DNA of 64,000 nt. It comes from Glutamicibacter creatinolyticus (GTDB lineage: Bacteria; Actinomycetota; Actinomycetes; Actinomycetales; Micrococcaceae). The notes below the pieces were generated by a model. It was not told the origin of the DNA and made no database searches. It saw only the letters and a program-made list of their open reading frames with translations. The stretch spans positions 62,001 to 126,000 of the forward strand of contig NZ_CP034412.1 in the NCBI RefSeq assembly GCF_006094275.1. The letters run 5' to 3'. Of this stretch, positions 1 to 64,000 are shown piece by piece; the stretch's first letter is position 1; every line of letters begins with the position of its first letter. The translations under genes and the position numbers were made by a program.

Positions 1-26
1 GAAAACGGGCAGGAGCCGGCCGTTCG

Positions 27-950
27 ATGAGATATGCCTACCTGGGCCCGTCGGGAACCTTCACCGAGGCCGCCCTGCTGCAGGTTCCCGGCGCGGACGA
101 GGCCGAGCGGGTCCCGGCCGCCAACGTGAACGAGGCGCTGGCGATGGTGCTGGAGGGCTCGGTGGACGGGGCGATGGTGCCGATCGAGAACTCCGTGGAG
201 GGCGGGGTCTCGGCCACCCTGGACGCGATCGCCCGGGCCGACCACCTGCAGATCGTGCGCGAGGTGCTGGTGCCGATCACGTTCGTGCTGGCGGTGCGTG
301 AGGACATCGACGCGCTGGAGCAGATCACCCAGATTTCCACGCATTCGGTCGCCTGGGCGCAGTGCCGCGGCTGGGTACAGGCCAATATTCCCGGAGCGGA
401 ATTTATCCAGGGCTCCTCCACCGCGGCCGCCGCCGTGGGGCTGCAGGACCCCGAACAGCACCACCAGGCGGCGATCTGCTCGCCGCTGGTGGCCCACGAC
501 CGCAACCTGAAGGTGCTGGTCGAGGGCGTGGAGGACAACCTGGGGGCGGTCACCCGCTTCTTCCTGGTCACCCGTCCCGGACCGCTGCCGGCGCCCACCG
601 GGGTGGACAAGACCACCCTGATTGTCCCGCTGCCCGAGGACAAGCCCGGCGCGCTGATGGCGCTGCTGGAGCAGTTCGCCGCGCGCGGGGTGAACCTCTC
701 ACGCATCGAGTCCCGGCCCACCGGCACGGGGCTGGGCAGCTACTTCTTCTCCGTGGACATCGACGGGCACCTGGCCGAGGAGCGGGTCGCAGCGGCGCTG
801 ACCGGGCTGCACCGATTGTGCCCGGATCTGAAGTTCCTGGGCTCCTACAACGCCGCGGAGGGGATCACCCCGAGCATCGACTCACACAACTCCAACGAGG
901 CCTTCATCCGGGCCCGGGAATGGGTGGGCCAGCTGCTGCACCGCCTCTAG
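27..950 (+). CDS. pheA: Prephenate dehydratase
   Basis: Converts prephenate to phenylpyruvate, the committed step to phenylalanine, in the cytoplasm. The 307-residue protein has the monofunctional actinobacterial layout: a periplasmic-binding-like catalytic domain (about residues 1-185) followed by an ACT domain (about 194-265). The catalytic TRF motif is at residues 176-178. The phenylalanine-binding GALM (208-211) and ESRP (228-231) motifs of the ACT domain are intact, so feedback inhibition by phenylalanine is expected. An AGGAG ribosome site lies 11 nt before the ATG. The stop overlaps the stop of the convergent lipid kinase gene within one CTAG. No chorismate mutase domain is fused. Confidence 0.96.
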   Translation: MRYAYLGPSGTFTEAALLQVPGADEAERVPAANVNEALAMVLEGSVDGAMVPIENSVEGGVSATLDAIARADHLQIVREVLVPITFVLAVREDIDALEQITQISTHSVAWAQCRGWVQANIPGAEFIQGSSTAAAAVGLQDPEQHHQAAICSPLVAHDRNLKVLVEGVEDNLGAVTRFFLVTRPGPLPAPTGVDKTTLIVPLPEDKPGALMALLEQFAARGVNLSRIESRPTGTGLGSYFFSVDIDGHLAEERVAAALTGLHRLCPDLKFLGSYNAAEGITPSIDSHNSNEAFIRAREWVGQLLHRL

Positions 951-1990
951 GCGGTGCGGATGCGCAGCGCCGACGGGTTGATCCAGGCCTGCAGGGTATT
1001 GACCATGCCGGTCGGGTCCCCGTCGATCTGCGTGTTCATCGGCTCCGTGCAGCGCAGCGAGACCTTCTTGGTCTTGTAGAAGGAAATCACCGGGATCTCG
1101 TTCTTCGCCCGGAACGCGGTCTTCAAAAAGATCCACACCCACCCGGCCGCCGAGCGCGGGGAGAGCACCACCGCGTCCAGGATCCCGTCATCGAGCTTCG
1201 CCTCGGGCACGAAGTCCAGGCCCTGCAGCTTGCCGCAGTTGGCGAACAGCACCGAACGCACCCGGCGGGTCTGCCAGGGGCCGTCCCCGAGCTGGAAGGA
1301 GACGCGCTTGCGCTGCCCGGGCAGCTGGCGCAGCCCGGCCTCCGAGTAGGCCAGCCAGCCGACCCGGCGCTTGAGCTGCTCGTCGGTGTCGTCAAAGAGG
1401 TCCGCGTCGGTGCCCACCCCGGCGATCACCAGGAACGCGTGGTCCGCCTCCGTGCCGTTCAGGTGCTGCAGGCGCAAATGCCCCACGTCGATGCGCCGCA
1501 CCCGGCCGCGCACCGCCAGCAGCGCGGTGGTGTGCACATCGTCGATCGGGATCTCCAGGTTGCGGGCCAGCAGGTTGCCGGTGCCCAGCGGCAGGATGCC
1601 CAGGGTTGCCTCCGCGCCCTCGATCACCTCGGCCACCGCGCGCACCGTGCCGTCCCCGCCGGCGGCCAGGATGGTGTCGCACCCGGCCTGCAGCGCCTGG
1701 CGCGCGCCGCCCTGCCCGGCGTCGTCCACCGTGGTCTCAAACACCAGCGGCTCGGGCAGCCCGGCCTCGGCACACACCCGACGCACCGCGTGGCAGGCGG
1801 TTTCGGCTTGTGACTTGGAGGGATTGACCACGATGGCGACCTGGCCGGCCGCGACCTGCTCCACCTCATCCGGTTCCCGGCTCAGCGGGCTGCTGGGTTC
1901 GATGAGCTTGCGCACCGACCGCCAGCTCAGCAGCGCGGCCACGCCGGCGCCGCCGGCCAATGAAGCGATGATCACGCGGTTTCTATGCAT
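947..1990 (-). CDS. Diacylglycerol/lipid kinase family protein
   Basis: A 347-residue DAGK_cat-family lipid kinase (DgkB/YegS/BmrU type) that would phosphorylate diacylglycerol or a related lipid with ATP at the inner membrane face. An N-terminal hydrophobic segment (about residues 5-22) suggests membrane anchoring. The catalytic domain begins at VVNPSKSQ (about 53-60) and contains the nucleotide-binding GGDGTVRAVAE and the LPLGTGNLLARNL motif typical of the family. The gene is convergent with pheA (4-nt overlap) and divergent from serS across only 38 bp. Its ATG lies 9 nt after a TACGAT -10-like hexamer (2000-2005) with no clear ribosome site, so it is probably leaderless or nearly so. The exact lipid substrate cannot be read from the sequence. 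Confidence 0.9.
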   Translation of the reverse strand: MHRNRVIIASLAGGAGVAALLSWRSVRKLIEPSSPLSREPDEVEQVAAGQVAIVVNPSKSQAETACHAVRRVCAEAGLPEPLVFETTVDDAGQGGARQALQAGCDTILAAGGDGTVRAVAEVIEGAEATLGILPLGTGNLLARNLEIPIDDVHTTALLAVRGRVRRIDVGHLRLQHLNGTEADHAFLVIAGVGTDADLFDDTDEQLKRRVGWLAYSEAGLRQLPGQRKRVSFQLGDGPWQTRRVRSVLFANCGKLQGLDFVPEAKLDDGILDAVVLSPRSAAGWVWIFLKTAFRAKNEIPVISFYKTKKVSLRCTEPMNTQIDGDPTGMVNTLQAWINPSALRIRTA

Positions 1991-2028
1991 AGTGACTTCA
2001 TCGTACTCATGGTTGCTACGCTTATCTT
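1991..2028. promoter_or_regulatory. Compact divergent promoter region (lipid kinase / serS)
   Basis: Only 38 bp separate two outward-facing start codons. A TACGCT hexamer at 2017-2022 lies 6 nt before the serS GTG, with a TGACTT-like -35 about 18 bp upstream. On the minus strand TACGAT (2005-2000) lies 9 nt before the kinase ATG. No Shine-Dalgarno is visible for either gene, consistent with leaderless initiation on both sides. Confidence 0.55.
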
Positions 2029-3306
2029 GTGATCGACCTGAAAATGCTCACCGATAATCCGGACCTGTACCGCGCCTCGCAGCGTGCCCGCGGCGCCGAC
2101 GAGACGCTCGTTGACCAGCTGCTGGACGCCGATGTGGCCCGCCGTGAAACCATTGCCGCCTTCGAGACGCTGCGCTCGGAGCAGAACGTGTTCTCCAAGA
2201 AGGTCGGCAAGGCCAAGGGCGAGGAGCGCGCCGCCCTGCTGGCCGAGGTCAAGGACCTGGCCGCGAAGGTCAAGCAGGCCCAGGCCACCGCCGACGCCGC
2301 CGCCGCGAAGGCCAGCGCCCTGCAGCGCTCCATCCCGAACCTGATCGTCGAGGGCATCCCCTCCGGCGGCGAGGACGACTTCACGGTGCTCAAGACCGTG
2401 GGCACGGCCCGCGACTTTGCCGCCGAGGGCTTCGAGCCGCTGGACCACCTGCAGATCGCCGAGAAGCTGGACGCGATCGACATGGAGCGCGGGGCGAAGG
2501 TCTCCGGTTCGCGCTTCTACTTCCTGAAGGGGATCGGCGCGCGCCTGGAGATGGCGATGATGAACATGGCCCTGGACCAGGCGGTCTCCTACGGGTTCAT
2601 CCCGATGGTCACCCCGACCCTGGTGCGCCCGGAAATCATGCAGGGCACCGGCTTCGACGTCGAACACGATGACGAGATCTACCGCCTGGAACGCGATGAC
2701 CTGTACCTGGTGGGCACCAGCGAGGTGGCGCTGGCCGGCTACCACGCGAACGAGATCATGGACCTGTCCGACGGGCCGCTGCGCTACGCCGGCTGGTCCT
2801 CCTGCTACCGCCGCGAGGCCGGGGCCGCGGGCAAGGACACCCGCGGGATCATCCGCGTGCACCAGTTCAACAAGCTGGAAATGTTCGTCTACACCACGAT
2901 CGAGCAGGCCGAGGCGGAGCACGCCCGGCTGCTGGCGTGGGAAGAGGAAATGCTGGCGAAGATGGAGCTGCCCTACCGGGTGATCGACACCGCCGCCGGG
3001 GACCTGGGCATGAGCGCGGCCCGCAAGTTCGACTGCGAGGCGTGGGTGCCCACCCAGGGGACCTTCCGCGAGCTGACCTCCACCTCGAACTGCACCACCT
3101 TCCAGGCCCGCCGCCTGAACATCCGTGAACGCCAGGTGGTGGACGGCAAGGCGGGCAAGACCCGGGCCGTGGCCACCCTCAACGGCACCCTGGCCACCAC
3201 CCGCTGGATTGTGGCGATCCTGGAGAACCACCAGAACCCGGACGGCACCGTGAACGTGCCCAAGGCGCTGCAGCCCTACCTGGGCGGGCTGGAAGTGCTG
3301 TCCTAG
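2029..3306 (+). CDS. serS: Serine--tRNA ligase
   Basis: Charges tRNA-Ser (and tRNA-Sec where present) with serine. The 425-residue length is normal for the family. The N-terminal ~110 residues form the antiparallel coiled-coil tRNA-binding arm, rich in Ala, Lys and Glu. The class II core follows, with motif 2 around [14 protein letters not shown] and motif 3 around [15 protein letters not shown]. The start is a GTG at 2029, chosen because the preceding TACGCT hexamer leaves a leader of about 0 nt and the protein begins with the conserved MIDLKML. A strong terminator follows. The order pheA / lipid kinase / serS is one I associate with Arthrobacter-type genomes. Confidence 0.97.
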
Positions 3307-3316
3307 CACGCCCGCG

Positions 3317-3361
3317 AACGCCACGGCCGCCGGTAGGGTACCGGCGGCCGTGGCGTTTTTT
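3317..3361 (+). terminator. Rho-independent terminator after serS
   Basis: A perfect 17-bp stem (3317-3333 with 3341-3357) with a 7-nt loop, followed by a run of six T (3356-3361). It ends serS and may also stop the convergent ATPase transcript, whose stop codon is 5 bp away. Confidence 0.9.
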
Positions 3362-3365
3362 CGCC

Positions 3366-5297
3366 TCATGCCTCGACTTGGACGCCCAGCGCGGCCGGGC
3401 GCTGGACCCCGGCGTCCCGGCGGGCCGGGCTGCGGCGCAGCAGGCGCATCGCGTTGCCGATGACCACCAGCACCGAGGCCTCGTGCACCAGCATGCCCAG
3501 CGCCATGGTCACCCCGCCGGCGAACACGCCGGCCAGCAGCAGCACCACGGTGGCCACCGCGATGATGATGTTCTGGCGCATCACCCGCACCGTGCGCCGG
3601 GCCGCACCGATCGCCTGGGGCAGGCGCAGCAGGTTGTCTCCCATCAGCGCCACATCGGCGGTTTCCACGGCCACCGCCGAACCGGCCGCGCCCATGGCCA
3701 CCCCGATGTCCGCAGCAGCCAGGGCCGGGGCGTCGTTCACCCCGTCGCCGACCATCGCGACCGTGTGCCCGCCGCGCTGCAGTTCACGCACCATCTCCAG
3801 CTTGTCCTCGGGCAGCAGCGACGCCCTGACCTCGGTGATGCCGGTGCGGGCGGCGATCGCGTGCGCCACCGGGGCGCTGTCCCCGGTGAGCATGACGATG
3901 CGCTTGACCCCCACCGCGCGCAGCTCGCGCACCATCTGCGCGGCGTCGGCGCGCACCGTGTCCGCGACCGCGACCACCCCCAGCACCTGACCGTCCAGCG
4001 CCACCAGCATCGGGGTCTTGCCGGCGGCGGCCAGTTCCCCGGCCGCCGCGGCCGCCCGCGCCCCGGGCACCAGCCCGTGATCGGCCAGCAGGGCGGGGTT
4101 GCCGATCAGGATCCGCTGGCCGGCGGAGCGGGCCAGGATCCCCTTGCCCAGCACCGGTTCGACCTGCTCGGGCAGCGGCACCACCAGGCCCCGCTGCGCG
4201 GCGGCCGTAAGGATCGGCTGGGCCAGCGGGTGCCCGGAGCCGGCCTCGCCGCGGGCGGCGACCTCCAACAGCTGCGCGGCGTCCACGCCCCGGCCGACCG
4301 GCACCAGGTCGGTCAGCTGGGGGCGGCCTTCGGTCAGGGTGCCGGTCTTGTCCACGGCCACCGTGTCAATCCGTGCCGCCTGCTCCAGATACTCCCCGCC
4401 CTTGATCAGGATCCCGTCCTTCGCGGCCCGGCCAATGCCGGCCACCACCGCCACCGGGATGGAGATCACCAGGGCGCCGGGGCAGCCGATGACCAGCAGG
4501 GTCAGGGCCAGCACCACATCGGAGGTGAGCAGCCCGGCCACCAGCGCCAGCAGGATGATCGCCGGGGTGTACCAGGTGGCGAACCGGTCGAAGAAGCTTT
4601 GCGTGCGGGCCCGGGCGTCCTGCGCCTCCTCGACCCGGTGGATGATGCGCGCCAGGGTGGTGTCCGCGCCGATGCCCTCGGCCACCACCTGCAGGAAGCC
4701 GCTGGTGGCGATGGTGCCGGCGAAGACCTGGTCCCCGGCGGCCTTGTCCACCGGCAGGGACTCCCCGGTGATCGAACTTTCATCCACCCCGGCGCTGCCG
4801 TGCTGCACCCGGCCGTCGACCGGGACCTTCGCCCCGTCCTTGACCAGCACCAGCTCGCCGACCAGCACCTGCCCGGCCGGCACGCGGTGCTGCTGCCCCT
4901 CCCGCAGCACCACCGCCTCGTCCGGGGCCACGGCCACCAGCGCCGAGAGCGCCGAACGGGTCCGGTCCAGCGTGGCGGCCTCCAGGGCGTGCCCGACGGC
5001 GAACAGGAACGTCACCGCGGCCGCCTCCCAGTAGTTGCCGATCACCACGGCACCGGCCGCGGCCACCGTGACCAGCAGGTCGATGCCCACATGCCGGCCC
5101 CACAGTGACCGTCCGGCGGCCAGGGCGATCCGGTACCCGGCCAGCACCGCGGCGGCGACCATGAACACGTCGCCGGCCGGCTGCTGGCCCAAGCCGGCGG
5201 AGAGCAGGAGGGAAACCAGGATCAGCGCCCCGGAAACGGCGGGGATGAACCAGCGTCCGGCGGTCAGCCGCCGCAGCGTTTGCCACACCTTGTGCAT
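3366..5297 (-). CDS. Heavy-metal P1B-type ATPase with CPG motif
   Basis: Membrane pump that would export a transition or heavy metal using ATP. Visible P-type hallmarks, numbered from the upstream GTG at 5306: TGES in the actuator domain (180-183), the phosphorylated aspartate in DKTGT (319-323), and the C-terminal TGD and GDGVNDAP motifs. About six to eight hydrophobic segments are present. The ion-binding motif in the sixth helix reads CPG (275-277) instead of CPC, CPH or SPC, so the metal cannot be assigned by analogy. There is no N-terminal HMA domain; a separate HMA protein is encoded just upstream. ATG 5297 is preferred because GAGGG lies 10 nt before it, whereas the GTG at 5306 would leave only 1 nt. 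Confidence 0.9.
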   Translation of the reverse strand: MHKVWQTLRRLTAGRWFIPAVSGALILVSLLLSAGLGQQPAGDVFMVAAAVLAGYRIALAAGRSLWGRHVGIDLLVTVAAAGAVVIGNYWEAAAVTFLFAVGHALEAATLDRTRSALSALVAVAPDEAVVLREGQQHRVPAGQVLVGELVLVKDGAKVPVDGRVQHGSAGVDESSITGESLPVDKAAGDQVFAGTIATSGFLQVVAEGIGADTTLARIIHRVEEAQDARARTQSFFDRFATWYTPAIILLALVAGLLTSDVVLALTLLVIGCPGALVISIPVAVVAGIGRAAKDGILIKGGEYLEQAARIDTVAVDKTGTLTEGRPQLTDLVPVGRGVDAAQLLEVAARGEAGSGHPLAQPILTAAAQRGLVVPLPEQVEPVLGKGILARSAGQRILIGNPALLADHGLVPGARAAAAAGELAAAGKTPMLVALDGQVLGVVAVADTVRADAAQMVRELRAVGVKRIVMLTGDSAPVAHAIAARTGITEVRASLLPEDKLEMVRELQRGGHTVAMVGDGVNDAPALAAADIGVAMGAAGSAVAVETADVALMGDNLLRLPQAIGAARRTVRVMRQNIIIAVATVVLLLAGVFAGGVTMALGMLVHEASVLVVIGNAMRLLRRSPARRDAGVQRPAALGVQVEA

Positions 5298-5311
5298 GAT
5301 CACCACGCCCT

Positions 5312-5545
5312 CTAGAACGCCGCCGGGACGGCCTTGTAGCCGGCCTTGGCGATGGCGGAGACCAGGTCCTGCACGCTGGCGCGCTGCGGGTCGTGCTGCA
5401 CCTGGACGCGGGAGGAGGCGAAGTGCACCTTCACCTCGGTGACCCCATCCAGCTTCTTGACCTGCTTTTCAATCTTTCCCACACAGGACGGGCAGGAGAA
5501 TCCCTCGGCGCGCAGCGTGGTCCAAATGCTGGTCGTGGTGCTCAT
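5312..5545 (-). CDS. Heavy-metal-associated (HMA) domain protein, CopZ-like
   Basis: A 77-residue soluble protein made of one HMA fold. The metal site is GFSCPSC (about residues 15-21) rather than the common MxCxxC. It probably binds a soft metal and passes it to the P-type ATPase encoded 14 bp downstream, replacing the N-terminal HMA domain that ATPase lacks. The spacing indicates one operon. An AAAGGAAAG ribosome site precedes the ATG. The upstream leader holds an inverted repeat that could be an operator. Metal specificity is not determinable here. Confidence 0.88.
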   Translation of the reverse strand: MSTTTSIWTTLRAEGFSCPSCVGKIEKQVKKLDGVTEVKVHFASSRVQVQHDPQRASVQDLVSAIAKAGYKAVPAAF

Positions 5546-5572
5546 GATGGCTTTCCTTTCGCAGGTTGCGTC

Positions 5573-5605
5573 CTTCCCGGTATCCCGGGAAGTACCTTCA
5601 CCCTA
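5573..5605 (-). promoter_or_regulatory. Candidate promoter and palindromic operator of the HMA-ATPase operon
   Basis: On the minus strand a TAGGGT -10-like hexamer (5605-5600) is followed by an inverted repeat with perfect 8-bp arms, CTTCCCGG-N4-CCGGGAAG (5573-5592). The palindrome covers the expected transcription start, the usual place for a repressor site. It does not resemble the FNR consensus TTGAT-N4-ATCAA. Confidence 0.45.
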
Positions 5606-5662
5606 CGAACGGGCCCCAACCCCCACCATGATCTGCGTCAGTTAACCGCACATACGCTCTGG

Positions 5663-6424
5663 CTAGTAGTTTTCGGCGATCTCCGTGAGCCTGGCGCGGT
5701 CGGTCAGCGCCGTCCAGCGCCGCCCGGTCTCGATGATGCCGGCCTTGCGCAGAGAGCTCATCGCCCGGGAAACCGATTCGGGGCTCGCCCCGGTGATCCC
5801 GGCCAAATCGGCGCGGGAGAGTGGGAACTGGATCAGCTCACCCTGCCGGCTGGGGGTGCCGAACTTGTCCGCCAGGCGCAGCAGGGTCGCGGCGACCCGG
5901 CTGGCCACCGGGGCGGCGTAGTGTTCGGCCAGCGTGGAGCGGGTGGTGCGCAGCTGCCCGGCCAGGGCGTTGAGCACCTGCAGCGCCACCGGGGGGAACT
6001 GCCCCAGGATGTTTTCGAACGTGGCGTTGTCCATCCGCAGCGCGCAGGTGGTGCTCAGCGCCTGCACGGTTTCCGGGTAGCGGTCATGGCCCAGGGCCGG
6101 CACCCCGCCGAACAGGTCGCCGGGGCCCAGCAGGTCCACCACCACTTGCTGGCCCTCGGCGGTGTCGTGAAACGCCTTGGCCCGCCCGGACGCCATTACG
6201 TACAGGTCGCTGGCCGGCTGTCCGGTCGCATACAGGTGCTCACCCTCCGCCCAGGCCAGGGACTGCATTTGGCCGTCAATGACCCGCAGCTGCTGCTCGG
6301 AGAGGCCGCGGAAATACGGGACCTGGCCCAGCACCCGCAGCCGCACCGGTTCCGGGCAGCTGTGCGGCTGGCCGCACCCCTGGGCCAGTGGCGTGTGGCG
6401 CCGGGTGGCCGATGGTTCGCGCAT
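5663..6424 (-). CDS. Crp/Fnr-family transcriptional regulator with N-terminal cysteines
   Basis: A 253-residue regulator with an N-terminal tail, a cyclic-nucleotide-binding-like beta barrel (about residues 30-150) and a C-terminal winged HTH. The recognition region reads SRADLAGITGASPESVSRAM. The tail carries CGQPHSC (Cys17 and Cys23) near a His, like FNR-type metal or Fe-S ligand tails. AGGAGG lies 9 nt before the ATG. It is transcribed in the same direction as the HMA-ATPase pair, 117 bp upstream. I infer that it controls metal efflux in response to metal or redox, but the ligand is unknown. It could also be a global FNR-like protein placed here by chance. Confidence 0.85.
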   Translation of the reverse strand: MREPSATRRHTPLAQGCGQPHSCPEPVRLRVLGQVPYFRGLSEQQLRVIDGQMQSLAWAEGEHLYATGQPASDLYVMASGRAKAFHDTAEGQQVVVDLLGPGDLFGGVPALGHDRYPETVQALSTTCALRMDNATFENILGQFPPVALQVLNALAGQLRTTRSTLAEHYAAPVASRVAATLLRLADKFGTPSRQGELIQFPLSRADLAGITGASPESVSRAMSSLRKAGIIETGRRWTALTDRARLTEIAENY

Positions 6425-6547
6425 TGTTGCTGCCCTCCTGCAAAATGGGCGCTCTTATGCTCAGGTTTACCACGAAGTCGCCGCACGTTCATCGCACATG
6501 TGCGCCGCATCATCGCCAATTGTGGGACAAGATGGTTCACTGGGGTT

Positions 6548-7378
6548 ATGACAGTCATGACCAAGACCGGCAACGAAGACCGGTTGACCAACGATAAGTT
6601 AATGGTGTGCCTAGACGTTGACGGCACCATCGTGAACCATCAGGACCAGATGAGCCAGCAGGTGCGCAGCGCCGCGCGCGAAGTGGTGGGCGCCGGACAT
6701 GAAGTGGTGATTTCCACCGGCCGCTCCCTGGGCGCAGCCCTGCCCGTGGTGCAGGAACTGGGCATCGAGCACGGCTATGTGGTGGCCTGCAACGGCGGGG
6801 TGCTGGCCAAGGTGACCGGAGAAGAGGTGGAGGTCATCCACCGCGAGATTTTTGACCCCTCCCTGGTGTTGGCCACCCTGTGGCGCACCCTGCCCAACGC
6901 GAAGTACGCGTTGGAGAACGAGCGCGGCGAGTTCCTTTCCAGCGAGCAGTTCAGCGACGTCAGCTTCGGCGCCCCGGCCAGGGTCGTCGACTTTGAGGAG
7001 CTGGTGAACAGCAAGGCGGTGCGTGTGGTGGTGTTCTCCACCGACTCCAGCGCCGAGGAGTTCGGCCGTGCCGTGCACGGGCTGGGACTGTCGGGGGTCA
7101 CCTACTCGGTGGGCTGGACCGCCTGGCTGGACATCGCCGCCGAAGGCACCACCAAGGCCAGTGGCCTGGAACGGCTGCGCGGGATCCTGCGCTTTGCCCC
7201 GGAGCAGACCATCGCGGTCGGGGACGGGCGCAACGACATTGAGATGCTGCAGTGGGCCGGGCTGGGGGTGGCCATGGGCCAGGCCCCAGATGAGGTCAAG
7301 GCGGTCGCCGACTCGGTGACCGATTCGGTGTGGGACGACGGTCTGGTGCCGGTGCTGCGCGGAGTCCTGGCGCGCTAG
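6548..7378 (+). CDS. Cof-type HAD hydrolase
   Basis: A 276-residue Cof/HAD-IIB phosphatase. The nucleophile motif is CLDVDGTIV, the Ser of motif II lies in VISTGRS, and the C-terminal GDGRNDIEML matches motif IV. These proteins dephosphorylate small metabolites such as sugar phosphates or flavin intermediates, and the substrate is not predictable. The start is uncertain: ATG 6548, 6557 and 6602 are all possible and no clear ribosome site is present. I chose 6548 as the first ATG in the gap after the divergent regulator. The stop shares a CTAG with the convergent DUF222 gene. Confidence 0.85.
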   Translation: MTVMTKTGNEDRLTNDKLMVCLDVDGTIVNHQDQMSQQVRSAAREVVGAGHEVVISTGRSLGAALPVVQELGIEHGYVVACNGGVLAKVTGEEVEVIHREIFDPSLVLATLWRTLPNAKYALENERGEFLSSEQFSDVSFGAPARVVDFEELVNSKAVRVVVFSTDSSAEEFGRAVHGLGLSGVTYSVGWTAWLDIAAEGTTKASGLERLRGILRFAPEQTIAVGDGRNDIEMLQWAGLGVAMGQAPDEVKAVADSVTDSVWDDGLVPVLRGVLAR

Positions 7379-8817
7379 GCTGCGGCGTCGGTGGCGGCAG
7401 GCAGCCAGCAGGCCTGGGCGATCAGCGAGGGTGAAGGATTGCGGTAGACCGTGGTTGGCGGTGGGGCCAGTGATTGGTAGACCGCCCCGTCGGGGGTGGT
7501 GATCCGGATGGTGTGCGGGTCCTCCCGCACCACCCTTTCATGCCATCCCGGGGTTTCCTTGGCCTGGTTGCACCAACGGCACCGGTAGTTCGTGTTGTGC
7601 ACGTTGGTCAGGCCCCCGGCCCGCCACGGGGTGATGTGGTCAAATTCGGCGGCGTCGTTATCGCAGTACGGGGTGCGGCAGCGCACGTCCCGGATCTGCA
7701 GGAAGTCCTTGAGGTTCTCCGGGACGGCGCGGGCCTTGGAATCCATCGCGATCAGCTCCCCGGTGCCGGGGGCCGTGAACAGGCGCTGGAGCTCCGGGAA
7801 GACCCCGATCCGGTCGCTGAGCTCCTCGGTGTCCTCATTCCACTTCGCATCGTAGAGCCGGGTGTCCATCTCCGTGACCAGGCTGCGCGCATACTGGGCC
7901 GGCACGAAGCCGTAACCGCACAGGTAGGCCGGCTCCCGATCCCCAAGCAGCAGCGTGCGGTCGGTCATGATCAGCTTGACGTCCACGAACACCGGAAGCT
8001 TCGCGGCGTTGCCGGTGATGGACTGGCGGGTGAGCAGATCGGTCATCAACTGGGCCATGCTGCGCTTGTCCCCGGCCGCGCGTTCCCGCCTGGCCCGCCG
8101 CTTCAGGCTGGTCTCCAGGCCCACACCCTCCTCCAGGGGCAGCTTGGCGCGCAGCCACACGCAGTCCTTGCCGCGGGTGAAGATCACGTGGCGTTCCTCC
8201 GCGGCCTTGCCGATCCGGTCGGCCTTCTCGATGCTCTCATGGCGCATAGTGAAGCGTTCGACCGCGTCGCGGCACCGCTTGGTGCCCAGGTCCTGGAACA
8301 TCTCCGGTTCGCGGGCAAAAAGCTCATCGAATTCCCGACGACGGCGGGCGTTCACGTCCGTCAACGGGCCGGTGATCGCCAGGATCTGGCGTTCGGAAAG
8401 ATGCCCGCGCTCAAAACTGGCGCACAGGTTGGGAAGGTCCTCCACCAGCATCCGGCAGGCCTGAAGATAGGAGCGGGCCCCCTGCTGGGACTGGCGCCGG
8501 GCCATGGCCACCGAGGCCGCGGCACCGCGCTCAAACTGGTCGATGTTGATGCAGCGGTCCTCCGCATCCAAGATCGTGTCCTTTTCCAGGCGGTAGGCCA
8601 GCTTGGCCTGCATGGCGCAGTAGCTGGCCTTGGCGCTTTCCAGCTGACGCAGCGCCTCCGCGCAGTCCCCGCGTTCCCCGGCGCGCAGCAGGATGTCCAC
8701 GCGGCGGGTGAGCTGCTCGATCAGCTCGGCCACCTCATCGTGCAGGCAGCCCTCAGGCATCTGCTGCCTGATCTTCCGCTCCGCCTTGCGGCGGTGGCTG
8801 TGTTCTTGCTGGTCCAT
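7375..8817 (-). CDS. DUF222 / HNH endonuclease domain protein
   Basis: A 480-residue protein of the actinobacterial 13E12/DUF222 family. The N-terminal and central parts form the helical, Arg/Glu-rich DUF222 region. The C-terminal ~60 residues form an HNH nuclease module with metal-site cysteines (VRCRTPYCDN), the AEFDHITPW core and NYRCRWCNQAKE. These are often multicopy in actinobacterial genomes and have no firm biological role. No flanking repeat or intein context is visible, so I do not call it a mobile element. A TACGCT hexamer (8829-8824) lies 6 nt before the ATG, suggesting a leaderless transcript. The stop overlaps the HAD hydrolase stop in CTAG. Confidence 0.88.
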   Translation of the reverse strand: MDQQEHSHRRKAERKIRQQMPEGCLHDEVAELIEQLTRRVDILLRAGERGDCAEALRQLESAKASYCAMQAKLAYRLEKDTILDAEDRCINIDQFERGAAASVAMARRQSQQGARSYLQACRMLVEDLPNLCASFERGHLSERQILAITGPLTDVNARRRREFDELFAREPEMFQDLGTKRCRDAVERFTMRHESIEKADRIGKAAEERHVIFTRGKDCVWLRAKLPLEEGVGLETSLKRRARRERAAGDKRSMAQLMTDLLTRQSITGNAAKLPVFVDVKLIMTDRTLLLGDREPAYLCGYGFVPAQYARSLVTEMDTRLYDAKWNEDTEELSDRIGVFPELQRLFTAPGTGELIAMDSKARAVPENLKDFLQIRDVRCRTPYCDNDAAEFDHITPWRAGGLTNVHNTNYRCRWCNQAKETPGWHERVVREDPHTIRITTPDGAVYQSLAPPPTTVYRNPSPSLIAQACWLPAATDAAA

Positions 8818-8908
8818 ACTTCCAGCGTAGGTGTGACCCCCGACACTTTGGGTCCGGCTGCGGGGCAGCGCGCAAGATGGTTCGAAAATCTTTTCGGGCG
8901 CCGGCGTG

Positions 8909-9511
8909 CTAGCCCGCGTCGGCCAGCTGCAGCAGCCGGGCCACCCCGGCCCGGGCGTCGTGCTCGTCGTTGAACCCCGAGCGCACGATCGCCGCGGAGA
9001 CCGCCTGCGGGGTGATGTCCAGGGCCTGGGCGATCGCCCGCTGCTGCCCGCGGACCCCCGGGGTCATCAGATCCACCACCGCCCATTCGGCCTCGGTGCG
9101 GGTGCGGATGGACTGGCCCAGCAACCGCAACAGCCCCTCGATGCCCGTGTCCAGCTCCGCCGCCGGCCCCGAGACGCAGATCGGAACCCGCTCCCCGCGG
9201 TGCCCGGCCGCCTGCAGCGCACCCAGCGCCCGGCGCAGCGCCCGCCCGTCGATCTGCTCGGCATCCTCGGGCACCGGAGTGTGCAGCGGGCCGATGCCCA
9301 GCCCGATGTTGCAGAAGTTCAGCCGCGCCACCCGCAGCACCGCGTCCACGGCCGCCGCCGCATCCGCCGGCATCCCCAGCAGCAGCTGCCCGGACAGCGC
9401 GGTAAACGGTGCGTGGGTGTGCACCTGGCCCAACTGGTGCCACAACGCCTCTCCGGCCGCGGCCACGTCAGTGACCGAACGGGGCCGGGGGCTGAGCGCA
9501 ACGACAAACAT
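8909..9511 (-). CDS. Uncharacterised protein with C-terminal HTH-like segment (possibly SatD-like)
   Basis: A 200-residue soluble protein I cannot assign firmly. The N-terminal ~150 residues contain alternating hydrophobic strands and a glycine-rich stretch (NIGLGIGPLHTP), like a degenerate nucleotide-binding fold. The C-terminus (about residues 155-195) looks like a helix-turn-helix: RGQQRAIAQALDITPQAVS followed by a recognition-helix pattern. The general layout recalls SatD-family proteins, which end in a similar HTH, but the similarity is from memory and weak. It stands alone between the DUF222 gene and the divergent kinase. ATG at 9511. Confidence 0.6.
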   Translation of the reverse strand: MFVVALSPRPRSVTDVAAAGEALWHQLGQVHTHAPFTALSGQLLLGMPADAAAAVDAVLRVARLNFCNIGLGIGPLHTPVPEDAEQIDGRALRRALGALQAAGHRGERVPICVSGPAAELDTGIEGLLRLLGQSIRTRTEAEWAVVDLMTPGVRGQQRAIAQALDITPQAVSAAIVRSGFNDEHDARAGVARLLQLADAG

Positions 9512-9623
9512 GGCTTAAGTATTGCGTGCCAGGCCCGCTTTGTCCTGATGTTGCGCGAATCCGGCCCGGCGCGCGGGCGGCGGTGACCTAGGCTGGTACC
9601 GCAGGGAAACTGAAGGAGAGCGC

Positions 9624-10937
9624 ATGGCAGAGGTCATAGCCGGGCGGTTTGAGCTGATCGAGCACATTGCCCAGGGCGGCTCGGGTTCGGTGTGGCTGGC
9701 CCGGGACCTGCAGTGCCGGCGGCGCTGCGCCGCGAAGGTGATGCGCCAAAGCTACAGCGGGGAGCTGCTGCGCTTCGTGCGCGAACAGGGCGTGAAGTTC
9801 GACCACCCCCATCTGCTCACCCCCTACGGGTGGGCGGCCGTGGATGACCGGGTGGTCATCGCCTCCCAGCTGATGCGCGGCGGAAACCTGCACACCGCCC
9901 TGCAGGACTACGGGGCGATGAGCCCCGAGCTGACGGCAGAGGTGCTGGCCCAGCTGCTGGAGGCGCTGGGCCACGTGCACGCCGCCGGGTGGATCCACCG
10001 GGACGTGAAGCCGGCCAATGTGTTGCTGGAGCTGACCGGGACCGGGGTGCCGCGGGTGCGGCTGACCGATTTCGGGATTGCCGCCCACATGGACCAGCCG
10101 CGGCTGACCCAGCTGGGGATCACCGTGGGCACCGACGGCTTCCTGGCCCCGGGGCAGCGGGCCGGCGCCGACCCGGAACCCGCCCAGGACCTGTACGCGC
10201 TGGGGGTGCTGGGGGTGCAGCTGCTTGACCCGGCCCTGCACGGCCCGGCGCTGCGTGAGCGTTGCGAGGCGCTCTCCGGCCAGCCACCCGCCGGGCCGCT
10301 GGAGCGGGTGCTGGTTGGGCTGCTCAGCCCCCAGCCGGATGATCGGCAGCGGGCGGCCGCCCGGGCCCCGGAACTGCTGGCCGGGCTGCGCAACCGGGAA
10401 GGCTACCGGGTGGCCTCCGGGGAGGTGTTCGAGGTGTTCGACCACTTCCCGCCCAACGAGGCGCCGGACCCGGCAGGGCCAGACGCCGCGGTGCCGCCGC
10501 AGCCCGAACCGGCGATCGCACGGGAAGCGGAAGCGGCCCAGCGCCGCGGCGCACCGCGCAAGGCGCTGCCCTGGGCGCTGCTGGCGCTCGCGGTGCTGCT
10601 CGGGGCGCTCTCGCTGTGGCTCATCGGGGCGGACCAGGGGGCGGGACAGGACGCGGGGCAGGGCAGCACGGACCCGGCACCGCAGCAGCAGACACCCGGC
10701 CCCGAGCCCGGCACGGCGTCCGCAGCGCCCAGCACCCCGGCCAGCGCGCCCAGCACTCCGGCCAGCAAGCCGTCGGCCAGCGACCCGGGGGTGGAGATCA
10801 GCTCCAATGTGCAGGCTGGGGAGCAGTGCACCGTTCTGGAGGCCGGGCTGAAGGTGCGCGGGCTGGATGATGAGCAGCTGCGCTGCGAAGAAGGGGACAC
10901 CGGGTACCGATGGCACCCGATGTCCCCGTCCCCCTAG
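9624..10937 (+). CDS. Membrane-anchored serine/threonine protein kinase
   Basis: A 437-residue Hanks-type kinase. The kinase domain (about residues 1-255) shows the glycine loop (QGGSGSVWLARD), the ATP-binding lysine in CAAKVM, the catalytic loop HRDVKPANVLL and the metal-binding DFG. One transmembrane helix (about 317-338) is followed by an external Pro/Ser/Thr-rich linker and a short C-terminal domain with a Cys pair. No PASTA repeats are present. A GAAGGAGA-type ribosome site precedes the ATG. It converges with the secreted-protein pair, with 7 bp between stops. The ectodomain may sense a surface signal, possibly linked to those proteins, but that is inference. Confidence 0.9.
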   Translation: MAEVIAGRFELIEHIAQGGSGSVWLARDLQCRRRCAAKVMRQSYSGELLRFVREQGVKFDHPHLLTPYGWAAVDDRVVIASQLMRGGNLHTALQDYGAMSPELTAEVLAQLLEALGHVHAAGWIHRDVKPANVLLELTGTGVPRVRLTDFGIAAHMDQPRLTQLGITVGTDGFLAPGQRAGADPEPAQDLYALGVLGVQLLDPALHGPALRERCEALSGQPPAGPLERVLVGLLSPQPDDRQRAAARAPELLAGLRNREGYRVASGEVFEVFDHFPPNEAPDPAGPDAAVPPQPEPAIAREAEAAQRRGAPRKALPWALLALAVLLGALSLWLIGADQGAGQDAGQGSTDPAPQQQTPGPEPGTASAAPSTPASAPSTPASKPSASDPGVEISSNVQAGEQCTVLEAGLKVRGLDDEQLRCEEGDTGYRWHPMSPSP

Positions 10938-10944
10938 GGGCGCG

Positions 10945-12195
10945 CTAGGCGCGTTTGCGGCGCAGCAGCCACAGCCCGGCAAAGCCGGCCAGCGCCACCG
11001 CCGCCCCGCCCAGGAATGCGCCGAGCTGGGCGCCGCTGGGCAGCCAGGAGGAGGAACCGGCCCCTGCGGCCAGGGCCTGGCCCTGCTCGCCGATTTCCGG
11101 CTCCCAGGCGCCGGTGTTCTTCGCCTCCCCGCTGACCTCAACGGCCAGCGAATAGTTCAGCGGATTCAGTCCACGCGGGTCATTAGCGGTGCCGGCCACC
11201 GCGATGTAGTAGTCGCCGGGCACCCGCAGGCCGAACCTTCCCCCGTAGCCGTCCACCAGGTCGCGGGAGACCTCGCTGAGCGTGCTGCGGGTGACCGAGG
11301 CGCCCACATCCTCCCGGGAGAGCTTGTCCCAGCTCGTGCCGGCCACGTCCGGAGCCAGCAGGGGGGAATAGGTGCCGGTGGCCAGCCCGGAGGCGCTGGC
11401 GTTCTCGGAGGGCTGCACGCTCAACCGGTAGCTCAGCCGCTGACCCTCCGAAAGGTGCACCTTGTAGTACTTGACCTCGTAGGGCAGCACCGAATCGGCG
11501 GAGATCGTGCCGGCGGAAAGCCCGGTGGCGGTGGCGAAACCGCTGCCGCCGGACACCGGGCTCGGCTCCCCGCTCAGGCTCACCGAGACCGGGGGCTGCT
11601 GTTCGGGCATCACCCCGGACAGCGAGGTCGGATCCACCGCCGGTTCGACGCTGACCCGCAGCTCCACCGGCACCTCGTCCTGCGCCTGCCACTGCCCGGT
11701 GCGCTGCAGCTTCAGGTACACCGTGTCATCCTCGTTGGAGAAGCAGGTGGAGTAGGTGTCCTTCGCCGTGGTCTGCAGGTGCAGGACCGGCAGCGGGGTG
11801 GAATTGCTGCGGGAGATCGAAGCGTTCGAGTTGCCGGCGCAGGCGCGCCCCTGCGAATCAAGCAGCTCGGCGCGCAAGCGCATCGATTCGCGGCTGGTGG
11901 GTTCGCCCATCATGTCCACGATCGGCTGGCCGCTGACCGTCAGGCGCTCGCCGTCCTGGATGTCGGGCAGCTTGTAGTAGCGGGCCTGCTCCTCACCGGT
12001 GACCGGCAGGCGGTCCTGGTGGGCGCCCGCCTCCAGCCGGGGCGCCGAATCCATGGAATCCGAGCCGGTGATATCGGCGCCCACCGGCTGGTGCGCCAGG
12101 ATCTTGCTCTCCGGGCTCTGCTCGGCCACCGCGGCGGTGGCGCCCTGGGCCACCAGGGCCAGGCCCAGCGCCGTGCTCAGTACAAGCTTCCTCAT
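10945..12195 (-). CDS. Secreted, C-terminally membrane-anchored protein with PPC-like domains
   Basis: A 416-residue protein with a cleavable Sec signal peptide (MRKLVLSTALGLALVAQGA, processed near AVAEQ). Two beta-rich segments follow, each with a YYK motif (ARYYKLP and KYYKVHL) as in pre-peptidase C-terminal-like domains. A C-terminal hydrophobic helix followed by RRKRA keeps it in the membrane facing outwards. Its domains resemble those of the VWA protein encoded directly upstream, so the two are tandem paralogues. The start overlaps the VWA stop by 4 nt (ATGA), implying translational coupling. An upstream in-frame extension has no signal peptide and was rejected. Function unknown. Confidence 0.82.
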   Translation of the reverse strand: MRKLVLSTALGLALVAQGATAAVAEQSPESKILAHQPVGADITGSDSMDSAPRLEAGAHQDRLPVTGEEQARYYKLPDIQDGERLTVSGQPIVDMMGEPTSRESMRLRAELLDSQGRACAGNSNASISRSNSTPLPVLHLQTTAKDTYSTCFSNEDDTVYLKLQRTGQWQAQDEVPVELRVSVEPAVDPTSLSGVMPEQQPPVSVSLSGEPSPVSGGSGFATATGLSAGTISADSVLPYEVKYYKVHLSEGQRLSYRLSVQPSENASASGLATGTYSPLLAPDVAGTSWDKLSREDVGASVTRSTLSEVSRDLVDGYGGRFGLRVPGDYYIAVAGTANDPRGLNPLNYSLAVEVSGEAKNTGAWEPEIGEQGQALAAGAGSSSWLPSGAQLGAFLGGAAVALAGFAGLWLLRRKRA

Positions 12196-14186
12196 GGCCG
12201 TCCCTTCGGCTCGTTGTTCTGGATCTGGGTGGTCGCCGGTTCCACGACCGCCGTGGCGCGGTGGCGCTGCAGGAAGCTGCCGGCAGCCAGCACGGCCGCG
12301 GTGATCAGCAGCCCGGCGGTGAACCAGGGCCACAGCGGGCCGCTGGAGGGGCCTGCCTGCCCGGTGGCCTGCGGCTGCTGGCTGGGCTCCGGCTGATCCT
12401 GCTGCTGTTCGGCGGGGGCCGGTTCGGCTGAAGCCTGCCCGGCATCCTGGTCGGTGTCCGGTTCGCCGGCCGGTTCGCCCTCGAAGATCGGCGCGGCGCC
12501 CGGGAAGGGCTGCTCGGTGCCGGTGACCTCCACGGCCAGCTCGTATTCGAAGGGCACCGCATTGGACTTCTGCTGCCAGGTGTCGGAATACACCACCACG
12601 TAGTAGTCCCCGCCCAGGTAGGCGTCCTTGCCGATCGAACCGGAACGGTTGGACTGGTCGACCGCGGTGCGCATGTTCAAGGTCGCCGTGGAGTTCGTCT
12701 TGGAGCGGTACAGGGAATTTTCCCCCACCATCTGCACCTGCTCGCGCACCGCCGAGTACACCGCCACGCCCACCTTGTTGGTGCCCGCTTCGGTGTTGTT
12801 CCCGCTGGTGGCGCGCAGGTTCAGCTTCTGCCCGTTGCCCACGTGCACCTTGTAGTAGCGTCCCTCGCTGGTCAGTGCGGAGTCGGCATAGATCTTCCCG
12901 GACTCGATGGGCAGCGCGTCGTTGAAGCTGGAGCCGCCCAGCACCGGGTCCGCCTGCCCGGTCACGGTGACGGAGCTGGGTTCATCGGCCTGGCGCGCCT
13001 CGGCGCCCAGCAGCGTGGCGTCCACGGCCGGTTCCAGCACGTAGAGCAGCTCCACGTCCATGGGGGCGTCCTTTTGCAGTTCCCCGTCGCGGGTCACCCT
13101 GGCGAACAGTTCGCCGGTGCCGTCGGCGAAGCAGCCGGTGGAGGCGTCCTGGCGGTACTCGGGGCTGTTGACGTAGCCGCTCATCGGGCGGCCGAGCTCA
13201 CTGGTGTTGGAGTTGGCGCTCTGCGCGGAGGTGCACTCGCGCCCCTGCCCGTTGACCAGCTGCACCCGCACCCGGCCGGAGGCCACGGTGGCGTGGTCGT
13301 AGGTCTGGTCCGGGATCATGGTGGCGGAGAAGTGGGCGCGCTCGCCGGGCTTGAGCGGACCGATCTTGTAGTACTTGGTGGTGCCGTCCTTGCTGACCCA
13401 GCTCTCGGTTTCCCCGCGCTCCAGGGTGTCCAGGTACTGGCCGGGAACCATGGTGGGGGCCTCATGCATCTGGGTGGCTCCCTGAATCGGGGCGCCGGCC
13501 GGGGTGTAGCCGGCGAAGGCGCGCAGGGTGCGCACCGTCAGCTCCTGCTGCAGCGAGTCGGCGTCCTGGGCGGTGACGTAGCTGCCGCCGGTGGTCTTGG
13601 CGATGCATTCCAGTTCGGCCCGGGCCTTGGAGTTCACCTTGAAGCCGATGGTGTGCACGGTCAGGTCGATGCCCTGCCCGGCCAGGTCCTTCGCCGCGTC
13701 ACAGGCCGGGGGCTCGAAGCAGTTCTCCTCGCCGTCGGAGACCAGGATGATCGACTTGGGGCCCTTGACCTGCTGCAGCTCCTTGGCCGCGTGCAGCAGC
13801 GAGGCCCCGATCGGCGTTTCGCCCACGGCCTTCAGCCCGTCCAGCTTGCCGGCCAGCTCCTTCTTGTCCACCGGACCCGGTTTCTGCACGGTGGTGATGT
13901 CATCGCACTTCTTCGGGGTCTTGGAGCCGTAGACGACCAGGCCCATCGACGCGTCCTGGGGTGCGTTGTTGATCAGGTGCTTGGTGGCCTTCTTCGCGGC
14001 GTCGATGCGGGTGGTGCCCTTCCCGTCCGCGTCCTTGGCCAGCATGGAGCTGGAGTAGTCCATGACCACCATGACCGGCTGCAGTTCGGCGGCCGGGGGC
14101 TCATCGGCCTGCGCGGCGGCCAGGGGTGCCGCGCAGAGCAGCCCGGTGGCCAGCAGCGCCACGAGGCGGGTCAGATAGCGGGGCAT
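12192..14186 (-). CDS. Secreted VWA-domain protein, membrane-anchored
   Basis: A 664-residue surface protein. A signal peptide (residues 1 to about 30, ending near AQADEP) is followed by a von Willebrand A domain. The MIDAS metal site is complete: DYSSSM, the threonine in ETPIG and the aspartate in VSDGEENC. Two PPC-like beta domains with YYKIGPL and YYKVHVG motifs come next, shared with the downstream paralogue. A Pro/Gln/Glu-rich linker, a transmembrane helix and a short cytoplasmic tail end the protein. AAGGA precedes the ATG by 8 nt. The promoter overlaps two inverted repeats likely bound by the divergent XRE regulator. VWA domains bind protein ligands, but the partner is unknown. Confidence 0.87.
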   Translation of the reverse strand: MPRYLTRLVALLATGLLCAAPLAAAQADEPPAAELQPVMVVMDYSSSMLAKDADGKGTTRIDAAKKATKHLINNAPQDASMGLVVYGSKTPKKCDDITTVQKPGPVDKKELAGKLDGLKAVGETPIGASLLHAAKELQQVKGPKSIILVSDGEENCFEPPACDAAKDLAGQGIDLTVHTIGFKVNSKARAELECIAKTTGGSYVTAQDADSLQQELTVRTLRAFAGYTPAGAPIQGATQMHEAPTMVPGQYLDTLERGETESWVSKDGTTKYYKIGPLKPGERAHFSATMIPDQTYDHATVASGRVRVQLVNGQGRECTSAQSANSNTSELGRPMSGYVNSPEYRQDASTGCFADGTGELFARVTRDGELQKDAPMDVELLYVLEPAVDATLLGAEARQADEPSSVTVTGQADPVLGGSSFNDALPIESGKIYADSALTSEGRYYKVHVGNGQKLNLRATSGNNTEAGTNKVGVAVYSAVREQVQMVGENSLYRSKTNSTATLNMRTAVDQSNRSGSIGKDAYLGGDYYVVVYSDTWQQKSNAVPFEYELAVEVTGTEQPFPGAAPIFEGEPAGEPDTDQDAGQASAEPAPAEQQQDQPEPSQQPQATGQAGPSSGPLWPWFTAGLLITAAVLAAGSFLQRHRATAVVEPATTQIQNNEPKGRP

Positions 14187-14210
14187 CTCTCGATCCTTCC
14201 GTTGCGAGTG

Positions 14211-14252
14211 TTTGCAAAAGCAAATATAGCTCATGCGTTTGCAAATGCAAAC
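14211..14252. promoter_or_regulatory. Twin operators and divergent promoter (VWA operon / XRE gene)
   Basis: Two copies of the inverted repeat TTTGC-N4-GCAAA occur 27 bp apart (14211-14224 and 14238-14251). On the minus strand a promoter TTTGCA-N17-TATATT (-35 at 14251-14246, -10 at 14228-14223) is overlapped by both. On the plus strand TTGCAA (14239-14244) and AACTAT (14263-14268) could drive the XRE gene. The arrangement suits repression of the VWA operon and autoregulation of the XRE gene. Confidence 0.6.
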
Positions 14253-14272
14253 GTCCGTGGGAAACTATTTCC

Positions 14273-14749
14273 ATGGACAACACCATCGAACAGCAACGGG
14301 CCATCTATGGCACGTCCCTGGCCGAACGTTTCGGCGCGGTGATGAAGGATTACGGGTTGTCCCAGCGTTCCCTGGCCGCCGTGCTGGGCATCAGCGCGCC
14401 GATGCTCTCCCAACTGATCGGCGCCCGGCGCATCAAGATCGGCAACCCGGCGGTCTACGGGCGGCTGCTGATGCTCGAGGCGCGGGTGGGCGAGCCGGAC
14501 CGGCAGGCGGTGCTGCGCGAGGTGCAGGCCGCCGACGCGGTTACCGCCACCCACTCCGAGACCCCGCGCACCGGCGCCGGGCGCGCCGGGGCCCTGGACT
14601 ACCTGCGCGGCAGCGACCCGCAGCTGCTGCGCCGGCTGGCGCAGGTCGCCGGGCAGGGCGGGGACCAGGCGCTGGCGCAGTTGTTCACCGAAGCGGCCGA
14701 CCGGCCCGGAACTACGCCCCCGCCGGCTGCGGCGCGGGCAGGCGAATGA
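14273..14749 (+). CDS. XRE-family HTH transcriptional regulator
   Basis: A 158-residue regulator. The N-terminal ~70 residues hold an XRE/Cro-type helix-turn-helix (YGLSQRSLAAVLGISAPMLS then LIGARR). The C-terminal half has no recognised domain and is helical and alanine-rich. ATG 14273 is used because translation upstream would run through the operator region and yields low-complexity sequence. There is no clear ribosome site; an AACTAT hexamer ends 4 nt before the ATG. It is divergent from the VWA operon across the twin operators, and its 3' end overlaps the convergent membrane protein gene by 38 nt. Likely the local repressor of the VWA pair. Confidence 0.85.
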   Translation: MDNTIEQQRAIYGTSLAERFGAVMKDYGLSQRSLAAVLGISAPMLSQLIGARRIKIGNPAVYGRLLMLEARVGEPDRQAVLREVQAADAVTATHSETPRTGAGRAGALDYLRGSDPQLLRRLAQVAGQGGDQALAQLFTEAADRPGTTPPPAAARAGE

Positions 14750-15359
14750 TCGTGTAGCGGAAGAAGAACTGGGTGGCCGGGCCAATCAGCAGCGCATAGA
14801 CCACGGTGCCCAGCCCCACCGGGCCGCCCAGCGCCCAGCCCACTCCCAGCACGCCCAGCTCGATCAGCGTGCGGATCAGCCGGATCGACCAGCCGGTGCG
14901 CAGGTGCAGCCCGGTCATCAGCCCGTCGCGGGGTCCGGGCCCGAAGTGGCAGCCGATGTACAGCGCACCGCCCAGCCCGTTGATGAGGATTGCGGCCAGC
15001 AGCACGCCCAGCTGCCAGCCCAGCCCCTGCACCGGCGGGATCAGCCACAGGAACAGGTCCAGGCCCACCCCGATCAGCACCACATTGGCCAGCGTCCCCA
15101 GCCCGGGCCACTGGCGCAGCGGAATCCAGGCCAGCAGGACCAGGGCGCCGACGATGATCACGATCGTGCCCAGCGACAGCGGCAGGTGTTCGGCCAGGCC
15201 CAGGTGCAGCACATCCCACGGATCCACCCCCAGTCCGGCGCGGATCATCAGCGCCATCGCCAGCGCAAAGAGCAGCAGGCCGGTGATCAGATTGAACAGG
15301 CGCACCGGCAGGCGCCCGGCCCGCAGTTGCTGGACGGGGGTGAGGTTGGTCAGGCTCAT
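14712..15359 (-). CDS. YczE/YitT-like integral membrane protein
   Basis: A 215-residue membrane protein with about five hydrophobic segments and the family sequence GLGVDPWDVLHLGL near the N-terminus. It also has a conserved central ALYIGCHFGPGPRDGLMTGL. This matches the YczE group of the YitT/DUF161-like superfamily, whose transport substrate is unknown. The start is the ATG at 15359. The last 38 nt overlap the end of the convergent XRE gene, unusually long for this window. No operon partner is evident. Confidence 0.82.
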   Translation of the reverse strand: MSLTNLTPVQQLRAGRLPVRLFNLITGLLLFALAMALMIRAGLGVDPWDVLHLGLAEHLPLSLGTIVIIVGALVLLAWIPLRQWPGLGTLANVVLIGVGLDLFLWLIPPVQGLGWQLGVLLAAILINGLGGALYIGCHFGPGPRDGLMTGLHLRTGWSIRLIRTLIELGVLGVGWALGGPVGLGTVVYALLIGPATQFFFRYTIIRLPAPQPAGA

Positions 15360-15419
15360 GATCCATCCAGCCTAGGACCAGGACGTGAACCGGGGCCAAA
15401 AGCCGCGGGACGCGGCCGG

Positions 15420-16034
15420 TCACAATGTGCCCAGCGCCACTTCCAGCGCCCGGGCCAGCTCGTTTAGATCCCGCGGCCCGGCCGCGTGGTTGTTCCCGGT
15501 CCCCGCATCGGTCTCCGCCCCCACCGTGGCCGTCTGCCCGGCCGGGCGCAGCGCCGGAACGTGGATGAACAGGGCCGGCAGCGGCATCCGGTAGGCCAGG
15601 TAGGCCACGTGGTTGCACACGAAGCGCCCGGCGTCCTGGGAGACGCGGGCGCCGAACCCTGCCGCGTTCAGGGCCGCGGTGAGCGGTTCGGGGTCCAGGG
15701 TGCTGGCCACCCGCGGCGGCCCGGCGGTGATCGGGCGGCTGCGGGGCTGGGCGCCGTCATTGTCCGGGATCCTGGCGTCATCCTCATTCACGCCCCAGCG
15801 TTCGGGGGTGATCCGGCTGCGGCCCCCGGCCTCGCCCAGGCAGATCAGCGCCTGCGGGCGGTGCTCGGCGACCAGGTGCTGCAGGGCCGGGCCGGAACGC
15901 GCGAAGGAGACCGGCAGCAGCGCCGTTGCCAGGGTGTGCTGCCCGACCCGGGAGGGCAGCAGGGCCAGCACCTGGCCGCTGGCATTGAAGTGATCGGAAC
16001 CGAAGGGCTCAAAACCGGTGACCAGAAGACGCAT
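15420..16034 (-). CDS. pcp: Pyroglutamyl-peptidase I (peptidase C15)
   Basis: Removes N-terminal pyroglutamate from peptides in the cytoplasm. The protein begins with the family signature LLVTGFEPFG. The catalytic cysteine lies in DAGRFVCNHVAY and the catalytic histidine in LFIHVPAL. The region of the third catalytic residue reads EAGGRSRITPERWGVN, close to the usual Q-AGGR...ER-A-N pattern. ATG 16034 is preferred over the ATG 9 nt upstream because GATAAT (16047-16042) lies 7 nt before it, giving a leaderless message. The protein is 204 residues, slightly shorter than the usual 210-215. Confidence 0.85.
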   Translation of the reverse strand: MRLLVTGFEPFGSDHFNASGQVLALLPSRVGQHTLATALLPVSFARSGPALQHLVAEHRPQALICLGEAGGRSRITPERWGVNEDDARIPDNDGAQPRSRPITAGPPRVASTLDPEPLTAALNAAGFGARVSQDAGRFVCNHVAYLAYRMPLPALFIHVPALRPAGQTATVGAETDAGTGNNHAAGPRDLNELARALEVALGTL

Positions 16035-16119
16035 GCCTCCCATTATCGCGCCAACTGTCCGGCACGGGTGCTAGAACTGGGAACACGAAGCGCTTCCCAA
16101 CCCGAAAAGGACGAATCCC

Positions 16120-17355
16120 ATGACCGTGGCCCTCGTGATCCTGGTGGTCATCAACATCCTGTTGAGCGTGCTGCTCGGCCTGCTGGTGGTGCGGCGCACC
16201 GGGGCGGCGGGACAGGACCCGGCCGCCATCACGCAGGCGGTGCGCGCCACCCACGGGGAACTGCGCCAGGACCTGGGCAGCCAGCGCGCCGAGCTGCGCC
16301 AGGCGCTGGGTGAGGTCCGCCAGGACAACGAGGTGCGCCTGGAACGGGTGCGCGCCACCCTCGACGAGCGGCTGACAACGCTGACCGAGTCGAACTCCGC
16401 GCGCCACCTGCAGCTGCAGAGCCTGCTGCGCGAGGAAATGGACAAGCTGCGCGCCGGCAACGAGGCGAAGCTGGAGAAGATGCGCGAGACGGTGGATGAG
16501 AAGCTGCAGGGCACCTTGGAAAAGCGCCTGGGCGAATCCTTCGAACTGGTCAGCAAGCGCCTGGAGATGGTGCAGCAGGGCCTGGGGGAGATGCAGTCCC
16601 TGGCCGCCGACGTGGGCGGGCTCAAGCGCGTGCTGACCAACGTGAAAAGCCGCGGCTCCTGGGGCGAGGTGCAGCTCTCCCGGCAGCTGGAGGACATCCT
16701 GACCGCCGAGCAGTACGAGCAGAACGTGGTGATCCGCCCCGGCAGCCGCGAAAGCGTGGAGTTCGCCGTCGTGCTGCCCGGCCGGGAACAGGGGGTGGTG
16801 TACCTGCCGATCGACTCGAAGCTGCCGCAGGAGGACTATGAGCGGCTGCTTGACGCCCAGGAATCGGGAATCAAGCAGGACATCGAGCAGGCCAGCCGGG
16901 CCCTGGACCGGGCGATCATTGAGCAGGCGAAGCTGATCTCCGGGAAGTACATCGCCCCGCCGCACAGCACCGATTTCGCCATCATGTACCTGCCCACCGA
17001 GGGATTGTTCGCCGAGGTGGTGCGCCGCCCGGGGCTGGCCAGCCGGCTGCAGACCGAGCACCGCGTGCTGATTACCGGACCCACCACGCTGATGAGCCTG
17101 CTGAACTCGCTGCAGATGGGCTTCCGCACCCTGGCCATCGAACAGCGCAGCAGCGAGGTCTGGCAGGTGCTGGCCGCCGCGAAGGAGGAATTCCGCAAGT
17201 ACGGGGACGTGTGGGACAAGCTGGGCAAGCAGCTGGCCACCGCGCAGAACACCGTGCGGGAGGCCGGCACCCGCACCCGGGCGGTGGAGCGCAAGCTGCG
17301 GGATGTGGAAAGCATCGAGGTCACCCAGGGCGAGGTGCTGGACTCCATCCTCTAG
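16120..17355 (+). CDS. rmuC: DNA recombination protein RmuC
   Basis: A 411-residue RmuC-family protein. A single N-terminal membrane helix (residues 3-24) is followed by a long charged coiled coil (about 40-160). The conserved RmuC nuclease-like domain contains GSWGEVQL, the LPGREQGVVYLPIDSK stretch and IMYLPTEGLFAE. Family members limit inversion between short repeats, but the biochemistry is poorly settled. An AAAGGA ribosome site lies before the ATG. The following YCII gene is in the same direction but has its own TAGCAT hexamer and leader. Confidence 0.92.
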   Translation: MTVALVILVVINILLSVLLGLLVVRRTGAAGQDPAAITQAVRATHGELRQDLGSQRAELRQALGEVRQDNEVRLERVRATLDERLTTLTESNSARHLQLQSLLREEMDKLRAGNEAKLEKMRETVDEKLQGTLEKRLGESFELVSKRLEMVQQGLGEMQSLAADVGGLKRVLTNVKSRGSWGEVQLSRQLEDILTAEQYEQNVVIRPGSRESVEFAVVLPGREQGVVYLPIDSKLPQEDYERLLDAQESGIKQDIEQASRALDRAIIEQAKLISGKYIAPPHSTDFAIMYLPTEGLFAEVVRRPGLASRLQTEHRVLITGPTTLMSLLNSLQMGFRTLAIEQRSSEVWQVLAAAKEEFRKYGDVWDKLGKQLATAQNTVREAGTRTRAVERKLRDVESIEVTQGEVLDSIL

Positions 17356-17441
17356 CCGGGCAGCTGGGCGGCGCCTGCGAAACGCTGCGCCGGTCCCGGT
17401 GCTTGGCTAGCATGGCCAAAACCCGAGCGAAGGAGTTGACC

Positions 17442-17783
17442 ATGAGCAAATACCTCATCTCATTTCCCAGCGGAGCGATGGACTTCCCGCCCGAGGACCT
17501 GCACGAGGTGGCGCGCGCCTCCCACGAGGTGGTCCGGCAGGCCAAGGAGGCCGGGGTGTGGGTGTTCGGCGGCGGCATTGATGAGAGCATCCCGCCGGTG
17601 ATGGTGCACGCCGACGGGACCGTGAGCAAGCAAACCTACCCGCAGACCAGCCAGCTGGAAGGCGGGTACTCGGTGCTGGAGCTGCCCAGCTACAAGCAGG
17701 CGCTGGAATGGGCGGCGAAGTTCGCCGCCGGCTGCCGCTGCGCCCAGGAGGTGCGGGTCTTTCAGGACGACCCGGAAAGCTGA
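17442..17783 (+). CDS. YCII-related domain protein
   Basis: A 113-residue protein of the YCII/DGPF family, ferredoxin-like alpha/beta fold. Recognisable features are the opening MSKYLISFPSG, the glycine-rich VFGGGIDESIPP and the C-terminal ELPSYKQALEWAAKFAAGC, with Glu/Asp/His residues typical of the putative active-site cleft. The function is unknown for this subgroup. AAGGAG lies 6 nt before ATG 17442, and TAGCAT at 17410-17415 may be its -10 element. It converges with the PH-like protein gene, with 3 bp between stops. Confidence 0.85.
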   Translation: MSKYLISFPSGAMDFPPEDLHEVARASHEVVRQAKEAGVWVFGGGIDESIPPVMVHADGTVSKQTYPQTSQLEGGYSVLELPSYKQALEWAAKFAAGCRCAQEVRVFQDDPES

Positions 17784-17786
17784 ACC

Positions 17787-18254
17787 TCAGCCGCGCAGCG
17801 CCTGGGCCAGCTGCCGGGCGAGCTGCGGCCGGTCCAGCACGAACTGGTAGCGCCGCCCGCCGGCCGAGAAGCTCACGGCCGTGCGCCCGCCCATGTTCAG
17901 GCGGATCAGCCCGCCGGTGCGCAGCACCGGCCAGTTCAGCAGCCCCGGGTTCAGCCCGGAATCCGGCTCGACACGGACCTGGCTGATCTGCTCCCGCGGC
18001 AGCCTGCGCCGCCACAACGGGGCGGCCAGGGTGAGGGTGTGGGCATCCAGCCGCGCCGAGATCCGGGCCGCGAACGCCCACCAGATCCCGGCCAGGGCGA
18101 AGAACCCGGCCCCCAGCAGCGCCGGCAGGCCCGCCGTGGCGGTGCCCGCCGCCAGGCCGGCCGCCACGAGCAGGAGCAGGACGCCCCCGCCCCGGCGCAG
18201 CCAGCGCGGGGGACGCTGCCTACACAACAGCACCGTGGGGTGCGCCGATGTCAT
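17787..18254 (-). CDS. PH-like domain membrane protein
   Basis: A 155-residue protein with two adjacent hydrophobic helices (about residues 23-62) and then a C-terminal beta-rich region. That region includes TLTLAAPLWRRRLPREQISQVRVEPDSG-type strands resembling small actinobacterial PH-like proteins. These are conserved in Actinobacteria without assigned function. It is transcribed towards the YCII gene; the upstream ppa gene is in the same direction, 94 bp away. Start ATG at 18254. Confidence 0.7.
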   Translation of the reverse strand: MTSAHPTVLLCRQRPPRWLRRGGGVLLLLVAAGLAAGTATAGLPALLGAGFFALAGIWWAFAARISARLDAHTLTLAAPLWRRRLPREQISQVRVEPDSGLNPGLLNWPVLRTGGLIRLNMGGRTAVSFSAGGRRYQFVLDRPQLARQLAQALRG

Positions 18255-18348
18255 CTTGTTCCTTCCCCGGGCCGCGGCGGCCCCGATCCGCCCTCGGGTA
18301 CGGCGAAGGGCGGCAACCCCGCGGTCACCGCCCCCTGCACCGTTTGGC

Positions 18349-18828
18349 CTAGCCCTTGAAGCGGGCGATGGAGCGCTCCAGCTCCGCCTCGGCGGCCTCG
18401 CGGCCCTCCCAGCCCTCGGCCTTGACCCACTTGCCCGGCTCCAGGTCCTTGTAGCGGGTGAAGAAGTGCTCGATCTCCTTGATCAGCCACTGGTCGATGT
18501 CCTCAAGCTCCTTGATGTGCTCAAAGCGCTTGTCGGTCGGAACGCACAGCAGCTTCGCGTCGCCGCCGCCGTCATCGGTCATGTTGAACACGCCGATCGG
18601 GCGGGCCTCGACCACCACGCCGGGCAGCAGGTCCACACCGGGGATGAAGACCATGGCATCCAGCGGATCGCCGTCCTCGCCCAGGGTGTCATCGAAGTAG
18701 CCGTAATGGGTCGGGTACTGCATCGAGGTGAACAGCACGCGGTCCAGGCGCAGGCGGTGGGTTTCGTGGTCGATCTCGTACTTGACGCGCGATCCGGTCG
18801 GGATCTCGATAGTGACGTCGTGGCCCAT
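18349..18828 (-). CDS. ppa: Inorganic pyrophosphatase
   Basis: Hydrolyses pyrophosphate to two phosphates, pulling biosynthetic reactions forward. The 159-residue protein is a family I enzyme. Visible metal and substrate motifs are IPTGSRVKYEID, MQYPTHYGYF, the DGDPLDAMV signature with three aspartates, and the KRFEHIKELEDI stretch. The start is set at MGHDVTIE because AGGAG lies about 10 nt upstream; an upstream in-frame ATG adds only three residues. It is divergent from dacB across 98 bp. Confidence 0.96.
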   Translation of the reverse strand: MGHDVTIEIPTGSRVKYEIDHETHRLRLDRVLFTSMQYPTHYGYFDDTLGEDGDPLDAMVFIPGVDLLPGVVVEARPIGVFNMTDDGGGDAKLLCVPTDKRFEHIKELEDIDQWLIKEIEHFFTRYKDLEPGKWVKAEGWEGREAAEAELERSIARFKG

Positions 18829-18926
18829 TAAAAGCACGCTCCTAAACTAGTCTTAGGGATATCCGATTCCAAGCGTATATGGCAACGACGCAGAGTTGAT
18901 AAACCGGGGAAGGGAAAAATTCGCGC

Positions 18927-20288
18927 ATGAAGGCGTCCACCCGACGGCTGGTGACCCTCATCGCCGCAGCAGCCGCGGCCCTGGCGATGATCGTGGCGAT
19001 GTTCAGCGCCCCGCGCCTGTTCACCGGCGCCCCGCAGGCCTTCCACACCCCCGCCAGCGCCACCCTGGAGCCGGCGCCCGCGGCGCAGGTCACCGACCCG
19101 GGCGGGCAAGCCCCGATCACGGATGCCGGGATCCTGACCGCCAAGCTCGACGCGATCCTGGCCGACGCCCCGGACGGCACCGGCTTCAGCGCCCAGGTCC
19201 TGGATTTGCCCACCGGCCAGGTGCTCTACGAGAAGAACGGCGCCGGGCCCGGCACCCCCGCCTCCAGCCTGAAGATCGCCACCGCCATCGCCGCCCTGGA
19301 CACCCTGGGCGCCGGGCACCGGCTGCAGACCAGCACCCTGCTGGACGGGGACACCCTGGTGCTGCGCGGCGGCGGGGACGTGCTGCTGGGGGACGGAGCC
19401 TCGGACCCGGCGGCGACGGTGGGGCACGCCGGGATCAAGACCCTGGCCGAGCAGACGGCCAGGGAACTGAAGCAGCGCGGGGTGCAGCAGGTCAAGCTGT
19501 GGCTGGACGATTCGCTGTTCGCCGGCGCCCAGGGCAATGCGGCCTGGGACAAGTCGCTGTACACCTCGAACAACATTGCCGACCTCTACCCGCTGGCGCA
19601 CTATGCCGGGCGGGCCTCCGCCGTGAAGGGCGCGGCCCATGAGCGGGATGCGGCCCAAGCGGTGCGCCGGGTTTTCGCCCGCGAACTGTCCGCGCACCTG
19701 CAGGTCACCGACGGCGGGCGCGGCGCCTATCCGGGCGGCGAGGTGCTGGCCAGCGTCGACTCGGCCCCGCTGGGGGCGCAGATCAAGCACATGCTGCTGG
19801 TTTCGGACAACTACCTGACCGAGACCATGGGCCGGCTGGTGGCCGTGGAGCTGGGGCTTGAGCCCGGACAGGCGAACCAGGCGGTGCAGCAGGTCGCGGA
19901 ACGGCTTGGCGCGCAGGGGATGGAGCTAGCCGACGCCAGCGGCCTGGCCGCCAGCAACAAGGTGCCCCCGGCCGCGCTGACCGGCCTGCTGCACGCCGCC
20001 AGCCACAGCCCGGACGCGGGGCTGCGCGAGCTGGCGTACTGGCTGCCGGTGGCGGGGTACAGTGGCACCCTGGCCGATCGGCTGGGCACGGCGGACACCC
20101 GCGGGCTGATCCGCGCCAAGACCGGATCGCTGTCCGGGGTGGCCACCCTCACCGGGGTGACGCTCACCAGCGATGGCCGCCCGGTGGCCTTCAGCATCTT
20201 CGCCCACCACCCCGGCGGCGGACTGGCCCCGCACAAGCCGACCCTGGATGCGGCGGTGCGGGCGCTGCACGCCTGCGGCTGCCGCTAG
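18927..20288 (+). CDS. dacB: D-alanyl-D-alanine carboxypeptidase/endopeptidase (peptidase S13)
   Basis: A low-molecular-weight penicillin-binding protein that trims or cleaves peptidoglycan stem peptides outside the membrane. It is 453 residues long with an N-terminal signal/anchor helix (about 7-27). The three active-site motifs are present: SxxK in PASSLKIATA, SxN in LLVSDNYLTE and KTG in RAKTGSLSG. In the S13 family a large inserted domain separates the first two motifs, as seen here. A purine-rich GAAGGGAA precedes the ATG. It heads a co-directional run with the DUF2342 protein and tilS (27-bp and 10-bp gaps), suggesting co-transcription. Confidence 0.93.
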   Translation: MKASTRRLVTLIAAAAAALAMIVAMFSAPRLFTGAPQAFHTPASATLEPAPAAQVTDPGGQAPITDAGILTAKLDAILADAPDGTGFSAQVLDLPTGQVLYEKNGAGPGTPASSLKIATAIAALDTLGAGHRLQTSTLLDGDTLVLRGGGDVLLGDGASDPAATVGHAGIKTLAEQTARELKQRGVQQVKLWLDDSLFAGAQGNAAWDKSLYTSNNIADLYPLAHYAGRASAVKGAAHERDAAQAVRRVFARELSAHLQVTDGGRGAYPGGEVLASVDSAPLGAQIKHMLLVSDNYLTETMGRLVAVELGLEPGQANQAVQQVAERLGAQGMELADASGLAASNKVPPAALTGLLHAASHSPDAGLRELAYWLPVAGYSGTLADRLGTADTRGLIRAKTGSLSGVATLTGVTLTSDGRPVAFSIFAHHPGGGLAPHKPTLDAAVRALHACGCR

Positions 20289-20315
20289 CAGACCGTCAAC
20301 CAAAGGAGAAACACC

Positions 20316-21239
20316 ATGAACCAGTGGATTGACTGGGAGGTGGCCCTGTCCACCGCCAAGGCGCTGACCCCCGCCGGGCCGGCCCTGGACCAGGCGCAGG
20401 CCGCGCGGATCGTGGCCGAGCTGCGCCAGGCGGCGGAACTGGGTCTGCGCAAGGCCGAGGCGATCTCGGGGCTGGGCTCCACCAAGCCGGCCCAGGTGCT
20501 GGTGGTGGACCGCGCCGGATGGGCCAAGGCCGTGAGCCAGAACTTCGCCGCGATGATGCCCGAACTGCCCAGCACCCCGCCCAGCGTGCCGGTGATCGCC
20601 GGGGCCGAGCTGGGGGCGGTGCTCTCCATCCTCTCCACCCGGGTGCTGGGCCAGTTTGACCCCTACAGCGGTTCGCGGCTGCTGCTCAACGCCCCCACCA
20701 TCACCCAGATCCGCGGGGAGATGAACCTGAACGCGGCGGACTTCTACCTGTGGGTCGCCACCCACGAGCAGACCCACCGGCTGCAGTTCGAGGTGGCCAC
20801 CTGGGTGCCGGAGGTGATGCGTGAAACGCTGGCCGCGATCTTCACCGGCAGCGGCGGCAAGACCCGCTCCATGGCCGAGATCGGCCAGCGGGTGAAGTCG
20901 CTGCGCAGCGAGGTGGGGGAGCTGACCACCATCATGTCGGTGCTTGAGGGCCACGCGATGGCGGTGATGAACGACGTTCACGACATCCCCAGCATCAAGA
21001 CCATCCGCCAGCGCTTCGCCGCCCGCGGCCAGAACCGCGGGGTGATCGCCACCTGGGTGGGCAAGCTTTTGGGCATGGATGCCAAGGCCCGGCAGTACGA
21101 GCGCGGGGAGAAGTTCGTGCGACACATCGTCGGGCAGATCGGCTATGACGGGTTCAACCGGATCTTCGAATCCCGCCAGGCCTTCCCCACGGCCAGCGAG
21201 CTGGACCACCCGCAGCAGTGGCTGGCGAGGATGGCGTGA
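20316..21239 (+). CDS. Zinc-dependent metalloprotease-like protein (DUF2342)
   Basis: A 307-residue actinobacterial protein with an HExxH motif (HEQTHRLQFE, about residues 149-158), the basis for calling it a zinc metalloprotease-like protein. The family is found mainly in Actinobacteria, often beside tilS and hpt, and has also been labelled coenzyme F420 biosynthesis-associated. No substrate is known. A strong AAAGGAGA ribosome site precedes the ATG. It lies between dacB and tilS with short gaps, so it is likely in the same transcript. Confidence 0.88.
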   Translation: MNQWIDWEVALSTAKALTPAGPALDQAQAARIVAELRQAAELGLRKAEAISGLGSTKPAQVLVVDRAGWAKAVSQNFAAMMPELPSTPPSVPVIAGAELGAVLSILSTRVLGQFDPYSGSRLLLNAPTITQIRGEMNLNAADFYLWVATHEQTHRLQFEVATWVPEVMRETLAAIFTGSGGKTRSMAEIGQRVKSLRSEVGELTTIMSVLEGHAMAVMNDVHDIPSIKTIRQRFAARGQNRGVIATWVGKLLGMDAKARQYERGEKFVRHIVGQIGYDGFNRIFESRQAFPTASELDHPQQWLARMA

Positions 21240-21249
21240 GGCCGGCGCG

Positions 21250-22200
21250 ATGAGCAGTGCCCTGTCCCAGGCCCGGATCGCCATTCAGCGCCAGGTTGGC
21301 GGGCAGTTCGTGCTGCTGGGGGTCTCCGGGGGATCGGACTCGCTGGGGATGGCGGTGGCCGCGGCCGAACTGGTGCGCGCCGGCAAGCTGCGCGCCGGGG
21401 CGGTGATCGTGGACCACCAGCTGGCCGCGGGCAGCGACGCGGTGGCCCGGCAGGCGGCCGAAACCTGCCGGAGCCTGGGCCTGGACCCGGTGCTGGTGCG
21501 CCAGGTGAGCACCGCCGCGGATGAGGCCAGCGCCCGTCATGCCCGCTACCAGCAGTTCGAGCACGCTCTGGGCGCCACCGGTGCCCAGGCCCTGCTGCTC
21601 GCCCACACCCTGGATGACCAGGCCGAACAGGTGCTGCTGGGGCTGCTGCGCGGTTCCGGGACGCGCTCGCTGGCCGGAATCCGCGCGGTGCGCGGCCCCT
21701 ATCGGCGCCCGCTGCTGGGCCTGCGCCGCGAACAGCTGGAGCAGATCTGCCGGCAGGCGTCGGTGAACTGGTGGCAGGACCCGAGCAACACGGATGTGCG
21801 CTACCGGCGCAACCAGATCCGCCACCGGGTGCTGCCGGTGCTGGTCCGGGAGCTGGGCGCCCACCTGCCCCAGGCGCTGGCGGGCACCGCCGAACTGGCC
21901 GCCCAGGACGCGGACGCGCTGGATGAGTGGGCGGCGCAGAGCTACCGGCAGCTGGCCGACGGGCACCGCCTGCCGCTGCGCGGGCTGCGTGAACTGCCCC
22001 CGGCCATTTCCTCGCGGGTGCTGCGCCTGGCCGTGCGCGCGGCCGGGGGAACGAACCCGAGCCGGGAACGCACCGCGGCGCTGCAGCAGCTGGCCGGACT
22101 GGGCACGGCGCCGAGCCGTTCGGCCGGCCCGGTGCAGCTGGAGGGAGAGATCTACGCCTACCGGCGCGGTCCGGTGATCGTTTTCACCAGACCCGGCTAA
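21250..22200 (+). CDS. tilS: tRNA(Ile)-lysidine synthase
   Basis: Attaches lysine to C34 of the CAU-anticodon tRNA-Ile so that it reads AUA. The 316-residue protein has the N-type PP-loop [14 protein letters not shown] near its start. The family regions [25 protein letters not shown] and the [20 protein letters not shown] stretch follow. ATG 21250 lies 10 bp after the DUF2342 stop; longer in-frame forms would run into that gene. The pair tilS-hpt before ftsH is a widely conserved bacterial arrangement. Confidence 0.94.
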
Positions 22201-22264
22201 ACACTGGGGGCCGGAGTGTGGCAATCTAGTGGGGTACCACCCCTCTACATTCAGGAGAACCTTC

Positions 22265-22816
22265 GTGGATTCGAACGAGATCAAGGCCGATCTGGCCCAC
22301 GTGCTGTACACCAAGGAAGAGATCCAGGCCCGGATCAACGAACTGGCCGCGCAGATCGACAAGGACTACGAAGGCCGCGACATCCTCGTGGTGGGTGTGC
22401 TCAAGGGCGCGGTGATGGTCATGGCCGACCTCTCGCGCGCACTGAAGTCGCACGTGACCATGGACTGGATGGCGGTCTCCTCCTACGGTTCGGGCACCCA
22501 GTCCTCCGGGGTGGTACGCATCCTCAAGGACCTGGACACCGACCTGATGGGCAAGCACGTGCTGATCGTGGAGGACATCATCGACTCCGGGCTGACCCTG
22601 TCGTGGCTGAAGTCCAACCTGGAATCCCGCGGCCCGGCCAGCGTGGAAATCTGCACCCTGCTGCAGAAGCCGGAGGCGGCCAAGGTGAAGATCGACGTGA
22701 AGTACGTGGGCATGGACATCCCCAACGAGTTCGTGGTCGGCTACGGGCTGGACTACGCGGAGAAGTACCGCAACCTGGACTGCATCGGCACCCTGGCGCC
22801 CCACATCTACCAGTAG
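22265..22816 (+). CDS. hpt: Hypoxanthine phosphoribosyltransferase
   Basis: Salvages hypoxanthine and guanine to IMP and GMP using PRPP. The PRPP-binding loop is [14 protein letters not shown], and the [17 protein letters not shown] segment forms the pyrophosphate-binding loop. GTG 22265 is chosen because AGGAG (22253-22257) lies 7 nt upstream and the product is then 183 residues, the normal length; an upstream ATG (22229) would bury that ribosome site. It sits between tilS and ftsH. Confidence 0.95.
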
Positions 22817-22926
22817 GGAACTTTTCGTGCGCCGCGTGCGTTGATCAGTATCGATAGACATGGCGTAGCCCGGACGTCGGATGAAGTGCGTGAGGGGGAT
22901 GCGGGGGAACGGGAACCTCCGGATCG

Positions 22927-24855
22927 ATGAAAACCAAGAAACTTTTTAACAGCTGGATCATTTGGGTGCTCGTCGGGGTCACCGCCGTGCTGTTGTTCCT
23001 GCCGATGCTTTTCGGGCAGAACAGCGCGCGCGTGGACACCTCGGTGGGCCTGAACCAGCTGCGTTCGGGCAACGCCGCCGAGGCGAAGATCTTCGACGGG
23101 GACCAGCGGGTGGACCTGCTGCTGAAGGACCCGCTGAACGTGGACGGGGTCGACAAGGGCAAGAACGTCTCCTTCTACTATTCGGTGGCCCGCAGCGAGC
23201 AGGTTATCGACGCCATGAACGGCGCGAAGCTGAACAAGTTCACCGACCAGCCGGTGCAGAACAACTGGTTCGTCTCCATGCTGGGCGTGATCATCCCCTT
23301 CCTGCTGATCGCCGGCCTGTTCTGGTTCATCCTGGCCCGCTCCCAGGGCGGGGGCTCGAAGGTCATGCAGTTCGGCAAGTCCAAGGCGAAGCTGATCACC
23401 AAGGACATGCCGCAGGTGACGTTCAAGGACGTGGCCGGGGCCGATGAGGCCGTGGAGGAGCTGCACGAGATCAAGGAGTTCCTGCGCGAGCCGGGCAAGT
23501 TCCAGGCCGTGGGCGCGAAGATCCCCAAGGGCGTGCTGCTCTACGGTCCCCCGGGCACCGGCAAGACCCTGCTGGCCAAGGCCGTCGCCGGTGAGGCGCA
23601 GGTCCCGTTCTACTCGATCTCCGGTTCGGACTTTGTGGAAATGTTCGTCGGCGTGGGCGCCTCGCGCGTGCGCGACCTGTTTGAGCAGGCGAAGAACAAT
23701 TCCCCGGCGATCATCTTCGTCGATGAGATCGACGCGGTGGGCCGCCACCGCGGCGCCGGCATCGGCGGGGGCAACGACGAACGCGAGCAGACCCTGAACC
23801 AGCTGCTGGTGGAGATGGACGGCTTCGACGCCACCACCAACGTCATCCTGATCGCCGCGACCAACCGTCCCGACGTGCTGGATCCGGCGCTGCTGCGCCC
23901 GGGCCGCTTTGACCGGCAGATCCCGGTCGAGGCCCCGGACCTGAAGGGCCGCGAGCAGATCCTGAAGGTGCACGTGAAGGGCAAGCCCGTGGACGAGTCC
24001 GTGGACCTGACCGCGGTGGCCAAGAAGACCCCCGGGTACACCGGCGCGGACTTGGCCAACGTGCTGAACGAGGCGGCGCTGCTGACCGCGCGCTCCAACG
24101 CGAACCTGATCGATGACCGCGCCCTGGATGAGGCGATCGACCGGGTGATGGCCGGCCCGCAGAAGCGCACCCGGCTGATGGACGAGCACGAGCGCAAGGT
24201 CACCGCCTACCACGAGGGCGGGCACGCGCTGGTGGCCGCGGCCATGAACCAGACCGCCCCGGTCACCAAGATCACCATCCTGCCGCGTGGCCGCGCCCTG
24301 GGCTACACCATGGTGGTGCCCGAGTCGGACAAGTACTCGGTGACCCGCAACGAACTGCTGGACCAGATGGCCTACGCCATGGGCGGGCGCGTGGCCGAGG
24401 AAATCGTCTTCCACGACCCGTCCACCGGGGCCAGCAACGACATCGAGAAGGCCACCGCCACCGCGCGCAAGATGGTCACCGAATACGGGATGAGCGAGAA
24501 GGTCGGCGCGGTGCGCCTGTCCTCCTCCTCCGGGGACGCGATGTACGGCCAGGCCGGCAGCCGCGAATACTCCGATGAGATGGCCTCGCTGGTCGACGAC
24601 GAGGTGCGCAAGCTCATCGAGGCGGCGCACGACGACGCGTACTGGGCGCTGACCCACAACCGTCCGGTGCTCGACCGGCTGGCGCTGGCGCTGTTGGAGC
24701 ACGAGACGCTGAACCAGAAGGAGATCGAGGAGATCTTCTCCGACCTGGTCAAGATCGACAAGCGCGAGGTGTGGCTGTCCAACGCGCAGCGCCCCGTGCA
24801 CGAGGCCGGGCCGATTCTTAGCCCCAAGGAGCGGGCCGCGCAGGCCAGCGACTAG
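22927..24855 (+). CDS. ftsH: ATP-dependent zinc metalloprotease FtsH
   Basis: Membrane-bound AAA+ protease that degrades misassembled membrane proteins and some regulators. The 642-residue protein has two transmembrane helices (about 9-30 and 116-137) flanking an external domain. The AAA module has Walker A GPPGTGKT (207-214), Walker B FVDEIDA and the second region of homology [19 protein letters not shown]. The protease domain has the zinc motif HEGGH (429-433). The C-terminus is short. An unusually strong GC hairpin follows the stop, separating it from the folate genes. Confidence 0.97.
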
Positions 24856-24864
24856 GCAGGCACC

Positions 24865-24904
24865 CCGCGGGCGGCCGGAGGCGAAACGCCCCGGCCGCCC
24901 GCGG
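24865..24904 (+). terminator. Hairpin terminator after ftsH
   Basis: A perfect 14-bp GC stem (24865-24878 with 24891-24904) and 12-nt loop just after the ftsH stop. No U-tract follows, as is common for actinobacterial terminators. Confidence 0.7.
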
Positions 24905-24993
24905 CGTATCGCCCACCGCCCACGGGTGCCGGCGGTGCCCGTGTTACCTTTCGATGCGCGGGCCGGCACCCCAAACCGGATAGGATCTAGAAC

Positions 24994-25650
24994 GTGAGTA
25001 GTTCCAAGACCATAGACAGTTCGAAGAGCCAGGACAGCGTGCCCGGTCCCGAGGGAGCCCAGTCCTCCAACGGCGTGCCGGCCAAAGAAGTGGACCAGCC
25101 GCGCATTGCGGCGGCGGTGCGCGAGATCCTGCTGGCCATCGGCGAGGACCCGGACCGTGACGGGCTGGTGGACACCCCCAAGCGGGTCGCCAAGGCGTAC
25201 GCCGAATTCTTCGCCGGGCTCAGCCAGGACCCGGCCGAACACCTGGACACCACCTTTGACATCGAGCACGATGAACTGGTGCTGGTCAAGGACATCCCGT
25301 TCTACTCCACCTGCGAGCACCACCTGGTCCCGTTCCACGGTTCGGCGCACATCGGCTACATTCCGGGCAAGGCCGGAAAGGTCACCGGGCTGAGCAAGCT
25401 GGCCCGGCTGGTGGAGGTCTTCGCCCGCCGCCCCCAGGTCCAGGAGCGGCTGACCACCCAGATCGTCGACGCCCTGGTTGAGCACCTGCACCCGCAGGGC
25501 GCGATCGTGGTCGTGGAATGCGAGCACATGTGCATGTCCATGCGCGGGGTGCAGAAGCCCGGCGCGAAGACCGTCACCAGCGCGGTGCGCGGCCAGCTGC
25601 GCGAAACCGCGACCCGCGCCGAAGCCATGAGCCTGATCTTAGGAAAGTAG
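24994..25650 (+). CDS. folE: GTP cyclohydrolase I (FolE)
   Basis: Converts GTP to dihydroneopterin triphosphate, the first step of folate synthesis. The 218-residue protein carries the zinc ligands in [12 protein letters not shown] and in the later [11 protein letters not shown], with [17 protein letters not shown] between them. GTG 24994 is preferred because TAGGAT (24981-24986) is 7 nt upstream, implying leaderless translation. The first ~30 residues are a poorly conserved tail. It starts the folE-folP-folBK run; the folP ATG is 4 bp after the stop. Confidence 0.96.
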
Positions 25651-25654
25651 TGAT

Positions 25655-26557
25655 ATGTCTCTAGGAGCGATTCCGGGCACCGGCCCGGCCACCAGCCCGC
25701 TGACCGTGATCCGCAAGATCAAGCGCAAGACCTTCGCCGATCTGCCCACCGACCGCACCCTGGTCATGGGGATCCTGAACATCACCGAGGACTCCTTCTC
25801 CGACGGCGGGAAGTACCTGGACTCCGGGGCCGCCATCGACCAGGGCCTGAAGCTGCTGTACTCCGGCGCGGACATCATTGACGTGGGCGGGGAGTCCACC
25901 CGTCCCGGCGCCGCCGAGGTGGATCCGCAGCTGGAACGCGAACGCATCATCCCGGTCATCCAGGCCCTGGCCAAGGGCGGGGCGGTGGTGTCGGTGGACA
26001 CCATGCACGTGGACACCGCCCGTGCCGCCATCGACGCCGGCGCGCACCTGATCAACGACGTCTCCGGGCTCACCTACGAGCCGGGCATGCCCGAACTGAT
26101 CGCCGAAACCGGGGTCCCCTACGTGCTGATGCACCGCCGTGGCACCGCGCAGAGCATGGTCACCGAGGCGAACTACCAGGACGTGGTCACCGAGGTGGTT
26201 GGCGAACTGCGCCAGCTGCGCGACGAGTTCGTGGCCAAGGGCGTGCGGCCCGAACAGATCATCCTGGACCCGGGGCTGGGCTTCGCCAAGGACGCCGAAC
26301 ACAACTGGGCGCTGCTGGCCGCGCTGGGCGAGCTGGAGGCGCTGGGGCACAAGGTGCTGATTGGCACCAGCCGCAAACGCTTCCTGGGTGAACTGCTGCG
26401 CGAGGGCGGCAAGCCGCGCGACGTGCAGAACCGCGATGCCGCCACCGCCGCAACCACCACGCTGGCCGCCGCCAACGGGGTCTGGGCGGTGCGCGTGCAC
26501 GACGTGCAGTCCAGCCGCGACGCCATCGAAGTAGTGAAGGCGCATGGATCGCATTAG
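25655..26557 (+). CDS. folP: Dihydropteroate synthase
   Basis: Joins p-aminobenzoate to the pterin pyrophosphate and is the classical sulfonamide target. The 300-residue TIM-barrel protein contains VMGILNITEDSFSDGG, the pterin-binding GGESTRPGA and the C-terminal GTSRKRFLGEL. The first ~30 residues form an N-terminal extension typical of actinobacterial copies. AGGAAAG at the end of folE can serve as ribosome site. The 3' end overlaps folBK by 14 nt, so translation is probably coupled. Confidence 0.96.
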   Translation: MSLGAIPGTGPATSPLTVIRKIKRKTFADLPTDRTLVMGILNITEDSFSDGGKYLDSGAAIDQGLKLLYSGADIIDVGGESTRPGAAEVDPQLERERIIPVIQALAKGGAVVSVDTMHVDTARAAIDAGAHLINDVSGLTYEPGMPELIAETGVPYVLMHRRGTAQSMVTEANYQDVVTEVVGELRQLRDEFVAKGVRPEQIILDPGLGFAKDAEHNWALLAALGELEALGHKVLIGTSRKRFLGELLREGGKPRDVQNRDAATAATTTLAAANGVWAVRVHDVQSSRDAIEVVKAHGSH

Positions 26558-27383
26558 CGTCACCGGCATCACCGCCACCGGCCACCACGGGGTCTTCGAG
26601 CACGAGAAGCGCGAAGGCCAGCCGTTTACGGTGGACGTGGTGCTGCACACCGACACCACCCGCGCGGCGCTGAGCGACAACGTGAGAGACACCGTGCACT
26701 ACGGGGAGGTCAGCGAGCTGGTCGTCGACCAGATCCAGGCCGGGCCCTGGGACCTGATCGAGAAGCTGGCCGAACAGATCGCCCAGGCGATCCTCACCGG
26801 CTACCCCAGCGTGGCGCGGGTTGACGTCACCGTGCACAAGCCCCAGGCCCCGATCCCGGTGCCCTTTGATGATGTCACCGTGGCGATCAGCCGCGTGCAG
26901 AGGGAGCACCGCGCGGTGCTGGCGCTGGGCTCGAACCTGGGCGAGAGCCGGCAGACGCTTCAGGCGGCAGTGCGCGAACTGCAGGACCACCCGCAGGTGC
27001 GGGTCGAAGCCGTGTCCCCGCTGGCGCTGACCAAGCCGGTGGGCGGGCCCGGGGGCCAGCCGGACTACCTGAACCAGGTCATCGCCGTGCGCACCACCCT
27101 GGACCCGCACCAGCTGCTGGATCTGTGCCAGCAGGTGGAGCGGGAGCACCACCGCACCCGCACCGTGCGTTGGGAGGCGCGGACCCTGGACGTGGATGTG
27201 ATCACCTATGACCAGCTGGTGCTGCAGGACGAGCGGCTGACCCTGCCGCACCCGCGCGCGCACCTGCGCGGCTTCGTGCTGGCGCCGTGGAGCTGGATGG
27301 ACCCCGACGCGGTGCTCGGCGGCCAGCTGGTCTCCCGCCTGGCCGCGCAGGCCGAAGACACCCCCGGCATCATCCGGCTATGA
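26544..27383 (+). CDS. folBK: Fused dihydroneopterin aldolase / HPPK
   Basis: A 279-residue bifunctional enzyme catalysing two consecutive steps. Residues about 1-118 are dihydroneopterin aldolase (FolB): ISVTGITATGHHGVFEHEK at the start and the VHYGEVSELV region. Residues about 124-279 are hydroxymethyl-dihydropterin pyrophosphokinase (FolK): LALGSNLGESRQTLQAAVREL, then WEARTLDVDVITY and LPHPRAHLRGFVLAPW. The joint is short. Fusion of these neighbouring activities also occurs in other bacteria. The stop overlaps the next ATG (ATGA). Confidence 0.94.
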   Translation: MDRISVTGITATGHHGVFEHEKREGQPFTVDVVLHTDTTRAALSDNVRDTVHYGEVSELVVDQIQAGPWDLIEKLAEQIAQAILTGYPSVARVDVTVHKPQAPIPVPFDDVTVAISRVQREHRAVLALGSNLGESRQTLQAAVRELQDHPQVRVEAVSPLALTKPVGGPGGQPDYLNQVIAVRTTLDPHQLLDLCQQVEREHHRTRTVRWEARTLDVDVITYDQLVLQDERLTLPHPRAHLRGFVLAPWSWMDPDAVLGGQLVSRLAAQAEDTPGIIRL

Positions 27384-27856
27384 GCACGCTGCGTTTCCTG
27401 CCCCTGGCCCTGTGCGCCGTCGCCGGCGCGGTGATCGGCTACGCGCTGATGCTGGTGATGAGCGGGCGCGGGATGATGGCCCCGGTGCTGGACTATTCGG
27501 CGCTGTTTTCCATGGCCGCGGTCTCGGTGATCACCCTGATCCTGGGGATCCGGGTGAAGCTGTTCACCGCCGGGCGCACCCGGCATCGGGTGGAGCCGAT
27601 CGCCGCGGCCCGCATCCTGGTGCTCGCCCAGGCCGGGGCGTACGCCGGGGCGGTGATCGCCGGGTGGCACCTGAGCCTGATGGCGGCGCTGCTGGGCGCC
27701 AGCGGCCCGAGTCCCACCGCCACCCGGGCGATCGTGCTGGCCGGGGCCGGGGTGCTGATGGTGGTCATCGGGTTCATCGTTCAGCACCTGTGCAAGCTGC
27801 CCCCGGAGGACAACGATGAGGATGCCGATGGAGCCCAAGGATATGCCACCGACTGA
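27380..27856 (+). CDS. DUF3180 membrane protein
   Basis: A 158-residue membrane protein with four hydrophobic segments. DUF3180 proteins occur next to folK in Actinobacteria and have no known function. ATG 27380 overlaps the folBK stop as ATGA; a longer in-frame form begins inside folBK and was rejected. The C-terminal tail (KLPPEDNDEDADG) is acidic and cytoplasmic. The next gene starts inside this one. Confidence 0.85.
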   Translation: MSTLRFLPLALCAVAGAVIGYALMLVMSGRGMMAPVLDYSALFSMAAVSVITLILGIRVKLFTAGRTRHRVEPIAAARILVLAQAGAYAGAVIAGWHLSLMAALLGASGPSPTATRAIVLAGAGVLMVVIGFIVQHLCKLPPEDNDEDADGAQGYATD

Positions 27857-28328
27857 CTTCACCGCGGTGGACCCCGCCTACTTCAAGGTCCGGCTGCTGA
27901 CCTGGCTGGCGAACACCGCCCTGTACCTGATCATTGCGCTGGTGCCGCTGGGGCTGGCGCTGTTCGGGGTGCAGGTGCCCCGGTGGCTGGTGGTGCTCCC
28001 GCCGCTGCTCGTGCTGGGGATCGCGCTGTGGGCGCTGGCGCTGATCCGGCGCCGGGTGCGCGCCCTGGGCTACAGTGAACGCGCCGAGGACCTGGTGGTG
28101 CGTTCCGGGGTGCTGTTCCGCAAACGCGTGGTGATCCCCTACGGGCGCCTGCAGTACGTGGAGATGAGCTCCGGGCCGCTGGAGCGGCGCTACGGGCTGT
28201 GCCGGCTGACGGTGAACACCGCCGCCGGGGCCGCGACCGCGGTGATCCCCGGGATCCCGGCCCGGGAGGGCCAGCAGCTGCGCGAACGGCTGGTGGCGGC
28301 CGGTGAAGAGAAGATGATCGGGCTATGA
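27816..28328 (+). CDS. Bacterial PH-domain membrane protein, YdbS-like
   Basis: A 170-residue protein with two adjacent transmembrane helices (about residues 33-75) followed by a bPH_2 domain. That domain contains RSGVLFRKRVVIPYGRLQYV, GPLERRYGLCRLTVNTA and a C-terminal helix. It matches Bacillus YdbS, the partner of YdbT, which is encoded next. GGAGGA (27805-27810) lies 5 nt before ATG 27816; later in-frame ATGs at 27822, 27828 and 27843 are possible. The gene overlaps the DUF3180 gene by 41 nt and the next gene by 4 nt. YdbS/YdbT are implicated in envelope stress and antimicrobial resistance in Bacillus. Confidence 0.85.
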   Translation: MRMPMEPKDMPPTDFTAVDPAYFKVRLLTWLANTALYLIIALVPLGLALFGVQVPRWLVVLPPLLVLGIALWALALIRRRVRALGYSERAEDLVVRSGVLFRKRVVIPYGRLQYVEMSSGPLERRYGLCRLTVNTAAGAATAVIPGIPAREGQQLRERLVAAGEEKMIGL

Positions 28329-29686
28329 GCGGGCCGTGGCAGCGGGTGCACCCGGCCAGTCCGTTCGTGCACGGCTGGCTGGCGATCGTCGGGCTCATCT
28401 ACGTCTACTACACGAACACCGACGAACTGTCCTGGTCCGAACGCTTTGAGGGCCCCCGGTTGGGCTGGACCGCGGCGATCGGTTCCGCGGCGCTGCTGGT
28501 GATCCTGGTTTTCTACGCCCTGTCCTGGTATTTCACCCGCTACCGGCTGAGTGAAACGCACGTGTACGTGAACTCCGGGATGCTCTTTCGCAGCCAGAAG
28601 CAGGCGCGCATCGAACGGGTGCAGGCCATCGACATCGCCCAGCCGCTGGTGGCCCGGCTGCTGGGCCTGGCCGAACTGCGCTTTGACGTGGCCGACGGCT
28701 CCGATTCGGTGATGCGCCTGGCGTTCTTGAAGAAGGCCGACGCGCACCGGCTGCGCGGGGTCATCCTGGACCGCGCCCACGCCGCCCGCCACGGCTCCGC
28801 CCCGCCGGCGCCCGGCCCGCAGACCGGCACGGCCGATCACCCGGCCCCGGCGGCGGACACCGGGCAGCTGATCGTCTCCCGGGTCCCGGCCGGGCGGCTG
28901 CTTGGCTCCCTGCTGCTGCGCATCCCCACCATCGTGGGCCTGCTCTTCGCCCTGTTCTTCGCCGTGATGGTGCTGCTGGGCAACGCCGGTGCGTTGGCCG
29001 GGGTGATCCCGGCGCTGCTGGGCTTTGGCGGCTGGCTGTACAAGGAGCTGAACAACTCCTGGAACTTCACCGCCTCCAACACCGACACCGGGCTGCGGAT
29101 CAGCCGCGGGCTGGCCGACACCCGCCAGCAGTCGATCCCCGCCGGGCGGGTGCAGGCGGTCAAGATCAGCGCCCCGGCCCTGTGGCGGCCGCTGGGCTGG
29201 TACCGGATCGAGGTCAACGCGCTGGGCCTGGGGGAGGGCGCGGAGAGTGAAACCCTGGTGATGCCGGTGGGCGACTTCGACTCGGTGTGCCAGGTGATGT
29301 GGATCCTGCTGCCGGACCTGGGCGTGAACGAACAGCGCGCCGTGCTGCACACGGCGCTGTCCACCGGCGCGCACCACGGCTTCACCACCTCCCCGGCCAG
29401 CGCCCGGCTGATCTCCCCCGGGGCGTGGCGGCACCAGGGGTACCTGCACACCGACACGGTGCTGATCACCCGCTACGGCTGGCTGGCCCGAGTGGCCAGC
29501 TTCATCCCGCACCGGCGGATCCAGGGGGTCACCTGGCACCAGGGGCCGCTGGAGCGGCGCCGCGGGCTGGCCGGGGTGCGGGTGCACTCGGCCGGGGGCA
29601 GCATCATGGGTTATGCCCACCAGATAGACAGCCGCCAGGCACTCGAACTGTTCGAGGCCCAGGCGCACCGAGCGGCCGAAAGGTAG
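28325..29686 (+). CDS. Bacterial PH-domain membrane protein, YdbT-like
   Basis: A 453-residue membrane protein with repeated bPH_2 domains. Two hydrophobic hairpins (about residues 17-75 and 195-240) alternate with PH modules recognisable by YVNSGMLFRSQKQARIERVQ, ISRGLADTRQQSIPAGRVQAV and FIPHRRIQGVTWHQGPLERR. This triplet layout matches YdbT. The start ATG overlaps the stop of the YdbS-like gene (ATGA), so the two are a translationally coupled pair that probably forms a complex. Confidence 0.85.
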   Translation: MSGPWQRVHPASPFVHGWLAIVGLIYVYYTNTDELSWSERFEGPRLGWTAAIGSAALLVILVFYALSWYFTRYRLSETHVYVNSGMLFRSQKQARIERVQAIDIAQPLVARLLGLAELRFDVADGSDSVMRLAFLKKADAHRLRGVILDRAHAARHGSAPPAPGPQTGTADHPAPAADTGQLIVSRVPAGRLLGSLLLRIPTIVGLLFALFFAVMVLLGNAGALAGVIPALLGFGGWLYKELNNSWNFTASNTDTGLRISRGLADTRQQSIPAGRVQAVKISAPALWRPLGWYRIEVNALGLGEGAESETLVMPVGDFDSVCQVMWILLPDLGVNEQRAVLHTALSTGAHHGFTTSPASARLISPGAWRHQGYLHTDTVLITRYGWLARVASFIPHRRIQGVTWHQGPLERRRGLAGVRVHSAGGSIMGYAHQIDSRQALELFEAQAHRAAER

Positions 29687-29689
29687 ACA

Positions 29690-30556
29690 GTGCACGCTCC
29701 ACGACTAGGAATTGGAATCATCTCCGCCGGCCGGGTCGGCAGCGTGCTCGGCGCGGCGCTGGCCGCGGCCGGGCACCACATCACCGGGGTGCACGCCGTG
29801 TCCGAGGCCTCCCGGGAACGGGCCGGCGCCCTGCTGCCCGACGCCCAGGTGCTGCCCCCGGATGAGATCCTGCGGCGCAGCGAACTGGTGCTGTTCGCGG
29901 TGCCCGACGACGTGCTGGGGGAACTGGTGGCCGGGCTGGCCGCCGCCGGGCACTTCGTGGCCGGGCAGCTGGTGGCCCACACCGCCGGACGCTACGGCAC
30001 GCGCATCCTGGAACCGGTGCGTGCCGCCGGCGCGTTCCCGCTGGCCATCCACCCGGCCATGACGTTCACCGGGATGAGCCTGGACCTGGAGCGGCTGACC
30101 GACTGCGCGTTCGCGGTCACCGCCGACGAGCCGATGTTGCCGGTCGCCCAGGCGCTGGTGGTGGAGATGCGCGGTGAGCCGGTCACCATCGCCGAGGCCG
30201 ACCGCACCAGCTACCATGCGGCCCTGGCCCACGGGGCCAACCACCTGAACACCATCACCGCCCAGTCCATGGACCTGCTGCGGCGCATCGGGGTGCAGGA
30301 GCCGGGCAACACGCTGCGTGCCCTGATGAGCGCCAGCCTGGACAATGCGCTGCGTTCCGGGGCCGGTCTGCTCACCGGCCCGGTGGCGCGCGGGGATGTG
30401 GGCACCGTGCAGGCCCACGTTGAATCCCTGGCCGATGATCCGCAGGAAACCGCGGACAGCTACCGCACCCTGTCCCGCGCCACCGCCATCCGCGCCCGCG
30501 CCCAGGGCCTGATCTCCGAGGCGACGCTGCGCGAACTGCTGGGCATCCTAGAATAG
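29690..30556 (+). CDS. Rossmann-like / DUF2520 protein
   Basis: A 288-residue protein with an N-terminal NAD(P)-binding Rossmann fold ([16 protein letters not shown]) and a C-terminal helical DUF2520 domain, related in layout to ketopantoate and pyrroline-carboxylate reductases. It is next to panC in many actinobacteria, which suggests a reductase role in pantothenate synthesis, but no activity is established. GTG 29690 has GAAAGG upstream. It lies 3 bp after the YdbT-like gene. The last codon and stop of this gene contain the -10 hexamer of panC. Confidence 0.82.
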
Positions 30557-30560
30557 TGCT

Positions 30561-31442
30561 GTGAAAAGCCCCGCCGCGAAAAGCCCCCAGGTCCTGACCA
30601 CCCGCGCCGAACTGCGCGCCGCCATCCGCGCCGCCGCCCCCGCCTCACTGGGTTTCGTGCCGACGATGGGCGCCCTGCACTCGGGACACGAACAGCTGTT
30701 CCGGCAGGCGCGGGAGGAAAACGAGCTGGTGGTGATCTCCATTTTCGTCAACGAACTGCAGTTCAACGACCAGCAGGACTACCAGCGCTACCCGCGCGAC
30801 CTGCAGGCCGATGTGCAGGTGGCCGCCCGGGCCGGGGTGGACCTGGTCTTCGCGCCCGCACCACAGGAGGTCTACCATGCCGGGACCCCGCTGATCCGGC
30901 TGGACAGCGGCGCCTTGGGACGCATGTATGAGGGGGCCTCACGCCCCGGGCACTTCGACGGCATGCTGGCGGTGGTCGCCAAGCTGCTGCACTATGCCGA
31001 TCCCGGGCAGGGGCACTACCGTGCCTACTTCGGACAGAAGGACGCCCAGCAGCTGGTGCTGGTGCGCCGCATGGTCGCCGACCTGGACTACCCGGTGCAG
31101 ATCCGCGCGGTGCCGATCGTGCGCACCGCCCAAGGGCTGGCCCTGTCCAGCCGCAACGCGCTGCTCAGCCAGCGGCAGGCCAGCGCCGCCCTGGTCATCC
31201 ATCGGGCCATCGAACTGATCGCCGGGCGGGCCGCCCGCCACGAACCGCTGTATCTGGAGGACGCGGTCGGGCTGTTCCAGATGGAACCGGAAGTTGAGCT
31301 GGACTACTTTGTGGTGGTGGACCCGGACACCCTGCAGGAGCTGGCCTTCAACTGCCAGGACACCCCGTTCACCGGGCAGGGGCTGATCCTGGTGGCCGCC
31401 ACCGTCGGCGGGGTGCGGCTGATCGACAACCAGCCGATCTAG
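30561..31442 (+). CDS. panC: Pantothenate synthetase
   Basis: Ligates pantoate and beta-alanine with ATP to make pantothenate. The 293-residue protein has the HIGH-like GALHSGH motif after VPTMG, the [13 protein letters not shown] substrate region, [16 protein letters not shown] and the ATP-binding SSRNALL. GTG 30561 follows a TAGAAT hexamer (30549-30554) by 6 nt, so a leaderless message can start here independently of the upstream genes. The stop shares CTAG with the convergent oxygenase gene. Confidence 0.95.
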
Positions 31443-32401
31443 GCAAAGCGCCGTGCCGCGTCCGCCAGCAGCTCACGGAACCCGCACAACTCCTCCATGA
31501 TCTGCGCCGCGGGCTGCACCCGGATGCTGAACGCGGCCGCCTGGCCGGCGTAGACCGGGGCGATCTGCGGATCCGCGTCCGCCCGGGCCTGCTTCATCCG
31601 CTCCCGCAGGGCGCCATCGGCGTGCTCTTCCAGCCCGGACAGATCCCCGGCCCAGCGACGGGAGAACTCATTGGCCAGCGCCCGCCCACCGAACTCGGGC
31701 GCCCACGGCAGCTGCTGGGCGATGTCAAACGCCCGGGTGTAGACGGTGTCATCCAGGCCCGCGGCATTAACCGCATCCTTGAAGCGGGCATGGCCGCTGG
31801 CTTCGGCCGCGGTGATGAAGCGCGTGCCAACCCACACCGCCTGCGCGCCACCGGCCAATGCGGCCGCCACACCGCGCGCGGTGCCGATCCCGCCCGCGGC
31901 CACCACCGGCTTGTCGGTTGCATTAACCGCCAGCTGCAACAGTGCCAAGGTCCCGGCCTCGTTCCGCCCGTGGCCGCCACCCTCGCCGCCGCGGCAAATG
32001 ATGATGTCAATGTCGGCGTCCTGGGCCCGCTGCAGGTCCTGCGCGTTGCCGATCTGCATGGCGGTGAGCACCCCGGACTCGCGGGCCAGCGCGGCTGGGC
32101 GGCCCACCTCGCCGAAGCTGATGCACACCAGGGAAGGGCGCTCATTCAGGAAGGCCTGCAGCGGACCCATGTCCTGCTCCAGGGCCCAGCCCATGAATCC
32201 CGCTCCCCATGGTGTGGGCAGTTCCCGGACATGGGAGAGCTGTTCCTCGATCCACTGCGGGCTCGGTGCCGCCGGAACACCGATCATGCCCACACCTCCG
32301 GCCGTGGACACCGCTGCGGCCAACTGACCGCCGGCCGCTCCGGCCATTGAGGCATTGAAAATCGGGTGACGGTAGCCAAGACGTTTCTGCAGATCGCTCA
32401 T
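31439..32401 (-). CDS. Nitronate monooxygenase (2-nitropropane dioxygenase family)
   Basis: A 320-residue FMN-dependent TIM-barrel enzyme of the NMO/NPD family, which oxidises nitronates. Family features are [17 protein letters not shown] at the start, the flavin-contacting [16 protein letters not shown] and the [26 protein letters not shown] region. ATG 32401 is used because TAGTGT (32414-32409) is 7 nt upstream; an upstream GTG is less likely. The substrate in vivo is unknown. It is separated from the rRNA operon by its own short promoter. Confidence 0.87.
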
Positions 32402-32587
32402 GACTCCCACACTAGGGCAGAGCACCGGCCGGTCCGAAGAGTGGGGCAGGCAGATACGCCAACGAAGACGATGAAACAGCCCGGGCGATCATCATCCGGG
32501 TTTCCGTGCCCAGCCCGGACACCAGGCACCGTGAAACGCCCCCATGACGGCCCCACGGGAGTATGACGCAGAACACCGCTTTTCGAT

Positions 32588-32742
32588 TTGCGTGTGTGGT
32601 GGAACCTGCGTATAGTTTTTATCTGTTGCCAGCGGGAAACACACACCGGAAACGGGATGTTTACCTGGCAGCGAGAATCCCTTCCTTTGCAGGTCACCGG
32701 ATGTTCGGGTCATTTTGACTCGGGCCGGGGATGTGGTAAGGT
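32588..32742 (+). promoter_or_regulatory. rRNA operon promoters P1 and P2
   Basis: P1: TTGCGT (32588-32593), 17-bp spacer, TATAGT (32611-32616). P2: TTGACT (32715-32720), 16-bp spacer, TAAGGT (32737-32742). P2 is followed by a GCTCCGGAGC palindrome near the expected start. Together they account for the 588-bp gap between the oxygenase gene and the 16S gene, in which I see no protein gene. Confidence 0.7.
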
Positions 32743-32806
32743 TGGAAAGTTGCTCCGGAGCGAAGCGGCCAGCCAGATGATGGTGGTTCGTGGTGTCGGA
32801 AGCGCT

Positions 32807-32830
32807 TGTTGTTTGAGAACTCAATAGTGT
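32807..32830 (+). promoter_or_regulatory. rRNA leader boxA-like antitermination element
   Basis: TTGTTTGAGAACTCAATAGTG in the 16S leader is a conserved actinobacterial rRNA leader element. A sister sequence with TTGTTTGGGAACTGTATAGTG lies in the 16S-23S spacer (34914-34934). Both are placed as expected for boxA-mediated antitermination. Confidence 0.6.
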
Positions 32831-32989
32831 GCCAAGTTTGTTGATACCAAATTATTTTTGTTTGGTGAATACGAAACATTTATTTGCTTGATCGCCCGCA
32901 CCCCCGTGTGTGGTGGTTGAGTGTTTTTTATTCGCCGGGATTGCATCATTGGCCACCGTGTGGTGGTTGGTGGTGTGCTTTTCTTGTTT

Positions 32990-38222
<5,233 letters not shown>

Positions 38223-38271
38223 CAACAAAACCACCCCCCCCTTTTGTGTGGGGTGTTCGGCAAAGAGTGTT

Positions 38272-38289
38272 GCTCGCGTTCACTATACG
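38272..38289 (+). repeat. Downstream arm of the 23S processing stem
   Basis: Perfect 18-nt complement of 34927-34944, located in the 189-nt 23S-5S spacer. The helix may extend with imperfect pairing into the GTTACGAAACAAC that follows. Confidence 0.85.
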
Positions 38290-38411
38290 GTTACGAAACA
38301 ACAACCACACCACCCCAGGCCCCCCTCCTTGTTGGTGGGGTGTGGGGGTTGGCAGGTGTTGTTCATGGATGGTTTTGCAGCCGGCACCAGGTGTGTGGTT
38401 GTTTCACTGCT

Positions 38412-38530
38412 GTTACGGCGGTCATAGCGTGGGGGAAACGCCCGGTCCCATACCGAACCCGGAAGCTAAGGCCCACTGCGCCGATGGTACTGCACTCGTG
38501 AGGGTGTGGGAGAGTAGGACACCGCCGGAC
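38412..38530 (+). rRNA. rrf: 5S ribosomal RNA
   Basis: 119 nt with terminal helix I formed by GGCGGT near the 5' end and ACACCGCCG near the 3' end. The conserved CCCGGTCCCATACCGAACCCGG loop region is intact, so this copy looks functional. Its last 43 nt (38488-38530) lie inside the first unit of a 69-bp tandem duplication. Confidence 0.93.
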
Positions 38531-38625
38531 TTAATTTGATGAAGGGTTTGAGGCTCTACTGCACTCGTGAGGGTGTGGGAGAGTAGGACACCGCCGGACT
38601 TAATTTGATGAAGGGTTTGAGGCTC
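38488..38625 (+). repeat. Perfect 69-bp tandem duplication of the 5S 3' end and trailer
   Basis: Unit 1 (38488-38556) and unit 2 (38557-38625) are identical and abut directly. Each contains the last 43 nt of 5S followed by a 26-nt trailer ending GAGGCTC. Only unit 2 runs on into the hairpin at 38621-38646, so unit 1 lost the terminator. Confidence 0.97.
38557..38599 (+). pseudogene. Partial 5S rRNA copy (3' 43 nt only)
   Basis: An exact copy of the 3' third of 5S created by the tandem duplication. It lacks the 5' strand of helix I and all of loops B and C, so it cannot form a 5S rRNA. Its ACACCGCCG could compete with the true 3' strand for helix I in the precursor. Confidence 0.9.
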
Positions 38626-38646
38626 CAACCAGTGATGGTTGGAGCC
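38621..38646 (+). terminator. rRNA operon terminator hairpin
   Basis: A perfect 10-bp stem GGCTCCAACC (38621-38630) with GGTTGGAGCC (38637-38646) and a 6-nt loop. No long U-tract follows. The first five bases are the last five of duplication unit 2. Confidence 0.75.
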
Positions 38647-38757
38647 TCACCTGTTTAAGCCGTTGGCGCACGGGGCAACATCTTTTGCCCCCAGCGGCGC
38701 TCAGCTGACTACAGTACAGAGGTAGAAACAGTCAGGTTTGGACAGGGGAGCATTTAG

Positions 38758-40722
38758 TTGAGCGCGAAGGCATTGAAATACCGCGACGAATCCATTCGGC
38801 CACAGGACGACCTATACCGCAACGCGAATGGCAAGTGGTTTGCCTCGGCGAGCATCCCCAGCGACCAGGGGCTGTACGGCTCGTTCATGGAACTGCGTGA
38901 CGAGGCGGAAGCTGCGGTCCATGCGATCATCGAAGACGCCGTCGCCGCCGTGAACTCCGGCACCGAGCAGGCTCCGGATAAAGTACGCATTGCCCACCTG
39001 TATGGCAGCTTCATGAATGAGGAAGCCATCGAGGCCAAGGGGCTCGATCCGGTTCGCGGCTATCTGGAAGATATCCAACGGGTTTCCACTGCCGAAGAGC
39101 TCATTGAGCTATCCGGAGGCTTCTACCGCAAGGGCATCAGCAGCTTCCTGCAGGCCGGCGCCATGAATGACGCTGGTAATCCCGAGCGCAATCTGCTGAC
39201 CTTCCTGCAAGGTGGACTGGGCCTACCGGATGAGTCTTACTACCGTGAAGAGCAGTTCGCCTCGACCGTCAGCGACTACCAGGAGCACCTGGCACGCCTG
39301 TTGGATCTCGGTGAAGTGGCGGATCCGTCGAAGGCCGCCGAAGACGTCGTGGCGTTGGAGAAAGTCATTGCCTCCCACCATTGGGATCGCGTCAAGGTCC
39401 GCGATGCCCAAGCCCGGTACAACCTGATGAGCGATGAAGAACTGCTCCAGACTTTCCCAGGGATGCGCTACTGGCTCCAAGGCGCGGGAATTGAACCGAA
39501 GTACTATGCCGAGGTTGTGCTGTGGCAGCCCAGCTTCTTCGAAGCGCTGGGCCAGACGCTGAAGGCAGAACCCCTCGAGCGTTGGAAGGCCTGGCTCACC
39601 GTCCAGGTGCTGCGCTCCTTCGCACCCTACCTTTCCAGCCCCTTCGTCAATGAAAACTTCGCGTTCTACGCCGCGAAGCTGGGCGGGGTGGAAACCCTGA
39701 AGGAGCGCTGGAAACGTGGGGTCAGCTTCACCGAAAGCGCCGTCGGTGAGGACCTGGGCCAACTCTACGTGGCCAAGCACTTCCCGCCGGAGGCGAAGGA
39801 CGCCATGGACCACCTGGTGGAGCGGCTGATCGAGGCCTACCGGGACTCGATCACCACCCTGCCGTGGATGGGGGAGCAGACCATCGAGAAGGCGCTCGAA
39901 AAGTTGTCCATGTTCCGTCCCAAGATCGGCTACCCCAACGAGTGGATCGACTACTCGAGCATCACCACCGATCCGCAGGACGTGATCGCGAACCTGGCGG
40001 CCGCCAACGAGTTCGAGTTCAAGCGTGAACTGCAGAAGATTGATGACGGGGTGGATCGAGAGCTGTGGTTTATGTATCCGCAGACCGTGAACGCCTACTA
40101 CCATCCGCTGTTGAACGAAATCGCCTTCCCCGCCGCGATCCTTCGCCTGCCTTTCTTTGACGTCGATCGCGACCTCGCCTCGAACTTCGGGGCGATCGGC
40201 GCGGTCATTGGCCACGAGATCGGACACGGCTTTGATGATCAGGGTTCGCAGTACGACGGCAGCGGGCAGCTGAAGAACTGGTGGACAGCGGAAGACCGGG
40301 AAGCTTTTGAAAAGCTGACCACGAAACTGGTTGACCAATACGATGCCCTCAGCCCAAGCGAAGCCCCGGACCATCAGGTCAACGGCAAGCTCACCCTGGG
40401 GGAGAACATCGGCGACCTGGGTGGCTTGGGCATCGCGTACAAGGCCTACAAGCTTGAGCTGGCCGCCCGCGGCATCGAGCAGGACCAGGTGATTGACGGG
40501 GTCAGCGGGGACCAGCGGTTCTTCTACGCCTGGGCCGAATGCTGGCGCACGCTGATTCGCCCGGAAACCGCAGTTGTTCGAGTGACCACCGACCCGCATG
40601 CGCCGGGCGAATTCCGCTGCAACCAAGTGCCAAAGAACCTGGATGCTTTCCACGAGGCGTTCGGCACCCAGCCCGGTGACGGGATGTGGCTGGATCCGGC
40701 CGAACGCGTCGAGATCTGGTAG
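38758..40722 (+). CDS. M13-family zinc metalloendopeptidase (PepO/neprilysin-like)
   Basis: A 654-residue peptidase of the neprilysin family that degrades oligopeptides. The zinc site is GHEIGHGFDDQG (HExxH), and the third ligand and second-shell Asp lie in ENIGDLGGL. The NAYYHPLLNEIAFPAAIL substrate strand and a C-terminal EIW ending complete the family pattern. No signal peptide is seen, so it is likely cytoplasmic. It starts with TTG 38758, supported by AGGGGAG 7 nt upstream. A U-rich hairpin terminator follows. Confidence 0.94.
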   Translation: MSAKALKYRDESIRPQDDLYRNANGKWFASASIPSDQGLYGSFMELRDEAEAAVHAIIEDAVAAVNSGTEQAPDKVRIAHLYGSFMNEEAIEAKGLDPVRGYLEDIQRVSTAEELIELSGGFYRKGISSFLQAGAMNDAGNPERNLLTFLQGGLGLPDESYYREEQFASTVSDYQEHLARLLDLGEVADPSKAAEDVVALEKVIASHHWDRVKVRDAQARYNLMSDEELLQTFPGMRYWLQGAGIEPKYYAEVVLWQPSFFEALGQTLKAEPLERWKAWLTVQVLRSFAPYLSSPFVNENFAFYAAKLGGVETLKERWKRGVSFTESAVGEDLGQLYVAKHFPPEAKDAMDHLVERLIEAYRDSITTLPWMGEQTIEKALEKLSMFRPKIGYPNEWIDYSSITTDPQDVIANLAAANEFEFKRELQKIDDGVDRELWFMYPQTVNAYYHPLLNEIAFPAAILRLPFFDVDRDLASNFGAIGAVIGHEIGHGFDDQGSQYDGSGQLKNWWTAEDREAFEKLTTKLVDQYDALSPSEAPDHQVNGKLTLGENIGDLGGLGIAYKAYKLELAARGIEQDQVIDGVSGDQRFFYAWAECWRTLIRPETAVVRVTTDPHAPGEFRCNQVPKNLDAFHEAFGTQPGDGMWLDPAERVEIW

Positions 40723-40729
40723 CCGGAAG

Positions 40730-40759
40730 AAAGGCGGGCGCGACGTGCGCCCGCCTTTT
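40730..40759 (+). terminator. Terminator after the M13 peptidase gene
   Basis: A perfect 12-bp stem (40730-40741 with 40747-40758), 5-nt loop, with TTTT at its 3' foot. The stem is AAAGGCGGGCGC and its complement. Confidence 0.85.
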
Positions 40760-40839
40760 GGCTGTTGTGGCCAACCTCAGGTGAGAGTCCAGTCATGAAG
40801 CGGCCACAACGAGAATTTTCACACGTAGAATGATGTACT

Positions 40840-42360
40840 GTGACTTCCCAAGATAATTCCCCTGCAGCAGACAGCCAGAACACCAACGACCAGCGGCAGG
40901 TGCGCCTGAGCAAGCGCGCCGAGCTGCTGTCCCGTGGTGAAGAGGCCTACCCCGTAGGCGTGCCGCGCACCCACAGCCTGGCCGAGGTTCGCGAACAGTT
41001 CCCTGATCTCGAGCCGGACCAGGCCACAGGAGTGAATGTGGGGGTCGCCGGTCGCATCGTCTTCATGCGCAACACCGGCAAGCTGTGCTTCGCCACCCTG
41101 CAGGAGGGCGGACCGGAGGGCGCCGGAACGCGGCTGCAGGTGATGATCTCGCTGGCGAAGGTCGGCGAGGAGCGTCTGGCCGACTGGAAGGCCCTGGTGG
41201 ACCTGGGTGACCATGTCTTCGTCAAGGGAGAAGTGATCTCCTCACGCCGGGGCGAACTGTCGATCATGGCCGATGAGTTCCAGATGGCCTCCAAGGCCCT
41301 GCGTCCCCTGCCGGTGCTGCACGCCGACCTGAACGAGGAGACGCGCGTCCGTCAGCGCTACGCCGATCTGATCGTGCGCAACGAGGCCCGGGAAATGATC
41401 TACAAGCGGGCAGCCATCATCCGTGCCGTGCGCCGCACCCTGGAGGAGCGCGACTACGTCGAGATCGAGACCCCGATGCTCCAGTTGGTGCACGGCGGAG
41501 CCTCGGCCCGGCCGTTCCATACCCACCTGAACGCCTTCGACCAGGAAATGACCCTGCGCATCGCCCTGGAACTCTACCTGAAGCGCACCGTGGTCGGCGG
41601 AGTGGATCGAGTCTTCGAACTCGGCCGCATCTTCCGCAATGAGGGCGTGGACTCCACGCACTCCCCGGAGTTCACCATGCTCGAATGCTATGAGGCCTAC
41701 GCCGACCAGTTCGTGATGGCCGAGCGGATTAAGGAGATCATCCTCAACGCCGCGGACGCCATCGGCGCCGGACGCGTGCTGGAAACCCCGAAGGGAACCA
41801 TCAACCTGGACGGCGAATGGCGCTGGCTCGGCGTCTACCCAGGTCTGTCCGAGGCCGTCGGCATGGAGATTACCCCGGAAACCCCGGCCGAGACGCTGCG
41901 CGAGATCGCCGACAAGCACGAGGTGAAGATCGACCCGGCCTGGGATGCCCAGAAGCTGGTCATCGAGCTCTTCGGCGAGATCGTCGAACCGAACCTGATG
42001 GACCCGACCTTCGTCTACGACTACCCGCCGCTGGCCCAGCCGCTGGCGCGGCCGCACCGTTCCAAGCCCGGTGTCATCGAGGCTTGGGACCTGATCATCG
42101 GGGGCATGGAACGCGGTACCGCGTTCTCCGAGCTGATCGACCCGGTCATCCAGCGTGAGCGGCTGACCGAGCAGTCGTTGATGGCCGCCGGTGGAGACCC
42201 GGAGGCCATGCAGCTGGACGAGGACTTCCTGCGGGCCCTGGAGTACGGAGCCCCGCCCATGGGTGGCATCGGCCTGGGCATCGATCGCCTGGTCATGCTG
42301 TTCACCGACGTGGGAATCCGTGAAACCATACTGTTCCCATTGCTAAAGCCGGAGGCATAA
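40840..42360 (+). CDS. lysS: Lysine--tRNA ligase (class II)
   Basis: Charges tRNA-Lys. The 506-residue enzyme has an N-terminal OB-fold anticodon-binding domain (about residues 60-165). The class II core has motif 2 (RIFRNEGVDSTHSPEFTMLE) and motif 3 (GGIGLGIDRLVMLF). GTG 40840 follows TAGAAT (40826-40831) by 8 nt and no ribosome site is seen, which fits leaderless translation. The small membrane protein gene begins 1 bp after the stop. A tRNA-Lys gene for this enzyme occurs at 62804. Confidence 0.96.
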   Translation: MTSQDNSPAADSQNTNDQRQVRLSKRAELLSRGEEAYPVGVPRTHSLAEVREQFPDLEPDQATGVNVGVAGRIVFMRNTGKLCFATLQEGGPEGAGTRLQVMISLAKVGEERLADWKALVDLGDHVFVKGEVISSRRGELSIMADEFQMASKALRPLPVLHADLNEETRVRQRYADLIVRNEAREMIYKRAAIIRAVRRTLEERDYVEIETPMLQLVHGGASARPFHTHLNAFDQEMTLRIALELYLKRTVVGGVDRVFELGRIFRNEGVDSTHSPEFTMLECYEAYADQFVMAERIKEIILNAADAIGAGRVLETPKGTINLDGEWRWLGVYPGLSEAVGMEITPETPAETLREIADKHEVKIDPAWDAQKLVIELFGEIVEPNLMDPTFVYDYPPLAQPLARPHRSKPGVIEAWDLIIGGMERGTAFSELIDPVIQRERLTEQSLMAAGGDPEAMQLDEDFLRALEYGAPPMGGIGLGIDRLVMLFTDVGIRETILFPLLKPEA

Positions 42361-42361
42361 T

Positions 42362-42550
42362 ATGCCCTATGTTGAAGCCATTCTTCCAACAATCGTTGTC
42401 GCCCTGATTTTCTGGTACGTTATCAAGGCTGTTATGAATGCCGACCGTTCGGAGCGTCAAGCTCAGGCGGAAGTTGATCAGAATAATGATTTTGGAACTA
42501 CAGGTGTAGATCTGAAATCAGGAGATAATAAAGCTCACCCTGATAATTAG
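42362..42550 (+). CDS. Small single-pass membrane protein
   Basis: A 62-residue protein with one transmembrane helix (about residues 6-25) and a charged, Gln/Asp/Asn-rich tail. The ATG is immediately after the lysS stop, so it is probably co-translated with lysS. Its 3' half is much more AT-rich than the surroundings. I do not recognise the family; similar small proteins follow lysS in related genomes as far as I recall. Confidence 0.7.
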   Translation: MPYVEAILPTIVVALIFWYVIKAVMNADRSERQAQAEVDQNNDFGTTGVDLKSGDNKAHPDN

Positions 42551-42660
42551 GTGTTAATCGTAAGATTAATGCGTAAATCATCGCCGTTATTGTCTATGAT
42601 GGATACAGGTTAAGGTCTGAAGATTATTTCAGCGACCAAAGATGTACCAACCCGGAGGCT
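42478..42660 (+). promoter_or_regulatory. AT-rich upstream region of lsr2
   Basis: This ~180-bp stretch is far richer in A and T than the rest of the window. It includes TATGAT (42595-42600), a candidate -10 element for lsr2. Since Lsr2 binds AT-rich DNA, it is a plausible autoregulatory site. Confidence 0.5.
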
Positions 42661-42666
42661 AATAAC

Positions 42667-42987
42667 ATGGCACGCCAAGTACAAATTGCATTGATCGACG
42701 ATATCGATGGGGGAGAAGCCACGGAATCATTTTCCTTCAGCTTCGGCGGGCAGCATTACGAAATTGACCTGAATGATGAAAATGCGGAGAAATTCCGTGC
42801 CGCCATGGAGCCTTACATCCAGGCAGGGCGTTCCTCCAAGCAGAACTCCACCAGCGAGGCGCCGGCCATCCGCGCCTGGGCCAAGGAGAACAACATGAAG
42901 GTCAACGCCCGCGGACGACTGAATGCGGATGTGGTGGAGGCCTACTACGCGGCGCAGCGCAAGGGTGGACGCAGCCGCTCGCGCTAA
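42667..42987 (+). CDS. lsr2: Lsr2 nucleoid-associated protein
   Basis: An H-NS-like protein of Actinobacteria that silences AT-rich and foreign DNA. The 106-residue product has an N-terminal dimerisation region (about residues 1-55) with VQIALIDDIDGGEA and FSFGGQHYEIDL. The C-terminal DNA-binding domain has the minor-groove RGR hook in VNARGRL and ends in a basic GGRSRSR tail. A GGAGG ribosome site precedes the ATG. Its upstream region is strongly AT-rich. A hairpin separates it from clpC. Confidence 0.97.
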   Translation: MARQVQIALIDDIDGGEATESFSFSFGGQHYEIDLNDENAEKFRAAMEPYIQAGRSSKQNSTSEAPAIRAWAKENNMKVNARGRLNADVVEAYYAAQRKGGRSRSR

Positions 42988-43016
42988 GGCTTCGAACACC
43001 CCAAGCCACCACGCAA

Positions 43017-43046
43017 AATGACCGGGATGATTTCATCCCGGTCATT
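43017..43046 (+). terminator. Hairpin between lsr2 and clpC
   Basis: A 14-bp perfect inverted repeat (43017-43030 with 43033-43046), AATGACCGGGATGA and its complement. No U-tract follows, so its strength as a terminator is uncertain. Confidence 0.65.
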
Positions 43047-43170
43047 GTCGTTGGCGCACCTTCTCGGGCGCCGGGGCAACCTCACGCGGTTATCCCTGTG
43101 GCGAACAAGGCAGATTCCCGGCCTCATGGTGCGTAGCATCGAACTATTGGTAAGCAAGGAGTGTGCCGCA

Positions 43171-45684
<2,514 letters not shown>

Positions 45685-45713
45685 CCCCCGGGTCAGCACC
45701 CCGACCAGAACCG

Positions 45714-45752
45714 AAGGGCGGTTCGACGGACATACCCGTCGAGCCGCCCTTT
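45714..45752 (+). terminator. Terminator after clpC
   Basis: A 16-bp stem with one G-T wobble (45714-45729 with 45736-45751), 6-nt loop and a short T run. It lies between the convergent clpC and MFS genes and may serve both. Confidence 0.75.
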
Positions 45753-45782
45753 GGCGTCGGGCGCCACGGTCGCGCTGAGTGC

Positions 45783-46997
45783 TCAGCCGCGCCTGCGGGC
45801 CCGCAGCACCAGGAAGACCCCCAACACCGTACAACAAAGGTAGATCCCGGCCACCATCAGCCAGCCCAGGGTGAAACCCCCGGCCGAGGAGATCACCATC
45901 CCCATCACCAGGGGGCCAATGGTGAACCCGCCAAACTGCCCGGCGGAGACGATCCCGCTGGCGCTTCCCATCAGGGAGGCCGGAACCGCGCGCAGCAGGG
46001 CCGCCATCAGCACCACCGAAACGCCCAGGGCGGACGCGCCGTGCAAGGCCACGGCCAGCCACAGCAGGGTGGGGCAGTGCCAGGATTCCGCCAGCAGGAA
46101 TGTGCCGGCGCCGGCCAGCGCCAGCACCGCCAGAAGCAGCAGCAGCCGCGGCGCGGAGATCCCACGCGACATCATCCGGCCCCAGCCCACCCGGGCAGTG
46201 ACCCCGATGGCCCCGGCGGCCGCCGCCGTCAGCCCACCAAGCACCAGGGAGAAATCCAGTTCCCGGACCGCAAACAACGGCAGGTACACGTTCGTGGCCT
46301 GTACACCCATCCCGTTGATGAAGCCGAACACCGTCAACGCCAGGATCATTGAGCGTGTCGAGCCGCCCGCCGTCGTGGGAACCGGTGCCGCTTCGGCGGC
46401 CCGGGGCGGGGCGTCCTGCGCCAACAGCGGCACCGCGGCCAGCATCCGCACCGCCGCCAGGCCCAGCACGCCAGCGGCGACCGCGCCAACCAGGCTGGCC
46501 CCATGCCAGCCAATCCAGGCGGCCAGCAGCGGGAAGCCGACGCTGCCCACCAACTGGCTGACCTGCACCCCGGACTGCTTCACCCCGGTCCAGGCGATGC
46601 GCTGGGCACTGGGCACGCGCTGGGCCAGCACCCGGTTGGTGACCCCGTTGGGGAACGACTGCGCCAACCCGGACAGCGCCGCAGCGGCCAGCAGCAGCAG
46701 GTAGCCGCCGGGCAGGGCCGCCAGCCCCATCGATACCGCGGCGGCGCCGAAGATCAGCAGCATCAGGGTGCGGTCCGGCTGCCGGTCGCTGAACTTGCTG
46801 AACACGGCATTGCCGACCGCGGCGAAGCCAAAGCAGACGGTGGCCAGCAGTCCGAACTGCGCCTCGGAGATGCCCAGCTCCCGAATGATCAGGTCACTGG
46901 TGGCACTGAGCCCGTAGTTCAGCAGTGGGGCGATGCCCACCGCGCTGAGCAGCACCGCCAACAACCCCAGTCCGGGACGTCGCGCGCCGGTGTGCAT
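45783..46997 (-). CDS. MFS transporter
   Basis: A 404-residue transporter of the major facilitator superfamily with twelve predicted helices. The loop 2-3 signature is degenerate (SKFSDRQPDRTLM). The overall pattern recalls CynX/NimT-type exporters or importers, but the substrate cannot be assigned. GGAGG lies 10 nt before the ATG. It stands alone, convergent with clpC and divergent from argA. Confidence 0.85.
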   Translation of the reverse strand: MHTGARRPGLGLLAVLLSAVGIAPLLNYGLSATSDLIIRELGISEAQFGLLATVCFGFAAVGNAVFSKFSDRQPDRTLMLLIFGAAAVSMGLAALPGGYLLLLAAAALSGLAQSFPNGVTNRVLAQRVPSAQRIAWTGVKQSGVQVSQLVGSVGFPLLAAWIGWHGASLVGAVAAGVLGLAAVRMLAAVPLLAQDAPPRAAEAAPVPTTAGGSTRSMILALTVFGFINGMGVQATNVYLPLFAVRELDFSLVLGGLTAAAAGAIGVTARVGWGRMMSRGISAPRLLLLLAVLALAGAGTFLLAESWHCPTLLWLAVALHGASALGVSVVLMAALLRAVPASLMGSASGIVSAGQFGGFTIGPLVMGMVISSAGGFTLGWLMVAGIYLCCTVLGVFLVLRARRRG

Positions 46998-47209
46998 GTG
47001 GCCCCATCCTCCTTTGCGCCCGCCATCGGGTTGAACCCCACCAGTCTGGCACAGCGCTGCCTCGCCCAGCGGCTTGCGGCAGGATTCTTACAACAGGCCG
47101 CCTTCCGCCCGGCCGCCGCACCCAGCGGGCAGGAAGGTGGGCAAACAGATCCGAAATACAGGGGTAAACTTCGCCAGCTGCCCACGGTGCGGGGCATAGG
47201 ATCAATAAG

Positions 47210-47716
47210 GTGAGTTCTTTTACCGTCCGTCCCGCCCGCACCACCGACGTCCACGCCATCCGCAATCTAGTCCGGCCCCTGGCCGAGCAGCGCATCCTGC
47301 TGGACAAGGAGGCGGTGACCTACTACGAATCCATCCAGGAGTTCGTGGTCGCGGAGGACGCGGCAGGGCAGGTCATCGGCTGCGGGGGGCTGCACGTGAT
47401 CTGGGAGGACATCGCCGAAGTGCGCACCCTGGCCTCCGCCGAATCCTGGCGCGGGCAGGGAGTGGGCACCGGGCTGATCAACGAGTTGCTGCGTCGGGCC
47501 CGCGATCTGGGGGTGCACCGGATTTTTTGCCTGACCTTCGAGGTCGAGTTCTTTGAGCGGCATGGCTTCAGCGTCATGGCCGACCAGAGCGCCGTTGACC
47601 CGGCGGTGTATGCCGAACTTCTGCACTCGCGCGATGAGGGCGTGGCCGAGTTCCTGGACTTGGCAAGGGTTAAACCCAACACCCTGGGCAACACCCGCAT
47701 GATTCTGCAGTTCTGA
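47210..47716 (+). CDS. argA: Amino-acid N-acetyltransferase (ArgA-type GNAT)
   Basis: A 168-residue GNAT protein similar to the short actinobacterial N-acetylglutamate synthase type (Rv2747-like), which starts arginine synthesis. Acetyl-CoA-binding features are VRTLASAESWRGQGVGTGLI, and the family C-terminus contains EFLDLARVKPNTLGNTRM. GTG 47210 follows TAGGAT (47197-47202) by 7 nt, implying a leaderless transcript. The arginine assignment comes from family resemblance; another small-molecule acceptor is possible. It converges with mutY. Confidence 0.82.
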   Translation: MSSFTVRPARTTDVHAIRNLVRPLAEQRILLDKEAVTYYESIQEFVVAEDAAGQVIGCGGLHVIWEDIAEVRTLASAESWRGQGVGTGLINELLRRARDLGVHRIFCLTFEVEFFERHGFSVMADQSAVDPAVYAELLHSRDEGVAEFLDLARVKPNTLGNTRMILQF

Positions 47717-47735
47717 TGCCCCCGGACTGTCCGGC

Positions 47736-48644
47736 CTAGCTGGGCAGCACGATTCCTTCATCGCCGCTGGCCGCCAGGCCGTCGGCCAGCAGCCCGGACA
47801 GCGCCCGCTGGCGCTGCTGGAGCGGCGCATCAAGCTTCTGCAGCGGCGTGAACACCGGGTCTTGCTGCATCGCCAGATCGGCCAGGAACACGGCGGGATC
47901 CACGGCCTGCTCGCCGGCCCGCAGCACCGCCATGATTGCCCCGCGCACTTGCCGGTCGGTCCCGTGCCAGGCCTGCCCCTTGGGCGTGTAGTGCGGGGCA
48001 GGCTGCCCGGCGGCCACCCAGGCACAATGGGCGAACACCGGGCACTGGGAGCATTTGGGGCTGCGCGCGGTGCACACCAGTGCCCCCAGCTCCATGACGG
48101 AGATGTTCCAGGTGACGGCTGCTTCATGGTCCTCGGGCTGAACCTGGCGGGCGCGGGCGAACTCGCTGGCCCGCGGGCTGGGTTCGGGCAGCGCCGCGCC
48201 GCCGAAGAGCCGGGCCTGCACCCGGCGGATGTTGGTGTCCACCACGACGGTGGGTTTATCGAAGGCGAAACAGGCGATGGCGGCGGCGGTGTAGTCGCCC
48301 ACTCCCGGCAGGGCACGCAACTGCTCCTCGGTGCGCGGGACCATCCCGTTGTGCTCGGTGGTGATCTCCACCGCTGCGGCATGCAGGCGCATTGCCCGCC
48401 GCGGGTAGCCCAGCCGCCCCCACGCCCGAATCGCTTCGGAGACCGGTTCGGCGGCCAGGTCCTGGGGGCGCGGCCAGCGTTGCATCCACTGCTCCCACAC
48501 CGGCAGCACCCGCACCACCGGGGTCTGCTGGAGCATGAACTCACTGACCATGACCGCCCACCCGGAGGCCCCGGGCTCCCGCCAGGGCAGGGTGCGCGCA
48601 TTGGCGTGGTACCAGTGGTTGATCAGCTCGTGGATTTCGTGCAC
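47736..48644 (-). CDS. mutY: A/G-specific adenine glycosylase
   Basis: Removes adenine mispaired with 8-oxoguanine. The 302-residue protein has the catalytic Glu35 in SEFMLQQTPV, a helix-hairpin-helix with LPGVGDYTA, the catalytic Asp136 in VVVDTNIRR and a [4Fe-4S] cluster motif C191-x6-C198-x2-C201-x5-C207. The C-terminal oxoguanine-recognition domain is shorter than in E. coli. GTG 48644 follows TACAGT (48656-48651) by 6 nt. It is close to disA and radA, other genome-maintenance genes. Confidence 0.95.
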   Translation of the reverse strand: MHEIHELINHWYHANARTLPWREPGASGWAVMVSEFMLQQTPVVRVLPVWEQWMQRWPRPQDLAAEPVSEAIRAWGRLGYPRRAMRLHAAAVEITTEHNGMVPRTEEQLRALPGVGDYTAAAIACFAFDKPTVVVDTNIRRVQARLFGGAALPEPSPRASEFARARQVQPEDHEAAVTWNISVMELGALVCTARSPKCSQCPVFAHCAWVAAGQPAPHYTPKGQAWHGTDRQVRGAIMAVLRAGEQAVDPAVFLADLAMQQDPVFTPLQKLDAPLQQRQRALSGLLADGLAASGDEGIVLPS

Positions 48645-48730
48645 CCCACCACTGTATGGCCTGGCACCCCCGGTCAGGGAATCACCGCGAAATCACCGGG
48701 AAGCGCACCGCAATGAACTAGCCTTGAGCT

Positions 48731-49354
48731 ATGAGTAAAGCACCGCAGGGCAGGCTGCCGACCAGCGTCTACCGGCGCCGGCGGATCACCGTGGCAGTCA
48801 TCGCACTGCTGCTGGTGGGTCTGCTTGTCTGGGGTGTGGTTGCGGTGGTCTCGGCCCTGGGCGGCGAGGAGAAGCCCCCGGCCGCAAACGAGCAGCCGCA
48901 GCAGCCGGAGCCGGGCCAGCAGCCCGAAAGTGAGCCCGAGAATGAGACTGCCTCCCAGTCGCCGGAGGGCATGTGCGCGGAATCGGATATTGAGCTCAGC
49001 GCCGCCACCGACGCCGCGTCCTACACCGCGGACCAGGACCCGGTGCTGATCCTGCAGGTGAAGAACGCCTCGGAATCCGAGTGCAAGATCAATGTGGGCA
49101 CCAGTCAACAGGAGTTCCGGGTGATGAGCGGCTCGGACCGCATCTTCTCCACGGCCGACTGCGCCCAGAACGGGGAGGACGTCATCTTGGACTTCAAGCC
49201 CGGACAACAGGAGAACGCGCGCTTCACCTGGCAGAAGGAACGGTCGGCCCCCGGGTGCAAGGCCGTAAACGTGCAGCCGCGGCCCGGCACCTACCGGTTT
49301 ACCGCGCTGCTGGGGGAGCTGGAGTCCGAACCGAAGTCCTTTGAACTGAAGTAG
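48731..49354 (+). CDS. Membrane-anchored extracytoplasmic protein, unknown function
   Basis: A 207-residue protein. A positively charged N-terminus (YRRRR) precedes one transmembrane helix (about residues 20-42). A Pro/Glu/Gln-rich linker and an external beta-sandwich-like domain (about 78-207) follow. The domain holds several Cys residues that could form disulfides and a closing ESEPKSFELK. It lies between mutY and disA and converges with disA (3 bp between stops). I do not recognise a function. Confidence 0.75.
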   Translation: MSKAPQGRLPTSVYRRRRITVAVIALLLVGLLVWGVVAVVSALGGEEKPPAANEQPQQPEPGQQPESEPENETASQSPEGMCAESDIELSAATDAASYTADQDPVLILQVKNASESECKINVGTSQQEFRVMSGSDRIFSTADCAQNGEDVILDFKPGQQENARFTWQKERSAPGCKAVNVQPRPGTYRFTALLGELESEPKSFELK

Positions 49355-49357
49355 CCG

Positions 49358-50431
49358 CTACAGGTAGCGGTCCAGCAGGGAGGACTCGGCCATCCTGGCC
49401 AGCCCTTCGCGGATGGAGCGGGCCCGCTGTTCCCCAATGCCCTCGACTTGAATCAGTTCGGCCGTGGACGCGGCCATCAGCAGCTGCAGGTCACCAAACT
49501 TCTCCACCAGGCGCTCGCCGACGGCGCGCGGCAGGCTGCGGATCAGCGAGAGCATCCGGTAGCCGCGCGGGGTCAGCGCGTCATCCAGGCTCAGCGGCGC
49601 CTGCGGGATCAGCACCCGCAGCAGTGCATCCAGTTCAATCAGCAGCGCGTCGGGCACCTGCTCCAGGCGGGCCAGCGCCTCGGAGAGGTGCTGCGCCCCG
49701 CCGGCCAGGTCCGGGTAGTCCCGCAGCACCATCTGGTTGTCGGTCTTCACCCCCGCCAGCAGCTCGGCATGCTGGGCGGCCAGCAGCCGCCCGTCCGCAC
49801 CCAGCTCCAGGACCTGGCGGGAGATGTCCTGGCTGGTGCGGCGCACCATCTCGGTGCGCTGCAGCACCGCCAGCACGTCACGCACGGTGGCCGCGTCCTC
49901 GATCTCCGCGGCGGTCAGGGCGCTGGTGACCTGGTCCAGGCGGTGCCGGTAGCGCTCCAGGGTGGCGATGGCCTGGTTGCCGCGCACCAGCAGGCGTTCA
50001 CTGGTTTCCAGCACATGGCGTTCGGAACCGGCGTACAGGGTGATGGTCTGCATGGAGGAGGACACTGCCACCACCGGGAAGCCGGTCTGCAGGGCCACGC
50101 GTTCGGCGGTGCGGTGCCGGGTGCCGGATTCGGCGGTGGGCAGCGCCGCATCGGGCATCAGCTGCACCCCGGCCTGCAGGATCCGTCCCCCGGACTCGTC
50201 GCAGATGATCGCCCCGTCCATTTTCGCCAGCTCGCGCAGCCGGGTGGGGGAGAAGTCAATGTCAATGTGGAAGCCGCCCGAACAGATCGATTCGACCACC
50301 TGGTCGTAGCCCAACACGATCAGTGCCCCGGTGCGCCCGCGCTGGATCCGCTCAATCCCCATGGCCAGTTCGGTGCCCGGCGCGATCCGCGCCAGGGTGC
50401 CAAGCAGTTCGCCGGAGGGTTCTCGTTGCAC
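49358..50431 (-). CDS. disA: DNA integrity scanning diadenylate cyclase
   Basis: Makes the second messenger c-di-AMP from two ATP and scans DNA for branched structures. The 357-residue protein has the DAC domain with DGA (72-74) and RHR (105-107), a helical linker, and a C-terminal HhH DNA-binding domain (LIQVEGIGEQRARSIREGL). Start GTG 50431 has AAAGGA upstream. radA is immediately upstream on the same strand (33-bp gap), the usual disA-radA pair in which RadA modulates DisA activity. Confidence 0.96.
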   Translation of the reverse strand: MQREPSGELLGTLARIAPGTELAMGIERIQRGRTGALIVLGYDQVVESICSGGFHIDIDFSPTRLRELAKMDGAIICDESGGRILQAGVQLMPDAALPTAESGTRHRTAERVALQTGFPVVAVSSSMQTITLYAGSERHVLETSERLLVRGNQAIATLERYRHRLDQVTSALTAAEIEDAATVRDVLAVLQRTEMVRRTSQDISRQVLELGADGRLLAAQHAELLAGVKTDNQMVLRDYPDLAGGAQHLSEALARLEQVPDALLIELDALLRVLIPQAPLSLDDALTPRGYRMLSLIRSLPRAVGERLVEKFGDLQLLMAASTAELIQVEGIGEQRARSIREGLARMAESSLLDRYL

Positions 50432-50464
50432 CTGGTGATTCCTTTCGGGCGGGACGGATCAATC

Positions 50465-51856
50465 CTATCCTGCCTGCTTCTGGCGTTGGTTGAATGCCAG
50501 ATCCAGCGCCTCGGCGATCGATTCGACCTGGAACACCCTGATCCCGGCCGGGATGTTCTTCAACGGCTGCGGGGTGGCCGGAACCATGGCGAAGGAGAAG
50601 CCCAGCCGGGCCGCCTCGGTCACCCGCCGGGAAATCTCCGGGACCTGACGCACCTCCCCGGCCAGTCCGACCTCCCCGAACGCCACGAAGTCCTGCGGCA
50701 GCGCGAAGTCATGCATCGAGGAGGCCACCGCCAGGGTGCAGGCCAGGTCGGTGGCCGGTTCGGAGAGCTTCACCCCGCCCACGGTGGCGATGTAGGAGTC
50801 CATCCCGGACAGGTCCATGCGCGCCCTGGCCTGCAGCACCGCCAACACCATCTGGGCCCGGGCCGCGTCCAGGCCGCTGGTGGCCCGGCGTGGGGCCGGG
50901 CCGGCGGAACGCGAGAGCAGCGACTGCACCTCCGCCACCAGGGGTCGGCGCCCCTCCAGGGTGACGGTGATGCAGGTGCCGGGCACCGGGTGCTTGGTGC
51001 GGGTGACAAACAGCCGCGAGGGATCCGACAGGGACTCGATCCCGTCCTCGGTCAGGTCAAAGCAGCCGACCTCATCGGTCGGCCCGTAGCGGTTCTTCAG
51101 GGCGCGCAGCAGCCGCAGCCGCGAATGCTTCTCCCCGTCAAACTGGCAGACCACATCCACCAGGTGCTCCAGCAGCCGCGGCCCGGCGACCGAGCCGTCC
51201 TTGGTCACGTGCCCCACCATGATGGTGGTCATGGCCCGGGTCTTCGCGGCGTTGATGATGCTGGCCGCGACCTCGCGCACCTGGGACACCCCGCCCGAGG
51301 CCCCGTCCACATCCGCGCTGGAGAAGGTCTGCACCGAGTCCAGGATCAGCAGCTGCGGGTCAATCTCCGCAATCTGTCCCAACGCCAGGGCCAGGTCGGT
51401 TTCCGCGGCCAGGTAGAGCGAATCGGCGACCGCGTCGATGCGTTCGGCCCGGGACTTCACCTGTGGGGCGGATTCCTCCCCGGTCAGGTAGAGCACCCGC
51501 AACCCGCTGCGGGCGGCCTTGGCGGCGACATCCAGCAGCAGCGTGGACTTGCCCACCCCGGGTTCCCCGGCCAGCAGGATCGCCGCGGCAGGCACCAGCC
51601 CGCCTCCCAGCACCCGGTCCAGTTCGGTGACCCCGCTGGTGCGGAACGCGGCCTGGGAGGCGTCGATGGCGGCGATCGGCTGGGCGGGGTTGGCCACCCG
51701 GGCCGCGGCGGTGGTGCGCGCGGCAACGACCCCGACTTCCTCCACGGTGCCCCAGGCCTGGCATTCGGCGCAGCGCCCCACCCATTTGGCGGTGGTCCAG
51801 CCGCATTCGGCGCAGCGGAACTTGGCGGAATTCTTCGTACGCGCGGTCTTGCTCAT
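50465..51856 (-). CDS. radA: DNA repair protein RadA
   Basis: RecA-like ATPase/helicase that promotes branch migration in recombination repair. The 463-residue protein has a C4 zinc finger (C15, C18, C29, C32), Walker A GEPGVGKST (98-106), the KNRYG motif typical of RadA and a C-terminal Lon-like domain. ATG 51856 lies 6 nt after TAGCAT (51868-51863), so it is likely leaderless. disA follows with a 33-bp gap in the same direction. Confidence 0.96.
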   Translation of the reverse strand: MSKTARTKNSAKFRCAECGWTTAKWVGRCAECQAWGTVEEVGVVAARTTAAARVANPAQPIAAIDASQAAFRTSGVTELDRVLGGGLVPAAAILLAGEPGVGKSTLLLDVAAKAARSGLRVLYLTGEESAPQVKSRAERIDAVADSLYLAAETDLALALGQIAEIDPQLLILDSVQTFSSADVDGASGGVSQVREVAASIINAAKTRAMTTIMVGHVTKDGSVAGPRLLEHLVDVVCQFDGEKHSRLRLLRALKNRYGPTDEVGCFDLTEDGIESLSDPSRLFVTRTKHPVPGTCITVTLEGRRPLVAEVQSLLSRSAGPAPRRATSGLDAARAQMVLAVLQARARMDLSGMDSYIATVGGVKLSEPATDLACTLAVASSMHDFALPQDFVAFGEVGLAGEVRQVPEISRRVTEAARLGFSFAMVPATPQPLKNIPAGIRVFQVESIAEALDLAFNQRQKQAG

Positions 51857-51900
51857 GGATTCATGCTACCCACGGGACCGGACAGTTCGGGCATGGGTGC

Positions 51901-53034
51901 CTAGCGGTGCAGCGGAGGCAGGGCGGAGGTGGCCTCCTCGGTGTCCGCGCCGGCGGCCTTGAGCAGGTCCACCACCATCGGGCGCAGCAGCAGCACCAGG
52001 CCCTCGCCCTGCAACCCCTCGATGCCCATCTGGTGCGGGTCCAGCTTCGCAGCGCAGTCCTGCAGCTGGTGGCGGGCCAGCCGCTCGTACTTGTGCTGCC
52101 CGGCCACGGTGGGTTCCCGCACCGAATGCGCCAGCGTGCCCACCGCCTCGGACAGTTCGCGCAGCAGCGCGGTGATCTGCTCGGCCCCCTCGGCGCTCAG
52201 CGCGCTTTGGCTCAGCACGGCCGCCAGGCGGCGCACCACCACCCGCAGGTTGCGGGCGGCCAAATCGAAGTGGTCGCTGCGTTCGGAGAGCTGGCGGATT
52301 TCCTGGCGGTGCCGGCGCTGGGTGGGGGCGAAGGTGGCCACCTCCAGCGCGGCGGAGAAGGCGGCCGGCAGCTTGTCCACGTGGCGTTGGGTGCCGCGCG
52401 CCTTGACCAGGGCATGGAACGCGGAACGGTGGTCGTCATCGCGCACCGCCCAGGAGCATTCCAGCAGCACCTCGGCCATCTCACGCAGCAGCTCGGACAG
52501 CGCCGCGATCGGGGTGCGCCGCGAATCGCTGGGCAGCAGGATCATCAGCAGGATCGCCAGGCTGACCCCCACCACCGCATCCAGGGAGCGGGCAAAGGGC
52601 CCATCCACCGAGATCGGCAGCAGCACCACCAGCGCGGACTGCATGCCCAGCTGGGTGGAGAAGATCGGCCCGGAGTTCAGGTAGCGGGCCACCAGCAGGC
52701 TCAGCGACATCACCGCGGCGGCCTGCCACAGCCCCTGGCCCCACCAGTGCATCAGGAAGTCGCCCATCGCCACCCCCAGGGTGCATCCCACCGCCACCTC
52801 CAGCACCTTGCGCATGGTGGTGGCGGTGCCGAAGCCGGAGGCCACCAGCGCGCTGGTGGCGGCGAAGATCGGCTGGGTGTGCCCCAGCAGGGAATCGGCG
52901 ATCCAGTACGCGCCGATCGCCGCAATGGTCATCCGGATAATGCGCGGCAGGGAGTTCCAGGCACGGGTGAGCCCCACCCGGTTGCGCTGGCGCACGAAGA
53001 GCCGGGCGCGCCTGAGGTTCGGTGCACTGGCCAT
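51901..53034 (-). CDS. FUSC/aromatic-acid-exporter-like membrane protein
   Basis: A 377-residue protein with about six N-terminal transmembrane helices (residues 35-170) and a long helical cytoplasmic domain with coiled-coil character (170-360). This fits the FUSC/ArAE family, which exports aromatic acids or related compounds; the substrate is unknown here. It lies just upstream of radA in the same direction (44-bp gap), but radA has its own promoter. The pst operon is transcribed divergently. Confidence 0.82.
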   Translation of the reverse strand: MASAPNLRRARLFVRQRNRVGLTRAWNSLPRIIRMTIAAIGAYWIADSLLGHTQPIFAATSALVASGFGTATTMRKVLEVAVGCTLGVAMGDFLMHWWGQGLWQAAAVMSLSLLVARYLNSGPIFSTQLGMQSALVVLLPISVDGPFARSLDAVVGVSLAILLMILLPSDSRRTPIAALSELLREMAEVLLECSWAVRDDDHRSAFHALVKARGTQRHVDKLPAAFSAALEVATFAPTQRRHRQEIRQLSERSDHFDLAARNLRVVVRRLAAVLSQSALSAEGAEQITALLRELSEAVGTLAHSVREPTVAGQHKYERLARHQLQDCAAKLDPHQMGIEGLQGEGLVLLLRPMVVDLLKAAGADTEEATSALPPLHR

Positions 53035-53122
53035 GACAACCAGTCTTTCACGCCTGCCGCGCCGATGGGGGCATCATGACGCACTGTCGATGGTGGGGCT
53101 CGGGACGCCGGGATGTGAGGCG

Positions 53123-53166
53123 GTTCATAGCGGCGCGCGGCGGTGTTAACCTTCCGTTCACCTTCG
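53123..53166 (+). promoter_or_regulatory. Candidate Pho box upstream of pstS
   Basis: Phased 11-bp units: GTTCATAGCGG (53123-53133), one unmatched unit, GTTAACCTTCC (53145-53155) and GTTCACCTTCG (53156-53166). The GTTCACC core and 11-bp period match actinobacterial PhoP boxes. The start codon of pstS is 101 bp downstream. Confidence 0.65.
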
Positions 53167-53267
53167 CCGGGGGTGCTGGTTACCTGCACTGCCTACGCTC
53201 AAGGCAGACCTAAAGCCTGTATGGCGGTCACACCACACCGCAATTCCTGAATATGGGGGAAACACTC

Positions 53268-54386
53268 GTGAACTTCAAACGCCTCTCCAGTGCGGCCGCT
53301 GTGCTGTCCGTGGCCGCCCTGGCCCTGACCGCCTGCGGTTCAGACAACCCGACCGGCGCCGCGCAGAGCAGCCCCTCGGGCGACCAGGACACCGCCGCCA
53401 GCGTTTCGGGCACCCTGACCGGCGCCGGCGCCTCCAGCCAGAGCTCGGCCATGGACGCCTGGACCAACGCGTTTGCCGCCGCGAACTCCGGCGCGCAGGT
53501 GCAGTACTCCCCGGATGGCTCCGGCGCCGGGCGCAAGGCGTTCTTGGCCGGCGGCGCCCAGTTCGCCGGATCCGACGCCTACATGAGCGAAGAGGAGCTG
53601 GCCGACTCGAAGAAGGTCTGCGGCCCCGAGGGCGCCTTCGACGTGCCGGCCTACGTCTCCCCGATTGCGATCGCCTTCAACCTGGAGGGCGTGGAAAGCA
53701 TCAACCTGGATGCCCCGACCATCGCCAAGATCTTCAAGAAGGAGATCACCAAGTGGAACGATGAGGCCATCGCCAGCCAGAACCCGGACGTGCAGCTGCC
53801 GGACACCGCGATCACCGTGGTGCACCGCAACGACGAATCGGGCACCACCGAGAACTTCGTGGAGTACCTGAAGGCCGCGGCCGGGGACGTGTGGGACTAC
53901 GAGGTCTCCGGCGACTGGCCCAAGGACATCCAGTCGGAGAACGCCAAGGGCACCTCCGGGGTGGTTTCCACCACCTCGAGCACCGACGGGGCGATCACCT
54001 ACGCCGACTTCTCCGCGGTGGGCAAGCTGTCCACCGTGAACGTGAAGGTCGGCCAGCAGTACACCGAAATCTCCGCCGAGGCCGCGGCCAAGGCCCTGGA
54101 GGCGGCCACTCCGGTCGAGGGCCGCGGTGAGCACGACATGGCCCTGGAGTTGGCCCGCGACACCACCGAGGCCGGCACCTACCCGATCGTGCTGGTCTCC
54201 TACCACGTGTACTGCTCCAGCTACAAGGACCAGCAGACCGTGGACCTGGTCAAGGCCTTTGGCAACTACGTTGTCTCCGAGGAAGGCCAGAAGGCCGCCC
54301 AGGAGTCGGCCGGCAACGCCCCGCTCTCCTCGGCCATCGCCGAGCAAGCCGGTGCGGCCATCGATTCGATCACCGTGGCCGAATAG
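53268..54386 (+). CDS. pstS: Phosphate ABC transporter substrate-binding lipoprotein
   Basis: Binds phosphate outside the membrane and delivers it to PstCA. GTG 53268 has GGGGGA 7 nt upstream and gives a 372-residue prolipoprotein with lipobox LTAC ending a ~25-residue signal peptide. The mature part contains GAGASSQSSAMDAW, YSPDGSGAGRKAFLAGG and the NDESGTTENF phosphate-binding region. The ATG 15 nt upstream would place charged residues before the signal and is less likely. A Pho box lies upstream, and pstCAB follow. Confidence 0.96.
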   Translation: MNFKRLSSAAAVLSVAALALTACGSDNPTGAAQSSPSGDQDTAASVSGTLTGAGASSQSSAMDAWTNAFAAANSGAQVQYSPDGSGAGRKAFLAGGAQFAGSDAYMSEEELADSKKVCGPEGAFDVPAYVSPIAIAFNLEGVESINLDAPTIAKIFKKEITKWNDEAIASQNPDVQLPDTAITVVHRNDESGTTENFVEYLKAAAGDVWDYEVSGDWPKDIQSENAKGTSGVVSTTSSTDGAITYADFSAVGKLSTVNVKVGQQYTEISAEAAAKALEAATPVEGRGEHDMALELARDTTEAGTYPIVLVSYHVYCSSYKDQQTVDLVKAFGNYVVSEEGQKAAQESAGNAPLSSAIAEQAGAAIDSITVAE

Positions 54387-54496
54387 GCCAGTGCACCACC
54401 CGGCGCGGGCCGCAGCCCGGCCCGCGCCACACCCCTCCAACCCTCCTTCGCGCCGGTAAACCCGCCGGCATACGACCCCACTAGAAGGCTTATCCC

Positions 54497-55429
54497 ATGA
54501 CCACCAATGCCCTGAAGAGCGGCTCGACCGCCGGGCGCGCCGGGGACAGGATTTTCTCCACCGCGGCGCTGTCCGCGGGCGTGCTGATCCTGCTGACCCT
54601 GTTCGCGGTCGCGGTCTTCCTCTTCATCCAGGCCCTGCCCACCTTCACCGCCGACCCGGCGGAGATCTCCGGCGGCGAGGGCTTCTTCGCCTACATTTTC
54701 CCGATCATCATCGGCACCGTGATCGCCGCGGCGATCGCCCTGCTGATCGCCACCCCGATCGGCATCGCGGTGGCCTTGTTCATCTCCCATTACGCCCCGC
54801 GTTCGATCGCCGGCCCGCTGGGCTACGTCATCGACCTGCTGGCCGCGATCCCATCGGTGATCTACGGCGCCTGGGGCTACCTGGTGCTGGCCCCGGCCCT
54901 GGTGCCCGGCTACCAGTGGTTGGCAGAGAACCTGGGCTTCATCCCGATCTTCGGCGGCCCGGCCAGCCAGACCGGCAAGACCATGTTCACCGCCGGGATC
55001 GTGCTGGCGGTGATGGTGCTGCCGATCATCACCTCGCTGTGCCGTGAAATCTTCCTGCAGACCCCGAAGCTGCATGAGGAGGCCGCCCTGGCGCTGGGCG
55101 CCACCCGTTGGGAAATGATCACCACCGCGGTGCTGCCCTTCGCCCGCCCCGGCATCATCTCCGCGGTGATGCTGGGCCTGGGCCGCGCCCTGGGCGAAAC
55201 GATGGCGGTGGCCCTGGTGCTGTCCACCGGTGCGCTGATCCCGTCGCTGATCCAGTCCGGCAACCAGACCATCGCCGCGGAAATCGCGCTGAACTTCCCG
55301 GAGGCGTTCGGCCTGCGACTGGCTGAGCTGATCGCCGCCGGCCTGGTGCTGTTCGTGATCACCCTGGTGGTCAACATGATTGCCCGGGCCATCATCGCCC
55401 GCCACAAGGAATTCTCGGGAGCGAACTGA
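54497..55429 (+). CDS. pstC: Phosphate ABC transporter permease PstC
   Basis: A 310-residue inner-membrane permease with about six helices. It carries the ABC permease EAA loop (HEEAALALGATRWEMITTAVLP), which contacts PstB. AGAAGG lies 8 nt before the ATG. A 110-bp gap follows pstS and could hold an attenuating hairpin, which would favour higher pstS expression. The stop overlaps the pstA start (TGATG). Confidence 0.96.
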   Translation: MTTNALKSGSTAGRAGDRIFSTAALSAGVLILLTLFAVAVFLFIQALPTFTADPAEISGGEGFFAYIFPIIIGTVIAAAIALLIATPIGIAVALFISHYAPRSIAGPLGYVIDLLAAIPSVIYGAWGYLVLAPALVPGYQWLAENLGFIPIFGGPASQTGKTMFTAGIVLAVMVLPIITSLCREIFLQTPKLHEEAALALGATRWEMITTAVLPFARPGIISAVMLGLGRALGETMAVALVLSTGALIPSLIQSGNQTIAAEIALNFPEAFGLRLAELIAAGLVLFVITLVVNMIARAIIARHKEFSGAN

Positions 55430-56583
55430 TGAGCCTGACCAAAACCCCACAGCCAAAGTCCACCTCCGGCTCCGCCCAGTCCCGCGCCGAGCTGGCTCCG
55501 CGCACCCGCAACGCGCTGGCCAAGGGCAAGCTGCCGCGCTGGGCCGTGCCGGCGACCGCGGCCGGCGCCGTCATCCTGGGTGCGGCCCTGTCCACCCTGG
55601 GCGGATTCTCGGTGGCCAGCTTCGCGATCTACGCGGCGCTGCTGTTCGTCATCGGGGCCACCACGGCCACCGGCATTGTCGAGGGGGCCCGGCGCGGGAA
55701 GAACGCGCTGGCCCTGTACCTGATCTACGGCGCCTTCATCCTGGCGCTGATCCCGCTGGCCTCGGTGATCTACACCGTGCTGGAAAAGGGCCTGCCGGGG
55801 ATGAGCCTGCACTTCTTGACCAGTTCAATGAACGGGGTCACCGGTGCGGTGGACAACCAGAGCGTCGCCGAGGGCGGGCCGGTCGTCGGCGGGGCGTACC
55901 ACGCGCTGATGGGCACCTTGCTGATCACCCTGTGGGCGACCATCATCTCGGTGCCGGTGGGCATGCTCACCGCCATATACCTGGTCGAATACTCCAAGGG
56001 CGGGCTGCTGTCCCGGGCGATCACATTCTTCGTCGACGTGATGACCGGCATCCCCTCGATCGTGGCCGGCCTGTTCGCCGCCGCGTTCTTCGGGGTGATC
56101 CTGGGTCCCAACGCCCGCATGGGCATTGTCGCGGCCGTCGCGCTGAGCGTGCTGATGATCCCCACGGTGGTGCGTTCCACCGAGGAAATGCTCAAGATCG
56201 TGCCGAACGAGCTGCGTGAGGCCTCCTACGCGTTGGGCGTGCGCCGCTGGCGCACCATCCTGAAGGTGGTCATCCCCACCGCGATCTCCGGCATCGCCTC
56301 CGGCGTCACCCTGGCCATTGCCCGGGTGATTGGTGAGACCGCCCCGATCCTGGTCACCGCCGGCATCGCCAGCAACATCAACTTGAACGTGTTCGCCAAC
56401 TGGATGTCCACGTTGCCCACGTTCATCTACTACCAGATCCTGACCCCGACCAGCCCGACGAACATCGACCCGTCAATCCAGCGTGCCTGGGCCGCTGCCC
56501 TGCTGCTGATCCTGATGGTGATGGCGCTGAACCTCGTCGCCCGCCTGGTCGCCTCGATCTTCGCCCCCAAGAAGGGCCGTTGA
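55429..56583 (+). CDS. pstA: Phosphate ABC transporter permease PstA
   Basis: A 384-residue permease, partner of PstC. The N-terminal ~70 residues form a charged cytoplasmic tail and two additional hydrophobic segments, as in other actinobacterial PstA proteins. The EAA loop reads REASYALGVRRWRTILKVVIP. Its start overlaps the pstC stop by one base, so translation is probably coupled. pstB follows after 54 bp. Confidence 0.95.
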   Translation: MSLTKTPQPKSTSGSAQSRAELAPRTRNALAKGKLPRWAVPATAAGAVILGAALSTLGGFSVASFAIYAALLFVIGATTATGIVEGARRGKNALALYLIYGAFILALIPLASVIYTVLEKGLPGMSLHFLTSSMNGVTGAVDNQSVAEGGPVVGGAYHALMGTLLITLWATIISVPVGMLTAIYLVEYSKGGLLSRAITFFVDVMTGIPSIVAGLFAAAFFGVILGPNARMGIVAAVALSVLMIPTVVRSTEEMLKIVPNELREASYALGVRRWRTILKVVIPTAISGIASGVTLAIARVIGETAPILVTAGIASNINLNVFANWMSTLPTFIYYQILTPTSPTNIDPSIQRAWAAALLLILMVMALNLVARLVASIFAPKKGR

Positions 56584-56637
56584 GCCGCACCGGCTCCGGA
56601 CCTGTCACCCACAGTTTTTCCAAAGGACCCAACCACC

Positions 56638-57417
56638 ATGTCAAAGCGCATCGACGTCAAAGACCTGAACGTCTACTACTCCAAATTCCTGGCCGTGCAG
56701 GATGTAAACATCAACATCGCCGCCAAATCCGTCACCGCCTTCATCGGCCCCTCCGGCTGCGGCAAGTCCACCTTCCTGCGCACCCTGAACCGCATGCACG
56801 AAGTGATTCCCGGCGGTCGCGTCGAGGGTGAGGTGCTGCTGGACGGGGACAACCTCTATGAGGCCGGGGTGGACCCGGTGACCGTGCGCAGCCAGATTGG
56901 GATGGTCTTCCAGCGCCCGAACCCGTTCCCGACCATGTCCATCCGCGACAACGTACTGGCCGGGGTGAAGCTGAACGGCAAGAAGATCTCCCGCTCGGAT
57001 GCCGAGGCGCTGGTGGAGAAGTCGCTGCGCGGGGCCAACCTGTGGAACGAGGTCAAGGACCGCCTGGACAAGCCCGGCTCCGGCCTTTCCGGTGGCCAGC
57101 AGCAACGTTTGTGCATTGCCCGCACCATTGCGGTCAAGCCGAACGTGATCCTGATGGATGAGCCCTGTTCGGCCCTGGACCCGATCTCCACGCTGGCGAT
57201 CGAGGACCTGATCAATGAGCTGAAAAACGACTACACCGTGGTGATCGTGACCCACAATATGCAGCAGGCGGCCCGGGTGAGCGACAAGACCGCGTTCTTC
57301 AACATTGCCGGCACCGGCAAGCCGGGCAAGCTCATCGAGTACAACGACACCGCCACCATTTTCTCCAACCCTGCCCAGAAGGCCACCGAGGACTACGTCT
57401 CGGGCCGCTTCGGGTAG
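56638..57417 (+). CDS. pstB: Phosphate ABC transporter ATP-binding protein
   Basis: The ATPase that drives PstSCA. The 259-residue protein shows Walker [10 protein letters not shown], the signature [16 protein letters not shown], Walker [12 protein letters not shown] and the switch histidine in [10 protein letters not shown]. An AAAGGA lies upstream. It ends the pst operon: a strong hairpin follows and there is no phoU directly downstream. A PhoU-like gene is instead linked to pit at 59749. Confidence 0.97.
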
Positions 57418-57501
57418 GCGCGGAAGCACAGAATTCGTCCGCTGCCGTTGGCGGCGGGCGGTCCGGAAGGGGGTCTTCCGGGGGATCCTGGAGGGGATCA
57501 G

Positions 57502-57542
57502 GCCGGTGGCCCACCCGCGTGCGGGTGGGCCACCGGCTGTTT
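57502..57542 (+). terminator. Terminator after pstB
   Basis: A perfect 17-bp stem (57502-57518 with 57521-57537), very GC-rich, followed by TGTTT. It closes the pst operon. Confidence 0.8.
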
Positions 57543-57905
57543 AAGACGCACGCCACCTGTCGAGGAAGCTTGCCCTGGTCATTTGGCTGCCCGATTTTAC
57601 CCGTTTTTCCAAGAAGAACGTGCTGAACAGGGCCACACTCTTTATCCAGGCTGGTGGACTGTCGCCGGTTTTACCATGCTTTGGACTGACACGACCCCAG
57701 GGCGGCACGGCAACGAAGCCTGGCGGGCGCTCCCGCAGCATCAGCCGGAAACTCAGTCCTACATGGATTACTGCCGCATCTTCCGCGCAGCGGTCCTCTA
57801 CCGGCCGCGCCAGTGCGGCATAGGCCGTGCTGGACCGACTGCACGACGGGCAGGGTAAGTCCGCAACCGCGGCGGCTTCACCCATCTCCAACAAGATCGA
57901 GCCAG
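57543..57905. other. Stretch with no recognisable intact gene
   Basis: About 360 bp between the pst terminator and the coupling-protein fragment. Short open frames exist on both strands, but none has a start context, a known motif or sensible amino-acid composition. It may contain debris of the same lost element. Confidence 0.5.
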
Positions 57906-58046
57906 CAGATCGCGCCACCAGCAGACGTTGGCGGCCTCGTCGAGCACTCCCACCAGAGGAGTCTTTAGCCGGCCCTCGGCGGACCGGGAGGCTAGCTCCT
58001 CGACGGCTTCCACAACTGCAGCCGTCAGGGAGCAATCGGTCGAGGG
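57906..58046 (-). pseudogene. Fragment resembling a TraD/TraG-type conjugation coupling protein
   Basis: About 47 codons on the minus strand read like the C-terminal part of actinobacterial type IV coupling ATPases. The segment includes SRSAEGRLKTPLVGVLDEAA followed by NVCWWRDL, where the family has LDEAANVC then a WR-L-PDLYSH continuation. The likeness stops abruptly after WWRDL, and no Walker A part is nearby. It is probably a relic of an integrated mobile element. The assignment rests on remembered family patterns. Confidence 0.5.
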
Positions 58047-58059
58047 GAACGGTGTTGAG

Positions 58060-58516
58060 ATGGTTAGGGCGGTGGCGAAGTTCCGCTGGGACAGGGCACT
58101 GTTTGGAGGCCCGCCGGTGACGCTGATCGCTGTGTCGCTGGCCTGCGCGCTACTGCTGGCACTGGGCATGGGAGTGTTTTTCGGGCTGAGCACCGCGGGG
58201 ATTGGCCAGTGCTCGGTGCGGTATTAGGGGCGCTGATGGTGCTTTACATGACCGTTGCCCTTTGCTGGGTGCTGTGCGTGGAACGCAAGACGCTGGCCGC
58301 AGCCATCGAAGATGTCGCGTCCTCGGTCGAAAGCCACTGGTACGGCCGGGCGGCCAGCGCCGTGTTTGCCGACCTGCTGCTGGTGGTGGGAACCGGGCGA
58401 GGATCTTCGACTCTCCCCGGGGGCGCGCGCCGCTGAACCTGGTGCTGGTGGCAGTGCTGCTGGTGATACTCGACTTCGCCGCCCACTACCGCTCGCCAAG
58501 ACGGGCCGAAGGCTGA
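58060..58516 (+). pseudogene. Frameshifted small integral membrane protein
   Basis: Reading three frames in turn restores one continuous membrane protein of about 150 residues. The pieces are MVRAVAKFRWDRALFGG onward, then VLGAVLGALMVLYMTVALCW and ESHWYGRAASAVFADLLLVV, then FDSPRGRAPLNLVLVAVLLV. The breaks are single-base losses near 58208 (GGCC run) and 58398 (GGG run). The restored stop overlaps the ATG of the HTH pseudogene as TGATG, a typical operon junction. It resembles membrane partners of YozG-like regulators, with no clear function. Confidence 0.65.
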
Positions 58517-58745
58517 TGCGGAACCGCTTGGCCGAATTCCGCAGGGTCCTGGGGCTGTCCCAGTCGGCGCTCGCCCAGGCGCTGGCGTCTGGCGGAAGAC
58601 GTTGATTTCATCGCAGAAAGGTCGGTATGACCCGTCCCTTCCGCCGGCCTTCCGGCTGGCGAGCTGTTTCGAATGCGCCATCGAGGAATTGTTCATCCCC
58701 GAGCCCCGGGACTGGCTTTGGGACTACAGCTGGGTCAGGGGATAG
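58516..58745 (+). pseudogene. Frameshifted small HTH regulator (YozG/XRE-like)
   Basis: The first frame gives MRNRLAEFRRVLGLSQSALA, the start of a compact HTH regulator. After a one-base loss near 58585 the other frame continues with KGRYDPSLPPAFRLASCFEC and ends WDYSWVRG before a stop at 58743. The restored protein would be about 76 residues, the usual size of YozG-type regulators. The recognition helix itself is corrupted by further changes. Its 3' end overlaps the convergent pit gene by 22 bp. Confidence 0.7.
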
Positions 58746-59743
58746 GCCGCCAGCGCCAGGACGGCGCCGCCTAGGACACACACCACCGGGGTGGCCAGCC
58801 AGTGGCCCACGACCCGCATGACGTTGCGCCAGATCACCGACTCAAAGGGCTGGTTGGCGCCGGCACCGACGATTGCGCTGGTCACCGACTGGTTGGTGGA
58901 CAGCGGCAGGTGCAGCAGCAGGGCGCCGACATACAGCAGCCCCGCGGCCACCCCCTGGGCGACCATGCCGCGCAGCGGGTCGATCTTCACCAGCCGGTGC
59001 TCCAGGGTATGGGTGATCCGCCAGCCGCCCAGCAACACCCCGAAGGCCAGGAAGGCGGCCGCGGTCAGTTGCAGGGCCCAGGGGGTGGTTCCCGGCTCCA
59101 TGGACTGGGCGGTAATGAATACCAGCATCAGCATGGCTCCGGAACGCTGTCCGTCTTGGAGCCCCAGCCCCAGGGCCACCGCGCAGGCGCCCAGGGCTTG
59201 GCCGGCTCGTGAACGGGCGCTGACATTGCGCGCCGTTTCGTGGCGGATCAGCCAGGTGGCGGGCAGAACCAGGAAATAGGCCAGTAGGTAGGCGACAATT
59301 GGGGTGACCACCAGCGGCAGCAGTACGCCGCTGGCCAGGATGTCCAGGCCGCTGCCGCCGGGCAGGGCCCCCAGCAGCACCGCCGCGCCCGTGGCCCCGG
59401 CGATCCCGGAGAGCAGCGCGTGCGTTGAAGAGGTCGGCATGCCCCGCCACCAGCAGAACAGTCCCCAGCCGGAGGCGGCCAGCAGCGCGCAGATCAGCAT
59501 CATTAGTCCAGCGTTGCCCTCGGGCAGGCTGACATCCAGGCGGTTAACCAGGAAAAAACCGAAGCTGGAGCTGGCCAGGGTGCCCAGGAAGGCGAAGATC
59601 GCCGCCACGGTGACCGCGATGCCCGGGGTCAGGGCCCGGGTGCGCACCGCTGCGGCCACCGCCGTGGAGGCGTCACGGAAACCGTTCAGGGTGGTGTAGC
59701 CAAGGGTCAACAGCACGGCCACAGCGCACAGGATGGTGGTCAT
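58724..59743 (-). CDS. PiT-family inorganic phosphate transporter
   Basis: A 339-residue membrane protein with about nine helices and the duplicated PiT layout. The first repeat reads LNGFRDASTAVAAAV where PiT proteins usually have a G-x-N-D core. The second has STNQSVTSAIVGAG, and MPTSSTHALLSGIAGA is typical. It would take up phosphate (as a metal-phosphate) using the proton gradient. It lies 5 bp downstream of the PhoU-like gene, so the two form an operon headed by a candidate Pho box. Confidence 0.87.
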   Translation of the reverse strand: MTTILCAVAVLLTLGYTTLNGFRDASTAVAAAVRTRALTPGIAVTVAAIFAFLGTLASSSFGFFLVNRLDVSLPEGNAGLMMLICALLAASGWGLFCWWRGMPTSSTHALLSGIAGATGAAVLLGALPGGSGLDILASGVLLPLVVTPIVAYLLAYFLVLPATWLIRHETARNVSARSRAGQALGACAVALGLGLQDGQRSGAMLMLVFITAQSMEPGTTPWALQLTAAAFLAFGVLLGGWRITHTLEHRLVKIDPLRGMVAQGVAAGLLYVGALLLHLPLSTNQSVTSAIVGAGANQPFESVIWRNVMRVVGHWLATPVVCVLGGAVLALAAYPLTQL

Positions 59744-59748
59744 TGCCC

Positions 59749-60363
59749 TTAGGACTCCTTGACCAGGACGCGGCCCAGGTGATCAGTGAACTGGCGCATG
59801 ACGGTGCACGCGTCCTGCAGCTGATCGGCCACCAGCTGGTGGCGGTGCATGGTCGAGGCCTTGGAGTAGGAGGCGTTCTCCACGCTCCAGGCCAGATGGG
59901 TGCGGGCCATGCGCTTGGAGACGTGCAGCATCTGCAACCAGTTGTCCTCCAGGTCATCAAGGTGGTGCAGCTGGCGCAGCGAGGCGGTGGCCATTTCCCC
60001 CAGCTGCCCCATCAGGTCCAACTGCTCGGAGGCCCGGGCGGAGAGCGGGGTGGAGCCCACCAGCGCGATCAGCTCGCCGGTGCCGCGCAGCTTCTCAATG
60101 GTCTCGTGCAGCAGCCGGGCGAAGGTGTACATGTCTTCGCGCGGCAGCGTGGACAGGTAGGAGGTGCGCAAGTGGGTGAGCACCGCGTGGTGCAGGTCGG
60201 AGGCCTTGGTTTCGGCCTCGGCCAGGGAGCGCAGGGTCTGCTCCCGGCCCTCGGCGTTGCCGATCATTTCGGCCAGGGTGTCCACCGCGCCGTGAATCAG
60301 CGCGGCCAGGTCTCGCAACAATTCAAGTCCGCGGGAGGCGGAGGGAAAGAGCTGGAACTTCAC
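59749..60363 (-). CDS. DUF47 / PhoU-like protein
   Basis: A 204-residue helical protein of the DUF47 (YkaA/PhoU-like) family, commonly encoded with PiT transporters and thought to control them. It is rich in Leu, Ala, Glu and His with heptad-like spacing. The start is GTG 60363 with no obvious ribosome site, so the exact start is uncertain. It precedes pit and follows a candidate Pho box. Confidence 0.88.
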   Translation of the reverse strand: MKFQLFPSASRGLELLRDLAALIHGAVDTLAEMIGNAEGREQTLRSLAEAETKASDLHHAVLTHLRTSYLSTLPREDMYTFARLLHETIEKLRGTGELIALVGSTPLSARASEQLDLMGQLGEMATASLRQLHHLDDLEDNWLQMLHVSKRMARTHLAWSVENASYSKASTMHRHQLVADQLQDACTVMRQFTDHLGRVLVKES

Positions 60364-60407
60364 GATTTACGGCGCACCATTCAAGTCGTACTTCATTGGG
60401 GGAGGAC

Positions 60408-60440
60408 TGACGTTGAACAGTGTACGTCGGGAAGGTTAAC
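60408..60440 (-). promoter_or_regulatory. Candidate Pho box upstream of the DUF47-pit operon
   Basis: On the minus strand GTTAACCTTCC (60440-60430), an 11-bp spacer unit and GTTCAACGTCA (60418-60408) are in 11-bp phase. The first 11-mer is identical to one upstream of pstS. No protein gene is seen in the rest of the 286-bp gap up to the MFS gene. Confidence 0.62.
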
Positions 60441-60649
60441 AACCGTGATTGGTGGTGCCGGACCGGGAACGCCTCTCGGCGGAAGGCCGCTCGCAGCGGC
60501 TAATGGTTGGAGCCCGGGGTTACCAGCGGCCCGACACCAGAGTCCAGTTTTCTCGCTTGCCCCGGTAGATGTCAACCGATTTCAGCTTCCGTGCTGGATC
60601 TCACGCATCCGGACGCGGCGGCTGCGGGGCGAGCCTGCCCCGCCGGGCC

Positions 60650-61894
60650 TCAGGTGGCGCGGCGGCGCAGTGACTTTTCCAGCCCGCTGGCCGCCAGCAG
60701 GGCGCAGCAGAACCAGATGGCCCCGGCCGGGCCCAGGCCCACCGCCGCGGTGCCGGCCACCATCGGCACCACCACCTGGCCCAACCGGTTGCCCATGAGC
60801 CGCACCGCCAGCGCAGCCCCGCGGTCCTGCCCGGGCACGGAGGTGGAGACCATGGTCATGGTCAGCGGCTGGCCCAGGCCCAGCAGGAACCCGCCGGCGA
60901 ACAGCGCCAGCGAGGCCACGCCCAGGTGCTCCATCAGCAGGGGCACCAGGGCGATGGCCAGCCCGGAGCCGAAGAGGCTTCCCAGCACCATCTTCTGCCG
61001 GTCAAAGCGCTTCGAGGCCCACGGCAGGATCAGCCGGGAGAGCACCGAGGCGGCGCCGCGCACCGCCAGCAGCACCCCGACGGTGGTCGGCGCCACCGCG
61101 TGATGTTCGGCCACCAGCGGCAGGAACGCGGCCAGGATGTCAATGATCGCCAGCAGCGTCAGCGAGGCGAACATGTGCGAGGCCATCCCCGGGATCCTGA
61201 TGATGGAAAGAATGGTGGCCTGGGAGCGCGCCGGTGCACCCTGCGCCCGGGCCGGCCCATCCACCGCCTCGGTGCGTCCTGCCCGGCGTGGCTGCAGGTT
61301 CGGCAGCAGCAGCGGGATAGCCACCGCGGCAATTACCGCGCCCAGCCACAGGGATAGGGCGATGTCCCCGGAACGCTGTGTGGACTGCAGCTGCGCATCG
61401 TTGCCCAGGATCAGCCCGCCCAGCAGCGGTCCAAGGAACTGGCCCACCGAATAGGCGGCCGTGAACCAGCCGAACCCCTTGTCCAACTGGTCATCGGGGA
61501 AGAAGCGGGCAATGGAGGACTGCCCGCCAATGGTGAACATCAGGTGGCCCATGCCCAGCACCGCGCTGCCCGCGGCCACCACCAGGACGCCCGGGGCGCT
61601 GGCGATGGCCGCCGCGCCGAGCACGAACAGCAGCACCCCGGCCAGCATCAGGTAGCGGATGCGGCGGATGCGGGAACTGGCCCTTCCCAGCCACATGGCG
61701 CTGAGCAGCGGCAGCAGGGCGTACGCTGCGGTGGTCAAACCCACCGCCACCGGCCCGGCGGAGAAGGTCAGCAGCTTGTAGGTGGTCACCGGGCGCACCA
61801 GGTTCAGCGTGGTCTGGGTGAGAATTGCGGTGAGAATCAGAACCAGAAGCCATCGGCCGGTGCCCGTAGCTGGCCGTCGTGGTTCTTCGCTCAA
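60650..61894 (-). CDS. MFS transporter
   Basis: A 414-residue transporter with about twelve helices. Visible features are LSAMWLGRASSRIRRIRYLM after helix 2, a cytoplasmic central loop (about residues 205-225) and a second-half SRLILPWASKRFDRQKMVLG. It resembles multidrug or sugar-efflux MFS proteins; the substrate is unknown. The start appears to be TTG 61894 with only a weak purine stretch upstream, so a downstream start is possible. Confidence 0.82.
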   Translation of the reverse strand: MSEEPRRPATGTGRWLLVLILTAILTQTTLNLVRPVTTYKLLTFSAGPVAVGLTTAAYALLPLLSAMWLGRASSRIRRIRYLMLAGVLLFVLGAAAIASAPGVLVVAAGSAVLGMGHLMFTIGGQSSIARFFPDDQLDKGFGWFTAAYSVGQFLGPLLGGLILGNDAQLQSTQRSGDIALSLWLGAVIAAVAIPLLLPNLQPRRAGRTEAVDGPARAQGAPARSQATILSIIRIPGMASHMFASLTLLAIIDILAAFLPLVAEHHAVAPTTVGVLLAVRGAASVLSRLILPWASKRFDRQKMVLGSLFGSGLAIALVPLLMEHLGVASLALFAGGFLLGLGQPLTMTMVSTSVPGQDRGAALAVRLMGNRLGQVVVPMVAGTAAVGLGPAGAIWFCCALLAASGLEKSLRRRAT

Positions 61895-61949
61895 TCTGCC
61901 CGCCCTGGTCGCCTGGAATCTGCCAAGCTACAACTTATCGCGCCCGCGG

Positions 61950-62615
61950 CTAATCGAGGCAATCATTGCGCCACATGTGGGCGCAGGCCTCCAGGTCCTC
62001 GGCGGTGCGCACCAGGGCGGTGGCCCGCTGGGTCAGCACGCTGCCGCGCACCGCATTGGCCAGATCCGCGGCGTCCGCATGCTCCGCCATGCCCAGGGCG
62101 ATGACCCGGCAATAGGCGGCCGTGCGTTCCAGGGCATGGGCGAAGTCCCCGTCAAAGGCGCCGGAGAGAATCGAGTCGGCCATCCTGCGCAGCTCATCGG
62201 CTGTCGGCGGCTCCGCCGCCCCGGCCACGATCCGGTCCACCTCGGCCCGCTCGGCCCCGGCACGGAACCGGGTGGCCATCACCTCCGGGTTGTTCAGCGT
62301 CGCGGTGCGGATGGCGTACAGCCGCCACAGGGCACCGGGCAGCGAGCGGGCCGGGGCTTCGCTCCACAGCTCGGCCAGCACCTCGATGCCCTCATCCTCG
62401 GCCACGGCCACCAGCCGGGCACTGACCTTCGGATCCTGGTTGGCCAGCCCGCCGTGCACAAAGGCGCGGGCCGAGAGGTGCGCGGCTTCCGAAACGCGCG
62501 CGGGATCGGCACCACCCACGTAGGCTTCGAACTCGCGGGGGGTGAATGGCTTGGGCTTGTGGTGGCGGAATCCGGAGTCGTGGGGGACCTTGGAACCTGC
62601 GCGTGGGCCTTTCAT
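61950..62615 (-). CDS. Conserved actinobacterial protein, unknown function
   Basis: A 221-residue soluble, almost entirely helical protein, rich in Ala, Arg and Glu. The N-terminus is basic (SGFRHHKPKPFTPREFE). No motif I recognise; genes like it occur in related actinobacteria. ATG 62615 follows TATTCT (62628-62623) by 7 nt, consistent with leaderless expression. It lies upstream of the MFS gene in the same direction (55-bp gap). Confidence 0.75.
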   Translation of the reverse strand: MKGPRAGSKVPHDSGFRHHKPKPFTPREFEAYVGGADPARVSEAAHLSARAFVHGGLANQDPKVSARLVAVAEDEGIEVLAELWSEAPARSLPGALWRLYAIRTATLNNPEVMATRFRAGAERAEVDRIVAGAAEPPTADELRRMADSILSGAFDGDFAHALERTAAYCRVIALGMAEHADAADLANAVRGSVLTQRATALVRTAEDLEACAHMWRNDCLD

Positions 62616-62803
62616 GGTGTCGAGAATACTCCCTGTTGCTGGGTGGGTGGTCTAAAAGCGGCGGCCAGCCAGTCTACGCCACCGTGGCGCCCGGGGGCAG
62701 TTAGCTGGCACACCCCGTGGGGGAGGGAGTCAGCACTGGGCTGACCTGCGGATTAAGAGCGGGTGGCGGTGATCGGGTAACATTGATCTTGGCTAAATGC
62801 CGT

Positions 62804-62879
62804 GCGCCTTTAGCTCAGTTGGTAGAGCACTGGACTTTTAATCCATTGGTCGTGGGTTCGAGCCCCACAGGGCGCACCA
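62804..62879 (+). tRNA. tRNA-Lys (anticodon TTT)
   Basis: A 76-nt cloverleaf with acceptor GCGCCTT pairing AGGGCGC, D arm GCTC-GAGC, anticodon loop CTTTTAA (anticodon TTT), T arm GTGGG-TTCGAGC-CCCAC and an encoded CCA. The outermost anticodon-stem pair is a C-T mismatch. Confidence 0.96.
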
Positions 62880-62883
62880 TCAA

Positions 62884-62927
62884 GATCGGGTCCGGCGAGG
62901 AACACCTCGTGGGGCCCGATCGTTTTT
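62884..62927 (+). terminator. Terminator after tRNA-Lys
   Basis: GATCGGGTCC (62884-62893) pairs with GGGCCCGATC (62912-62921) with one wobble, an inner CGAGG-AACA-CCTCG hairpin sits on top, and five T follow (62923-62927). Confidence 0.88.
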
Positions 62928-62952
62928 GTTTCGTGCATCCGCGGCGAGGCGG

Positions 62953-63567
62953 TTATGGCGTGGACCGGTCAGGGGACGCGGCGAGCCGCTCAAGAAACAC
63001 CCCGACGCGCTGCATCAGCAGCGCAGTGGCCTGCGGATCGTGGCCGGGCAGGGAACTGTCGGTGAACAGGTGGGCCCGTCCCGGGTAGGTGAAAAGCTGC
63101 GCCAGCCCGGCGCCCGGACCCTGCACGAACTGCTGCGCCGCGTCCAGGTCCCCTTCATGGGCGAAAAACGGGTCATCAGCCATGCCGTGGATCTGCACCG
63201 GCACGGTACTCGGCCACGGCCCGAAGGACCAGGAGGCCTGCGGGTCCACAAAGGACTCCAGCAGCAGGGCACCACGCGCCCCGGCCCGCCGCTGGGCGAA
63301 GCGCTGGGCCAACATCACGCCCCAGGAGATCCCGGCATAGACCAGATCCTGCGGCAGGGCGCCCACCAGCTCATCGGCCCGCTGGTTCACCGTCTCCTGC
63401 CCGAGCCGCTGCACCAGCTCCATCCCGGAGGGAATGTCGGGCGGCAATTCGCCGGCAAAGAAGTCCGGTGTGTGAACGACGTGCCCGGCCTGCTCCAATT
63501 CATCGGCCAGTGCGCGCACCCCGTCGGTCAGGCCCTGCACGTGGTGGAACAAGATGACTTCGGCCAT
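62953..63567 (-). CDS. Dienelactone hydrolase family protein
   Basis: A 204-residue alpha/beta hydrolase of the dienelactone hydrolase family. The nucleophile elbow reads AGISWGVMLAQ, with Ser where classical dienelactone hydrolases have Cys. The acid is in HGMADDPFF and the histidine in YPGRAHLFTD. It is likely a cytoplasmic esterase of unknown substrate. It is transcribed towards the tRNA-Lys terminator. ATG 63567 follows a purine-rich stretch. Confidence 0.86.
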   Translation of the reverse strand: MAEVILFHHVQGLTDGVRALADELEQAGHVVHTPDFFAGELPPDIPSGMELVQRLGQETVNQRADELVGALPQDLVYAGISWGVMLAQRFAQRRAGARGALLLESFVDPQASWSFGPWPSTVPVQIHGMADDPFFAHEGDLDAAQQFVQGPGAGLAQLFTYPGRAHLFTDSSLPGHDPQATALLMQRVGVFLERLAASPDRSTP

Positions 63568-63664
63568 GGGGGCTCCTGAGAGTGGGAGAGGCGGGGATGC
63601 GCCCGATCCTAGGGTGTGGGCCGCAGCGCGTCAACGTCCCGCCGCCGCTAACGCCCGCCACCGC

Positions 63665-63916
63665 CTAGCGTTCGTCCACCAGGTTCTCGATGCGCTGGGG
63701 CAGGTGCTGAAGCGCCGAATCCCAGCCGGGCATCTCACTGTTGATCTCCACGCTGTACCCCTCGGTCAGGATGAACTCGGCGCAGGTCAGGGTCTGTGAT
63801 CCGGAGGTGCTTTCGTAGATGAAGGCGCGGCGGATGTCATGCCACAACAAGGTGGCGGACTCGTCGATGACCAGCCCGGTGGGTTGAACCTCGACGGTGC
63901 GCTGCGGGTAGCTCAT
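63665..63916 (-). CDS. Small protein of unknown function
   Basis: An 83-residue protein beginning MSYPQRTVEVQPTGL. It is acidic with alternating strands and no membrane segment or known motif. GAAGG lies 5-6 nt before ATG 63916; an upstream in-frame extension is Arg/Pro-rich and rejected. Unrecognised. Confidence 0.6.
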   Translation of the reverse strand: MSYPQRTVEVQPTGLVIDESATLLWHDIRRAFIYESTSGSQTLTCAEFILTEGYSVEINSEMPGWDSALQHLPQRIENLVDER

Positions 63917-64000
63917 GGGGGCCTTCCGTGGCTGAAAACGTGCTTTCGTCCCAGTGTAAGGGCAGGATGCGGCGAATCCGGAAGGCCCGGGCCGCAACTC

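Follow-up and report, generated by a model that had tools for sequence, protein, structure and literature searches.

The window, a stretch of 64,000 nucleotides corresponding to bases 62001-126000 of the one-contig genome of Glutamicibacter creatinolyticus (3,309,128 bases, four 5S genes), contains on its + strand an rRNA operon in the order 16S (32990-34526, located by Rfam profile search), 23S (35080-38220) and 5S (38414-38530). The neighbouring gene, at about 38800, encodes an M13 peptidase whose named relatives put the genome within Glutamicibacter (Micrococcaceae) or adjacent to it. The 5S gene is full length and normal in sequence (Rfam RF00001, 98.7 bits). The 23S gene is 3 nt longer than the other three copies, GTT being repeated in GGGGGGTGGTTGTTGTGG. 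The operon closes with an intrinsic terminator hairpin on the same strand, recovered by both repeat search and folding (38618-38649), which consists of a perfect 14-bp stem (38618-38631/38636-38649) and a 4-nt loop; the original prediction had located this hairpin correctly but drawn it slightly too small, at 38621-38646.

Overlapping the 5S gene and the terminator, a repeat search identifies two units on the + strand, 38488-38556 (unit 1) and 38557-38625 (unit 2), that abut head to tail and are identical at 69/69 positions in the assembled sequence. Each comprises 5S nt 75-117 (43 nt) followed by 26 nt of trailer, as had been described from the sequence alone, and it is likewise borne out that only unit 2 enters the hairpin, of whose 5' arm the initial 8 nt (TGAGGCTC) already stand at the end of each unit. 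A perfect tandem copy of 69 nt is far beyond chance, and in the 444 kb of the genome that were sampled this pair is the sole two-copy perfect tandem duplication with a period above 15 bp. The remaining perfect tandem repeats in the sample are one coding array, of 57 bp in a probable coding region with RGG-like repeats (L134:3636-3980), and one tRNA array, of 118 bp in about 3.7 copies with a tRNA-like gene (L136:8529-8959). The duplication is thus confirmed in the assembled sequence, but presence in the sequence is not presence in the organism.

Two units are found in one of the four operons only, that of the window; the other operons are single-unit, and the alternative envisaged in the original prediction, a double unit at every operon, does not hold. 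Two of the other operons, at 463 kb and 1062 kb, share the trailer and terminator of the window operon and carry a single unit identical to unit 1, while the trailer of the 5S at 480 kb is different. From its first base through 38663 in the downstream flank, unit 2 agrees with the 463-kb and 1062-kb copies at every position but 38626, which is C in the window and T in both paralogs; the next mismatch is at 38664. Leftwards, the match of the window runs to 38408 with the 463-kb operon and to an extra C near 38457 with the 1062-kb operon, and, skipping one unit, 38626 is the sole base between 38457 and 38664 where the window differs from both paralogs. The duplication ends at 38625, i.e., adjacent to this first paralog-distinguishing base. 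Junction microhomology is 0 bp with the window allele and reaches 2 bp (TA) only on the assumption that the paralog allele is ancestral; unit 1 followed by TA is also the paralog allele (GAGGCTC-TA-ACC). The extra C of the 1062-kb 5S (C1:1062449-1062566) lies in a run of C (CGAACCCCGG), the Rfam score being 91 versus 98.7 in the other three genes, and is likely a base error.

A pattern screen for 5S 3' ends repeated 56-86 nt apart returned none of the 17 congeners and a single other genome, G405, among 395 family genomes, and order-wide screens at spacings of 38-68 and 68-98 (396 order genomes each) matched the window alone, a rarity that is approximate since many of the screened genomes are drafts with collapsed rRNA. 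These family and order screens rule out a general habit of the Micrococcales, and the claim that the duplication is unique stands, insofar as it occurs in one of the four operons of this genome and is absent from the 17 congeners. In G405, contig C1 has an 84-bp perfect copy of the 5S end, terminator included, which stops 3-4 nt short of the branch with contig C5; contig C13 opens with 50 nt that repeat this 5S end; and contigs C5 and C12 also end inside 5S. Such partial copies, differing in length but all of the same repeat and within a single draft assembly, are better read as contig ends than as biology.

The genome of strain LGCM 259 (CP034412) was published as complete, from Illumina 2x150 reads assembled with SPAdes 3.9, in an account that makes no mention of long reads (PMC7355418). 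In five relatives, mostly assembled into one to three contigs, the 16S-23S and 23S-5S spacers (ITS1/ITS2) measure 578-649/165-190 nt in every operon measured. Those of the window operon are 556/206 nt, and those of the other three loci are 262/53, 263/21 and 14/16 nt. The first two of these, at C1:457900-464200 and 1056800-1063050, have spacers far below those of the relatives and are probably mis-assembled too. At the 480-kb locus (C1 about 475488-480300), 16S, 23S and 5S nearly touch, with spacers of ~14 and ~16 nt, and there is no shared leader. In relatives, a lone 5S that has a terminator and upstream sequence of its own follows one rRNA operon at a distance of 0.7-2 kb (L163:7491-7617 and equivalents). 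The sequence just 5' of the 480-kb 16S matches that just 5' of the relatives' lone 5S (GTTGTCGC..GCG..ACACCG), and the 480-kb 5S matches the lone 5S itself; on the simplest reading of these matches, a 16S-23S block was probably put before the lone 5S during finishing. 16S and 23S are excised from stems formed by the rRNA leader and spacers, and such a set of loci is therefore hard to reconcile with a correct assembly. Further false joins were looked for at insertion sequences, and the one examined was single-copy.

Taken together, the evidence now points to what the original prediction had listed as the case against itself, namely an assembly artefact: the 69-bp doubling is probably an unmerged contig overlap. 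The 5S-trailer sequence common to three rRNA operons may have been assembled as one repeat contig, which would have stopped where the operons diverge, at 38625/38626, inside the strong terminator hairpin. The downstream, locus-specific contig would have started about 69 bases further upstream, leaving a 69-bp overlap common to both, and if the contigs were set end to end with the overlap unmerged when the chromosome was closed, that overlap would have been written twice. A contig carrying the TA allele would presumably fail to merge exactly with a CA contig, and a first piece ending in the paralog allele (..GGCTCTA), set before a second carrying ..GGCTCCA, would defeat an exact-overlap merge and yield the observed GGCTCTACTGC. 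The strong hairpin at the join may have been an added reason for thin read coverage. Although we infer the contig join itself, the duplication, its exact edge and the implausible structure of the other rRNA loci are read directly in the assembly. Three features expected of an artefact are found here—perfect identity of the copies, an edge at the point where the operon family diverges, and other faults in rRNA assembly—and a genuine breakpoint beside 38626 would need luck. The same origin is a simpler cause of the perfect identity, which had been taken to suggest a recent event or selection, as an unmerged contig overlap yields just such identity; selection as its cause is therefore rejected. 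Four points speak against the artefact: the copy in G405 stops short of the branch; the window operon has normal spacers (556/206 nt) and the faults lie at its paralogs; a genuine slippage at the hairpin would likewise end within the 5' arm; and the length of the overlap is unexplained in detail because 69 is not known among the default k-mer sizes of SPAdes.

The principal alternative is a genuine and recent tandem duplication, in which replication stalled in the terminator hairpin and the nascent strand slipped back by 69 nt, so that the segment was copied a second time, with neutral effect. We regard this as unlikely, though it accommodates several observations: one operon in four is affected, the units are perfect, and their 3' edge lies 8 nt into the 14-bp hairpin; as dnaA lies at contig base 415 and the + strand operon at 100 kb, the stretch is co-directional with replication and heavily transcribed; and the window operon otherwise looks normal. 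Neutrality would be expected, since the normal 5S end and trailer are preserved in unit 1, 5S is also supplied by three other loci and the terminator is intact, and the extra 69 nt would be removed together with the trailer. However, the short breakpoint homology that is usual, if not obligatory, in slippage was not found, and junction microhomology is absent unless exactly position 38626 is taken to have changed from T to C. The lack of the doubling in the congeners, the suspect assembly of the one similar case in the family and the poor rRNA assembly elsewhere in the same genome also weigh against it. Gene conversion or unequal crossing-over between operons is rejected, there being no other two-unit operon and no homology at the junction.

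Still far less probable is a functional role, in which the repeated 5S 3' end would tune 5S maturation from this operon, either through competition for precursor helix I or through binding of 5S-specific proteins. Competing 3' strands for helix I, as originally proposed, are physically possible in isolated-RNA folds, where the helix I 5' strand can pair with either copy within ~1-4 kcal/mol, but the preference flips with the upstream flank: a fold of 38412-38660 favours copy 2 by 3.3 kcal/mol (-99.8 versus -96.5), with the helix IV/V hairpin formed again by unit 2, whereas with upstream spacer added copy 1 is favoured, by 0.8 (22 nt) and 4.2 kcal/mol (191 nt). Copy 1 is also transcribed earlier, which would leave it time to fold and bind proteins ahead of copy 2. 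Conservation is absent, the paralogs being single-unit and the pattern confined, in the family, to the window and the suspect G405. There is no sign of selection or of the altered 5S maturation that had been suggested, the first copy keeping the 5S 3' end and AU-rich trailer of the paralogs. That the duplication is real and its second 3' strand forms a metastable alternative helix I, slowing or diverting 5S maturation from the window operon, is accordingly a very improbable proposition; were the duplication real, the small and shifting fold differences, taken with protein binding and the order in which the copies are made, would not predict a defect, and a neutral scar would be expected.

Among known systems, the locus resembles the false tandem duplications left by unmerged contig overlaps in short-read assembly, with which it shares perfect copies, an edge at a repeat branch point, a collapsed multi-copy repeat and other faults at the same repeat family, the 69-nt length here not being tied to a known assembler setting. 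With replication slippage at a hairpin it shares a short direct repeat in tandem whose end falls within a stem arm, but differs in its junction without microhomology and in a breakpoint at a paralog-distinguishing base. Full tandem 5S copies and lone 5S genes in bacteria, such as the lone 5S near one operon in this genus, likewise add 5S sequence to the genome; here, in contrast, only the 3' 43 nt are repeated, and a second 5S therefore cannot be made.

If the doubling is an artefact, as is probable, it is a warning that the rRNA set of a one-contig genome is faulty, and operon counts, spacer typing and 5S annotation based on it can be misled. If it is real, it would amount to a natural experiment on whether 5S folding is disturbed by a duplicated 3' strand, with little consequence to the cell.
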